A stretch of 64,000 bases of DNA from Siphonodentalium dalli (taxonomy: Eukaryota > Mollusca > Scaphopoda > Gadilida > Siphonodentaliidae), in the NCBI GenBank assembly GCA_032622095.1, contig CP136066.1:52854609-52918608 (forward strand), given 5' to 3'. The position numbers and the translations under genes are program-made. Positions 1-64,000 of the stretch are shown one piece after another. The notes beneath the pieces are model-generated. The model saw nothing but the letters and a program-made list of their open reading frames with translations. It was not told the DNA's origin and ran no database searches. The stretch's first letter is position 1, and each line of letters opens with the position of its first letter.

Positions 1-230
1 GCAACACCAACTTCGCGCATGCGCAGACGAGATCTCGGAAACGGGTGGAGCTATCGACTTGAAATTTGTTATGTGAATGTATCTTGCCCCGGATACGAAT
101 TTTATCGGGTCGCCGAGCCCGTGCGACGCCAGCTTCGCGCATGCGCAGACCAGATCTCGGAAACGGGTAGAGCTATCGACTTGAAATTTGGTTTTTGAAT
201 AGCCCGGACAACGTCGGGCTCATCGGCTAG
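1..230 (+). mobile_element. 3' part of a non-autonomous Helitron-like element
   Basis: This is cut by the window edge. It holds nearly two copies of a 122-bp core (landmarks GCGCATGCGCAGAC and GAAACGGGTGGAGC), then a GC-rich hairpin at 201-220 (AGCCCGgacaacgtCGGGCT type) and CTAG at 227-230. A hairpin a few bases before a terminal CTRR is the known 3' end of Helitrons. No protein-coding capacity is visible. The next element begins directly at 231. Confidence 0.65.
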
Positions 231-266
231 TCTATTATATATTTTGAAGACCTCTGTCTGTATGTT

Positions 267-302
<36 letters not shown>

Positions 303-808
303 ATTAATACAAATCTACGATTCTTGACCGATCGGGACGAAACTTGGTACGTGAGTGTAGTTTGACCAGGCGGTCGTCGTTGTCGTATTGGCGAGCCAGT
401 GCGGCGCCCGCTTCGCGCATGCGCAGACGAGATCTCGGAAACGGGTGGAGCTATCGACTTGAAATATGCTATGTGAATGTATCTTGCCCCGGATGCGAAT
501 TTTATCGGGTCGCCGAGCCCGTGCGACACCAGCTTCGCGCATGCGCAGACGAGATCTCGGAAACGGGTGGAGCTATCGACTTGAAATTTGGTATGTGAAT
601 GTATCTTGCCCCGGATACGAATTTTATCGGGTCGCCGAGCCCGTGCGACGCCAGCTTCGCGCATGCGCAGACGAGATCTCGGAAACGGGTGGAGCTATCG
701 ACTTGAAATTTGGTTTTTGAATAGCCCGGACAACGTCGGGCTGGGTAGAGCTATCGACTTGAAATTTGGTTTTTGAATAGCCCGGACAACGTCGGGCTCA
801 TCGGCTAG
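231..808 (+). mobile_element. Non-autonomous Helitron-like element, complete (578 bp)
   Basis: It begins with TCTATTATATATTTTG, the 5' TC start expected of Helitrons. A (TCTG)n tract follows at about 258-302, then about three copies of the 122-bp core (starting near 412, 534 and 656). A partial duplication of the 3' end lies near 725-780, and the element finishes with a GC-rich hairpin (778-797) and CTAG at 805-808. Internal tandem cores plus a TCTG-type microsatellite resemble the HINE/DINE-like elements of animals, such as bivalve pearl elements (family knowledge; not searched). Open frames through the cores are repeat artefacts: 122 bp is not a multiple of 3, and the same peptide recurs in shifted frames. 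Confidence 0.65.

Positions 809-838
<30 letters not shown>
809..838. repeat. (TA)n microsatellite
   Basis: An uninterrupted TA run starts immediately after the CTAG terminus of the preceding Helitron-like element. It may be either the insertion target or the AT-rich 5' end of the next element. Confidence 0.9.
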
Positions 839-839
<1 letters not shown>

Positions 840-843
<4 letters not shown>

Positions 844-1901
844 ACTTCATAGATTCGAAAACGAGTATACAGATTGAGCTCAAACTTCCTATGTAAGTGT
901 AAAATCTCACCGACACCGCCGTGTTCGCGTTTTGGAGAAGCTCAGAGCACCCGTTCTCCAATCTCAGTCACAAAAAAACGGCACTGCGGTGGTTAATCAA
1001 GTGATAGTTTAATGAGCGTTTGTTTTTGACGCATCGCTATAAAGAGCGTCTGTTTACCATTCAACGTTATTAGCATCTGCAGAGAGATATACGGGAACAA
1101 TAATTTTGAGTGGTTTCCTATGCGGGGGAGATTTATTGGATGCCATAGTACTCTTACAACATCATTGTTATAGTATGTATGACACTTAGGTCAGGGCTTA
1201 GGCATAATGCTTCTCAGAAATCTCGATTACAAACCAACACTCACAATTTTGTATTTACGCAAACGCAACGTTCCTATTTTTAGAACGCAACACATGATAC
1301 CAAACAAAATTACGTCGCGTTGGTGATGGCTTCACGACGGGATTAATTGACTTTCCGCTCTTTGCGAGGATGGGGTTCACGACGGGATTAACTTTGCGGG
1401 GACTATTGACCATCTCGTAAGGGTGGACAACCTCTGTCAGGGGCTGCTCAATGGCCACGGGCAGGTTAAAACAAATCATACCTCTTCTGGGTCTGGGCGT
1501 GTATAGACATGAGCGTGTTGTGTTCCTAAGAACGCGGAGCGTGTTGTGTTCCCAAGAACGCGGATCCGGTAAGTTTTTTCTGCCCTAGGTGAGCTCAAAC
1601 TTCGTATATAAGTGTAAAAACACACGGGGATCGTCGACGTCGCATTGTGTGAAACATTCTTATGTCTGTCGTTCCTAGGAGCGGGGGAATTTTTCATCGG
1701 GTCAGTCTTAACCTTCAAACGGGTACCCACAAATTATATATTGTGACCCCGACATGACCTTGACCTTGAAAATGATCAATTCAAGGTCAAATCGGGTAAA
1801 ATATTGAAAAACCCAATATTATCTCATTGAAAAACACAAACAAAACATAAAACATTGTCATGTTTCTGACCAAGCACGCCAGTGGCGGGCTAACCTGCTA
1901 G
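840..1901 (+). mobile_element. Third Helitron-like element (3' end clear, 5' end uncertain)
   Basis: The 3' end shows a GC-rich inverted repeat (about 1873-1890, GCC agt GGC core) followed by CTAG at 1898-1901, the same layout as the two elements upstream. Two diverged copies of a core with GAGCTCAAACTTC and GTGTAAAA lie near 870-935 and 1590-1650. The 5' boundary is hidden by the TA run. Open frames here, on the minus strand at 1255-1730 for example, have no recognisable domain and overlap these repeats, so I do not call genes. Confidence 0.5.
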
Positions 1902-1910
1902 TTTCTATAT

Positions 1911-2560
1911 ATAATCAATACGTGTGTTTGTGTAGTCGGAGAAGGCACCGACCAATCAATACGTGTGTTAGTGTAGTCGGAGAAGGCACCGACCAATCAA
2001 TACGTCTGTTAGTGTAGTCAGGGAAGGCATCGACCTATCAATACGTGTGTTAGTGTAGTCAGGGAAGGCACCGACCTATCAATACGTGTGTTAGTGTAGT
2101 GGGAGAAGGCACCGATCAATCAATACGTCTGTTAGTGTAGTCAGGAAGACACCGACCTATCAATACGTGTGTTAGTGTAGTCGGGGAAGGCACAGACCTA
2201 TCAATACGTGTGTTAGTGTAGTCGGAGAAGGCACCGACCTATAAATACGTGTGTTAGTGTAGTCGGAGAAGGCACCGACATATCAATACGTGTGTTAGTG
2301 TAGTGGGGGAAGGCACCGACCAATCAATACGTGTGTTAGTGTAGTCGGGGAAGGCACCGACCTATCAATACGTGTGTTAGTGTAGTCGGGGAAGGCACCG
2401 ACCTATCAATACGTCTGTTAGTGTAGTCGGGGAAGGCACCGACCTATCAATACGTGTGTTAGTGTAGTCGGGGAAGGCACCGACCTATCAATACGTGTGT
2501 TAGTGTAGTCGGGGAAGGCACCGACCTATCAATACGTGTGTTAGTGTAGTCGGGGAAGGC
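1911..2560. repeat. 41-bp minisatellite, about 16 units
   Basis: The unit contains CCTATCAATACGTGTGTTAG followed by TGTAGTCGGGGAAGGCACCGA. Successive CCTATCAAT starts at 2361 and 2402 fix the period at 41 bp. Units differ by few substitutions (GTGTG/GTCTG, CGGGG/CGGAG/CAGGG) and are most uniform near the right end. No coding role is visible. Confidence 0.95.
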
Positions 2561-2686
2561 TTATTGTAATCTCTTATTGAATGCTGTTAATACTCTCTAT
2601 AAATGACATAGAGATTATTTTCTCCCACTCTTGGGAATTCGTTAATTAACTCTTTCATATCTGGAGCTTCCTGAAATTTTGCGAAA

Positions 2687-2768
2687 ACCCTGTGCCAAAG
2701 CATTCTCTTATATATGCGAGTAGACCATATGTCGCCTCGCATATAAAAGAGAATGCATTGGCCTAACA
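2687..2768. mobile_element. Solo hairpin of a fold-back MITE family
   Basis: It starts with ACCCTGTGCC and runs through CATTCTCTTATATATGCGAG and its inverted copy to GCATTGGCCTAAC. This is one of the two subterminal hairpins found intact in copies at 17.0, 20.7 and 46.0 kb. The second hairpin is missing, so this is a truncated or solo end. Confidence 0.75.
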
Positions 2769-2789
2769 CACTTTATATTATTTTTTTTA

Positions 2790-3330
2790 TAATTGTTAAA
2801 GAAATTAAGAAACAATGTTAAACATTAAGGCTTTATTTGTTTGTGTGTAATGCGTTCCCACATCAATAATTTGTATAATACGCTATACTACGTCAATAAA
2901 GCAATTTTCAGTCAATATATACCAGGATGTGTTGATCAATGTCGCAACCATGTGGGCGCACCTTCCGGAATATTGACTTATCCCAACTCTGGAACACAAT
3001 GTGAAATTAAGAACTAGCCACGGTTGAATAAAGTATACCACTACCGGTTGGACTATTGCCATAACTAGTGTATGTCGCAAGCATATGGATGCACTTATGA
3101 CACGATATCAATATTGCACGCTTGCATGGTATGGAATATATACACAACACTACGCGTGTGAGTTATTGTTGTCAGTATATCGGACGGGTTCAATGGCGTA
3201 GGATAGCACAATCTGCCAAAAAACATTATTGTTCTCCGTAAGAGACTCATGCATGAGTGTCATATACACTATCGGCCGATATATTCTAACTGACTCTTCC
3301 CAATCGATGTCTCTACAAATTACGTTCGTC
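2790..3330. other. No gene seen
   Basis: AT-rich single-copy-looking DNA. Short open frames (2883-3080 and 3150-3347 on minus) lack domains or splice context. Confidence 0.5.
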
Positions 3331-3337
3331 TTCTTTA

Positions 3338-3847
3338 TACACAGCAAACACCACCATATGTTCTTCTTCTTTATACACAGCAGTCTTCTCTATACCACCA
3401 TATGTTCGTCTTCTTTATATACAGCAAACACCACAATATGTTCGTCTTGTTTATACCACCATATGTTCGTCTTGTTTATACCACCATATGTTCGTCTTCT
3501 TTATACCACCATATGTTCGTCTTCTTTATACCACCATATGTTCGTCTTCTTTATACCATCATATGTTCGTCTTCTTTGTACAACCATATGTTCGTCTTCT
3601 TTATACACAGCAAACGCCACCATATGTTCGTCTTCTTTATACACAGCAAACTCCATCAAATGTTCGTCTTCTTTATACCACCATATGTTCGTCTTCTTTA
3701 TACCACCATATGTTCGTCTTCTTTATACCACCATATGTTCGTCTTCTTTATACAACCATATGTTCGTCTTCTTTATACCACCAGATGTTCGTCTTCTTTA
3801 TACCACCATATGTTCGTCTTCTTTATACCACCATATGTTCGTCTTCT
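3338..3847. repeat. 25-bp minisatellite
   Basis: The unit is TTCGTCTTCTTTATA followed by CCACCATATG, repeated about 20 times. Some units are extended by an ACAGCAAA insert, which makes longer variants (3343-3450 and 3600-3655). The unit has no plus-strand stop and is 25 bp (1 mod 3), so all three plus frames stay open. The apparent proteins of 121-209 residues are therefore one repeat read in rotating frames. Confidence 0.93.
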
Positions 3848-3859
3848 ATGTAAGGTAAG

Positions 3860-5425
3860 GGAATTATTTGTAGACGATTGAGAGGCCAACGTATCGCGCC
3901 ATAATTATTATGTTAACTCAAATGTATAAAATACCAGCGAGTATACATAAACCATCTATATCAAGAGAACATATTGTCGATTGACATGAATAACTGACCC
4001 CGGCAACTTCAACTAATCATCACTTATGTTTGAGATATCTGATATCTGATTTTTTTCGGGTTAGCTGTCGTGTGTATGATAGGCCTATATGTATAATAAT
4101 ATTAATTGGAAATTACCACACGAGATATGGATGTTGGAATGAAACAACGGTAGTCGACCAATTGGCTTGAGTGGTGATATTTCGCTACCTGCTTTAGCTG
4201 GGTAATTACTATCTAATATCAACATTTCTTCCTTCTTCTTATACAATGCAATGGGTTGATTTATGTCAGCGGAAGATTCAAAATATTGTTCCATAAAATA
4301 GTCCAGGCAGAGTCCAGTTTATGTATCGTACTGTTTGTTCAAAAATTACCACACGTGTCTTAACTGTGCGTGATAAGGACAATTATGCTGAGCCACACGT
4401 TGAAATTATATATTTTCATGCGCTGCCATGACAATTAGGTTAATACAAAACCCTGTTTTTTATGTTACTAGTATATGGAACTTTTGTAATCATAAAACAC
4501 TTTAAATATACGCCCATATGTGTTACATCGCATTGGGACTTAGGATGCCCCGTATTATGTGTCGATATTATTGTATACTAACCATCATGTGCAAATAAAC
4601 GGTTTCGCTTTCTCGAGTGTAACCTTGGAAATCCACCATCTTTGGTCGAAGGTAATATTTTACATTTATAAAAAACTAGTATATATAGTTTATACTGTGT
4701 TGTATTGTGTTATTTTCTAGAACATGCTATCATGTGACTTATTTCCACTAAAATAAAATACAATTTGTCGTATTTTGGATAAATTCAAGCACATTGTAAA
4801 CTCTAGTAAATCTATAGTTTTAAAATATAAAAGACTTCCATTGACAAAAGAGTGTGGGGTTTTCATGGTTACTCATGCTAGTTAAAGTCCTAGCTAAGAT
4901 AACAAACAAGGGAAAATCTCAAACATTGGACATTCAAGGACTATTTGTAGGATGATCTAATGCATCTCATATCTTGTTTGTGACATTTGACCATTTTAAT
5001 AAACATTTGTTAGCACAAGTAGCAATATTGGCTATGGAAATGTAAAAATGTACGTTTGTGGCATGTGAAAATCAAGTTAGAAACGTGAAATATGATGCTA
5101 ACCGGCCGTAAAAGCCATTATACAGGGTACAACAACTGGGTACAATCGTACGTTTACCAGGAGTTCAATACAAATAATACAAAAAAATACGGGGCGTTCA
5201 ATGCTAGTTTGTCAGATTTTACCGGTCGTTCAATTATGTTGGAGCACCACGCTTTGAAATCGGGCTCGTATATCGAGAAAACAGCGCGTGGCTTTCAATG
5301 GGATATTAAGGCATCCAAAAATCTCTTTGTTATTAAATACGACATCGGATAGTTTGAAAAATGTGCTTTTGATCGCAAACGTGACGTATTTTTAGCACGA
5401 AAATAGGAGGTTTAACCTTGATTTA
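3860..5425. other. No gene seen
   Basis: About 1.5 kb of AT-rich sequence without repeats I can define. The largest frames (4085-4294 minus, 69 codons; 5092-5352 plus, 86 codons) match no family I recognise and have no supporting splice sites. Confidence 0.45.
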
Positions 5426-5429
5426 CGAG

Positions 5430-6460
5430 AGAACTGGACACGACACTGAAACGAAATTAGTCTGAACATGTCCTATGGGATAAATACTCACCAATGGTTC
5501 TTTAGTATAGAAAGGATTAAACATATTATCTGACCATTTCCTAAGGGATAATTACTCATCAATAAGTGCATAGTATATGACGGATTAAACTTAGTATCTG
5601 AACATTTCCTAACTACTCATCAATGACGCTTTAGTATAGAAAGGGTTAAACTGATTATCTGAAAAATTCCTATGGGATAAATACTCACGAATGATACATT
5701 GGTATAGAAAGGGTTAAACTTATTATCTGAATATTTCCTATGGGATAAATACTCATCAACGAGTATAGTATAGAAAGGATTAAACTTATTACCTGAACAT
5801 TTCCCGTGTGATAACTAATCATCAATTATGCTTAGTATAGAAAGGGTTAAACGTATTATTTGAACATTTCCTATGGGATAACTACTCATCAATGGTGCTT
5901 TAGTATAGAAATGGTTAAACTTATTATTTGAACATTTCCTATGGTATAAATTCTCACCAATGATGCTTTAGTGTAGAAGGGGTTAAACTTATTACCTGAA
6001 CATTTCCCATGTGATAACTACTCATCGATGATGCTTAGTATAGAAAGGGTTAAGCTTATTATCTGAACATTTCCTAACTACTCACCAATGATGCTGTAGT
6101 ACAGAAAGGGTTAAACTTATTATCTGAACATTTCCTATGGGATAACTATTCAGTAATGATGCTTTAGTGTAGAAAGTGTTGAACTTATTATCTGAACATT
6201 AACTATGGGATAACTACTCATCAATGATCCTTTGGCATGGAAAGGGTTGAACTTGTTATCTGAACATTTCATATGGGAAAACTACTCATCAATGATGGTC
6301 TAGTATGGAAAGGGTTGAACTTATTATCCGAACATTTCCTATGGGATAACTACTCATAACAAAAAAACTTGAGATCAGAAAGGGTTAAACTTATTATCTG
6401 AACATTTCCTATGGGATAACTACTTATTAAATAATGCTTGAGTGCAGAAAGAGTTAATAC
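5430..6460. repeat. 68-bp degenerate tandem repeat, about 15 units
   Basis: The unit reads GAACATTTCCTATGGGATAA, then CTACTCATCAATGATGCTTT, then AGTATAGAAAGGGTTAAAC. Units show many substitutions and some deletions of GGGATAA, so the array is old. A single related unit sits at about 33258-33325, next to a MITE end. Confidence 0.9.
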
Positions 6461-6465
6461 ATATT

Positions 6466-7320
6466 TCACCTTTGTCCAACTTGTAATTTATCACTAGTTT
6501 TTCTGCGTGTTTCTGTTTTTTTTTTTAGTTTCGGTTTCTCGATGATCCTATATTTTTGTTTATGAATTTGGCGAAACAAATTCAGAAATAACCAAAATAT
6601 TGGCCAAAAGAAATGTCCGGCCCATGTGAATCCATGATGGCCAGCACATTCTAGTCGGTATTGTGGGGACACTTGAACTATATTATATATCTACTGTATC
6701 TGACCCTATACTGACCCAACCAGACGAAGGCGTCCAAACCAATCACCCGCACAATCTCTCAGTTGCCAATTTAAGGTAAGGGTCAGACGGTAAGGGTCAA
6801 ACGGTAAGCGTCAAACGATTGCGGATCCTCTATGCATATACACCGTAACTTAATAGAGTTATTTCTCTTGGATTATATGTTATAATAACCCACTGGGTGT
6901 TTTTGATCAAGAATATTGTAAATTGTAATGAATACCAGAATCGTTTCTGGACTCAATGGATCACCCCTGACTAAGTGGTCCTGCTAATTTGATATGGTGC
7001 TGGTGAGTCCTGCTTATTTCTATGATACTGGTAGGGTTAACTAATGTTGTTAAGAAAAAATACAGTTAAAATGTCGTTTTGGCTGATCTGAATAAATCGA
7101 AGAAAAGTCACTATGCATACAAAAGTAATTGATATATTCAGTATTGTTGACTTCTTAAACTAGATCCTGGATTCCATGTTAAAGCCGGATTCATTATTTC
7201 GATCGAATATGGCTTGCCGTCAATTTGTATTTATATCGTATATGCATGTTTTGCCATACACTATATATATACCCGTTTCGTTCAACTCAGAAGTTTGTGT
7301 TACTTTTCTGCCAACAATAC
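6466..7320. other. No gene seen
   Basis: There is a short GGTAAGGGTCAAACGGT repetition at 6775-6815. Nothing else is assignable. Confidence 0.5.
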
Positions 7321-7324
7321 CATG

Positions 7325-7630
7325 AATGCATTGGCCTAACAATTTTTTTTACAGTTTTAATAATTGTTTCTTGTATTCTTTAACAAGTTTATAATTTCAC
7401 CCATACAGAACCCCAGACAAACATGAGTAGACGACACTCTTTTATATGCTTCTATATATGTGTGGGGCTCCCTGCAGGGTAATGGATGTTTTTTTATTTT
7501 ATGTCCTAAAAATTGTAAGAAAAAGTTATTAAAAAAATGATAAAAAATTATTAGGCCAATGCATTCTCTTATATATGCGAGGCGACCTATGGTCGACTCT
7601 CATATATAAGAGAATGCGTTGGCACAGGGT
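7325..7630. mobile_element. Fold-back MITE copy, left hairpin truncated
   Basis: The right end (7556-7630) carries the complete hairpin ending GGCACAGGGT. The left end keeps only AATGCATTGGCCTAAC. The interior (7380-7555) is the reverse complement of the interior of the 17-kb copy, sharing GGGGCTCCCTGCAGGGTAAT. The copy is therefore inverted relative to those at 17.0 and 20.7 kb. Confidence 0.8.
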
Positions 7631-8070
7631 GAACAATCTATCCACGATGTTGTTGGGACCGATCATCCACTTCTGAACGTTCACTTTATAGTTACATGCA
7701 CGTGTGAAGTACTGTCATAGAGATCATACTGCTAAACCTATATTCGCCGCGGTATGTTTTGATATTTATTTTGAATCTATCAGTTAGAGGGATCAGTGGG
7801 CAATTCCTAATGCATATCGGGACTCTTTTTTTTATCGCAAACGCGACTTTTTATGAAATACCGTTGTTGTTGTCGTTCACAATTTATTTTCATCGCGCGC
7901 TATCCACCACTAGCCAGGTACATAATGTACAATCACACACCCTCTGCATTCAGACAATTATCGCCAATATAGGAATCAGTACAAATCAACATACGGTTTA
8001 CACGAACGTTTTCAAGGCTTATCAATCTTTAACTGCAGCCTCCACTGCATACAAATCGATGAACCACACT
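7631..8070. other. No gene supported
   Basis: An open frame at 7759-8112 (117 codons) runs into the neighbouring 132-bp repeat and shows no domain. I do not call it a gene. Confidence 0.45.
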
Positions 8071-8074
8071 GCAA

Positions 8075-8505
8075 AAAGTTTTGGTACCATATGGAACCAA
8101 TATTGGTCCTGAACCTTGTCGTTGTGGGAGTACCAAAATAGGGACCAAATTTAGAACCAATTTAAAGTGGTCCTATTTTTGGTACAAGAGTGAACCAAAT
8201 TAGAAACCAAAATTGGTCCCATATGGTACCAAAATTGGTCCGGGCCCTTGTCGCTGTGGGAGTACCAAAATAGGGAACAAATTTAGAACCAATTTAAAGT
8301 GGTCCTATTTTTGGTACAATAGTGAAACAAATTATAAACGAAAATTGGTCCCATAAGGTAACAAATTTGGTCCGGACCCTTGTCGCTGTGGGAGTACCAA
8401 AATAGGGACCAAATTTAGAACCAATTTAAAGTGGTCCTATTTTTGGTACAATAGTTGAACCAAATTAGAAACCAAATTTGGTCCCATATCATAACCAAAC
8501 CAAAA
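8075..8505. repeat. 132-bp tandem repeat, about 3 units
   Basis: CCTTGTCGYTGTGGGAGTAC recurs at 8114, 8246 and 8378, giving an exact 132-bp period. Within the unit, TTGGTACC/GGTACCAA and ACCAAAATTGGT motifs make local palindromes. Confidence 0.9.
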
Positions 8506-8609
8506 AATGCACGGGAAGCAAACCGAAATGGCCTGTTCCCTGCACATGGAGTAAAATGTGTCTGAATGTCTAAAATAATGGGCCGTAATTCTTAATTTGT
8601 GTGTAATAT

Positions 8610-10190
8610 GAAAAAAACTAATTCGCGATAAATCGCAAACTTCTATACAATAAATATACTAGTACATGTATGCGATTTAGTGCAAAGGTTTTCGATTTAT
8701 AACAAATGTTTGCAATTAATAAAATCAATTTGCTTTAACTGTATAAACATAAATCATACAGGTATGGGTGAACTCCAATCGCTCTATAATAGCATGGTCA
8801 GGCTAAGATAGACCGACCGTTTGGTCATTTACAGCCAGAATGCATGTGTGATGAGGGGAGCAAATCTTTGTGATAAATCACAAAACGACTTTGTGAAAAT
8901 TCACAAACACCTTTGCAATACCTCGCAGACCTTTGCGATAACTCGCAAACCTTTGCAATAAATTTCAAGCATCTTTACGATAACTCTCAAACTACTTGGT
9001 GATTATACTTTACAATTTATCGTAAACATGTTTGAGATTTATCACGAAGGTTTGTGATTTATTGCAGATATATTGTTATGTGTTCATGTTGGCACTAATT
9101 GGCTTGAACGGTATAAAAATAATAAATCAGACATCTTAAACAGGTCTGGATGAACCACAAATCGATCTATGATAGCATGGTCGGGCTAAAATAGACTGAT
9201 CGGCCTTTCACAGCCAACATACAAAAGAAGCAAACCAATACTTGAAACAAAAATTAATTCTGATCTCTTTTGGAGATTTTTTACTGAGAATATTCAAAAT
9301 TAAAACAACTTTGCGATAAATTGCCAAACCATTGCGATAAATCTCAAACATCTTTACAATAACTCTCAATTAACTACTTGGTGATTATACGTTTATCGCA
9401 AAGATGTTTGAGATTTATCACAATAGCCGATGAGGTTAAAATATACCAATCATTCGTTCACAGCCAGCATGTACCTTGTATCATGTATCTGGGATAAGGG
9501 GAGTAACTCTAAACGGTTCTATTATTATCGATCAACCTATACTTAAAAAACAAAACAAAATTAGTTCCGATTTTTTTGTATCAAGACAACATCATAATAT
9601 AATATTATTCAAAGTTAAAACTACTTTGCGATAAATCGAAAACAAATTTCTGATAAATCGCCAACTACCATACTTGGCGATTTATCACAAACGTTTGCGA
9701 TTAATCGCAATGATTGAATTATATTGTTATATGTGGGCACTAATGGGATTGAACCATATAACCATTATCAATCAGATATCTTAAACAGGTCTGGGTGAAC
9801 CACTTACCGATCTATAATAGACTACCGGTAAAATAAACTAAAATAAACCGATCGGTCTTTCACAGCCAGCACGCATCCGGGATAAGGGGAGTCACTCTAA
9901 ACTGTTTTATTGTTATCTCTCAACCAATACGTAAACAAAATTAATACTGAATTATTTTGCAAGACTCCAAATAATTATTTACTGTATACTGAGAATATTC
10001 AAAATAAACATACATGTACATGTACATGTATACAGATATTAAAACAAACAGATTCAAATTGTCAATAAATTTAGAGTTCCCTCTCTTATAACAGTGAGCA
10101 CTGTGTCAGGAAGAGCGATCGGTCTATTATAGCCCGATCAGGCTATTATAGTTAATATGTGGTTCGCTCAGACCTTTCTTTATACCATAA
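8610..10190. repeat. Degenerate long repeat cluster with GCGATAAATCGC motifs
   Basis: Blocks built on TTGCGATAAATCGCAAAC-like palindromic motifs alternate with GGTCTGGGTGAACCAC and CGATCTATAATAG blocks near 8760, 9145 and 9785. The block near 10115-10170 carries the same motifs in inverted orientation. This could be tandem copies of an old element whose last unit is inverted. No coding potential is seen. Confidence 0.6.
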
Positions 10191-10199
10191 TAAATATCG

Positions 10200-11090
10200 C
10201 GTAAATAGTATGTACCGGTAATTGTTGTGGTTCCTACACTGTATTATGTGAACAAAGCCAAATTCAGTTCGAGAACCTGTTGTAAAGTACGTAAATAGCA
10301 TGCGATAAGCAAAATACTCAACAATGGGGAGACCACACGAATGAACTGTGCTTAATTAAAACTGGCACCATGTTGTTTGCAAATACTGTTGTAGCGCTCA
10401 CTAGTCCTCGCCACAAGATTTTGGTGTTGAATGGGTCACCGGGGTCACTCTCCCAAAAACATTGCCACATTGTTGAGCGTTTTGCTTATCTTACACGATT
10501 TGTATATGAACAAACAAACCTCACACAAGAGAGTTTAATGTATTTAATATATGATCCATTTTGGTACAGCCATGGTAAAAAAATTATTCTCCATTCGTAG
10601 CTATGCGTCATCGAGTCAATGTCATTGCCAGATCACCAGAGCCATATAATGTAGAATTTCGCGAATATGGTTTCCAATTATGGAAGAGGTTATTTCACAG
10701 CAAAGCGATAATGTCCGAATCGTTCTGAATGATAGCCAGTTTAGCCACACATGTTTTAATAACAACATGATGCATCTGGACATTGGAATGGTCTACATGT
10801 TCATGTACCTGTATATATATATACAGCTAAGCTCTAAATGGACCCCCTAACGACGTTGATACCGATATTACCGCATTGTTGATGATGCTGTTAACCATGA
10901 TCAATCCTACCATGACCGACCTTCGTACCTTTTTAAAGTCAGCATTATAACCACCACAGACCATAAACAAATTATTAATTGAAATATTGTTTTGTGTATA
11001 CCCCGCTCGACAAAATAAGTTTCTAGTGACACCGCGGTGTATTTGCCGTTCGGCCGCAGTGTTAGCGTTTGTAACTGCGGTTGACCACCG
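10200..11090. other. No gene seen
   Basis: AT-rich DNA with a short ACATGTACATGTACATGTAT tract just before it (10015-10032). The frame at 10370-10600 has no recognisable domain. Confidence 0.45.
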
Positions 11091-11096
11091 CCGTTT

Positions 11097-11300
11097 AACG
11101 GCAAGTACACTGCGGCTGAAGGCAAGTACACTGTGGCCGAACGGCAAGTACACCATGGCCGAATGACAACTACAACGTGGCCGAATGGCATGTACACCAT
11201 GGTTAGATTTCTGGTTTGTATCATCTTTTTTTCAGTTTAATGAACGTACACCGCGGCAACTACACCATGGATGAATGGCAAGTACACTGCGGCCCAACTG
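11097..11300. repeat. About 22-bp degenerate repeat
   Basis: GGCAAGTACACTGCGGC and GGCAAGTACACCATGGCCGAA variants recur five to seven times. Overlapping open frames on both strands are repeat artefacts. Confidence 0.7.
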
Positions 11301-11614
11301 TACATGAAGTTAGCCGGTGCAGTGTTGTTGCATTTCGGCCACGATGGCAACGCTAACCGCACTGATGTTATGCGGACATTTGTTTTGTCCAGCAAGGTAG
11401 TTAAGTTAACACAGTGCATGGTGCTCACGAAAAGCTGGACTGGGTGTACATGTAAGGTGGCCATGTGAAAAATTAATGCGGAGTACAGGAGTCGCAAAAT
11501 ATTAATAGTACTGTTGACAAATCTTTCTATAGTACTATTGATAATATAGTTGAACGGCGGTATGGTATAACCGGTGTCATTAACGCCCTACAACCCTTTT
11601 AAGGGGACGATTAA

Positions 11615-12075
11615 TCAGAGCATAGCTGTAGTACGTTACAACATGTACATGTAAAAGCTTGTGATGGATTCAGTGATAAGGTGTGTCCAAGAATTGGATC
11701 CGTATCTCCGAGATTTTCCGTCATTTCATAAATACAATATCACAACAATATCACAGCGCCACTGGCGTTTCAATTAAAAGAATAACAGACTCCGTAACTG
11801 GGCAATATGTCATGGCTACATGGTTCTCAAATCACTTTTCGATGAAAATTGAAGAATAGCTGTAGTATGTTACTAAAAGCTTGCGATGGATTCAGTGATA
11901 ATGTGTGTCCCAGAATTGGATCGTATCTCCGAGATTATCCTTCATTTCATAACTATTTCACAACAATATCACAGCGCGCGTCACCGGCGTTTCAATCAAA
12001 AGAATAGCTGACTCCATAACTTGGCAATATGTCATGGCGACATGGTTCTCAAATCACGCTTCGATAATTATTGAA
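11615..12075. repeat. About 230-bp direct repeat, two units
   Basis: Blocks starting AGCTGTAGTAYGTTAC at about 11624 and 11854 share CAGTGATAAKGTGTGTCC, TATCTCCGAGATT, ATCACAGCGC, GGCGTTTCAAT and ATGTCATGGC in the same order, with moderate divergence. Confidence 0.85.
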
Positions 12076-12108
12076 GAATATGATCCATCTTCCTTTGTAC
12101 AGCCATGT

Positions 12109-12177
12109 TATTTTGGTACCGTTTGGTTTCAATATGGCTATTGAATAGCCATATTGAAACCAAACGGTACCAAAATA
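12109..12177. repeat. Perfect 69-bp palindrome
   Basis: Two 34-bp arms flank a single central G at 12143. The left arm includes TTTTGGTACCGTTTGGTTTC and reads identically on the opposite strand. No mismatch is visible. The transcript would fold into an almost loopless hairpin. The GGTACC-containing ends resemble motifs in the 132-bp repeat at 8.1-8.5 kb. Confidence 0.97.
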
Positions 12178-12267
12178 TGTGCTTGGTCCTATCCTGAACC
12201 AAAATGAAAAAATAATTGGCAAAACACCGAATCATTGGTATACGTCAGTAGCTTAGCCATCGTGACC

Positions 12268-13890
12268 ATGGATATTCGACAATTTATGTCGAGCGAAAGA
12301 CGCGAGTTGAGTCACGGTCCGTTGAACAATGGTTTTCTTTCCGGTATTGTTCATCGTGATGGAGGTGGTGTCGGATATATATATATGGAGAGCCCTCCTT
12401 GTTGGATTATTTGGAGGTGGCGTCGGATATATATATATGGAGAGCCCTCCTTGTTGGATTATTTGGAGGGGGCGTCGGATATATATATATGGAGAGCCCT
12501 CCTTGTTGGATTATTTGGAGGGGGCGTCGGATATATATATATGGAGAGCCCTCCTTGTTGGATTATTTGGAGGTGGCGTCGGATATATATATATGGAGAG
12601 CCCTCCTTGTTGGATTATTTGGAGGTGGCGTCGGATATATATATATGGAGAGCCCTCCTTGTTGGATTATTTGGAGGTGGCGTCGGATATATATATATGG
12701 AGAGCCCTCCTTGTTGGATTATTTGGAGGTGGCGTCGGATATATATATATGGAGAGCCCTCCTTGTTGGATTATTTGGAGGGGGCGTCGGATATATATAT
12801 ATGGAGAGCCCTCCTTGTTGGATTATTTGGAGGGGGCGTCGGATATATATATATGGAGAGCCCTCCTTGTTGGATTATTTGGAGGTGGCGTCGGATATAT
12901 ATATATGGAGAGCCCTCCTTGTTGGATTATTTGGAGGTGGCGTCGGATATATATATATGGAGAGCCCTCCTTGTTGGATTATTTGGAGGTGGCGTCGGAT
13001 ATATATATATGGAGAGCCCTCCTTGTTGGATTATTTGGAGGTGGCGTCGGATATATATATATGGAGAGCCCTCCTTGTTGGATTATTTGGAGGTGGCGTC
13101 GGATATATATATATGGAGAGCCCTCCTTGTTGGATTATTTGGAGGGGGCGTCGGATATATATATATGGAGAGCCCTCCTTGTTGGATTATTTGGAGGTGG
13201 CGTCGGATATATATATATGGAGAGCCCTCCTTGTTGGATTATTTGGAGGTGGCGTCGGATATATATATATGGAGAGCCCTCCTTGTTGGATTATTTGGAG
13301 GTGGCGTCGGATATATATATATGGAGAGCCCTCCTTGTTGGATTATTTGGAGGTGGCGTCGGATATATATATATGGAGAGCCCTCCTTGTTGGATTATTT
13401 GGAGGTGGCGTCGGATATATATATATGGAGAGCCCTCCTTGTTGGATTATTTGGAGGTGGCGTCGGATATATGGAGATCGCTCATTGTTGGATCATTTGC
13501 GGAGCGAGATCGAGGCTCTGTGTGCCCAGATTTTAAGACTCAATTCATTGTGTGAAAGTATTACAAAACTTAACTCTTTGTCAAATGGCACATTGGTATC
13601 GGAATCTGGAATCGACTCATAAGGCGATTCGCGTGCGTAAATTGGCTGCGCGAGATCGACGACAGATATTGGAAGTGAAAGTGACTCTGATTGTTGGTTC
13701 GAAGATTTCGGATTCGAATTTACAGAACACAATCGTACGGACTCGTGTAAACGCGGCTGAAAACTATAATGTTCCAATGACTCCGATGATTGGGAACGAC
13801 GGTTCTAATAAGGGGATATCACTGTCGGGTTCTGAACGACTTCCGCGAGTTGATTTTTCTAGCGCTGAGCAATGTCATGAGTACGCGTAA
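12268..13890 (+). other. Possible decayed gene interrupted by the 52-bp array
   Basis: An ATG at 12268 opens a short peptide starting MDIRQFMSSE that runs directly into the minisatellite. Downstream, 13476-13890 has codon-like sequence in more than one frame: one frame gives an acidic SESDSDCWFEDF stretch near 13670-13720, and another stays open for 112 codons (13552-13890). This could be an old transposase-type or other gene whose middle was replaced by the expanding array. I recognise no domain, and all of it may be chance. Confidence 0.25.
12365..13475. repeat. 52-bp minisatellite, about 22 units, open in three frames
   Basis: The unit is GGTGGCGTCGG, (AT)n, GGAGAGCCCTCCTTGTTGG, ATTATTTGGA. 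Units are essentially identical except for one T/G site (GGAGGTGGCG versus GGAGGGGGCG). Because 52 is 1 mod 3 and no plus-strand stop occurs in the unit, all three plus frames are open for more than 1.2 kb, with a 52-residue protein period. The first unit (GTGGTGTC) and last unit (truncated AT run, GATCG) are variants. Near-identity suggests recent expansion. Translation is not supported. Confidence 0.95.
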
Positions 13891-14730
13891 TGTTCACACG
13901 AATGACCTTCACATTTTAGATGTTATTTGAGAACGCGTTTTCAACTATTAAATTATTAAATTAACGATCATCAGTTATATTTCTCAATGGACATGTTGGG
14001 TTGAAATTGGAATGGGTTGACCATATTCATTCAATTGAACGCTGTTATCCAATATTTGAATCTCGCGATCATCTAAATTATGAAAAATTGGCCATGACCA
14101 GGCAGCAAAGTTTCGAAAACAGTACTTTCGAATAGCACTTCTCTAAATAGCACTTTGTAATGATCTATTTTCATTTAAATTCGTGAGAATAAATCATCAC
14201 CGTCCATCACCGGCTGTTTTCTCTCAGAATAGCTCTTCATCAATCTACTATATAACATTATTTTCAAAACATATTGTTTCATAAATCACGTTTAATTAGG
14301 CCATGTAATCGGAACCGTGCTCCACAAACGATAAACTATCTCAATGAAATGTTTATAATTTCATAACGCTGGTCGCGAACTTTGAAATGAACAGGTCCCC
14401 ATATACAGTGAGACACGTACTGGCCTTCGTTGCCAACCCATTTGTGCACAGTAAAACCATAACCAACCACCAGAGCATATATTTCCATGCAGCACCTACA
14501 AGATCAGAAAGATGATGTATATGGGTTTAATTGCCATCCAGATGCTAATATAACCAAACGAATCACTGTTGCGTATACATGTCTCGAAAGAAGAATTCCC
14601 AGCTGCTGGCTAGCTGAAAGAATTCTAGAGTGGTCCATGTGAATACACCAATGCTTTGTTGAATGTAATGGCGGTAATATGTTATTTATGGAACTGCTGT
14701 AGATGTTGTGGTGGGGCGATGCAACTTCAT
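13891..14730. other. No gene seen
   Basis: AT-rich sequence; only short frames without domains. Confidence 0.5.
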
Positions 14731-15389
14731 ATGAATGATTTGCAAAGCACTCACGGGGTTAAGTTAAGCTCAAATGAACTCATTGCCAGTTCTGTATCTT
14801 TTATCACATACAATTTGACAGAGATTAGACTTAGTGAAAAGTACTTAGCGGATTGTCATCGAGCGATCGGTTATATACTCTTTCAGTTACGTATACATAA
14901 CAAATCAACTAAGTTAACAGTATAATTGCACGAACACAGTAATTATCTGTTTAATAATATAATTCCACTCGATTTTACTCACAGAAGGTTGATCGTGACT
15001 TGAAATACACGTGCCAACTATCAAATGGCGAGTATATTTCCTCACATCTCTTACATGCAACCAATTATACGAGCGCGTCTTCAAACGTACGGTCGGTATA
15101 GATAAATATATTATGACTGGCAATATGATGGTAGATCCTCTAGCTACATGTATACAATATGACCGTATTTTCCGTTTCAGAAGACCTTATTTTCTCATGG
15201 AACGTCTTCGAATTTGCACCGTAATCCGCTGGCACATTATCATGTCGGAACAGTAAATGCGTGGCTTTATTCGTAACAACATTTACATTAGTATGTCCAT
15301 CTGCTAATGCGCCTTGGTCTATATTTCTTGTACAGATACACTAACGGGTTATAACCTACACTTATTACGATTTGTAAATTTTTCTACCA

Positions 15390-15585
15390 ATCGTGATAAC
15401 GACTTTCACAACTCGTTATAACGACTGGCAAGTCGTTATAGCGAGTTGTTTGAAGTCGTTATAACGAGTTGTTTGAGTCGTTATAACGAGTTGTAAGTAG
15501 CTATAATGATTGCAATTCGTTATATCGACTTCCAACAACTCGCTATAACGACTTGCAAGTAGTTATAGCAAGTTGTGTATTTGTA
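15390..15585. repeat. GTCGTTATAACGAGTTG short repeats in both orientations
   Basis: Repeated 17-20-bp blocks GTCGTTATAACGAGTTG and CAACTCGTTATAACGAC are each built on the palindrome CGTTATAACG. A second copy at about 19073-19235 has lost 24 bp. The block can fold into several alternative hairpins. Confidence 0.85.
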
Positions 15586-16873
15586 TAGTTGGTGGTGTCT
15601 CGGGTGGCCCTAATGCGCTATCAGCCCACTCAGAGGTTTATCAAGACTGTTTATAGTACGATTTGGCTCTGAAACATAAAGCCCACCCGTCTTCGGGCAA
15701 ACGTGTGAAGTATTAAGAAATTCCGCATCTGGGACATCATCACATGCTTGACCGTTTCCACGCCACCCATAATTATGCATTCTAAATCTAAAATGATGCA
15801 TGTAGAACCACGCGAACGTTTTGGAAAGTTTACCCTACATTGTATGTTGGGCAATGTTTTTACTCGACACAGGGTAACAATTTACCCAATATTAATTACC
15901 CTTCTGCGTTGGGAAATTATTTTCTACCCCAACTTACCCAAATGTTTGGGTGAAATTACTTTAAGTCACCTTAGGTTTTGGCAATATGCATGATAATGGG
16001 CACAACGTTCGCGTGGTGATATACGCACCATTGTGTTTGGTAAAATGTGGAAAACTATTGGAAATTAAGCTCGAGGCCAGTCTAGTTGCTAGTATTTTGC
16101 GAGTTTGATGTTCCGATTTCAAAATGTTCTCACACCACACCGAGCCGAACCGTGGAGGTCCGGTGAATCTTGATCGTCCCTCCCCGTGGCCGTGTCAATT
16201 TATGGTGGAGCTAGACTACTATATTTGTTAGGATTTATTGCATTTTTTATGTCAGATGTAAAATAAATCTCAAGTTGGACATAGCCATAGTTCGCCCAGT
16301 AGATTATGTTGATCCATCCGGTTAGTGACCACAGGGTGCAAACATGTGTTTCGTCTGGTTGAAGGGGTGGTGCAGTTGGAATTATCAAGGTGGGCACCCC
16401 CACAAAGGAGACCATCTAGCCACGTCACTGATTCTACTAGTGGGATGGACCTATCCCTTATAATTTTACTGAGATGTTGTCTGCTTTTTTATCTTTTATT
16501 ATTATAAAACATTTTAACAATGCTAAATACAAACAAAAAACAATAAAATAAGATATTGTATATTAAATTCCTGACATATGAGATTTAAGAGATTCAGTTT
16601 GCCAGCGCAGCACACATTAGTCAACTCGTTAGATATGTATAAGAAGCGGAGTAACACTATTTATCGACCCAACCTAGTGTTCGGTTAAACTAGTAAATTT
16701 CTGCTTTACTTACGGAGATTGACGATCGGTCAGGACTCGTTGACCTTGAATCTCTTAACGAGGGTCTAAGGCTAAGTTATAAAGTACGGAGAATGACGAA
16801 CTTTGACGAATGATTGACGACATGTCAGAATTCATTTCTACTCATGTTTTTAATTTTTCCGAAACTTTTTCAT

Positions 16874-17522
16874 CAGAAGAAAAGATGTTTGGAACCTTCT
16901 CAATGGTGGATATACTATATGTACGGGTTATGTTACCTGTAAGTGTTATGTATATATATGTGACCCGCCATATCGAATTCAGTCGTAAGTCGGGATTTTT
17001 TTTACCCTGTGCCAATGCATTCTCTTATATATGCGAGTCGACCATAGGTTGCCTCGCATATATAAGAGAATGCATTGGCCTAACAATTTTTTATCATTTA
17101 TTTTTAAATAAATGTTTCTTACAATTTTTAGGACATAAAATAAAAAAACATCCATTACCCTGCAGGGAGCCCCACACATATATAGAAACATATAGAAGAG
17201 TGTCGTCTGCTCATGTTTGTATGGGGCTCTGTATGGGTGAAATTATAAAATTGATAAAGAATACAAGAACAAATTATTAAAATTGTAAAAAATGGTTAGG
17301 CCAATGCATTCACTTATATATGCGATGCGACCTATGGTCGACTCGCATATATAAGAGAATGCATTGGCACAGGGTAAAAAAAATCCCGACTTTCGACTGG
17401 ATTCGATATGGCGGGTCACATATATATATATATATAACACTTACAGGTAACATAACCCGTACATATAGTATATCCACCATTGAGAAGGTTCCAAACATCT
17501 TTTCGCAGGAATAAATCTTCTG
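16874..17522. mobile_element. Composite inverted-repeat element with a central MITE (copy 1)
   Basis: The arms are about 120 bp. AAAAGATGTTTGGAACCTTC at 16880 and its complement ending at 17503 include CCATTGAGAAGG, a (TA)n stretch and GTGACCCGCCATATCGAATT. The fold-back MITE (17004-17375) sits exactly at the centre. The right arm has a small extra block before TCTTCTG. Either a MITE entered the axis of a palindrome or one long TIR family includes both parts. Confidence 0.8.
17004..17375. mobile_element. Double-hairpin fold-back MITE (copy 1)
   Basis: The termini are ACCCTGTGCC and GGCACAGGGT. Each end is itself a near-perfect hairpin of about 75 bp (ATTCTCTTATATATGCGAG, centre GTCGACC, then the inverse). 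The interior of about 220 bp holds CCCTGCAGGGAGCCCCACAC. Relatives lie at 2.69, 7.33, 20.71 and 46.0 kb. It has no coding capacity. Confidence 0.88.
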
Positions 17523-20500
17523 ATATGGCGGGTCACATATGCGGTAGCTAGATATGTATCGTCTGTTGTGATCACATATATTCGCACTATCGAGGTCACA
17601 AGCCTGACAAGGCGACAAAGGTCACTTAAGACCAAGCCTCGTTAAACTATGGAACCGGTATATGGAGATTTGGTGTTGGTACTGTAATATCATAATAATT
17701 TTACAAAGTTCAGTGAATTTGTGATTTACTGTTCAGGAAGGTGCCGGTATGATAAATTTCATGTTTTCAAAATATAATTTTAACATTCATCAGGTATTCT
17801 ATGTTAAGAATAATAACATACAAACATAAATGGTATATGCATATCATGTAGTAATACTATCACAGGTCCTCTAAACAGTGAATAACAAATTACCAACACA
17901 CAATTCCAACCAGCACTCAGCAGCCCCACAACACACTATCACAAAACATGTAGCTAACTTAAATACAACTATATCACGACCCTGGCAAACACTGATCAAA
18001 ACCATACATGTATATCAGTCACCCATCGCCCACCGCTTAGAAGGACCGTGTCCACTACAGGTTCTTAGTAGTATTTTATTTATAATTTATATCACATCTA
18101 CCTGAACAGTCATTCTGCATGCATCTACTAATGTGAACTGGTTTAAGTCATTAAATGAATATTTTGTAGATTATGTAATTTCTTGGTGGATACTTATCAT
18201 CTGATCTTTGTTTTCCATAGAAGGAATCATACTTGCTGCGGCTTTAAAGAATAGCTGAGAATTGTGGAGTTACTAGATTGACTCTGAAAGAATTATCTAA
18301 TGACGCCCAATCTTGTCTTTCTTCTATAGGTATATTCAAGTAAATATATTGAGGAGTTACTGGATTGACTCTGCAAGAATTATCTAATGACGCTCAATAT
18401 TGACTTTCTTCTATGAATGATTTGCAAAGCACTCACAGGGTTAAGTTAAGCTCAAATGAACTCATTGCCAGTTCTGTATCTTTTATCACATACAATTTGA
18501 CAGAGATTAGACTTAGTGAAAAGTACTTAGCGGATTGTCATCGAGCGATCGGTTATATACTCTTTCAGTTACGTATACATAACAAATCAACTAAGTTAAC
18601 AGTATAATTGCACGAACACAGTAATTATCTGTTTAATAATATAATTCCACTCGATTTTACTCACAGAAGGTTAATCGTGACTTGAAATACACGTGCCAAC
18701 TATCAAATGGCGAGTATATTTCCTCACATCTCTTACATGCAACCAATTATACGAGCGCGTCTTCAAACGTACGGTCGGTATAGATAAATATATTATGACT
18801 GGCAATATGATGGTAGATCCTCTAGCTACATGTATACAATATGACCGTATTTTCCGTTTCAGAAGACCTTATTTTCTCATGGAACGTCTTCGAATTTGCA
18901 CCGTAATCCGCTGGCACATTATCATGTCGGAACAGTAAATGCGTGGCTTTATTCGTAACAACATTTACATTAGTATGTCCATCTGCTAATGCGCCTTGGT
19001 CTATATTTCTTGTACAGATACACTAACGGGTTATAACCTACACTTATTACGATTTGTAAATTTTTCTACCAATCGTGATAACGACTTTCACAACTCGTTA
19101 TAACGACTGGCAAGTCGTTATAGCGAGTTGTTTGAAGTCGTTATAACGAGTTGTTTGAGTCGTTATAACGAGTTGTAAGTAGCTATAATGATTGCAAGTC
19201 GTTATATCGACTTGCAAGTAGTTATAGCAAGTTGTGTATTTGTATAGTTGGTGGTGTCTCGGTGGCCCTAATGCGCTATCAGCCCACTCAGAGGTTTATC
19301 AAGACTGTTTATAGTACGATTTGGCTATGAAACATAAAGCCCACCCGTCTTCGGGCAAACGTGTGAAGTATTAAGAAATTCCGCATCTGGGACATCATCA
19401 CATGCTTGACCGTTTCCACGCCACCCATAATTATGCATTCTAAATCTAAAATGATGCATGTAGAACCACGCAAACGTTGTGGAAAGTTTACCCTACATTG
19501 TATGTTGGGCAATGTTTTTACTCGACACAGGGTAACAATTTACCCAATATTAATTACCCTTCTGCGTTGGGAAATTATTTTCTACCCCAACTTACCCAAA
19601 TGTTGGTCAATTTCCCTTCTGCGTTGGGAGATGTTTTGTACCCGAATATTTGGGTGAAATTACTTTAAGTCACCTTAGGTTTTGGCAATATGCATGATAA
19701 TGGGCACAACGTTCGCGTGGTGATATACGCACCATTGTGTTTGGTAAAATGTGGAAAACTATTGGAAATTAAGCTCGAGGCCAGTCTAGTTGGTAGTATT
19801 TTGCGAGTTTGATGTTCCGATTTCAAAATGTTCTCACACCACACCGAGCCGAACCGTGGAGGTCCGGTGAATCTTGATCGTCCCTCCCCGTGGCCGTGTC
19901 AATTTATGGTGGAGCTAGACTACTATATTTGTTAGGATTTATTGCATTTTTTATGTCAGATGTAAAATAAATCTCAAGTTGGACATAGCCGTAGTTCGCC
20001 CAGTAGATTATGTTGATCCCTCCGGCTAGTGACCACAGAGTGCAAACATGTGTTTCGTCTGGTTCAAGGGGTGGTGCAGTTGGAATTATCAAGGTGGGCA
20101 CCCCCACAAAGGAGACCCTCTAGCCACGTCACTGATTCTACTAGTGGGATGGACCTATCCCTTATAATTTTACTGAGATGTTGTCTGCTTTTTTATCTTT
20201 TATTATTATAAAACATTTTAACAATGCTAAATACAAACAAAAAACAATAAAATAAGATATTGTATATTAAATTCCTGACATATGAGATTTAAGAGATTCA
20301 GTTTGCCAGCGCAGCACACATTAGAGTCAACTCGTTAGATATGTATAAGAAGCGGAGTAACACTATTTATCGACCCAACCTTGTGTTCGGTTAAACTAGT
20401 AAATTTCTGCTTTACTTACGGAGATTGACGATCGGTCAGGACTCGTTGACCTTGAATCTCTTACCGAGGGTCTAAGGCTAAGTTATAAAGTACGGAGAAT

Positions 20501-20579
20501 GACGAACTTTGACGAATGATTGACGACATGTCAGAATTAATTTCTACTCATGTTTTTAATTTTTCCGAAACTTTTTCAT

Positions 20580-21227
20580 CAGAAGAAAAGATGTTTGGAA
20601 CCTTCTCAATGGTGGATATACTATATGTACGGGTTATGTTACCTGTAAGTGTTATATATATATATGTGACCCGCCATATCGAATTCAGTCGTAAGTCGGG
20701 ATTTTTTTTACCCTGTGCCAATGCATTCTCTTATATATGCGAGTCGACCATAGGTTGCCTCGCATATATAAGAGAATGCATTGGCCTAACAATTTTTTAT
20801 CATTTATTTTTAAATAAATGTTTCTTACAATTTTTAGGACATAAAATAAAAAAACATCCATTACCCTGCAGGGAGCCCCACACATATATAGAAGCATATA
20901 GAAGAGTGTCGTCTGCTCATGTTTGTATGGGGCTCTGTATGGGTGAAATTATAAAATTGATAAAGAATACAAGAACAAATTATTAAAATTGTAAAAAATG
21001 GTTAGGCCAATGCATTCACTTATATATGCGATGCGACCTATGGTCGACTCGCATATATAAGAGAATGCATTGGCACAGGGTAAAAAAAATCCCGACTTTC
21101 GACTGGATTCGATATGGCGGGTCATATATATATATATATAACACTTACAGGTAACATAACCCGTACATATAGTATATCCACCATTGAGAAGGTTCCAAAC
21201 ATCTTTTCGCAGGAATAAATCTTCTGA
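20580..21227. mobile_element. Composite inverted-repeat element with a central MITE (copy 2)
   Basis: The same element carried along by the 3.7-kb duplication. It differs only at a few bases and in the length of the TA stretches. Confidence 0.8.
20710..21081. mobile_element. Double-hairpin fold-back MITE (copy 2)
   Basis: Duplicate of 17004-17375, with the same termini and hairpins. Confidence 0.88.
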
Positions 21228-21959
21228 TATGGCGGGTCACATATGCGGTAGCTAGATATGTATCGTCTGTTGTGATCACATATATTCGCACTATCGAGGT
21301 CACAAGCCTGACAAGGCGACAAAGGTCGCTTAAGACCAAGCCTCGTTAAACTATGGAACCGGTATATGGAGATTTGGTGTTGGTACTGTAATATCATAAT
21401 AATTTTACAAAGTTCAGTGAATTTGTGATTTACTGTTCAGGAAGGTGCCGGTATGATAAATTTCATGTTTTCAAAATATAATTTTAACATTCATCAGGTA
21501 TTCAATGTTAAGAATAATAACATACAAACATAAATGGTATATGCATATCATGTAGTAATACTATCACAGGTCCTCTAAACAGTGAATAACAAATTACCAA
21601 CACACAATTCCAACCAGCACTCAGCAGCCCCACAACACACTATCACAAAACATGTAGCTAACTTAAATACAACTATATCACGACCCTGGCAAACACTGAT
21701 CAAAACCATACATGTATATCAGTCACCCATCGCCCACCGCTTAGAAGGACCGTGTCCACTACAGGTTCTTAGTAGTATTTTATTTATAATTTATATCACA
21801 TCTACCTGAACAGTCATTCTGCATGCATCTACTAATGTGAACTGGTTTAAGTCATTAAATGAATATTTTGTAGATTATGTAATTTCTTGGTGGATACTTA
21901 TCATCTGATCTTTGTTTTCCATAGAAGGAATCATACTTGCTGCGGCTTTAAAGAATAGC

Positions 21960-22215
21960 TGAGAATTGTGGAGTTACTAGATTGACTCTGAAAGAATTAT
22001 CTAATGACGCCCAATCTTGTCTTTCTTCTATAGGTATATTCAAGTAAATATATTGAGGAGTTACTGGATTGACTCTGCAAGAATTATCTAATGACGCTCA
22101 ATCTTGACTTTCTTCTATGGGTCTATTATAGTAAATATATTGAGGAGTTACTGGATTGACTCTGCAAGAATTATCTATTGACGCCCAATCTTGACTTTCT
22201 TCTATGAATTTATTC
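21960..22215. repeat. 87-bp tandem repeat, about 3 units
   Basis: Units carry GAGTTACTGGATTGACTCTG, then AAGAATTATCTAATGACGC, then CTTTCTTCTATGGGT. Copy 1 of the duplication ends inside the corresponding array (18256-18412), so unit misalignment may have helped to create the duplication. Confidence 0.88.
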
Positions 22216-22617
22216 CAGTAAAGTACTTATATAATGGCGAGGAGCTAATCAGATCGCATATACGTGTAGTTCTCCCGGTCTGTTCTCGTGCTATGTAAAT
22301 GTCATTGTTTGTACCAGATATATTCCTTGTTGTGGACCTGTGAGTTTCCAGAATAACATTTGGATCAATGAATTTGCCTTTGGTCGGCTACATGTAATTC
22401 ACTGCATATGATTCGGATTTAAGTTAATTCACAACGTTGAGGTGAGAAATTCCATCCATAGTTCTGATATGCATCAATATTCCATGCATCAACCGAAAAA
22501 AATTGGCGGAAGGCCACATGAATCTTTTGTACTTATATGACATTTCACCTTTCTGCGACTGGGAGATATGTACTTATGTATTTGACATAACAAAAAAAAT
22601 AACAAGCAACAAAAATT

Positions 22618-22732
22618 ATATAAATACGGTACATATTCAACAACAATTCTATACATACGGTACATACTCAACAACAATTATATACACACGGTACATATTC
22701 AACAACAATTCTATACATACGGTACAAAGTAT
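22618..22732. repeat. 31-bp tandem repeat, about 4 units
   Basis: ACGGTACATATTCAACAACA followed by ATTCTATACAT, with little variation. A poly-G tract follows at 22757-22766. Confidence 0.88.
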
Positions 22733-22769
22733 TTTTGAATAATGGCTACAGTTCGGGGGGGGGGGCTGA

Positions 22770-25150
22770 TTGAACGAAACTGATTTCTTCCTAACTATAA
22801 TAAACATTTAAACAAGCGAGTTTTGTTTTGTTTTTCGAAAGCATGTTTTATGGTAATAGACTTGTGTTCGAATCCTGGTCTTTTGAAAATAACGGTGTAT
22901 AAACTGTTTAGGTTCCAGTTTTGATTTTCTACAATTTTGAATATTCATCTTTCTTTAGAAGTACGATACCTTGACTGCCAGGGGCGTGTTCTGTTAGATT
23001 TGGCTTAGAATAGCATTTTAGTGATGTGATTATATTTGTATTCCAGAAGTTCACAATGATAGAGTAGATTTAAATGTTAAAATGAGTTTGTTGATTTTGA
23101 GACATTTAACATATTCTCGGTTGTTGTTGGTGCAGGGATCCAGCAGATTTGTGTATGTGGGTTGGGGTGTGATTGTTATAAATAATATTTTATATCACTG
23201 TGATTATGAAATGTATATGGGTTTTCAGGCAGGGGTGTCTTCTATTTAAATGGGGGTGGGTGGGGTTCCAAAACAAATTGGTGGGGGTTTCCAAAAACAA
23301 TATTTGGCGGGGTGTAGGGGTGCCCGTCTGTCTCATGCTTACCTTTTTTGTCTGGTATTGTTTCGGGAGTACCCAAACACATCACATTAGGAATGATAAA
23401 CTTACATGTTCTCTATTTTAAAGGACCCGGATGTTTACATAATATTGGGTTTTGGGTGGGTTCTTATATATATTCATATATATTTTTAAATGACATTAAG
23501 GGGGCGTTGATCTTTATGCCGAAGAATGTGAATATCATGAATTACTTCGAAATTATTAAAGACATTTGTGTGGCAATGTATCGACTGTTGGTTCTGGGTT
23601 GGGGTGGTACATTTGCGTATACATGTAATGATGTGTGTTTCCATTCTCTTGACAAAATGGCCTTACTTTGTCCCTGTGGATATATATATCTATCTGCATG
23701 GTATATGTCTTATATCGTCACAAATAATGTGTTACAGTGTGCATTTATAATTATACATTCTGTGCAGAATGTTCATATGACTAGATGGGTGGAAAGCTTT
23801 TGAATATTCAAGGTAGTGCCTTGTGTTGCATATATATAATCAAAATAATTTTACTAGTTCAAGCTTCATCGGATGCCAAGTGTTTGTCTTGGCTTCAAAG
23901 AGTTCAGAATCTTTAAATGGCTAGTATCAAAGGTATGTCTCTTGTTATTAGATATGGCGGCTAGAATTAGCATCTTAACTTTCTTCAAAGCTTGTGTGTC
24001 AATCGTAGTGTAGTCTGTAGATAAACAATTGACGTACTGTAGTTGACATTAACTAGCTTTATAATTCTAAATGTTTCAATGAGTTGTTTTACTGGCACAA
24101 CTAATTCTCTGTGTCCTAACATATGTGCAACTTAAATGCTCTATATGTTCCAATGGGTCCATCTGAACATTCAATGTCAATGATTTTCATATCACCCTTC
24201 AGAATACTGTATAGTATGTATGAATCATTAGTTGTCCCACCCTGTGCTTATATATTTATATCACTAATTAAGGCTTTTATTGAATATGCATACCCTATGA
24301 TTATGTCTCAAAATTGTCTGAATATGATTTAAATATGTTTTTATAATTTTTCCGTTCAGCTTGATGTGCAGGGTGCTGGAGTCAAAAGAATAGTTACTGG
24401 ATTCCCTACTCGATGATTATTTGGAGGGTTACATTGGATTGTGTTTATTATTCATTCTAGCTATGAGTGTATGCATTTTCAAAAAGTCTCTCTACCTGTG
24501 GATTTATTGGACTCAGCCACCAGATTCGCCGGTGCTGTTTACAAAGTTCCTGTGAGTTACGGACCAGATGTGAAGTTGTTTTTATATTTTCCAGGTGGTT
24601 AGAAGACTGGCAAACGTGTCGCACACGATATGGGTAACATCATTGTTTATCAAATGGCAGATTGTGTTTCTGAACTCTGTCATATTTTAATAGAAATACT
24701 AGTTACAAAGAATAAATGGCTGGATTGCAAGTGCGCCTTAAATATATTATATTGTGTGTTTCCAAAGTTTTTTTTATATGTGAATTAAATTTATTGAATC
24801 AATGTTGATAATATTATAGGATCATAAAGTAAAGAAAATGTGTTGACAAGCATATGCAGGTATGTGAAATATGAATAGTTCAAGGGTTTAGCTACGGTTA
24901 TGATTTGCCTGATTTTAATGTGGGTCGCTAAAATTCAAACATTCAGGTTTAATGGTACTACACCTGTTTGTTTCGACTGGACACTGCATTAAAATTGTAC
25001 ATATTTAACGCTCTCTTGAAAACAGGTTCTCTTACGCTATCATCAGCAAACAAATCTTCAGCTCTAAAGACAGCTTATCCGTACAGATTAAAGGATGTTT
25101 GCTTTCTGTTATTAGAATTCAAACATTGAAGTAAAGGAAGTTATATATCA
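22770..25150. other. No gene supported
   Basis: AT-rich DNA. The longest frame (23348-23803, 151 codons) has an AT-driven residue bias, no domain and no convincing context, so it is not called. A GTTCGAATCC motif near 22870 resembles a tRNA B box but has no A box or cloverleaf. Confidence 0.45.
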
Positions 25151-25159
25151 TATTTAAAT

Positions 25160-25915
25160 TTATGTTCTCTTGCTGTTATTTTGCATTATAAAGACATCAT
25201 TTTCCGAATCATGAACATCAACAAATGTTGGTATATTGGAATTGTCTGCAGGTCTCTGAGAATTCGCTGATGGTTCGCTAACAGTATCATTGCTAGTAGT
25301 AGCAGTCGTTGAAGTATTTATGTTATTATCATTATTAATATTAAACTTGCTTCGTTGTAACTGAGGCCCCATATTCAGAACACTGGCTAAGATTGTGGCA
25401 TATAGAGACACACTTTGAGAATTACAGAGTTGAACCTAAATCGTTGCTTATAGAACGGTTCTCTTGGTCAGTTCTACACACAACACCCTGTGGATCACCA
25501 TCTGCTCTAAATAACAGTATTAGATCATCATATGATACCTAATTTACATTAATTCCTTCAAATTTCATATTGTTTAAAATTTCTGTACTTTGGCAAGAAT
25601 CAATCAATTTACATTGTTTCATCTGCAGAAATTGCAAATACAGACGTTTTAAAAGCATCTATATCGCCCATCATAATTCAATTTGGGGTAATGCAACAAA
25701 ATAAGGAATGTTCTAAGTAATCTGTCTTATATCCTTAATATAATATAATTTTACTGTTTTCCCGTCTGTATTTTATCGAATAATAAAGTGGCAATGACAC
25801 TGTAGCTCTACTTGGGGAGGCGCTAATAATTTTATGGTGAGCAGTAAATAGAATGTTAAAGGATAGTCGAAAAGATTCAGTAAATTGATTGTATTGTGTA
25901 AATGGAAAAAAACAT
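25160..25915 (-). pseudogene. Decayed protein-coding gene, product not recognised
   Basis: Reading the minus strand from about 25915 down to 25160 gives protein-like sequence in which good frames abut. The first frame holds ESFRLSFNILF, then after an in-frame TAA comes GYKTDYLEHSLF, and after a TGA comes MMGDIDAFKTSVFAIS. A one-base shift near 25615 leads to LIDSCQSTEILNNMKFEG; one TAG follows, then VSYDDLILLFRADGDPQG. A second shift near 25430 leads to the last frame (SVSLYATILASVLNMGPQ, then an Asn/Ser/Thr-rich tail and SENDVFIMQNNSKRT before a stop at 25160). Coherent amino-acid usage across breaks suggests one former gene with at least three stops and two frameshifts. I do not recognise the family. 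Alternatively, some breaks could be introns of a live gene, but they are too short for that to be likely. Confidence 0.5.
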
Positions 25916-25919
25916 TATT

Positions 25920-27290
25920 TAAAACATATCTCCACTAAATGTGGGCTGCAGGGTTTCCCGATGGATTCAAATGTGAAATCTAAGATGGTTCCAGGCGTCC
26001 ATGTGTTTTAACAAATTTCGGAAAAATTGGACAGCTTCCACCCCGAGGCAACACCAAAGAAGCATAAGAAGTTTGGATGTGGGATGTGGCTTGTAGGTTG
26101 TGTCGAAGGATTTAGTAATGCGAAGATTAAAATCCAAGATGGCCACTGGCAACCATGTTTTTCAACGAATTTCTGTAAAAATCGATTTTCTCGAGGTCAC
26201 CGCGAGGATCCAAATCATGTTTGATGATGAGGGATTCGGCCTGTAGGGTGAGCCAAAGGAAATTGTTGACGGACGGATTCAAGTTCGCACGGACGAGCGA
26301 CGGACGCCAATCCATTTACAAAGTTCAGTTTAGCTGAAAATGCCATCAGCAGCTATTGATCAAGACCGTACTGAATTACGAGGAATTCCAGACTTCGTTG
26401 TCAATAATCAGTATTCTTGCACGCTGTAGATTTCAACATATTTTGGGGGTGCCTGCTTTTGCAACATATCGTCGAGTAAATACGGACATACTCGACCTAT
26501 AATGCGGCATAAGCGATTATTTGATTCTAAAATAAGCAGATAATCTATCAAAGCCGTTATCTCGTTGTATGGCGCGGGCCACGGTGAAAACACGTATTAA
26601 AGAGCATACACCTGAAAAGTCGTGAGTTGGCTTATTTGTGTTATTGTCCGCACATAATCTTCTTAGAATCACCCCATTATTAGTCGATCAAATGCCCTCA
26701 TTTTCAGAACATTATCGCGACTCAAAATTAGGCAATTCTAAGCAGATAATATACATAACAGAAGTTATATAATAAGTAGATAAAGTGCGGATTTCAGGAG
26801 GACAGGCAGGTTTTTGAGGGTTTTGTTGTCTCTAGATGTCTCCACATTTTGTCCACTTGTTAATATAAGTATTTATCCTTTTACGTTCTTCGCACACGAT
26901 TATGTTATTTTATGGCTTTAATTGTTATTTATTTGATTTGAAAACAAGCCAGTTATCGTAACGCACGTGCAATAGCTTTTGCCATCCACGCTATCCATGT
27001 TACTATCCACAATACAACATTGGAAACCGCGTAGGCGTTTTCGCGCGTCTTTCAGGAAAAATAGGTAAATTGTTAGATAAAACATAACATCACAACATAT
27101 TACAATGAGGAATCGAGCGACTAATATATAACCTGTATTATGATATACAGTCTCTACCCATTGATGTAGAGAGTCATCTAGGGAAAAGGTGGACCTTGGT
27201 TGTAAAGTAAAATAAACCCAATGACTGGCACCAGTCCATTGTTTCGTTGACCAACATGCGTGACAATAAACATTTTCAAGTACATATATT
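25920..27290. other. No gene; dispersed-repeat-like DNA
   Basis: The 25970-26330 section (AAGATGGTTCCAGGCGTCCA, AAGATGGCCACTGGCAACC, GACGGACGGATTCAAGTTCG) has internally similar halves and ends GTTCAGTTTAGCTGAAAA, which looks like an old interspersed element. The rest is unassigned. Confidence 0.4.
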
Positions 27291-27291
27291 A

Positions 27292-28438
27292 CTTACGTCC
27301 AGTGTTCGCGCTGGACAGAAAAAAACTTTAGCCAAAAGTTTAGCCAAATGAAAATTTTATTAGCCAAATGAAAAAAACTTTAGCCAAATGTATTTTGGCC
27401 AAATTAGATCATCGTTTTCTGGTCGGTTCACAATTAATGACTAAAACGTAAAATCTAACAGACACAGGTAAAATACACAATAATTTAAATAACTTTGATG
27501 AACTAGAAGTATTTTTATATACATCATTTATTAAAAAATTATTTAATCTTTATGTGAAAGAGTGATTGGGGGATTGGGGGGGGGGGTAACCCGGGATTGT
27601 CCTTAATTTTTGTTTTGTTTTATATCAATATCTTTTTTTAAATCAATAAATATTTATCCTTGCGAAAATATCTAAGTGACATCTGGAAACTAATAACTTA
27701 ATATTGTTACGCCATTATCAAATTACAATCTGTCATAAAAGCGTGCATATTATTTTGACTGTATCGATATTGACGGCCAATAGCCACAAAATATCTGTCG
27801 TGATTCACATTTGGCTGATTAAGCTATTGTCTTACACTTGGTGCTCATAAACCTCGACGGTCATAAATACAATGTCATCAGAAACATGCATTGTGCAGAG
27901 GCCCCGTGAGTGACCAGACAGACAATGGGGGATTAGGGGATTAAATGTAAAATAATGACATTTTGCTGTTTCGTGCAGAGTGACGTAATCTTTCTCCAGA
28001 TTAAAACACTAAATATGATTGCATATCACTTTGTGATCGCTTGGTTGATAGAGTACGTTGTCGATCGGCTTTCCCTTTGTACTGTCCGCGATCTAGTTTC
28101 CCTTTGGACAGTCGGCGATATATTCCCACTTTCGTTGTGTTCGGACTAGATCGATCACATCACTAAATGTTAGAGCTTACCTCTAAAATTGCTGCTACGG
28201 AACGATATTTCATAAGTACGAAAATAATGAAATACTTTCGTCACCTAACTTCGTCTTGAATGTCGATCTATTGAGCGCTTTTATTAATTAGCTTTCTGAC
28301 TCCATGCTTTCAGTCTCCATTTGGGGTCAAAAAAAGTTTAGCCAAAAGTTTAGCCAAATGAAATTTTTATTAGCCAAATTCGAAAAATATTAGCCAATGG
28401 CTAATTTGGCTACCGTCAGCGCGAACACTGCTTACGTC
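27292..28438. mobile_element. Non-autonomous hAT-type DNA transposon with 8-bp TSD
   Basis: The element spans 27300-28430 (1131 bp). Its perfect 14-bp TIRs are CAGTGTTCGCGCTG (27300-27313) and CAGCGCGAACACTG (28417-28430). The flanks are identical 8-bp direct repeats, CTTACGTC, at 27292-27299 and 28431-28438. CAGTG-type ends with an 8-bp duplication are the hallmark of hAT elements. Multiple TTTAGCCAAA/TTAGCCAAAT motifs lie just inside both ends (27330-27400 and 28335-28405) and may be transposase-binding sites. No transposase ORF is present; the 64-codon frame at 27955 shows no domain. Confidence 0.93.
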
Positions 28439-28439
28439 G

Positions 28440-28820
28440 GTTGTATTTCTAAATGAAAACAGATATCAAATTAAGATACACTACGTCCCATCTCATGATC
28501 GACAGGCATGATTAAATGGATATATAGACTGAACAATTTATTTTTTGCTGTGCCTGTTGTCTGGAACCAGCGTTGTGTTAATAAATGTGTTTGTCACATA
28601 AGAGAATCACTGTGTGATTATACTTTACAAACCTTTGATTGTTCAACAAGTATGTGACACTCTGACCTGAACCATATTGAAATAAAATAAAGGCCGCGCT
28701 GGTGCAGTATCAAAAGTTTGTTGCATTGTCATATCTTTGATAATGTAGTACTACATGTATGCTAATTATGCTAATTTCACCCGGATTAATGTATAATAGA
28801 TTAGAATACATTTTCATTTC
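28440..28820. other. No gene seen
   Basis: AT-rich flank of the hAT element; nothing identifiable. Confidence 0.5.
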
Positions 28821-28824
28821 ATTG

Positions 28825-29310
28825 TATTTATCCATGGCTCGTGTCTCCTTGGTAGTGCGGAAACATTTGTTGCCATGTTTTCCATCGCCGGTAAATGTAT
28901 CACCTTCGTGCCTTTATGATCCATGGCTTAACTAACAGTTAATGTCCCCTTGATAGTGGAAATTGTTTGTGGTATCCATTCCACAGCGGATCAGTTAACA
29001 CCGGCTTGTTTTTATCGATGACCGACATAAATGATAATGTCCCCTTCATAATGTAGAAATAGTTTGTTTGGTATCCATTCCACACCGGACTAATTAGTCA
29101 TATACTGGGTTTCTGTATCCATGGCTGACTTTACAGCTAATGTCTCCTCGATAGTGTCGACACAGTTTATGTGGCATCCATCCCAGTCCGGATTATGAAT
29201 CATACAATCAGATCAGTGTCCACATCAATGTCTCTTCCATTACTATTTCCCAGCTTATGTGTGTCTACTTGGTGGTGTAGAAGCAGTTTCTGTGGTATCC
29301 AGTCCATCCA
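28825..29310. repeat. About 100-bp degenerate repeats that include the 3' end of the PAN exon
   Basis: Blocks at about 28832, 28918, 29010, 29118 and 29222 share TATCCATGGCT, TAATGTCYCCTTGATAGTG and GTGGTATCCATTCCA elements. The last block is the end of the coding exon itself: on the minus strand the exon ends ILNPGWTGYHRNC, while the 29118 block translates to IHNPDWDGCHINC. The array therefore grew from, or into, the gene's last coding segment and forms its 3' flank. Confidence 0.7.
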
Positions 29311-29533
29311 GGATTGAGGATCCATACACCTGGGATGGCTTCAATCTCTAGTTTTCCCACAAGCGTTGTTTGACATCCACCATTAACATTAAATTCAAAG
29401 AACACACACTCATACACTGCATTCCAGCACTTTTCTGCACAGGATGTTAGAGTCTGGCCACTAAGTATTTCTTGGTTATTATGTAGAATGATATTCGATG
29501 AGCTGTAGTGGGTCATGCCATATTTATCACAGC
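29265..29533 (-). CDS. Terminal exon: PAN/apple domain
   Basis: It is entered by a polypyrimidine-CAG acceptor at 29534. It opens CDKYGMTHYSSS and carries the helix-type motif SCAEKCW, then the C-x-FFEF strand and C-QTTL typical of PAN domains, and ends HRNCFYTTK-stop. The domain is short but has the expected cysteine order. Confidence 0.75.
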
Positions 29534-32500
29534 CTGAAAGAGCATAACGTGAAATTTAAACATATCGCACAAGCGAGCTCACCATAAGCACTAGCCCATC
29601 TATTCCAATAGAATATAACTTATATTCAGAGAAATAATATGTCAAATTCAATAATCGCAGTTGAGGCTTCAAGTCGGATGCAACATTATAGAGGAAAAGG
29701 AGTCACAGTTTTATTTCAGTTTTCCAAATCTATATTTTAATTTTGTCTTGTTTTTTTTCTTATACGGTTTACTTTTTAATATATAATGAAAACAAATTTA
29801 TTTTTATTGTGAGTTATTCTTATGCATTTTTTTTTATCTTTAATAATGTTTAATTATCAACATAATGTTTACATGATAATATGTTCCACGTGTTTTCAAT
29901 CCAATATCCATGAATTATTTCGGATTACGTCTTGTACATGGAAATTCGTAATTTAATTTATGGCTCCAGTCATAAATTAAATTTATATCAAATTATTAAC
30001 TTTGATTTTAATATAACCTATTAACCTGAACGTTAACAGAATACATCTTCGATCCATATTACTTAGTTTTCTATATATTATCGATATTAGATCGTTGTTA
30101 TCACTATTGAAAATGGCGTACCACTTTAAAATTGTTTTGTAATTATGACGGCATAGTAAGATAAACATTAAATTGTTTAGTTACATGAACACTATAAAAA
30201 CGTATAAGATTATAATATCAAGTTAAAACTTTAAATATGGAATTGAAATATGGAATTGAAATGGAAAAATTAAATTAAATTAAAGTATTACCCTTCCATA
30301 TAAACATACAATTAAGTAAAATAACCAGCATAATTTCTTACATCCACTTAGTGGACCTGAAGTAAAGCTGTGGTTTTGATAGTTGTGAACTTCTGGGCCC
30401 GATTCGTCATCTCAGGTTTAAACCTGGTATACGTAAACCTCTAGATTTAAACCGCCGTGAGTCGGCAAAATCCGTAGTTTAAACCCACGACCGCAGGTCT
30501 AAGTGACGCATTCGTCATCTCCGGTTTAAACCTGGTACAGCCAGACCAGTGGTTTATCAGTAGTGTCTCTGTATTGTCGAGATAATTAATCGTACTTTCC
30601 TACTGCGGACCGCCTCGTTTTATTGATTGTGGAAATCAATAATTACGACAGCGACCATATTTTGATTGGAAATTTATAAGCGAGAAGCAGTCACACCTAT
30701 AAAGCGTGTGGGAGAAGTTTTGTCAATTTCGATATATTGTTTGCGTTTTATCAGCTTAAGCCGGCAAGTAAACCATCTAATTTGGCGGTCCAGCTGAACC
30801 AGTGTTAACGAGGCTAAACTTGAGATGACGAATCCGTCTTTTCTTCATCGAGGTTCGGAATCGTCAAACAATCAAAGGGTGGAGCTGTAAATTATCTCGA
30901 GTGAGGGCGTGTCTACGTGGCGGCTGCCGACTGGTGTTATCGTGTCACAGTTGATTCATTCACAGGCGAGCTTCTCTCGGATATGGACATGTTCCGCCAG
31001 TATGATTTTTACTACTATATTGTGGTTTTTTTTGCTTGTGGCAATTACAAATACTGGTGTTTTCTACGAATTCATTTGAATGGTTCAACGTTTTAATTTT
31101 GACACCAGAACGATGCTACTGCATGAGCAGATATACACGTAGTATATACTTATATTGTTATATGAGTCGAACTAATTGATAACTTGTGATGTAGATCATG
31201 CCATAAAGCTCTACTCTGGCTAATAAATTCCCATAATGTTCTACCAGTTCACAACCTGGGAACTTTTTGATTTTCTGCATGACGGAAAAGTTATTACACT
31301 GAAAAAGGCAACGCATCTATTATATTTCTGTATTAAAAGCTGTGCCTCTGTATAGTTTCCCAATTCAAACAGTTCAGATGCCGCTTCTGGTGTGTACTCA
31401 TAAGAAAATTGCGTTAACTTAACTGACCTCTTGGTCCAGCATTGACTCGATTATGGAGCCTTTATTCAGCGTCAGAGGGGTCTGCGGTCCCTTCGTGTGA
31501 CAGGAGTCAGCGTCACATTAGCGCACATTTTGATCATTTGAACATTTTAATTTTAATCACAGCAGAAAATCAATCGCAAACAAAGTGATAAACAGCGCGT
31601 GAAGCTCGTGTTGAGAGACATGACCTTTGCCAGATTGATTTAAACCCACAAAGAGATCGGATTATGGTCCATGAGCGATACTCATTTCTCAATGAATAAA
31701 TCGTGCACGCGTTCGCGATGATTTATGACATGCCAATAACCATTTTATCGGCTTGTCTGTTGGTCCCATAGGCAAGAGGGTAGTTTGACTGTATGCTCAT
31801 ATAACCAAATCGAGTTGTCAATTAGTTGGTAACTGAACGACAAAAACGCCCCCTTAGACCTGGTTTGGCTGGACCGCCAATTAAGGTTTGAACCAGGTTT
31901 AAACTCGGAGGTTTAAACCGGAGATGACCAATCCAGACATGGGGACTAAGTTTTTATGTACAATCAATGTAAGGCAATTTAGATATTGTTGGAGGCGTTG
32001 TATAAAACAATCGGTAATTCCGGTTGCAATAAATGCGGATATGCCTAAACGACGGAGTTTGTGAGAATCTCTCGTATCGCCATCAAACCCACGTGCCAAT
32101 TAATTTGGTATTTCTTTGCATAGTCTCCTTACCAGTCAGACAAGTGTGATTAAAAGCATCGAATTTGTATCCAATTTGACACTGGCATATTCCGTCCCGG
32201 CATTCCGCATTCTCGACTCGACATTCGCTGGATGCCGAACACATGTCACCAATTGCTCCTGAAAATTAGTTTAATTAGTTAAAAACATATCATGTATCTA
32301 TTTCACTACTTACATCTGATAATTTACGACTCAGCACTACGCCCCTTTGAAGAATATAAAAATATTATTCTCGAAAAATTTAACAACGGATGTACCATTT
32401 GCTAAAACACGACATCTGAACTCCTAAAAATATAAACAATCTGCTGTCCCGAACAAATCGCACATAAACGATAATAATTTTGTTAATGAGTCTTATTTTA

Positions 32501-33108
32501 TTTATATGATACGATGACGTTGTGGTTTGGAAATTCTGATAAAAAAAACTAAATGCCTTTGATAAAACGCTATGCGCACCAGCAGAGTGTTTCATATCAC
32601 TTAAAAGCTCACTTAATATTCTAACCTCCAGATCATATTATATAAAATATATGCCAAGTTCAACAAACGGCCTACCTTACTCGTATTTAAATTCGCGCAG
32701 TACTATTGTTCGCGCACCCATCGGTGCGCGAATTTAAAACTGAGCGAAAGATAGTACGACTCCCAGAATTATAATTTAAACCACAATCCATATGAAATAC
32801 AAGAGTGCTATGTTGCTGAGTTTGCATATATTATGAACGGTTGAATAGACAATTACGCCTACACATGGGTGTAGATATATGCATGCGGCCAAGATCTATC
32901 AGGTCCATTGTTCACAAAGCCAAGCGAAAATCATGGTAACATAAACATTGTTGAAATGTTTGTATAAGAAATACTAATATTCCAGGTCGCCACAAAACTA
33001 TGATGTATGTAGTTACTAATTGACTGCTTGCACGATGTAAATCCGTATCGATTGTGTTTAATATACACATATTCTACCTCCAGCAATGACTAAGAACCAA
33101 ACTGCCAT
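29265..33108 (-). CDS. Small secreted EB-module + PAN/apple-domain protein, three exons
   Basis: The predicted protein of about 141 residues is joined from exons 33078-33108, 32133-32258 and 29265-29533. All introns are phase 1 with GT-AG ends: donors GAG|GTAGAA and CTG|GTAAGG, acceptors TTTTCAG|GAG and CTTTCAG|GCT. Exon 1 gives Met and a short hydrophobic segment (MAVWFLVIAG) read as a signal peptide. Exon 2 is a Cys-rich EB/EGF-like module (GDMCSASSEC, CRDGICQCQIGY). Exon 3 is PAN/apple-like (SCAEKCWNAVYECVFFEFN) and ends in TAG. PAN/apple domains bind proteins or carbohydrates outside the cell; the ligand here is unknown. The 2.6-kb intron 2 holds a TIR element, and exon 1 lies inside a TA-flanked MITE, so exon 1 is the weakest part. 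Exons 2 and 3 are well supported by domain pattern and phase. Confidence 0.68.
29540..30395. other. Intron sequence, nothing else seen
   Basis: AT-rich intron 2 DNA of the EB/PAN gene, with long poly-T stretches near 29745-29840. Confidence 0.5.
30401..31936. mobile_element. Nested TIR elements with GATTCGTCATCTC ends, inside an intron
   Basis: The terminal motif GATTCGTCATCTC-GGTTTAAACC occurs in plus orientation at 30401 and 30510. It is inverted at about 30822-30836 (TGAGATGACGAATC) and 31911-31934 (AAACCGGAGATGACCAATCC). An additional shared inner block, GGCGGTCCAGC/GCTGGACCGCC, lies near 30784 and 31869. The arrangement suggests one element (30401-30836) overlapping or nested with a larger one (30510-31934). 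There is no ORF for a transposase, and target duplications could not be fixed. Confidence 0.65.
32133..32258 (-). CDS. Internal exon: EB/EGF-like cysteine-rich module
   Basis: A 126-bp symmetric phase 1-1 exon encodes 42 residues with eight cysteines in the EB-module style (C-x5-C, C-x5-C-x-C, final C near NHTCLT). A symmetric phase is typical of shuffled extracellular modules. Confidence 0.75.
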
Positions 33109-33259
33109 CAGCTCCAAGATATACGAAAATATCCAGAAATATTACCGAAATATGTTTTGTCAGTTTTGAATTCGCGCAGCTAGGTGCGCGAATTTAAAGT
33201 GCCCGAATTCAAAACTGAGCGAAAGATAGTATTGTGCGAATTTAAATACGAGTAAGGTA
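32673..33259. mobile_element. TA-flanked MITE (mariner/Tc-like size and TSD)
   Basis: The termini CCTTACTCGTATTTAAATTC (32675) and its complement ending at 33257 match over about 31 bp with two differences. TA lies on both sides (32673-32674 and 33258-33259). Subterminal blocks GTGCGCGAATTTAAA and ACTGAGCGAAAGATAGTA recur in direct orientation at both ends. Exon 1 of the EB/PAN gene (33078-33108) is inside it. Confidence 0.75.
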
Positions 33260-33330
33260 TTGAACTTATTATCTGAACACTTCCTAAATGGACTACTTGT
33301 CAAAGTTAGTATTGAAAGGGTTAGCAGTAG
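33258..33330. repeat. Solo unit of the 68-bp repeat of 5.4-6.5 kb
   Basis: TTGAACTTATTATCTGAACA, then CTTCCTAA, then GAAAGGGTTA match the order of the 68-bp unit, with divergence. Confidence 0.65.
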
Positions 33331-33409
33331 TTCAAATTTCATCATGCTTAAAGTACGTGTGTTTCCTTTCAGCTATCAGAACGCCATTCTCAGATTTTAC
33401 ACAAAACAA

Positions 33410-33593
33410 ATAAAATGTCATCAAATTCAACATTTTGCAAATTTCTTGCATCTAATTTGACACCAATTGAATCATATCACTGTAGCAGGTCTTCAAAATC
33501 ATAACTTTGCAAATTTCTTGCGTCTAATTTGACACCAATTGAAATCTATCGCTGCAGTAAGGTCAAATCATCATTTTGCAAATTTATTGCATA
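33410..33593. repeat. About 70-bp tandem repeat, left half of a split array
   Basis: Units contain TTTTGCAAATTTATTGCATC, then TAATTTGACACCAATTGAAA, then ATCACTGTAG-AGGTC. The array is cut by the Helitron insertion at 33593/33594 and continues at 37027. Confidence 0.9.
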
Positions 33594-36500
33594 CTAGCAG
33601 GGTTACCCGGCGTTGCCCAGATTAAAGTGATGTGAACCCCTCTGGATACTGTGGAAATAGAGGATACTCTTGCTCGAAGGGTTACACATATTCTCATAAA
33701 TTGTATATCCAAATAGGATCACAAAACATGATTCTTACACACGGAATATAAGTGGTAGCTCACGTTGTCGGATCGGAGCGATTGTCATTTTGTTTATCGC
33801 GATTAATCCGTCCTACCAATAAAGACAAAATATTTATTTATTTACAAATGCGTATACGTCAGACGTTATAACCTGAGACATGAACATCATAAGCACATCA
33901 GTTCGCAAAAAATAAAAGACGACAATTGGGTTTTACATATATAGAGATCTAACAATAAATCTAGTGGGTTTGACTAAGATTTTGAGGACACCTGGTTATC
34001 ATATCTCCATGAATATACAGATTGTTTTTATATGTCCAGGTGCTCCTCTGTTCATAGTGCTATATACTGGCTAATTATTCTCAGTTTAAAAGAAATGTTG
34101 CCATGCACGTATATCAGCTACATATGCCAGACACAGAACAATATTTCGAGTTGTTTATGTTACGCGATGAGTCTGCTCTAAAACATGAAAGAAATCCTCT
34201 GTATTGTGCATATATAACCTTGTCAGATGTCAGTATATTGGAGGATCCTGAAAAGTCATGTGAAACTGACTGCGTTTTCTTTTATCTCAGAAGAAATAAC
34301 ATTGGAATGCACACTGTGGCCACTATTGTTGAACAGGCCTTCTATACATTTCCATTTCTCTTGACAGATTGTAATTTTTTTTGGAAACCTTATTGAATGG
34401 GGCAGACTCAATTGTGCTATAATATTATCATGAACCATTCTAATATGCAATCCTCTGGCGGTTCAAGTTCCCTCTGTTTTCAAGAATATATGTATCTCTT
34501 AAACAGAATGATAAATACACTTTTAATCCTTACTTCAATGTATCTCTTTTGCTAGCTCATTATATGAATGCCCTGATTTCCACCCCCATATAAATATGAC
34601 AGTTGAGAAGATATAGTTGTTCAAGTGACTGAATTCAATCACCATTTGTCGAGACTGTGAACATTGAACGCCAAAAACTCATTAGAACAATATGGAAATG
34701 GCCTGGGAAATGACTATATTATCTAACGTTTGTGGATATCCCCGAATAGAACAATCGTATCAATGCTAGTGCATCTCCTCTCGTCACCCATGGCCAAAAC
34801 GACACCAAATTTGATTTAATTCATCGTAGCTATAGAGAAGAACGTTCAAGAATTTGGTGGAAATTAGAGCTAAATATATTTGTATCAGTTTGGTTCAACT
34901 CCCTTCCTCAGGCATGAGTTAAACGTCGCCAAGTTTGACATAATATTATTTAAACCACGTCCATTAGCCTCATTTATGCATGATATAATGGAGATAGTTA
35001 TATATATATATGAGTTAGGTGGTAATCGGCAAATAAGTCAATTCTTATCATAGTTATTACTCCAATCTCTCACCCAATTTGGCATCTTTAAATCACTTAA
35101 TTATATTCCTCGTATCATGGAGTTGAATAATATATAAATTTAGCGGAAATCTGCGCTATATATAAATAGTTTTTTAAATCAGTTGTTGGTGCCCCCCCCC
35201 CCCCTCCCAGTGCGCCCTGACTCTAAAAGCGACATATCATGGAGGTGATTATATATAAGTTTGATGGAAATCGGCGACAAAACTATTTCATAATTTATTT
35301 GCTGCCCCGCCCACTGTTCTGCTCCTGACACCAACAGCGTCACATTAGAAAATTTTAACCTGTACCCTTATCTTCCTCGTAAAACGTTACCCATGTTAGA
35401 ACGCATTGGTGGCATCTCGATTGTACCCCGTGAAGTTATATATAGAATACATACAGACATATATTTGCAAATATATCTAGATACCAAATGTGGCGTTTTT
35501 AACACGCACGATTTGATTCCTCGTATCATTTTAGAAGAAAGTATGAATTTGATGTTAATTGTGACTAAACATATTTGATCAGTTTTTGGTGACCCACCCG
35601 TCCCTATCTAGGACTCAAGCGGCGCCACTTTTGACATTAAACCACACGCAGACTTATTATGGAGATGAATATATAAAATTGGTGAAAATTAGCGAGTATA
35701 CAAATTCGTATCAACTTTAAGGCCCCCATATCTCTCACCCAAAATAGCACCAATTTGGCGTATTTAAACCACACGATTAGATTCCTCGAATCAAGGAGAA
35801 ATTATGTATCAGTCTGGTGGAAATCGGCGCCAAACGTATTGTTAATTCTGTGTCCCTCTCACCTTCTGTGGAACCCTGACTCGAATGGCACCACTTTGGT
35901 GTCTTTAAACCACACAATTAGACTCCTGATATCATGGATATCATTATTTGTAAGTTTGGGGCTAATCGACGACTGAACAATTTTTTTTTATAAAATTTAG
36001 TGCCCACCCCACCCACACAATCTCTCACACGTACAACAACAATATGGCGTCTTTAAATCACATGATTTGATTCCTCGTATCATGGATAAGAATGTGTATC
36101 AATTTGGTGGAAATTGGCCCTAAAAATATTGTGTGTCAATGTTGGTGCCCCTCTCCTTTTCAGTGCACCCCGACTCGAATGCCGCCACTTTTAACAGTTT
36201 TAAGCCACACCACTAGACTCCTAATACCATGTGTATGATTTTTTATAAGTTTGGTGACAATCGGTGACTGAACCAATTCTTATCAATTTTTGTGCCTACC
36301 CCCCTCCAATATTTCTCATACAAACGACACCAATTTGGCGTCTTTAAATCACACAATTAGATTCCTTGTATCATTGCGAAGAATGTGTATATTAATTTGG
36401 TGGAAATCTGCGCAAAACATATTGATATAAAGTTTGGTTACCCTCTCCCTTTCAGTGCACCCCTGACTCGAATGACGCCACTATTGACAGTTTAAGCCAC

Positions 36501-37026
36501 ACCATTAGACTCCTCATACCACGTGGATGATTTTGTATAAGTTTGGTGGCAAACGGCGACTAAGCCGATTCTTATCAAATTTAGTGTCCACCCCTCCCCC
36601 CAATCTCTCATCCAGACGTCACCAATTTGGCATCATTGAATCAACAATTAGATTCTTAGTATCATGGAGAAGAATGTGTATAAATTTCGTGGAAATCGGC
36701 GCTAAGATTTTTTATTAATTGTGGTGCCCCTCTCCCATTCCGTGCACGTTTGACATATTAAACCACACCATTATATTACTTATATCATGGGGTAGTTATA
36801 TATAAGTTTGGTGGCAATCGGCGACAAAAATATTATGCCCCTCCCCCTTTCTGCCCCTGATAACAACGGAGTCATTTTATAAAAGTCTAACCCGCACCAT
36901 CTTCTTTCTCGTAAAAAGTTACCCCTGTTAGACCAGACCCCTTTGGTGCCATCTAGATGGCTCCCTGTGAATTTTTATCAAACACAGACAGACAGACAGA
37001 CAGACACTCGCAAATACAGATATAGA
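33594..37026 (-). mobile_element. Complete non-autonomous Helitron-type insertion (3433 bp)
   Basis: On the minus strand it starts TCTATATCTGTATTTGCGAG (from 37026), followed by a (TCTG)n tract at about 36986-37006. It contains about 13 degenerate units of roughly 140 bp between 34.8 and 36.9 kb (plus-strand landmark TTTGGTGGAAATCGGCG). It ends with a GC-rich inverted repeat (GGGTAACCC) and CTAG at 33597-33594. The flanks are two halves of one tandem repeat, which join as ...AAATTA|TATGC; the neighbouring intact unit reads AAATTAGATGC, so insertion was between A and T without target loss or duplication, as Helitrons do. No Rep/helicase gene is present. A 97-codon frame at 34103 (plus) lacks a recognisable domain. 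Confidence 0.88.
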
Positions 37027-37140
37027 TAATTTGACACCAATTGAAAACTATCACTGTAGTAGGTCTTCAAAATCATCATTTTGCAAATTTATTGCATCTA
37101 ATTTGACACCTACTGAAATTATCACTGTAGCATGTCTTAT
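37027..37140. repeat. About 70-bp tandem repeat, right half of a split array
   Basis: Continues the unit interrupted at 33593, starting TAATTTGACACCAATTGAAA. Confidence 0.9.
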
Positions 37141-37963
37141 TACCTGTAGGAGTATGACTATAGTGTGGTATGCCTAGATTGTGACGACCACAAACATTTG
37201 GTAAAATGGAGGACCATGCAGTATATACGGAAACACCTTAACTATAGATACTGTTGTATTGCAAACGCAGAATATTTATGTTGGTCGTATGTCTGCATGA
37301 AATCGATGTCGTTGAGCATAATGGAAACGAGTTGTAATGTCGTCACGCCGTTTGCTGAATTAATAAGCCTCGCCGTCATTGATTTTGGATGAAGAGTAAA
37401 CTGTACCTTTTCCTGTACATGCACTGGTTTTATACTATGGCAGTTTTGACAACTCTTTGACAACTCTATGTCAGGCTGCGACATCACCCTCACACAAAAA
37501 TTATGAGATTCATTCTTGTGCAGTTTCTATACATGAACATGTAGCACTACATATCAGCTTGGATAAAATAAAGTTGTAAAATGTTGAGTTTAAAGAACGA
37601 TATTTTTGTAAGTTTTTGGAATAGCATTCGAAAAAATAACACTACATTATTTGTTCAAACCGACCTATGTAACTTCACTCAGAGCAGCGGGAGGGAAAAC
37701 ACTTTCAACATGAAAATGGATGACTACCATCATTTTAAGTGTATAGCTTTGACAAGTAAACGGTAGAGTATCGCCCTCGGTGCAAGGAGGACTATTATGA
37801 ACTCTCTGACGAGTTTACAAGTTGGAAGTTAAATGTTTGAATTCGGCACCCCTGTGATCAATATCAGCCGACCGAGGTGACTGTTAATAAACACACGCAG
37901 ACAATATATAATTGACACAATCAAACCTCAGTCAATGTGCGGGTTGGAACACTTTGTGATCCT
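37141..37963. other. No gene seen
   Basis: Single-copy-looking DNA between the split repeat and the TTAA transposon. Frames at 37165 and 37581 have no domains. Confidence 0.5.
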
Positions 37964-37967
37964 TTAA

Positions 37968-37997
37968 GGCCTATGGGAAGCAGTGAAAATAGGTGAC
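37968..37997 (+). repeat. Left TIR of the 7.56-kb transposon
   Basis: 30 bp, an exact reverse complement of 45499-45528, with TTAA immediately outside. Confidence 0.95.
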
Positions 37998-39645
37998 TAA
38001 AAAACATATAAGGACCCTGACTTGAGTTCATTGACAAGCAGGACAGGGCTAACATTTGCATCAGCAGTTTGAAGAGTCATTATAATGCTATTGTCTGGTT
38101 GGAAAAAAATATGTCTCATGCAAAATGTGACTTTTGTGAATATTTTTTTCCAAAGCAAACTAAATACTCTCACTTACATTTTTGACAAACTAAAAAGATG
38201 GCAATATCACAATTTAAACATGTCATAAAACAAGCGCCAATTGGTTTCGTCAAGCTTGTGATAGATGGTGAAGAAATATTTAGTTGTGGCAACGGCCCAA
38301 TGGAGGAAAATGCAAGAAAATGGCCGCTCGCAAGACGATGACTCGAAATCTAGGTGACTAATATGTGTCTATCACATATTACTGAACGATCAAGACCGCG
38401 ATCTGCTGATCCTGGGTATAAATACAATCCAGCATGAACGGTGCAAACTTACATATCAGTATAAAAGCATCTTTGATGAAATAAAGCTGTTTTCAGCGTC
38501 AATAAATATTTTACAACTTTCGGTTTGTTTTGATTTCGAAGAGGGTGCGTAGGGATACGAAAATTAGCGATAACGGTTGGTACAAAAAACACACAATCGC
38601 GCCATTAAAAATTCCCAGACTATAAAATTGTTATAAACTATCGAGTAACGAACTTTCTTCCAAATAGAAGACGTAAATAAACATTGTGATTTCATTAAAA
38701 AAATTGGGAATTTTTTGACCGAAGATTCGCATAAATATTTCGACCAATCAAAATGACTTCCGGTGTGGCTGATAGAATGATAGAAAAATCGTAAACTTTC
38801 AGAGTTTACGCGTTTAAAAAACTAATTCGGCCGCGATCAAGCATAATATGTCTTCCTAAATATTGACTATTGACGTATATGTCACCATACATAGTTTGAT
38901 TCTCTGATCAGGGTGACGATCGTTTTACAGATCGATTTCATTTTCCAATTTGATCGAGTATTTACGATAGCCCACATATTTGGGGTCAGGTTTATATCCC
39001 CATGGACCGAAAAGGTAAACAATTGCTTGAAAAGCATAATTTGATAATATGTAAGTGCGATCTGTACTATAATCACATACATATAGTAGCTACAATAATA
39101 GTATTTTGGGGGTTCTCTACTATTGCCTTGTAAACTGATGATTTCGGGAGGCAATTCGAAAAAAAACATGAAAAACAACACATGTGTCATGATGTGAGGC
39201 CACAATCTATGGAAAGACAAATTGAACTGTGTTTGCAAATGAAGAGTTAAGCACATGTTCAACCACCTATTTGCTTCCCATAAAAATACTTGCTTTTAAC
39301 GTCCAAATCTTATAAATTTTTGATTTCACTTTCCAAACGATGCATTTTTAATAATTAGCATGCATATACATGTGTAGGATACTAAAATAAAATGTTTTTA
39401 ATTGTTGTTATGAACATGATCATAGGCAACCAATCAGACTCCAAGGAAGGTGACAGGTTGGTTTGAAAGTGTGTTTACAGTTTGTCAGTACAGTTCTGTG
39501 TGAAGTGGACAAGTTGAAAAATATTTCAGTGGTTTCAAAAAATTTGGAAAAAAAATCGTCATTTGTCACAATATTGTGGCACATTTTTGTGTATTATTCA
39601 TCCTTCTGTTGTGCTATTACATTATTATATTTTGTTCATGTTTAA
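37998..39645. other. 5' non-coding region of the transposon
   Basis: 1.6 kb without a supported gene. A TATAAATA motif (about 38417) and an AATAAA (about 38479) are present but cannot be tied to a transcript. The minus frame 38882-39262 (126 codons) has no domain. The promoter of the SGNH ORF should lie here. Confidence 0.45.
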
Positions 39646-40361
39646 ATGGCTGGAAGAAAGTTGCGAAAATCTTGTAATAAGTTATCTGAGGAAGCTGTGA
39701 ATTTTAGTGTTGGAAATAACTGCCGAGTTTTCCTAGTTTCTGACAGCAAAGGACGATATCTTCAGCAGGAAGTTCTTGACAGTGATAATATTAATGTTCA
39801 ATTTATATATAAGAGTGGAGCCAAGTTTCAGAATAGTTATAAGGGTTTGAAATCAAATTTTTTTACTGCATTGCAACTTGTAGGCCTACCTGTGTTCCAA
39901 TTGTTGTTATCTGGTTAGGAACTTGTGATTTGTCAAACTTTCAAAATGGTTATATCACGTTGCCACAAGACAGTACAGTCAATTGTGAAAAATCAATTAT
40001 TGAACAGCTGAAATTCAAAGAAGCTATTGTTACTGCAAAATCTCATGCACAAGTTGTTTTTTTAGAATGTCCAAAAGTGTCAGCTGATTGTTGGAATAAT
40101 TCCAGGACATATCCTCTGACAACCAGCATTGATTCTAATATAAATGTGATTGTTGACACCTTGAATAGTGATATCCATACAATGAACATCTTGCCAACTC
40201 CAAAATTAAATAATGATCTCGTATATACATCCATTGTCCAAGGCCAGCGTGCAACACAAATTGATTTAACTTTATTACCGGATGGAGTGCACCCTAGCAA
40301 AGATCTTTCAAGAGTATGGCTTCTTAGACTGTATAAACTAGTACACAAACTTGCAAATTAA
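39646..40361 (+). pseudogene. SGNH-hydrolase-like protein of the transposon (one frameshift)
   Basis: The start MAGRKLRKSCNK opens a frame to 39918, and the matching second frame runs to the stop at 40361. A one-base shift at the T7 run 39858-39864 joins them. Across the break the order is that of SGNH/GDSL-type folds: block I VFLVSDSKGRYL (candidate Ser codon 39745-39747), block III IVVIWLGTCDLS, a central strand VVFLECP, and block V DGVHPS with candidate Asp and His codons at 40281 and 40290. The full length would be about 239 residues. SGNH enzymes hydrolyse esters, but some homologues in transposons have no proven activity. ATTAAA at 40428-40433 may end its transcript. The transposase ATG follows 164 bp later on the same strand. 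The shift could also be a homopolymer sequencing error. Confidence 0.7.
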
Positions 40362-40525
40362 ATACTCAAGACATCAGGTTTAAGGGATTGCTCTGTCGCC
40401 TGATGTTAGTATTTATGCTTTTCTGTCATTAAACTATATTTATGCATTAAATCATCAAAATATTGTGGTATCATATTATATGTACATGTAATTATTGTAT
40501 CTTGATATACCTGGTACCTGTAGTC

Positions 40526-43500
40526 ATGGGTAGCAAACGTAAAATACAACGGGTGTTCAATAAGCATTCACTGAAAAGATTACGACAAACAAATCCAATG
40601 CTTGGCTTTGGAAACACGGATAGTATCTCTCTTGAACATTTACATGTATCCACTTCCCCACATGTTTCTGATTTCTCCGAGACTCAAATCACAAATGTTC
40701 CCTTTGACCCATGTAGAGAGTTTGAGATACTGCAATCTGAGCCCTCGTCAGATAAGTCGATCACCATTACAATAAAACAAAAACCGGATGTAATGCCACC
40801 CACAGGATACAGGTGCATAGATTTAAATAGGCTATCTGATCACATTAACATCCTATCACAACACCACATGGAGTGCTCCAAAGAGTCAAACATTTCTTCT
40901 TATGGCCCTCCTTTTACATTGACTGATGAGGCTCAAAGACATGGGCTAGCAAGTGTGCTTCAGTACAAATGTACCAGTTGCGGTGAAAGATTTTTATTTC
41001 GAACATCAAGTAAAGTAGAGGTTGATGGTGCACAGAAGAAGAAGATACATGACATTAATTTGAGAAGTGTATGGGGCAACATGGCTACTGGTGGTGGTGC
41101 AATGGAGCAGAATGAGCGCTTTGGTGTTTTGGACATGCCTGGACTATCTCAAAATACATTTTCCAAGATAGAGACCATTATTTCTACCAAATGGCATGAA
41201 ATTCTTCACGAAGATATCTTGCTGAATGGTATTGAGGAAAGACATCTGGCCAAGGAGCGTGGACATATTGAAGATGGTGTGCCATATATAACTGTAATTT
41301 GTGATGGTGATTGGTCAAAAAGATCCCACAAGCATTCATATAATGCTCCTGGAGGTGTTGTCATCATTGTTGGAGCGGCTACTAAAAAACTGCTCTATGT
41401 GGGTGTCAGGAACAAGAATTGCTCTATATGTGCAAAAGCAAAAAAAAGGCCTACAACCACCATAACACATTTGTTATCGCAATTGGTCAAAATCGAGTCA
41501 GGCTATGGAAAGTGATATCATTGTTGAAGGATTCAAGGCTGCGGAGCAAATGCATGGAGTCAGATTTAAGTATCTTGTCGGTGATGGAGATAGCAGCACG
41601 TTTGCACGCATCAAAGAAGAGGTCCCTGTGTGGGGTTCAAAAGTACAGAAACTTGAGTGTGCAAATCATTGCTGTAAATGTTTGCGAGGTAAATTGGAAA
41701 ATTTAGTCACCGACAACCCTTCATACAAGGGTCAAAATAATCTGACAAAGTTAATGCGAATGAAAATGGTGGCAAGTGTCAGAAACACCATTAAAAATGG
41801 TCTGAGCAATATCATGTCTCATCAGAATCTGACAAACAGTCAAATATCGAAGGCCTTGGGAAAGACATCCGCAATGTTGCTAAACATGTTTTTGGAGACC
41901 ATACCCACTGTTCATCTTTCTGTTTCAAAAAATCTCAGAAAACAATACATGTATCTGCATCTGTCAATGTACCACTTTCTAATGACCCCGTAGCAACAAC
42001 TTCCTCTGATATACCCTCCTTGTCTCACACACATGACTCCCAACTTTCTACTGATATTTCTGAACAAACTCATCAAGTCTCAGCCTCATCCACAACTATT
42101 GTTGATTCACCTGATGATGATATGTGTCAGGAAATTGATGATGTTGTTAATTTCTGGAAAGATCTGGATGTTAATGTTGACAAGATGGAAGATGATGAAG
42201 GTGATGGATATGCTGCCCTACAAAATAAAGATCTCATGAACGACCTGCAGAAAATTCTTGACACAATGGCCCAGAAATCTACTGCTCTGATTGCGAACAG
42301 CACTACAAACCTTGCAGAAAATTGGATGTTCATCCGAACACGTTTTGATGGTGGTAAAATCTTTAACCGTACAAATCGAGGTTCTTGGCATGCCAGGTGT
42401 TATGGAGAAGGTCTGCGACGTAATCTTGGACCATTGTGGGCGTCATTAACTTGGTAAAAGAGTTTTGGAACTGATGCAGGACAAAACTTTCATTTATTAT
42501 ACAAACAGAGAGAGAAACATCTAGAAACAAGCCTCAGAAATCAGAATAAACCCGAAGCAAAAGAATGGAGAAGAAAAAGAAAAATTGCGGCAGCTAAAGA
42601 TGCAAATGCAAAACAGGCAAGACTGGAATATGGACCAGAGGCACTGGAAGTCTCAGATGACATTAGCCAAGATAACCTAACCAGCAAATGCGAAGATTTC
42701 TTGAAGAACCATATCAATATAACACCGGAATCTATTGAGGCTATTGAAAAATCTACAAAAGAACAATCTGCTTCTGGGTTGTGGGCAGAGGAAAGACGCA
42801 TCAGAGTGACATCATCAAACTTTGGTGAGATATCAAAACGAAAACCCACACTAAAAATAGACCTCTTCGTTAAGCGACTTCTTTACTCCACATTTCATGG
42901 GAATCGCATTACTAGGAAAGGGCTACGGCTAGAAAAATCAGCAGTTAAAGAATACATTGCCAAGTGTCGATTGATTGACGATCAATGTAAGGTTGAGTCC
43001 ATGGGGTTATGTGTTTCCCCTGAATTTCCTTTCTTAGCAGCAAGTACTGATGGTTTGGTAATACGTCAATCTAGAGGTCAAGGTCTGTTGGAAATTAAGC
43101 ATGTGTTGATGACAAAGCAACATAGTTTTCAAGAGGCATGCTCGTCAGTTCAAAATTTTCCTTTAGAGTTGATAAATGGTGAATTCAGGTTAAAAAGAAC
43201 ACATAACTTTTATTATCAAATCCAAGGTCAAATGAATGTTTTCAATCTTCCCTGGCTTGATTTCCTTGTAAGGCGTACTGATCCGTATGAGTTGCATATA
43301 GAGCACATACAGAAGGATGAATTGTTTTGGCTCAATCAAATGGTTCCGAAACTTTCATCATTTTACCATAAAATAATCCTTCCGGAACTAGCATCTCCGA
43401 GATATGGTCAATCTCCTGGAATTCGGGAGCCTGGTGTCTGGGTAATATATATATCTATATATAATCAAAGTGTTTGGCTGTGTGTATGTTTTTTGTGACT

Positions 43501-43842
43501 TTATTGGCATGTTTGTAATATCACACCCATCTGTTCAATAGAGCCCAAATTTGGAACACCTCCCGTGGCATACCTTCAAACACATCTTGCAAAATGGCAT
43601 AAACAATTTAAGAGCTATCGGGTATCTGTTAAATTACCATCTTAAAGCATTCCAGCTTGCCTGGACATGTACATGTATCTTTATATCATCTGAAACAAGC
43701 GGTATAATTTTACCTTCATTTATTTCAGTTTGAGGAGCACAAGACAACAAAATCTGTTTCACAAAAAACAAGAAAGAAAATCACAGCCAGCAATGTGAGA
43801 TATATGTCTATTGAGAAATCGCTGTATTCGTTGACGGCCTGA
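40526..43842 (+). pseudogene. DDE transposase (Mutator/Kolobok-like) fused to YqaJ-family nuclease, disabled
   Basis: I chose the ATG at 40526 (MGSKRKIQRVFNKHSLKR, basic start); the frame opens 21 codons earlier without support. Order: basic N-terminus; zinc-type CTSCGERF; DDE core with VICDGDWSKRSHKHSYNAPG (Asp 41303 or 41309) and KNCSICA; then, after a frameshift near 41465, NWSKSSQAMESDIIVEGF and YLVGDGDSSTF (Asp 41583/41589), with ECANHCCKCL following. A second shift near 41860 leads to DIRNVAKHVFGDH, then TTNLAENW (candidate Glu 42317) and WHARCYGEGLRRNLGPLW. A TAA stop at 42455-42457 is in frame with the downstream part. The C-terminal domain is PD-(D/E)XK of YqaJ type: ERRIRVTSSNFG, STDGLV (Asp 43049), LLEIKH (Glu 43091, Lys 43097), YYQIQGQMNVF. 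A phase-0 donor at 43442 and a CAG acceptor at 43728 give a last exon, 43729-43842. Two shifts plus one stop make this copy non-functional unless they are sequence errors. Confidence 0.82.
42630..43441 (+). other. YqaJ-type PD-(D/E)XK nuclease domain within the fusion
   Basis: This part is uninterrupted. Established knowledge: YqaJ proteins belong to the lambda-exonuclease-like branch of PD-(D/E)XK nucleases that resect DNA ends during recombination. The motif order RVTSS, E (GLRLEKSAVKEY), D-G, E-I-K, Q-x-Q is complete, so the nuclease part retains its predicted catalytic residues even though the transposase part is broken. Confidence 0.8.
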
Positions 43843-43943
43843 AGAAGTGATGACTGATGGTACTGTTGATGTTGTAGCTTGGGCGGTGAGATCAGATGTA
43901 GGAATAATTGTTGGCTGCACTGAAGCTGAAGCTGTTGTGGATA

Positions 43944-44147
43944 ATGGCGAACATATCACATGAGTGGGTGGATGATTCTGGATCGTCAAAGTGGTATACT
44001 GGTAGGGTGACTTCCCTGGTTGACGGTACTGATGGGCGAGCTGGTGCGATATACACCGTTCATTATGATGATGAAGACACTACCTATGAAGTAGACCACC
44101 TTGTTGATGATTACACATCTGGCTCTGTTCGTTTTACTGATATATAA
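43944..44147 (+). CDS. Small Tudor/chromo-like domain protein of the transposon
   Basis: 67 residues from an ATG at 43944 (MANISHEWVDD); an upstream in-frame ATG at 43908 adds 12 residues with no domain match. The pattern EW-x-WYTGRV, then IYTVHYDDEDTTYEVDHLVDDY resembles the W-x-G-x-V ... Y-x-V-x-Y-D-x-E-D-x-Y barrel of Tudor/SAWADEE/chromo-type readers, which bind modified histones or other proteins. It lies 100 bp after the transposase stop, inside the TIRs and on the same strand. It could be an independent ORF or an alternative last exon. A GTAAG just after the stop may be a donor. No break is seen. Confidence 0.55.
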   Translation: MANISHEWVDDSGSSKWYTGRVTSLVDGTDGRAGAIYTVHYDDEDTTYEVDHLVDDYTSGSVRFTDI

Positions 44148-44149
44148 AG

Positions 44150-45498
44150 GTAAGATAAGATGCATTCAAATGAACATGAACAGTCTATCTATTATTGCAA
44201 CAATTTATCTTGTATACTAGCATGCTACGGTATAATAGAAACTTTGATAGTCAGTTAGTAACTAATTCAACTTGTCTTGTTTCCAATATCTGTAAGATAC
44301 ATGTATTTGTCCATGTAGTTCAGTTTATGACCCCTTGAAATTAAGCAAATATCCCATGTCCCATAGATTCCACATGTTGCCACATCATGCCATTGCCAAG
44401 TTTTGATGATTGATTTTATTTAATGTTCAATATCACTATTTACATCAAAATCATATCTCTTTAATATTTGTAATAATATAAACACACCTGTTAACTACAG
44501 TACTGCAATAATGTAAGATATATTTTAGTTGTATCCTGATCTAAAAATGTACACATTTTAAATCAATTGAGCAAACATTAGAAATAGATCATAGGTATGT
44601 TTCGACATCCCATTTTATTTCACAACCTGATCAAGTACTGTTAGATCCATTTGTTTTCTTTCAGATGTGGTAGAGTATTTCATGCTGCAAATAGATATTA
44701 CCTGTATTTTTACCCGATGCATCCACGGTTTGCTGATTTATCATCCTTTACATATATATATTACCTTGACTGATTTTGCTGACCGATAGTTACTTGAGCC
44801 TTCGGAGCCAAGTGTGGTGAGTATACAGGTTCTCATATCTTTTTTTGATGTTCTTACCTTTTCAATTGTTCTGCTAACTTGTAATGTTGTTTCACTTCTA
44901 GTACAATATTTTTGCCAAACAAATTTGTGTCTGACATCAATGGTGTTGCCCCTTGACACCTGTTATTAATTCATTTAATGCTGTGGGCCTTTTCAAGGCC
45001 CTTTTACGATCAATTATGCTGTCTTACACATATTCAGTTGAGCACATGTAAGACTGTATTGAATTTCAATTGTTATTTGTGAAGTTGTACTTCCCGAACT
45101 TATGAACATTTTGTCTTCCATACATTTCACTGCTAATGTAGTTCCAGTCAGCAGATAGTTAGTCAATCAAAACAAATGTTTGAAGCCAATTTGCAACATT
45201 TTCTTATTATTTATCATGCAATACACCAAGTGCTTGTCCTGATTTGAATAATGGAGTTTATGACCATGGTGTTTATTTTCAGTTTTGATGTTCCATTTCC
45301 TGTTACCTGAACATAGGAATTGTGTTGTCTTTCTACAGATTTTGGAGGAACATCAGAGTTCAAACTACCTGTAACAGACTTTTGTGGTAAGTTTGATGCT
45401 GTTTCATTGTCAATGACTCCTGTAGAAATAACAGGAACCTAAACTTGTTGAATTTTGCCACAATATTGCATGTATTTCCACTTGGTGTCCATTTTCTT
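44150..45498. other. 3' non-coding region of the transposon with splice-like sites
   Basis: There is no ORF with a domain. Several good splice-like sites exist: TTCTTTCAG|ATG near 44664, GTGTG|GTGAGTAT near 44819, and CTACAG|ATT near 45340 paired with TGTG|GTAAGTTTG near 45388. They suggest spliced, possibly non-coding 3' exons. Confidence 0.4.
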
Positions 45499-45528
45499 GT
45501 CACCTATTTTCACTGCTTCCCATAGGCC
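45499..45528 (-). repeat. Right TIR of the 7.56-kb transposon
   Basis: 30 bp, an exact reverse complement of 37968-37997, with TTAA immediately outside. Confidence 0.95.
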
Positions 45529-45532
45529 TTAA

Positions 45533-45980
45533 ACAAAAATTATTACAAAAATTATTTAATAAAAAATGTAAACTCAATTCTTGGTTTTGTTACTTTTAGA
45601 GTAACTTACTTGCTCTATTATTGTTCGCAAATACAAATATTTAATCCAAACAGGATATATTGGTATATAAAAAATGAGATCGAACTTATGGCCCATTCAC
45701 GGATTCTCAGATACATATATAAAATTGTTAAACACAAAATATAATTTTTAATATGTGTTTCTTTCGATTAAACATCTAGCTCAACTTAACAACAATTAAA
45801 AAAACCCATTGTTTGGAATGAAAATATTAAGGAAAAGCGGCTTTGTAACATCCGCCTGGATATCCCGAGCCAATTGTCGTTATTAGCATTCGCGGCGAAC
45901 GACCGATCGCATCGATGGGCGGAATGAGGCGGCTCCGTCTTGGGGGTACTGTAAGTCAAATCAGCAATTTCAATTTCGAC
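45533..45980. other. No gene seen
   Basis: Short AT-rich spacer between two TTAA-type elements. Confidence 0.5.
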
Positions 45981-45981
45981 C

Positions 45982-46362
45982 TTAACCCTTTACCCAACAG
46001 AAGGGCCCTGTGCCAATGCATTCTCTTATATATGCGAGTCGACCATAGGTCGCCTCGCATATATAAGAGAATGCATTGGCTTAACGCATTAAATATTATA
46101 AAGAAAAAATGGTAAAAAGTGTTTAAAAAGATTTTTTTAGGCCAATGCATTCTCTTATATATGCGAGGCGACCTATGGTCGACTCGCATATATAAGAGAA
46201 TGCATTGGCACAGGGCATAACTGTAACTATCACAATGTGGTCAAGGAGCCGGTTCCAATGATATCCATATTTGTATGGTTCTATTGAGACAGACCGAAGA
46301 TATTTTAGGCTGTTGAAGCTTTACTTGGCCGGTTTTGGCCGGTTTGTTGGGTAAAGGGTTAA
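45982..46362. mobile_element. piggyBac-like MITE with TTAA flanks (hosting another MITE)
   Basis: TTAA (45982-45985) is followed by CCCTTTACCCAACA, and the right end TGTTGGGTAAAGGG (46345-46358) is followed by TTAA (46359-46362). CCCTTT-type TIRs next to TTAA are characteristic of piggyBac elements. Without the nested insertion the element would be about 160 bp. It has no coding capacity. Confidence 0.85.
46005..46216. mobile_element. Double-hairpin fold-back MITE, short form, nested in a piggyBac-like MITE
   Basis: The termini are GCCCTGTGCC and GGCACAGGGC, with the same 75-bp hairpin at each end as in the 17-kb copy. Only about 60 bp lie between the hairpins, so it is an internally deleted member of the same family. 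Confidence 0.88.
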
Positions 46363-46369
46363 ACGGACA

Positions 46370-48140
46370 TGGCTCATTCGAGCTTCAAAATGTCGGCATA
46401 AATTGGAAGATAGGTGGACATCTACACGAATTTTCAATATACCGGCTACTTATGCTCTAAACAATATTTGTCATGGTCACAGCAATTTTTCAACTGCTTT
46501 TTCTCACAGAAGTGAGGCAAACGCTCTTTATTTCTACCATATCAGGAACAGACTGACTCGGAACGCACGTTATTGTCCCATGCCGTGCAAGTGGGTGTTG
46601 TTTGTTTGGGATCCAAACATCGCGTTCAAGGTTGTATTTGTATGACTTAAATGTGTATTTGTATGACTTAAATGTGTATTTTTGGGACATACAATGCTCG
46701 TAGAAAGGTAGTCCACGTAATTATTAACTTTTTTATAGCGGTAAAACATTAAAAGCGAATAATATTTGGTGTATTTTGGAGGACAAACCGCCATTTGGCT
46801 TTAATTCTTCATAAACTCAATAAGACGAATCAGGTCTAACAATTTATTCCTATCGCTCCGAAATGTGGGGTAGTTGTATACATTGTTCGTCCATATTCAT
46901 TTTCCTTCATCAGATTCTGATCGATAAACCATCATGGTATACACTTCAATTTATATATACATTGTGTGTGGGTTTATTGCTAATTAACTTCATCAATATA
47001 ACCTAAGCATTGCAATCATATACTAACTCAATTATTGGACGTAGTTAGTTGGACGCCAATCAAGGGGATAATAGAAGAAACTCTGAGTATACCAAGCATC
47101 AATGGTCTCCCTATGAATAAGTAATTTCGAGACCCCATTAATGATAATATTTTCAACTTTGCAGATGTTCAGGACAACTGGATCAATTTAAGCACCCGGC
47201 TAACAGTTGATAATGAAGCAATGTACCGGGGAGCCGCTACATGCATAATGTAGGTCATGAATAAAGAAGCCCCATTTAACGGCGAACTAATGTATACGAA
47301 ATGCACATACACATGTTTATACCGATGTAATACTTTTCGGGCACTACATGTATTATATAATGTCATGGATCTCTACAATGGCTATGTCCGTGGAGGTCAT
47401 ATTCCATCTGGTCAATACATGGTAACAGTTTGATGTTATGACCTGTTCTGACGGACAACTTTCTAAAATTGAACAAACGACGCAGGGAAAATATATCAAA
47501 GTAGGGGTGGTCCCAACTCGAGAATGGTGATTTGTGTGACTTGTGTGCATCGCTAACGCAATAAATATTGCATTGATTACATTATTACATAGCAGAAATT
47601 CCACGATTGTATGCAGTGCAAATCAAAATCGGCTTTCTGCTGACTTCCCTCGATGTGAGTCTGACTCCATGTCCACTTCTCCCTGCAGAATTCGCGCATG
47701 TATTTCTCACGAGACACACCCATGGGATATTGACTGGTGGAAGCAACTCCTCGGACAGGGGAATTGCCTGCCTAATTATTTCTCCCCCCCCCCCCAGGTA
47801 CACCCTATCCCTCCCTAGCCACCCATCCCGACCTCCTCCTTGTCTATGTTAATTCTATCATCCCCCGGGTACATATATTTCTCACACATCTTATGTGGTG
47901 TGGCGCACCGTGCGTTAGAGATGCGAGCCCTCTCCATACGTCATCTCTATTATCAGGACAACCCACTGAGCACAATGATTATGCCTGATCCCAGTCTCCT
48001 CCTCTACATAACGTCTGTGTATTACAATGCAAGAGCAGGACGATCCAATTACATGTACCCCCCACCGCATTCGGGATATACACCCAAAATTATCAATTAT
48101 TCCGCCGAGCAACTCAGACGTCATTGTGATCTAATAAATA
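46370..48140. other. No gene supported
   Basis: Frames at 46403, 47543, 47607 and 47840 (80-101 codons) have no recognisable domain. A short TGTATTTGTATGACTTAAA duplication lies at 46632-46680, and a poly-C tract at about 47785-47797. Confidence 0.45.
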
Positions 48141-48141
48141 T

Positions 48142-48273
48142 ATAGAACCGCATGAGTGTCTGGATTTTGACAAAATTATCGCACAAGATTGCGTCCCGCA
48201 CGAGAGGTATCGCGTTCCGCCAACAAATCGAGCGCGATAATTCGTCAAAATCCAGACACTCATGCGGTTCTAT
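48142..48273. mobile_element. 132-bp fold-back element
   Basis: Arms of about 41 bp (ATAGAACCGCATGAGTGTCT... and its complement, ending at 48273) differ at one position near their inner end and enclose about 50 bp. A short MITE or a hairpin-forming locus is possible. No clear target duplication was found. Confidence 0.8.
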
Positions 48274-48279
48274 TTTTAT

Positions 48280-50150
48280 TACATATCTCCGTATCATAGT
48301 AAGTTGATTCACAATCGTACATCTCCGGTACAGAAAATGTGAATTTAATTGAGTTTTAACGGCATTTTAGGGTTAACGCAGCAATCCGCGAGTGACCTTG
48401 ATCCATCTTTAATGATGCGTTTGAAATTAAATTCTGATAGATTTTCCAAAAATATAGTCCAATCAGCGTGCTGCGATTTCGGCAAGTTGGTTGTCGCCCT
48501 TGCGTTCAAAGGGTAAATAGTAACGACAAGAACCAGTCTAACAACACTAAATGAAAAAGTTCCGTCGACAGATTGCTAATTACGTTGATAGATATGTAAT
48601 AAATACCGTTATCAGTGGATCAACGCTATATCACATACGTTAAAGCAATTAAGGTAGTTGCTTGCTGGAAACTTCGCATAGCATACATATTTAATCTAAT
48701 TGACCCGGACCTACACCATATTGCAAATTATCTAGGACCACAATAATCTCAAACAGCTTTTCTCTGCCGAACAACTAAACGGAACACGGTATCTTTATTT
48801 GAGATATATACGGATATCAACATAAACTTTGAGACTCTTCTCTTACATAGGTATTGTGAACCATACCATTATAAGTTATGGAAAATAGTAAACTGTATCT
48901 CCCAGATGCTAAAAAAATAGTGAAGTTTTATCAGGATATGGCCAGATGTTCGTATCCATAAGGTACAGCTCGGCGGCGTCGGACGATGAGTTTTTTTTGG
49001 GGGGAAAGATCTTCCGACGTATTCCCAGACTAGACAAGCAATACAAGAATACGGTGTGACTAAACACCGCCCGACCAGCCCGAACTAGCCCATTCCGCCC
49101 CTGTGGAATATAGGGGTGATTTTAGTGGCAATATATGTGCAGGGGTGTCATGGAAACCCACTCACGCTCGGACATGGGTCGCAACCACACAGAGGTCTAG
49201 CTATTAAGCCTCAAAATACCGGCATCGGCGAATATGTTCGCCGAGAACGAAGTTAACATCCCCGAACCGCCCTTGTTGCGTCTAGGGGCGATTTTAGTGA
49301 CCCTATCTGTGTGTGGATGTCATCGAAACCCACATACACACGGAAGGTGGTCATGGACAAATAGAAGTACCGATATTAACCCCTAAACTTGCCAGATTCA
49401 GCCAAAATTACAAATGTGTGCCCCAAATGTATTAAACGTCAGATTGGTGTCGCCGTACGAATATGCAGTGGAACGTGCTAAAAGTCAGCTTAGATGAATA
49501 GGCAGTTTGAGACGGAAGTGACAAGAACAAGAAATGATGAGACGAAACGTGTCTCGTCCAATATGACTTTTCACCACAACCTCAACGAGTACAAGAAATA
49601 CAAATACTGTACACAACATTGTATAATGACATTTTTGTTATCCATCTGTAAGTTTATTCAAATTTTGGGAATAAAACTGTTACGGTTATTTTTTTTATAT
49701 TTGTCGGCACTTAATTCTCTATAAAAGCCTGTATTTGATCATCAGAAAACATGATTTGGAAGAGTAAACACGGAAGTAAAAAAAACTCAATGCGAAAGTG
49801 AAACGTCTGCTAAATCCACCAGTGTTGCGCGCATCACAATTTCACTGATTTATCTCGCAATAGAGTTAATTTGTCACGTCACAGAGTCCCGATAAAAAAG
49901 TCATATTGACTTTTTTTCCGGATTATCACGTGACGGCTTTTGCCCACTCAGAAATAGTGTTAGTTAAGGGATGGATTATAAATGATCTTATTCAATAAAT
50001 ATATCAGACGTCATTAGTATGTATATATACCTCCTCCTCAAGAGATAGAGTATTTCGTTAGTCAAACGCGCCCCGCGCCCAGCCGCGATCGGCGCGATCT
50101 GGTAACGTACATATATACGCGCGTTCACATACGTTACTCTATCGAACTAT
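48280..50150. other. No gene; weak duplicated block at 49.08-49.36 kb
   Basis: The two blocks share YCCGCCC, then AGGGGYGATTTTAGTG, then TGTCATSGAAACCCACW in order, at about 49095 and 49268, so they are an old duplication of about 170-180 bp. The rest is unassigned. Confidence 0.5.
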
Positions 50151-50154
50151 TGAG

Positions 50155-51060
50155 TATGTGTCCGCGACTATTTAGTACGGGGACGTATCACCTCATATGG
50201 GGTATGTTTTTTTTGGGGGGGGGGGGTCCTTATGTTTTAAACAGGGATGTGTCAAATGAAATGTGGGCTCTATGTTGGGGTGGGGGCATTGTCTTATATT
50301 ACATTGATAAATACTCGGAAATGAAGACTTTATTGGGAAGGAACTCTTCTATGTATCACATATGTGTGTGTGGGGGGGGGGGCGCTCTAGTGTTTAATTC
50401 AGGGACGTAAATTGGTACACTGTGCGCCGGGGTACTGTTGTCTATACGTGTTTAACCACCGCAAATGGCCATTTTGTGTTGGGTCATACTCATGTTTGAT
50501 ACAAGGACACATTAGCGGTAATGGTTTATCTGGGGCTATATATATTTAATGCAGTGTTGTATTACTGGAAATGGGGGCACTATTTGGGGGGGGGGGTAGC
50601 AATTCCGTTCGACAAGAGAGTGAATACTTGAAATGAAGCCTGTGTTTTGAATGGGAGCGCTTCTATTTTATGCAGGGATGTATAATTGGGTTTAGGACCG
50701 CGGCTTTTGCATACAGGGACGGTAGTACCATAATTATGGTTCGGTTGGAGGGGGGCATACATATGTTTAATGAAGGGATGTGTGTCCGGAAATGGGGGTC
50801 TGTGTGGGGGATACTTTCTGTTACATTGATAAATAATTAGAAATAAGTGTTTTGGGCAGGAACGTTTCTATTTAATACAGGGCTATGTGTTTGTAGGGGC
50901 GAACAACTATTTAATGCAGGGGTGTATTTGACAGAAATGGCTACTTTGCATAGGGGCATACTTATGTTGGACACAAGGACCGGGAATGGAGTCTGTGGGG
51001 GCTTACTTATAATTAAGGCAGCGGTGTGATAACGGAAATACGGGCTCAATGTTGGGGATG
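50155..51060. repeat. G-rich degenerate tandem repeat (about 50-60 bp units)
   Basis: TTTAATRCAGGGATGTRT followed by AAATG, then a G-run and a TACATTGATAAAT or CTTATGTT element, recurs more than a dozen times (for example near 50236, 50392, 50547, 50668, 50765, 50872 and 50911). Several runs of 8-11 G occur on the plus strand. The array directly borders the 174-bp satellite. Confidence 0.75.
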
Positions 51061-51079
51061 GTAATGCATTTTACTGCAT

Positions 51080-54000
51080 GGATGAATACCTGGAAATGTA
51101 TTTCACCACCTACGCATGCACAACTATGGGTCGTAAAGTTAAGTTATTTGAGTAGGTCTATCATCCACGCACCTAGAATTGATGGACGCAACTGTCATTT
51201 TCAAGAGATAACCACGGGCCCAGATACTATAATTTAATCACGTGATTTCATGGTACTGGAGCATATGGAGCTACATTGCACCACCCACCCACATCTAAGA
51301 GTCATAAAGTGCAGTTATTTGGGCTGTACTCAACCCAAGCATCTAAAGATGATGGGACGCAGCTGGGATTTCCAGAAAGATGTGATCACAGGATCAAATA
51401 CTATGCGTGATCACGAGAGTTGATGGTTCTGACGTATTTGATGCTATATTGCACAACCTACGCACAATAGTGCGTCATTATGCGGGTTATTTGGGCAGGT
51501 ACACCAGCCAAGCCTATACAATGACGGGACGCAGCAGGGATTTTCAGAAATAGGTCACCACGAGAGAAGATACTATGATTGATGAACGATAATTGATGGT
51601 TCTGATGTGTTGATCTTATATTGCACCACAAACACACAAGTGTGCGTCATAGAGTGCAGTTATTTGGGCAGGTGCACCACCCTAGCATCTATAAATGATG
51701 ATACGCAGCTGGAATTTTGAGAAATAGGTCACCACGGGAGCAGATACTAAGCGAGATCACAATATTTGATGGCTCTGACGTATTTGACCTTATATTGCAC
51801 CAGATCCGCACAACTGTGCGCCATGTAGTGGATATATTTGGACAGGTACATCACCCTAGCATCTAAAAATGATGGGACGCAGCTGGGATTTTCAGAAATA
51901 GGTCATTACGGGAGCAGATACTAAGCGCGATCACTATATTTGATGGCTCTGACGTGTTTGACCTTATATTGCACCAGATCCGCTCAACTGTGCGTCATTT
52001 AGTGGAGATATTTGGACAGGTACATCACCCTAGCATCTAAAAATGATGGGACGCAGCTGGGATTTTCAGAAATAGGTCATCACGGGAGCAGATACTAAGT
52101 GCGATCACTATATTTGATGGTTCTGACGTGTTTGACCTTATATTGCACAACATACGCACAAGTGTGCGTCATCAAGTGCAGTTATTTGGGCAGGTGCACC
52201 ACCCTAGCATCTCGAAATGATGGGACCCAGCTGGGATTTTGAGAAATAGGTCACCACGGGAGCTGATACTGTGCTTTATCACGATATTTGATAGTTCTGA
52301 TGTGTTTGACCTTATATTGCACAAGATCCGCATTACTGTGCGTCATGTAGTGGTGTTATTTCGGCAGGTGCACCACCCTAGCATCTAAAAATGATGGGAC
52401 GCAGCTGGGATTTTCAGAAATAGGTCATCACGGGAGCAGATACTAAGCGCGATCACTATATTTGATGGCTCTGACGTGTTTGACCTTATATTGCACCACA
52501 TACGCACAACTGTGCGTCATGTAGTGGATATATTTGGACAGGTACATCACCCTAGCATCTAAAAATGATGGGACGCAGCTGGGATTTTCAGAAATAGGTC
52601 ATCACGGGAGCAGATACTAAGCGCCATCACTATATTTGATGGCTCTGACGTGTTTGACCGTATATTGCACCACATACGCACAACTGTGCGTCATGTAGTA
52701 GAGATATTTGGACAGGTACATCACCCTAGCATCTAAAAATGATGGGACGCAGCTGGGATTTTCAGAAATAGGTCATCACGGGAGCAGATACTAAGCGCGA
52801 TCACTATATTTGATGGCTGTGACGTGTTTGACCTTATATTGCACCACATACGCAAAAGTGTGCGTCATAGAGTGGATTTATTTCGGCAGGTGCGCCATCC
52901 TAGCATCTAAAAATGATTGGACGCAGCTGGGATTTTCAGAAATAGGTCATCACGGGAGCAGATACTAAGCGAGATCACTATATTTGATGGCTCTGACGTG
53001 TTTGACCTTATATTGCACCAGATCCGCACAACTGTGCGTCATGTAGTCGAGATATTTGGACAGGTACATCACCCTAGCATCTAAAAATGATGGGACGCAG
53101 CTGGGATTTTCAGAAATAGGTCATCACGGGAGCAGATACTAAGCGCGATCACCATATTTGATGGCTCTGGCGTGTTTGACCTTATATTGCACCACATACG
53201 CACAATTGTGCGTCATATAGTGCAGTTATTTGGGCAGGTGAACCACACTAGCATTTAGAAATGATGGGACGCATCTGGGATTTTGAGAAATAGGTCACCA
53301 CGGGAGCAGATACTATGCGGTATCACGATATTTGATGGCTCTGACGTGTTTGACCTTATATTGCACCAGATCCGCACAACTGTGCGTCATGTAGTGGAGA
53401 TATTTGGACAGGTACATCACCCTAGTATCTAAATATGATGGGACGCAGCTGGGATTTTCAGAAATAGGTCATCACGGGAGCAGATACTAAGCGCGATCAC
53501 TATATTTGATGGCTCTGACGTGTTTGACCTTATATTGCACCACATACGCACAAGTCTGCGTCATTGAGTGCAGTTATTTGGGCAGGTGCACCACCCTAGC
53601 ATCTAAAAATGATGGGACGCAGCTGGGATTTTGAGAAATAGGTCACCACGAGAGCAGATACTAAGCGCGATCACTATATTTGATGGCTCTGACGTGTTTG
53701 ACCTTATATTGCACCAGATCCGCACAACTGTGCGTCATGTAGTGGAGCTATTTGGACAGGTATATCACCCTAGCATCTAAAAATGATGGGACGCAGCTGG
53801 GATTTTCAGAAATAGTTCATCACGGGAGCAGATACTAAGCGCGATAACTATATTTGATGGATCTGACGTGTTTGACCTTATATTGCACCACATACGCACA
53901 AGTATGCGTCATAGAGTGCAGTTATTTGGGCAGGTGAACCACATTAGCATCTAGAAATGATGGGACGCAGCTGGGATTTTGAGAAATAGGTCACCACGGG

Positions 54001-57000
54001 AGCAGATACTATACGTTATCACGATAGTTGATGGCTCTGACGTGTTTGACCTTATATTGCGCCAGATCCGCACAACTGTGCGTCATGTAGTGGAGATATT
54101 TGGACAGGTACATCACCCTAGCATCTAAAAATGATGGGACGCAGCTGGGATTTTCAGAAATAGGTCATCACGGGAGCAGATACTAAGCGCGATCACTATA
54201 TTTGATGGCTCTGACGTGTTTGACCTTATATTGCACCACATACGCACAAGTGTGCGTCATAGAGTGGATTTATTTCGGCAGGTGCGCCATCCTAGCATCT
54301 AGAAATGATGGGACGCAGCTGGGATTTTGAGAAATAGGTCACCACGGGAGCAGATACTGTGCTTTATCACGATATTTGATGGCTCTGACGTGTATGACCT
54401 TATATTGCACAACATACGCACAAGTGTGCGTCATATAGTGCAGTTATTTGGGCAGGTGAACCACATTAGCATCTAGAAATGATGGGACGCAGCTGGGATT
54501 TTGAGAAAAAGGTCACCACGGGAGCAGATACTATGCGTTATCACGATAGTTGATGGCTCTGACGTGTTTGACCTTATATTGCACCAGATCCGCACAACTG
54601 TGCGTCATGTAGTGGAGATATTTGGACAGGTACATCACCCTAGCATCTAAAAATGATGGGACGCAGCTGGGATTTTCAGAAATAGGTCATCACGGGAGCA
54701 GATACTAAGCGCGATCACTATATTTGATGGCTCTGACGTGTTTGACCTTATATTGCACCACATACGCACAAGTGTGCGTCATAGAGTGGATTTATTTCGG
54801 CAGGTGCGCCATCCTAGCATCTAGAAATGATGGGACGCAGCTGGGATTTTCAGAAATAGGTCATCACGGGAGCAGATACTAAGCGCGATCACTATATTTG
54901 ATGGCTCTGACGTGTTTGACCTTATATTGCACCAGATCCGCACAACTGTGCGTCATGTAGTGGAGCTATTTGGACAGGTATATCACCCTAGCATCTAAAA
55001 ATGATGGGACGCAGCTGGGATTTTCAGAAATAGTTCATCACGGGAGCAGATACTAAGCGCGATAACTATATTTGATGGATCTGACGTGTTTGACCTTATA
55101 TTGCACCACATACGCACAAGTATGCGTCATAGAGTGCAGTTATTTGGGCAGGTGAACCACATTAGCATCTAGAAATGATGGGACGCAGCTGGGATTTTGA
55201 GAAATAGGTCACCACGGGAGCAGATACTATACGTTATCACGATAGTTGATGGCTCTGACGTGTTTGACCTTATATTGCGCCAGATCCGCACAACTGTGCG
55301 TCATGTAGTGGAGATATTTGGACAGGTACATCACCCTAGCATCTAAAAATGATGGGACGCAGCTGGGATTTTCAGAAATAGGTCATCACGGGAGCAGATA
55401 CTAAGCGCGATCACTATATTTGATGGCTCTGAAGTGTTTGACCTTATATTGCACCACATACGCACAAGTGTGCGTCATAGAGTGGATTTATTTCGGCAGG
55501 TGCGCCATCCTAGCATCTAGAAATGATGGGACGCAGCTGGGATTTTGAGAAATAGGTCACCACGGGAGCAGATACTATGCGTTATCACGATAGTTGATGG
55601 CTCTGACGTGTTTCACCTTATATTGCACCAGATCCGCACAACTGTGCGTCATGTAGTGAATATATTTGGACAGGTACATCACCCTAGCATCTAAAAATGA
55701 TGGGACGCAGCTGGGATTTTCAGAAATAGGTCATCACGGAGCAGATACTAAGCGCGATCACTATATTTGATGGCTCTGACGTGTTTGACCTTATATTGCA
55801 CCACATACGCACAAGTGTGCGTCATAGAGTGGATTTATTTCGGCAGGTGCGCCATCCTAGCATCTAGAAATGATGGGACGCAGCTGGGATTTTGAGAAAT
55901 AGGTCACCACGGGAGCAGATACTGTGCTTTATCACGATATTTGATGGCTCTGACGTGTTTGACCTTATATTGCACCACATACGCACAAGTTTGCGTCATA
56001 GTGTGCAGTTATTTGGGCAGGTGAACCACATTAGCATCTAGAAATGATGGGACGCAGCTGGGATTTTGAGAAATAGGTCACCACGGGAGCAGATACTATG
56101 CGGTATCACGATAGTTGATGGCTCTGACGTGTTTGACCTTATATTGCACCAGATCCGCACAACTGTGCGTCATGTAGTGGAGATATTTGGACAGGTACAT
56201 CACCCTAGTATCTAAAAATGATGGGACGCAGCTGGGAGTTTCTGAAATAGATCATCACGGGAGCAGATACTAAGCGCGATCACTATATTTGATGGCTCTG
56301 ACGTGTTTGACCTTATATTGCACCACATACGCACAAGTGTGCGTCATAGAGTGGATTTATTTCGGCAGGTGCGCCATCCTAGCATCTAGAAATGATGGGA
56401 CGCAGCTGGGATTTTCAGAAATAGGTCACCACGGGAGCAGATACTATGCGTTATCACGATAGTTGATGGCTCTGACGTGTTTCACCTTATATTGCACCAG
56501 ATCCGCACAACTGTGCGTCATGTAGTGGATATATTTGGACAGGTACATCACCCTAGCATCTAAAAATGATGGGACGCAGCTGGGATTTTCAGAAATAGGT
56601 CATCACGGAGCAGATACTAAGCGCGATCACTATATTTGATGGCTCTGACGTGTTTGACCGTACATTGCACCACATACGCACAAGTGTGCGTCATAGAGTG
56701 GATTTATTTCGGCAGGTGCGCCATCCTAGCATCTAGAAATGATGGGACGCAGCTGGGATTTTGAGAAATAGGTCACCACGGGAGCAGATACTATGCGTTA
56801 TCACGATAGTTGATGGCTCTGACGTGTTTGACCTTATATTGCACCAGATCCGCACAACTGTGCGTCATGTAGTGGAGATATTTGGACAGGTATATCACCC
56901 TAGCATCTAAAAATGATGGGATGCAGCTGGGATTTTCAGAAATAGTTCATCACGGGAGCAGATACTAAGCGCGATAACTATATTTTATGGCTCTGACGTG

Positions 57001-59158
57001 TTTGACCTTATATTGCACCACATACGCACAAGTATGCGTCATAGAGTGCAGTTATTTGGGCAGGTGAACCACATTAGCATCTAGAAATGATGGGACGCAG
57101 CTGGGATTTTGAGAAATAGGTCACCACGGGAGCATATACTATGCGTTATCACGATAGTTGATGGCTCTGACGTGTTTGACCTTATATTGCGCCAGATCCG
57201 CACAACTGTGCGTCATGTAGTGGAGATATTTGGACAGGTACATCACCCTAGCATCTAAAAATGATGGGACGCAGCTGGGATTTTCAGAAATAGGTCATCA
57301 CGGGAGCAGATACTAAGCGCGATCACTATATTTGATGGCTCTGAAGTGTTTGACCTTATATTGCACCACATACGCACAAGTGTGCGTCATAGAGTGGATT
57401 TATTTCGGCAGGTGCGCCATCCTAGCATCTAGAAATGATGGGACGCAGCTGGGATTTTGAGAAATAGGTCACCACGGGAGCAGATACTATGCGTTATCAC
57501 GATAGTTGATGGCTCTGACGTGTTTCACCTTATATTGCACCAGATCCGCACAACTGTGCGTCATGTAGTGAATATATTTGGACAGGTACATCACCCTAGC
57601 ATCTAAAAATGATGGGACGCAGCTGGGATTTTCAGAAATAGGTCATCACGGAGCAGATACTAAGCGCGATCACTATATTTGATGGCTCTGACGTGTTTGA
57701 CCTTATATTGCACCACATACGCACAAGTGTGCGTCATAGAGTGGATTTATTTCGGCAGGTGCGCCATCCTAGCATCTAGAAATAATGGGACGCAGCTGGG
57801 ATTTTCAGAAATAGGTCATCACGGGAGCAGATACTAAGCGCGATCACTATATTTGATGGCTCTGACGTGTTTGACCTTATATTGCACCAGATTCGCACAA
57901 CTGTGCGTCATGTAGTGGAGCTATTTGGACAGGTATATCACCCTAGCATCTAAAAATGATGGGACGCAGCTTGGATTTTCAGAAATAGTTCATCACGGGA
58001 GCAGATACTAAGCGCGATAACTATATTTTATGGCTCTGACGTGTTTGACCTTATATTGCACCACATACGCACAAGTATGCGTCATAGAGTGCAGTTATTT
58101 GGGCAGGTGAACCACATTAGCATCTAGAAATGATGGGACGCAGCTGGGATTTTGAGAAATAGGTCACCACGGGAGCAGATACTATGCGTTATCACGATAG
58201 TTGATGGCTCTGACGTGTTTGACCTTATATTGCACCAGATCCGCACAACTGTGCGTCATGTAGTGGAGATATTTGGACAGGTACATCACCCTAGCATCTA
58301 AAAATGATGGGACGCAGCTGGGATTTTCAGAAATAGGTCATCACGGGAGCAGATACTAAGCGCGATCACTATATTTGATGGCTCTGAAGTGTTAGACCTT
58401 ATATTGCACCACATACGCACAAGTGTGCGTCATAGAGTGGATTTATTTCGGCAGGTGCGCCATCCTAGCATCTAGAAATGATGGGACGCAGCTGGGATTT
58501 TGAGAAATAGGTCACCACGGGAGCAGATACTGTGCTTTATCACGATATTTGATGGTTCTGATGTGTTTGACCTTAAATTGCACCACACACGCACAACTAT
58601 GCGTCATATAGTGGATTTATTTCGGCAGGTGCGCCGTCCTAGCATCTAGAAATGATGGGACGCAGCTGGGATTTTGAGAAATAGGTCACCACGGGAGCAG
58701 ATACTGTGCTTTATCACGATATTTGATGGTTCTGATGTGTTTGACCTTATATTGCACCAGATCCACACAACTGTGCGTCATGTAGTGGAGTTATTTGGAC
58801 AGGTGCACCACCCTAGCATCTAAAAATGATGGGACGCAGCTGGGATTTTCAGAAATAGGTCATCACGGGAGCAGATACTAAGCGCGATCACTATATTTGA
58901 TGGCTCTGACGTGTTTGACCTTATATTGCACCAGATCCGCACAACTGTGCGTCATGTAGTGGAGATATATGGACAGATACATCACCCTAGCATCTAAAAA
59001 TGATGGGATGCAGCTGGGAATTTCAGAAATAGGTCATCACGGAAGCAGATACTAAGCGCGATCACTATATTTGATGGGTCTGACGTGTTTGACCTTATAT
59101 TGCACCACATACGCACAAGTGTGCGTCATAGAGTGCAGTTATTTGGGCAGGTGAACCA
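51080..59158 (+). repeat. 174-bp satellite array, forward orientation (about 46 units)
   Basis: The landmark ATGATGGGACGCAGCTGGGA recurs with a 174-bp period (51869 and 52043, for example). Two main unit types tend to alternate: CAGATCCGCACAACTGTGCG with CATCACCCTAGCATCTAAAA, and CACATACGCACAAGTGTGCG with TAGCATCTAGAAATGATG. They make a 348-bp dimer. Longer blocks also repeat: 53743 and 54961 are exactly 1218 bp (7 units) apart. Units at 51080-51700 are strongly diverged and the interior is nearly uniform, the usual pattern of a homogenised satellite edge. Each unit holds a small CGCACAAGTGTGCG-type palindrome. Confidence 0.97.
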
Positions 59159-62100
59159 CTCTATGACGCACACTTGTGCGTATGTGGTGCAATATAAGGT
59201 CAAACACGTCAGAGCCATCAAATATAGTGATCGCGCTTAGTATCTGCTCCCGTGATAACCTATTTCTGAAAATCTCAGCTGCGTCCCATCATTTTTAGAT
59301 GCTAGGGTGATGTACCTGTCCAAATATCTCCACTACATGACGCACAGTTGTGCGGATCTGGTGCAATATAAGGTCAAACACGTCAGAGCCATCAACTATC
59401 GTGATAACGCATAGTATCTGCTCCCGTGGTGACCTATTTCTCAAAATCCCAGCTGCGTCCCATCATTTCTAGATGCTAGTGTGGTTCACCTGCCCAAATA
59501 ACTGCACTCTATGACGTACACTTGTGTGTATGTGGTGCAATATAAGGTCAAACACGTCAGAGCCATCAAATATAGTGATCGCGCTTAGTATCTGCTTCCG
59601 TGATGACCTATTTCTGAAAATCCCAGCTGCGTCCCATCATTTTTAGATGCTAGGGTGATGTACCTGTCCAAATATATCCACTACATGACGCACAGGTGTG
59701 CGGATCTGGTGCAATATAAGGTCAAACACATCAGAGCCATCAAATATCGTGATAACGCACATTATCTGCTCCCGTGGTGACCTATTTCTCAAAACCCCAG
59801 CTGCGTCCCATCATTTCTAGATGCTAGGGTGGTGCACCTGCCCAAATAACTGCACTCTATGACGCACACTTGTGCGTATGTGGTGCAATATAAGGTCAAA
59901 CACGTCGGAGCCATCAAATATAGTTATCGCGCTTAGTATCTGCTCCCGTGATGAACTATTTCTGAAAATCCCAGCTGCGTCCCATCATTTTTAGATGCTA
60001 GGGAGATATACCTGTTCAAATAGCTCCACTACATGACGCACAGTTGTGCGGATCTGGTGCAATATAAGGTCAAACACGTCAGAGCCATCAAATATAGTGA
60101 TCGCGCTTAGTATCTGCTCCCGTGATGACCTATTTCTGAAAATCCCAGCTGCGTCCCATCATTTTTAGATGCTAGGGTGGTGCACCTGCCCAAATAACTG
60201 CACTCAATGACGCAGACTTGTGCGTATGTGGTGCAATATAAGGTCAAACACGTCAGAGCCATCAAATATAGTGATCGCGCTTAGTATCTGCTCCCGTGAT
60301 GACCTATTTCTGAAAATCCCAGCTGCTTCCCATCATTTTTAGATGCTAGGGTGATGTACCTGTCCAAATATCTCCACTACATGACGCACAGTTGTGCGGA
60401 TCTGGTGCAATATAAGGTCAAACACGTCAGAGCCATCAAATATCGTGATACCGCATAGTATCTGCTCCCGTGGTGACCTATTTCTCAAAATCCCAGCTGC
60501 GTCCCATCATTTCTAGATGCTAGTGTGGTTCACCTGCCCAAATAACTGCACTATATGACGCACAATTGTGCGTATGTGGTGCAATATAAGGTCAAACACG
60601 CCAGAGCCATCAAATATGGTGATCGCGCTTAGTATCTGCTCCCGTGATGACCTATTTCTGAAAATCCCAGCTGCGTCCCATCATTTTTAGATGCTAGGGT
60701 GATGTACCTGTCCAAATATCTCCACTACATGACGCACAGTTGTGCGGATCTGGTGCAATATACGGTCAAACACGTCAGAGCCATCAAATATAGTGATATC
60801 GCTTAGTATCTGCTCCCGTGATGACCTATTTCTGAAAATCCCAGCTGCGTCCAATCATTTTTAGATGCTAGGATGGCGCACCTGCCGAAATAAATCCACT
60901 CTATGACGCACACTTGTGCGTATGTGGTGCAATATAAGGTCAAACACGTCACAGCCATCAAATATAGTGATCGCGCTTAGTATCTGCTCCCGTGATGACC
61001 TATTTCTGAAAATCCCAGCTGCGTCCCATCATTTTTAGATGCTAGAGTGGTGCTCCTGACGAAATAACTCCACTCTATGACGCAAAGTTGTGCGTGTGTG
61101 GTGCAATTTAAGGTCAAACACATCAGAACCATCAAATAACGTGATAAAGCACAGTATCTGCTCCCGTGGTGACCTATTTCTCAAAATCCCAGCTGCGTCC
61201 CATCATTTCTAGATGCTAGGGTGATATACCTGCCCAAATAACTGCACTCTATGACGCACACTTGTGCGTATGTGGTGCAATATACATGTAAGGTCAAACA
61301 CGTCAGAGCCATCAAATATAGTTATCGCGCTTAGTATCTGCTCCCGTGTTGACCTATTTCTGAAATTCCCAGCTGCGTCCCATCATTTTTAGATGCTAGG
61401 GTGATGTACCTGTCCAAATATCGCCACTACATGACGCATAGTTGTGCGGATCTGGTGCAATATAAGGTCAAACACGTCAGAACCATCAAATATCGTGATA
61501 ACGCATAGTATCTGCTCTCGTGGTGACCTATTTCTCAAAATCCCAGCTGCGTCCCATCATTTTTAGATGCTAGGGTGGTGCACCTGCCCAAATAACTGCA
61601 CTCAATGACGCAGACTTGTGCGTATGTGGTGCAATATAAGGTCAAACACGTCAGAGCCATCAAATATAGTGATCGCGCTTAGTATCTGCTCCCGTGATGA
61701 CCTATTTCTGAAAATCCCAGTTGCGTCCCATCATTTTTAGATGCTATGGTGATGTACCTGTCCAAATATCTCCACTACATGACGCACAGTTGTGCGGATC
61801 TGGTGCAATATAAGGTCAAACACGTCAGAGCCATCAAATATCGTGATACCGCATAGTATCTGCTCCCGGGGTGACCTATTTCTCAAACTCCCAGATGCGT
61901 CCCATCATTTCTAGATGCTAGTGTGGTTCACCTGCCCAAATAACTGCACTATATGACGCACACTTGTGCGTATGTGGTGCAATATAAGGTCAAACACGCC
62001 AGAGCCATCAAATATGGTGATCGCGCTTAGTATCTGCTCCCGTGATGACCTATTTCTGAAAATCCCAGCTGCGTCCCATCATTTTTAGATGCTAGGGTGA

Positions 62101-64000
62101 TGTACCTGTCCAAATATCTCCACTACATGACGCACAGTTGTGCGGATCTGGTGCAATATAAGGTCAAAGACTTCAGAGCCATCAAATATAGTGATCTCGC
62201 TTAGTATCTGCTCCCGTGATGACCTATTTCTGAAAATCCCAGCTGCGTCCAATCATTTTTAGATGCTAGGATGGCGCACCTGCCGAAATAAATCCACTCT
62301 ATGACGCACACTTGTGCGTATGTGGTGCAATATAAGGTCAAACACGTCACAGCCATCAAATATAGTGATCGCGCTTAGTTTCTGCTCCCGTGATGACCTA
62401 CTTCTGAAAATCCCAGCTGCGTCCCATAATTTTTAGATGCTAGAGTGGTGCTCCTGACGAAATAACTCCACTCTATGACGCAAAGTTGTGCGTGTGTGGT
62501 GCAATTTAAGGTCAAACACATCAGAACCATCAAATAACGTGATAAAGCACAGTATCTACTCCCGTGGTGACCTATTTCTCAAAATCCCAGCTGTGTCCCA
62601 TCATTTCTAGATGCTAGGGTGGTGCACCTGCCCAAATAACTGCACTCAATAACGCAGACTTGTGCGTATGTGGTGCAATATAAGGTCAAACACGTCAGAG
62701 CCATCAAATATAGTGATCGCGCTTAGTATCTGCTTCCTTGATGACCTATTTCTGAAAGTCCCAGCTGCATCCCATCATTTTTAGATGCTAGGGTGATGTA
62801 CCTGTCCAAATAGCTCCACTACATGACGCACAGTTGTGCGGATCTGGTGCAATATAAGGTCAAACACGTCAGAGCCATCAAATATCGTGATACCAAATAG
62901 TATCTGCTCCCGTGGTGACCTATTTCTCAAAATCCCAGCTGCGTCCCATCATTTCTAGATGCTAGTGTGGTTCACCTGCCCAAATAACTGCACTCTATGA
63001 CGCACACTTGTGCGTATGTGGTGCAATATAAGGTCAAACACGTCAGAGCCATCAAATATAGTTATCGCGCTTAGTATCTGCTCCCGTGATGACCTATTTC
63101 TGAAAATCCCAGCTGCGTCCCATCATTTTTAGATGCTAGGGTGATGAACCTGTCCAAATATCGCCACTACATGACGCACAGTTGTGCGGATCTGGTGCAA
63201 TATAAGGTCAAACACGTCAGAACCATCAAATATCGTGATAACGCATAGATCTGCTCTCGTGGTGACCTATTTCTCAAAATCCCAGCTGCGTCCCATCAAT
63301 TTTAGATGCTAGGGTGGTGCACCTGCCCAAATAACTGCACTCAATGACGCAGACTTGTGCGTATGTGGTGCAATATAAGGTCAAACACGTCAGAGCCATC
63401 AAATATAGTGATCGCGCTTAGTATCTGCTCCCGTGCTGACCTATTTCTGAAAATCCCAGCTGCGTCCCATCATTTTTAGATGCTAGGGTGATGTACCTGT
63501 CCAAATATCACCACTACATGACGCACAGTTGTGCGGATCTGGTGCAATATAAGGTCAAACACGTCAGAGCCATCAAATATCGTGATACCGCATAGTATCT
63601 GCTCCCGTGGTGACCTATTTCTCAAAATCCCAGATGCGTCCCATCATTTCTAAATGCTAGTGTGGTTCACCTGCCCAAATAACTGCACTATATGACGCAC
63701 AATTGTGCGTATGTGGTGCAATATAAGGTCAAACACGCCAGAGCCATCAAATATGGTGATCGCGCTTAGTATCTGCTCCCGTGATGACCTATTTCTGAAA
63801 ATCCCAGCTGCGTCCCATCATTTTTAGATGCTAGGGTGATGTACCTGTCCAAATATCTCCACTACATGACGCACAGTTGTGCGGATCTGGTGCAATATAA
63901 GGTCAAACACGTCAGAGCCATCAAATATAGTGATCTCGCTTAGTATCTGCTCCCGTGATGACCTATTTCTGAAAATCCCAGCTGCGTCCAATCATTTTTA
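59159..64000 (-). repeat. 174-bp satellite array, inverted orientation (about 28 units, open-ended)
   Basis: The same satellite as upstream but reverse-complemented from 59159 (CTATGACGCACACTTGTGCG onward), continuing to the window end. Higher-order repetition is visible: the AACACGCCAGAGCC variant recurs at about 60596, 61994 and 63733, roughly 8 and 10 units apart. The array therefore extends beyond this window. Confidence 0.97.

Follow-up and report, generated by a model that had tools for sequence, protein, structure and literature searches.

A KolobokE-type TTAA transposon of Siphonodentalium dalli with an SGNH-fold gene and a transposase ending in a predicted Tudor-like domain

What kind of mobile element occupies positions 37968-45528 of the window (the whole 64,000-nucleotide stretch of Siphonodentalium dalli DNA that was analysed), and do the coding regions found beside its transposase belong to it? 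The first-pass annotation had described a DNA transposon with perfect 30-bp terminal inverted repeats (TIRs) and TTAA on both sides, and its coordinates proved right to the base. The element is 7561 bp long and has the following boundaries:

37964..37967, no strand: left target-site duplication TTAA (all 11 full-length copies are flanked by TTAA left and right)
37968..37997, plus strand: left TIR, 30 bp, starting with GG (5'-RR), perfect match to the right TIR
45499..45528, minus strand: right TIR, 30 bp, ending with CC (YY-3'), inverted counterpart of the left TIR
45529..45532, no strand: right target-site duplication TTAA, read at the window site

The match between the TIRs is perfect over 30 bp and continues as scattered matches to about position 41. 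Collecting copies by their TIRs, as the annotation had proposed, yielded ten full-length copies besides that of the window; they are 7.4-7.6 kb long, 96-98% identical to the window copy, lie on six contigs and are all bounded by the same TIR pair and TTAA/TTAA. The insertion sites of the 11 copies are unrelated (left-flank identity at most 39%). A chance origin of the TIRs or of the TTAA is ruled out by the occurrence of the same TTAA-flanked TIR pair in all 11 copies, and the concern that the pair might be unique and coincidental can be dropped. Copies with the same TIRs that lack the SGNH and Tudor reading frames had been named as evidence against the element. The full-length copies keep these modules, but 8 of the 20 end-sharing stretches retrieved had no coding matches; we read these as non-autonomous or decayed derivatives.

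The window element belongs to a recently active transposon, of which it is a single, broken copy. Both its SGNH frame and its transposase frame are interrupted, and a 166-bp segment within the Tudor exon is inverted in place; with these defects the window copy is dead. Among the 11 full-length copies the SGNH frame is open in eight, transposase exon 1 in five, and the frame that covers the larger part of the Tudor exon in ten; in copies L009 and L018 the match to the Tudor exon starts only at exon residue 11-12. The coding features of the window copy are as follows:

39646..40361, plus strand: SGNH-fold gene, frame broken in the window copy, 238 aa in open copies
40526..43441, plus strand: transposase exon 1, broken in the window copy but a single open frame in five of the 11 copies; the start ATG and the splice sites were verified
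40847..41855, plus strand: PF20700 Mutator-like DDE transposase domain, in two frames in the window copy (pieces matching with 3.9e-43 and 3.7e-26)
42782..43240, plus strand: YqaJ (lambda-exonuclease-like) nuclease domain, 4.8e-11 in the window copy
43442..43728, plus strand: predicted intron, GTAATA...TTTATTTCAG, 287 nt, splice sites present in the window copy
43729..44147, plus strand: transposase exon 2, predicted to encode a variable Ser/Thr/Pro-rich linker and a C-terminal Tudor-like domain, broken in the window copy by the inversion
43796..43961, minus strand: in-place 166-bp inversion inside the Tudor exon; 6 of 6 other family copies checked are colinear, and a minus-strand match was seen too

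In the open copy L011, the transposase matched PF20700 with 1.7e-83 (residues 109-468), and C-terminal of this domain, in the same frame, YqaJ (PF09588) with 2.1e-9, above the cut-off (residues 755-907). D261, GDGDSS (D355/D357), C380-A-N-H383 and E600 are identical in two families, and the catalytic residues would be among these D and E positions, as judged from the sequences. The C/DxxH motif expected between the second D and the E is present as C380-A-N-H383, and a CCHC finger follows the first D in both families (C300-x2-C303-x12-H316-x-C318). H461, C464 and C468, located between CxxH and the last E, are conserved in the two families as well, as candidate positions of the zinc finger, with a near-invariant third C, that Kolobok transposases have in this interval. 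The termini, GG ... CC, fit the Kolobok pattern 5'-RR ... YY-3'. In the second family one locus (L059) has TTAA on the left and TCAA on the right, and another (L048) has TTAA on the left.

These features correspond to a published lineage. In the KolobokE lineage of Kojima and Bao (2022, PMC9587614) a lambda-exonuclease-like (PD-D/ExK) nuclease comes after the Kolobok transposase, and by that description KolobokE shares with the window element the DDE-nuclease fusion, TTAA, GG..CC ends, CxxH and the CCHC finger. The finger is not specific to KolobokE, being common, according to the same paper, to KolobokE, KolobokP, KolobokD, Kolobok5 and a few others. On the strength of the combination of these sequence features we consider the element to be probably of the KolobokE type, which bears out the earlier description of a TTAA element with a DDE-YqaJ fusion as far as a Kolobok affiliation is concerned (PF20700 and YqaJ in one frame, TTAA in 11 of 11 copies). 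Since its features match those of KolobokE, the transposase-nuclease part was already known. The paper describes nucleases added to the transposase also in KolobokP (His-Me finger) and KolobokD (DEDDh), but these are different nucleases (PMC9587614). KolobokP was rejected for another reason too, as the long terminal direct repeats that characterize it are missing: the ends of the window element share only about 41 bp, and these are inverted.

Affiliation with other superfamilies was also considered. TTAA duplication is common to Kolobok and piggyBac, but the transposase of the window element belongs to a different Pfam family and its ends are GG...CC; with L011 no Pfam match to the piggyBac DDE family was obtained at E up to 1, only PF20700 and YqaJ being above the cut-off, and piggyBac was rejected for want of such a domain. 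Mutator elements (MULEs) generate target duplications of about 8-11 bp. In the flanks of the full-length copies no duplication of this size was seen, the direct repeat at the ends being TTAA only. A MULE was rejected: PF20700 is named Mutator-like, but the duplication is that of Kolobok.

The three plus-strand coding regions reported earlier are present, but we read them as two genes, with frames broken in the window copy. In L011 the frames of exon 1 and exon 2 join in phase, and in the second family the splice position, between W and FE, is the same, with an intron of 771 nt. Taking into account that the frames join in phase and that splice position and phase are common to two families, three separate genes were set aside in favour of two: the Tudor-like region, first taken for a reader protein of its own, is most likely the second (3') exon of the transposase gene, as predicted from the splice signals. 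In favour of a third gene under a promoter of its own, the exon 1 frame runs for 54 nt beyond the donor site before a stop, so that translation of an unspliced message would yield a tail-less transposase. However, nine of the ten copies listed with the Tudor frame have no Met in it at all, and splice site and phase are kept in the two families though intron length differs, which makes a third gene quite improbable.

Do the SGNH gene and the Tudor-like exon belong to the element? Among the matches listed, the order SGNH, transposase, Tudor was found at 31 of 44 transposase loci, where the number expected by chance is near 0; at the other loci there was Tudor only (10), SGNH only (2) or neither (1). 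Five of the 41 Tudor matches are doubtful: they have 32-35% identity, lie mostly in the linker, stop at residue 109 and may be compositional. Five of the ten Tudor-only loci rest on these, and if they are omitted, Tudor is present at 36 and neither module at six of the 44 loci among the matches listed. For transposases with less than 60% identity, both modules were present at 7 of 19 loci among the matches listed. The second family, at about 52-53% identity, carries both modules in the same order. Their recurrence in the full-length copies and in this family confirms the earlier view that both modules are part of the element. The expectation that all three reading frames always co-occur held for the full-length copies, but among the matches listed 11 of the 44 related transposases had no SGNH; the ten Tudor loci without SGNH among these suggest that the SGNH gene may not be universal.

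Such transposases without SGNH could be taken to mean that both modules ride along as passengers, pieces of the host captured once by one family and playing no role in transposition, and the association described between SGNH genes and widely differing mobile elements (PMC5408684, PMC4021074) would fit this. Neutral decay would be expected of passengers, whereas the codon-position constraint pattern of both modules resembles that of the transposase in two families, and the modules stay in order even where SGNH identity between families falls to 28-31%. Taken together, these observations make the passenger explanation improbable. It could also be argued that the SGNH sequence is the gene of an independent element, such as a retrotransposon of the CR1 type whose ORF1 encodes an esterase, often landing beside or inside these transposons: esterase ORF1 proteins are described for CR1, L2 and RTEX retroelements (PMC3905857, PMC5408684), and among the matches listed 102 of 141 SGNH loci had no downstream Tudor match (38 of 38 for SGNH at 33-40% identity). 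Against this, all 11 full-length copies have SGNH inside the same TIR pair, and its spacing is largely constant: the gap from the end of SGNH to the start of the transposase measures 168-172 bp in 11 of the 13 family-1 loci listed, and in nine family-2 loci the gap to the matched part of the transposase, which begins at residue 59, measures 272-279 bp. SGNH is on the strand of the transposase and at none of the 44 loci downstream of it, and all 30 SGNH stretches retrieved, from 26 places and with 46-100% identity to the query, hold transposase sequence too. An independent origin is therefore very improbable. Five SGNH-Tudor pairs within 12 kb were in the wrong order or strand among the matches listed; one of these is the inverted piece of the window and two are cross-pairs of a single head-to-head locus. 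The reading that we prefer remains an element with two genes, the first encoding the SGNH-fold protein and the second the spliced transposase.

The structure model of the 238-aa SGNH protein of an open copy (pLDDT 85.8) matched SGNH/GDSL hydrolases in Foldseek and VIA-align searches; the Pfam match was below the cut-off (Lipase_GDSL, 0.015), and a PDB sequence search with the protein returned nothing significant. The Ser in DSKG, the block II Gly (G58) and the Asp-x-x-His in DGxHP are invariant in 9 of 9 sequences, residue equivalence being set by motif, not by superposition. In the same nine sequences block III is GTC[DE] and not GxND, i.e. Cys replaces the oxyanion-hole Asn. With this replacement, a protein that binds, or whose hydrolysis is weakened or otherwise changed, would be likelier than a standard esterase. 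A catalytically dead or altered protein serving as RNA- or protein-binding scaffold is possible, if somewhat doubtful: the Cys found throughout the family speaks for it, whereas a pure scaffold would not need the invariant Ser, Gly and Asp-x-x-His. The OSK domain of Oskar is a binding scaffold of the SGNH type. Other selfish elements also have SGNH-fold accessory genes. The esterase ORF1 proteins of CR1, L2 and RTEX belong to retroelements (PMC3905857, PMC5408684), and in the ZfL2-1 esterase, as described, Asn N195 lines the oxyanion hole (PMC3905857), whereas the family of the window element has Cys there. The GDSL ORF3 of bdelloid LTR elements and Terminons, again retroelements, is reported with its invariant residues intact, Athena-L derivatives being without catalytic residues (PMC5408684). 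Fish Texim genes lie beside Helitrons, so SGNH is associated with a DNA transposon there too, but Texim is described as a multi-intron gene captured by rolling-circle Helitrons (PMC4021074), whereas the SGNH gene of the window element sits inside a TIR element.

For the tail of the transposase the Tudor label is weak. The best Pfam matches among six members were Agenet 0.018, Tudor_5 0.033 and Spin-Ssty 0.13; the comparison with the family cut-offs covered member 1 of the six, which is below all three. The structure model, a poor one (pLDDT 47 overall, 58-66 over residues 61-120), predicts five strands in the domain; an SH3-like barrel would have five. Foldseek searches with this low-pLDDT model gave matches of E 0.04 or worse, with bacterial PafBC/WYL regulators first and Spindlins from rank 8; not being significant, they were left out as evidence for Tudor. 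A PDB sequence search with the tail gave nothing significant either (best E 0.033, transcription elongation factor S-II; UHRF2, 0.27). A reader function would thus be a prediction from sub-threshold similarity.

We consider it probable that the element is a KolobokE-type cut-and-paste transposon with two genes that act as follows. Gene 2 would encode, from a spliced message, a transposase about 1,111 aa long, consisting of a DDE (RNase H) core, the YqaJ nuclease, the Ser/Thr/Pro-rich linker and the Tudor-like tail. The DDE core would bind the TIRs, excise the element and insert it at TTAA; the duplication is observed, and the chemistry is assumed by analogy with the DDE family. Acting from within the same polypeptide, the nuclease would most likely resect 5' termini, either those of the donor break or those of the element, and thereby favour homology-directed repair of the donor site, which would keep the copy number. 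For the Tudor-like tail the most likely role is to anchor the transposase to methylated ligands, histones or other proteins, and this could bias where or when insertion occurs. Gene 1 would encode a small SGNH-fold protein, presumably retained with the transposase by selection, which most likely acts outside strand transfer, either as esterase/deacylase or, in the manner of the SGNH proteins of CR1/L2 retroelements, as a scaffold that binds lipid or protein. The toolkit of a nuclease plus accessory proteins envisaged in the first-pass annotation is partly supported: the modules recur with the element, but the Tudor-like part is most likely a transposase exon and not a separate protein.

The element had also been thought to be possibly new. 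Its DDE-YqaJ fusion is already published as KolobokE; the SGNH gene and the Tudor-like tail in a KolobokE-type element are new as far as searched. Neither SGNH nor Tudor in a Kolobok, nor YqaJ named together with Kolobok, was found in the literature searched, whose scope did not extend to Repbase, Dfam, supplements and subscription papers, and the main text of the KolobokE paper, by whose description the elements were compared, contains neither the word SGNH nor the word Tudor (PMC9587614). The same paper describes the Kol0 group (Kolobok-1_XT) as two-protein Koloboks with transposase and KolX, but assigns KolX a cytoplasmic-ballast fold, whereas the second protein of the window element has an SGNH fold. 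No tblastn-confirmed relative was detected in viral contigs, for which the transposase and the alignments of SGNH and of transposase served as queries, nor in prokaryotic genome contigs searched with the transposase alignment. These viral and prokaryotic collections say little about relatives in animals.

Single sightings of accessory genes in DNA transposons are hard to interpret. Here many diverged families in one genome keep three modules in the same order, and some relatives apparently are without SGNH. What SGNH proteins do for selfish elements is still treated as open in retroelement papers, as far as these describe it (PMC3905857, PMC5408684). A far-reaching view, which we offer tentatively and hold rather unlikely as it stands, is that the KolobokE elements of this genome carry a kit of an end-resecting, methyl-mark-reading transposase and a Cys-oxyanion SGNH protein diverging alongside it, SGNH being an accessory of selfish DNA independent of element class. 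If this is true, SGNH proteins would have been recruited by retroelements, Helitrons and DDE transposons for one need, e.g. germline RNP or membrane localisation. With close relatives that have and lack the SGNH gene, the role of SGNH in selfish elements becomes testable, and with a reader-like domain physically tied to the transposase, so does target choice.

The genome of 2.23 Gb in nine contigs was searched for relatives of the TTAA-flanked transposon in the window (G000:C6:52854609-52918608), whose limits are

37968-45528: transposon, 7561 bp, perfect 30-bp inverted ends with TTAA at either side

A 137-bp end probe gave at least 40 matches, among which 20 stretches were fetched. Ten of these (L009-L018) contain a copy of full length (7.4-7.6 kb). 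Their identity to the window copy is 96-98%, and among the ten it reaches 99.97%; the family has therefore moved recently. All 11 full-length copies, including that of the window, are bordered by TTAA on both sides and lie in unrelated flanking DNA. The TTAA duplication and the exact ends thus bear out the first-pass annotation, which had defined the element by its 30-bp TIRs and TTAA. It had asked whether the coding regions always occur together between the same ends: they do in the ten full-length copies and in two diverged ones (L019, L028), which retain SGNH, transposase and Tudor exon matches, but not in L020-L027, where coding matches were absent within the fetched stretch. The latter are fragments, end-sharing relatives or short derivatives such as L024.

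L024 (G000:C3:92359820-92361560, at 219-1524) is about 1.3 kb long, has both ends and TTAA, is 72-79% similar to the end regions of the element, and is likely a non-autonomous derivative. In both L026 and L027 a single recognisable family end adjoins sequence that matches internal positions 858-1281, and the two parts have an identical mutual arrangement, which suggests a common rearranged derivative. In L009 (G000:C9:105489500-105497510) the 16 bases on either side are mutually reverse-complementary at 15 of 16 positions, so that an almost perfect palindrome is centred on this insertion. Immediately to the right of the window element, at 45849-46240, opposite-strand overlapping ORFs both give the CQCILLYMRVDHRSPRIYKRMHW motif and form an inverted repeat.

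The window copy is dead, because both the SGNH frame and the transposase frame are interrupted and its Tudor exon, the last of the transposase, is partly inverted by a 166-bp in-place inversion (43796-43961). The six other copies of the family that were compared are all colinear here. Eight of the 11 copies have an open SGNH frame (238 aa), five an open transposase exon 1 (992 aa up to the stop), and ten an open frame that spans the larger part of the Tudor exon; in L009 and L018 the Tudor exon match starts only at exon residue 11-12.

As judged from sequence, the element comprises two genes, gene 1 for the SGNH protein and gene 2 for the transposase with a predicted Tudor exon. The gap between SGNH and gene 2 is 168-172 bp in 11 of 13 family-1 loci among the matches listed. 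In L011 the transposase frame and the Tudor exon are predicted to join in phase over a 287-nt GT-AG intron, alternative in-frame GT-AG pairs being also present. The same splice position (between W and FE), with a predicted intron of 771 nt, is found in a second family, represented by L059 (element at 149-7888 of the stretch, TTAA left, TCAA right, left TIR identical to family 1 at 24/30 positions). Of the three coding regions originally annotated, all are present in diverged copies too, but the L011 join and the L059 splice position make the Tudor region most likely an exon of the transposase. Identity between the families is 52% for SGNH, 58-67% by stretch for the transposase and 53% for the Tudor exon. 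Differences by codon position (0.38/0.25/0.57, 0.33/0.21/0.56 and 0.39/0.31/0.66 for the three modules) indicate constraint on all three; dN/dS, computable for SGNH only, was 0.44/1.51. About 40 bp beyond the right end of the L059 element a repeat array (~7929-8454) gives repeated MPYMYIYCG / YALHVYLLRNLLCPTCIFIA in several frames.

Each protein was used to search the whole genome, and the match places were compared. The transposase list (best 46 of 722 candidates scored; 81 of 82 match rows) gave 44 clusters. Among the matches listed, SGNH upstream and Tudor downstream on the same strand accompanied 31 clusters, Tudor only 10, SGNH only 2, and neither 1; SGNH downstream or Tudor upstream occurred in none (random placement means 0.005 and 0.01). 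Both modules were listed for 24/25 clusters whose weakest stretch was at least 60% identical, and for 7/19 below 60%. Five of 41 Tudor matches, at 32-35% identity, cover largely the linker; without them Tudor is listed in 36/44 clusters and neither module in 6. Five transposase relatives (G000:C3:126085016, C3:26222449, C1:141198727, C1:252907260 and C1:82038461; best stretches 52-56% identical) have no upstream SGNH among the matches listed, show only doubtful Tudor matches, and possibly constitute an SGNH-less sister lineage.

From the SGNH side (best 150 of 514 candidates scored; Tudor, best 150 of 164), a Tudor exon followed 39 of 141 merged loci among the matches listed, with 0.06 expected. 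By SGNH identity group the shares were 12/12, 2/2, 14/17, 0/38 (33-40%) and 11/72 (<33%) among these matches. Five listed pairs depart from the expected order or strand; the window inversion and a single head-to-head locus account for three. Transposase sequence was present as well in each of the 30 SGNH stretches for which sequence was obtained, which come from 26 places and are 46-100% identical to the query. Absences are uncertain, since the counts cover the best-scored candidates among the matches listed, and some relatives may lack SGNH. The modules are co-inherited, and their co-occurrence at matched loci throughout the genome indicates that the order SGNH-transposase-Tudor is old within it. 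At G000:C4:229360233-229379244 two three-module elements lie head to head. They nearly mirror one another and have the same match scores, which suggests a large inverted duplication.

The element has the published features of KolobokE that could be compared, KolobokE being the lineage with a nuclease fused to the transposase, as described in the main text of PMC9587614 (Kojima and Bao), where a CCHC finger is common to several Kolobok lineages. For the zinc finger expected before the last E there are candidate residues (H461, C464 and C468), conserved in both families. A defined element that combines a DDE transposase with a nuclease is therefore already known; the first-pass annotation had thought it possibly new to tie the whole domain set to an element with exact ends. 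Neither SGNH nor Tudor appears in that main text, and KolobokE is not mentioned outside this paper in the literature searched. SGNH proteins are described from CR1/L2/RTEX retroelements, bdelloid LTR elements and Terminons (PMC3905857, PMC5408684) and beside fish Helitrons (PMC4021074). The SGNH part of that set may still be new: no report of such a protein in a DDE transposon was found in the open-access literature searched. In all nine sequences of the SGNH alignment A1 the block III Asn of the superfamily is replaced by Cys (GTC motif); this Cys and the intact Ser/Asp/His would argue in opposite directions on catalysis.

The element is real and well defined; it is of KolobokE type, with the additions of an SGNH gene and, on the transposase, a Tudor-like tail. 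As in other elements of the DDE family, the core would carry out excision and insertion. The YqaJ part may resect the 5' ends at the break, which would favour homologous repair, the Tudor-like tail may dock on methylated ligands, and the SGNH protein would act in localisation or in assembling a complex, whether or not it hydrolyses a substrate.
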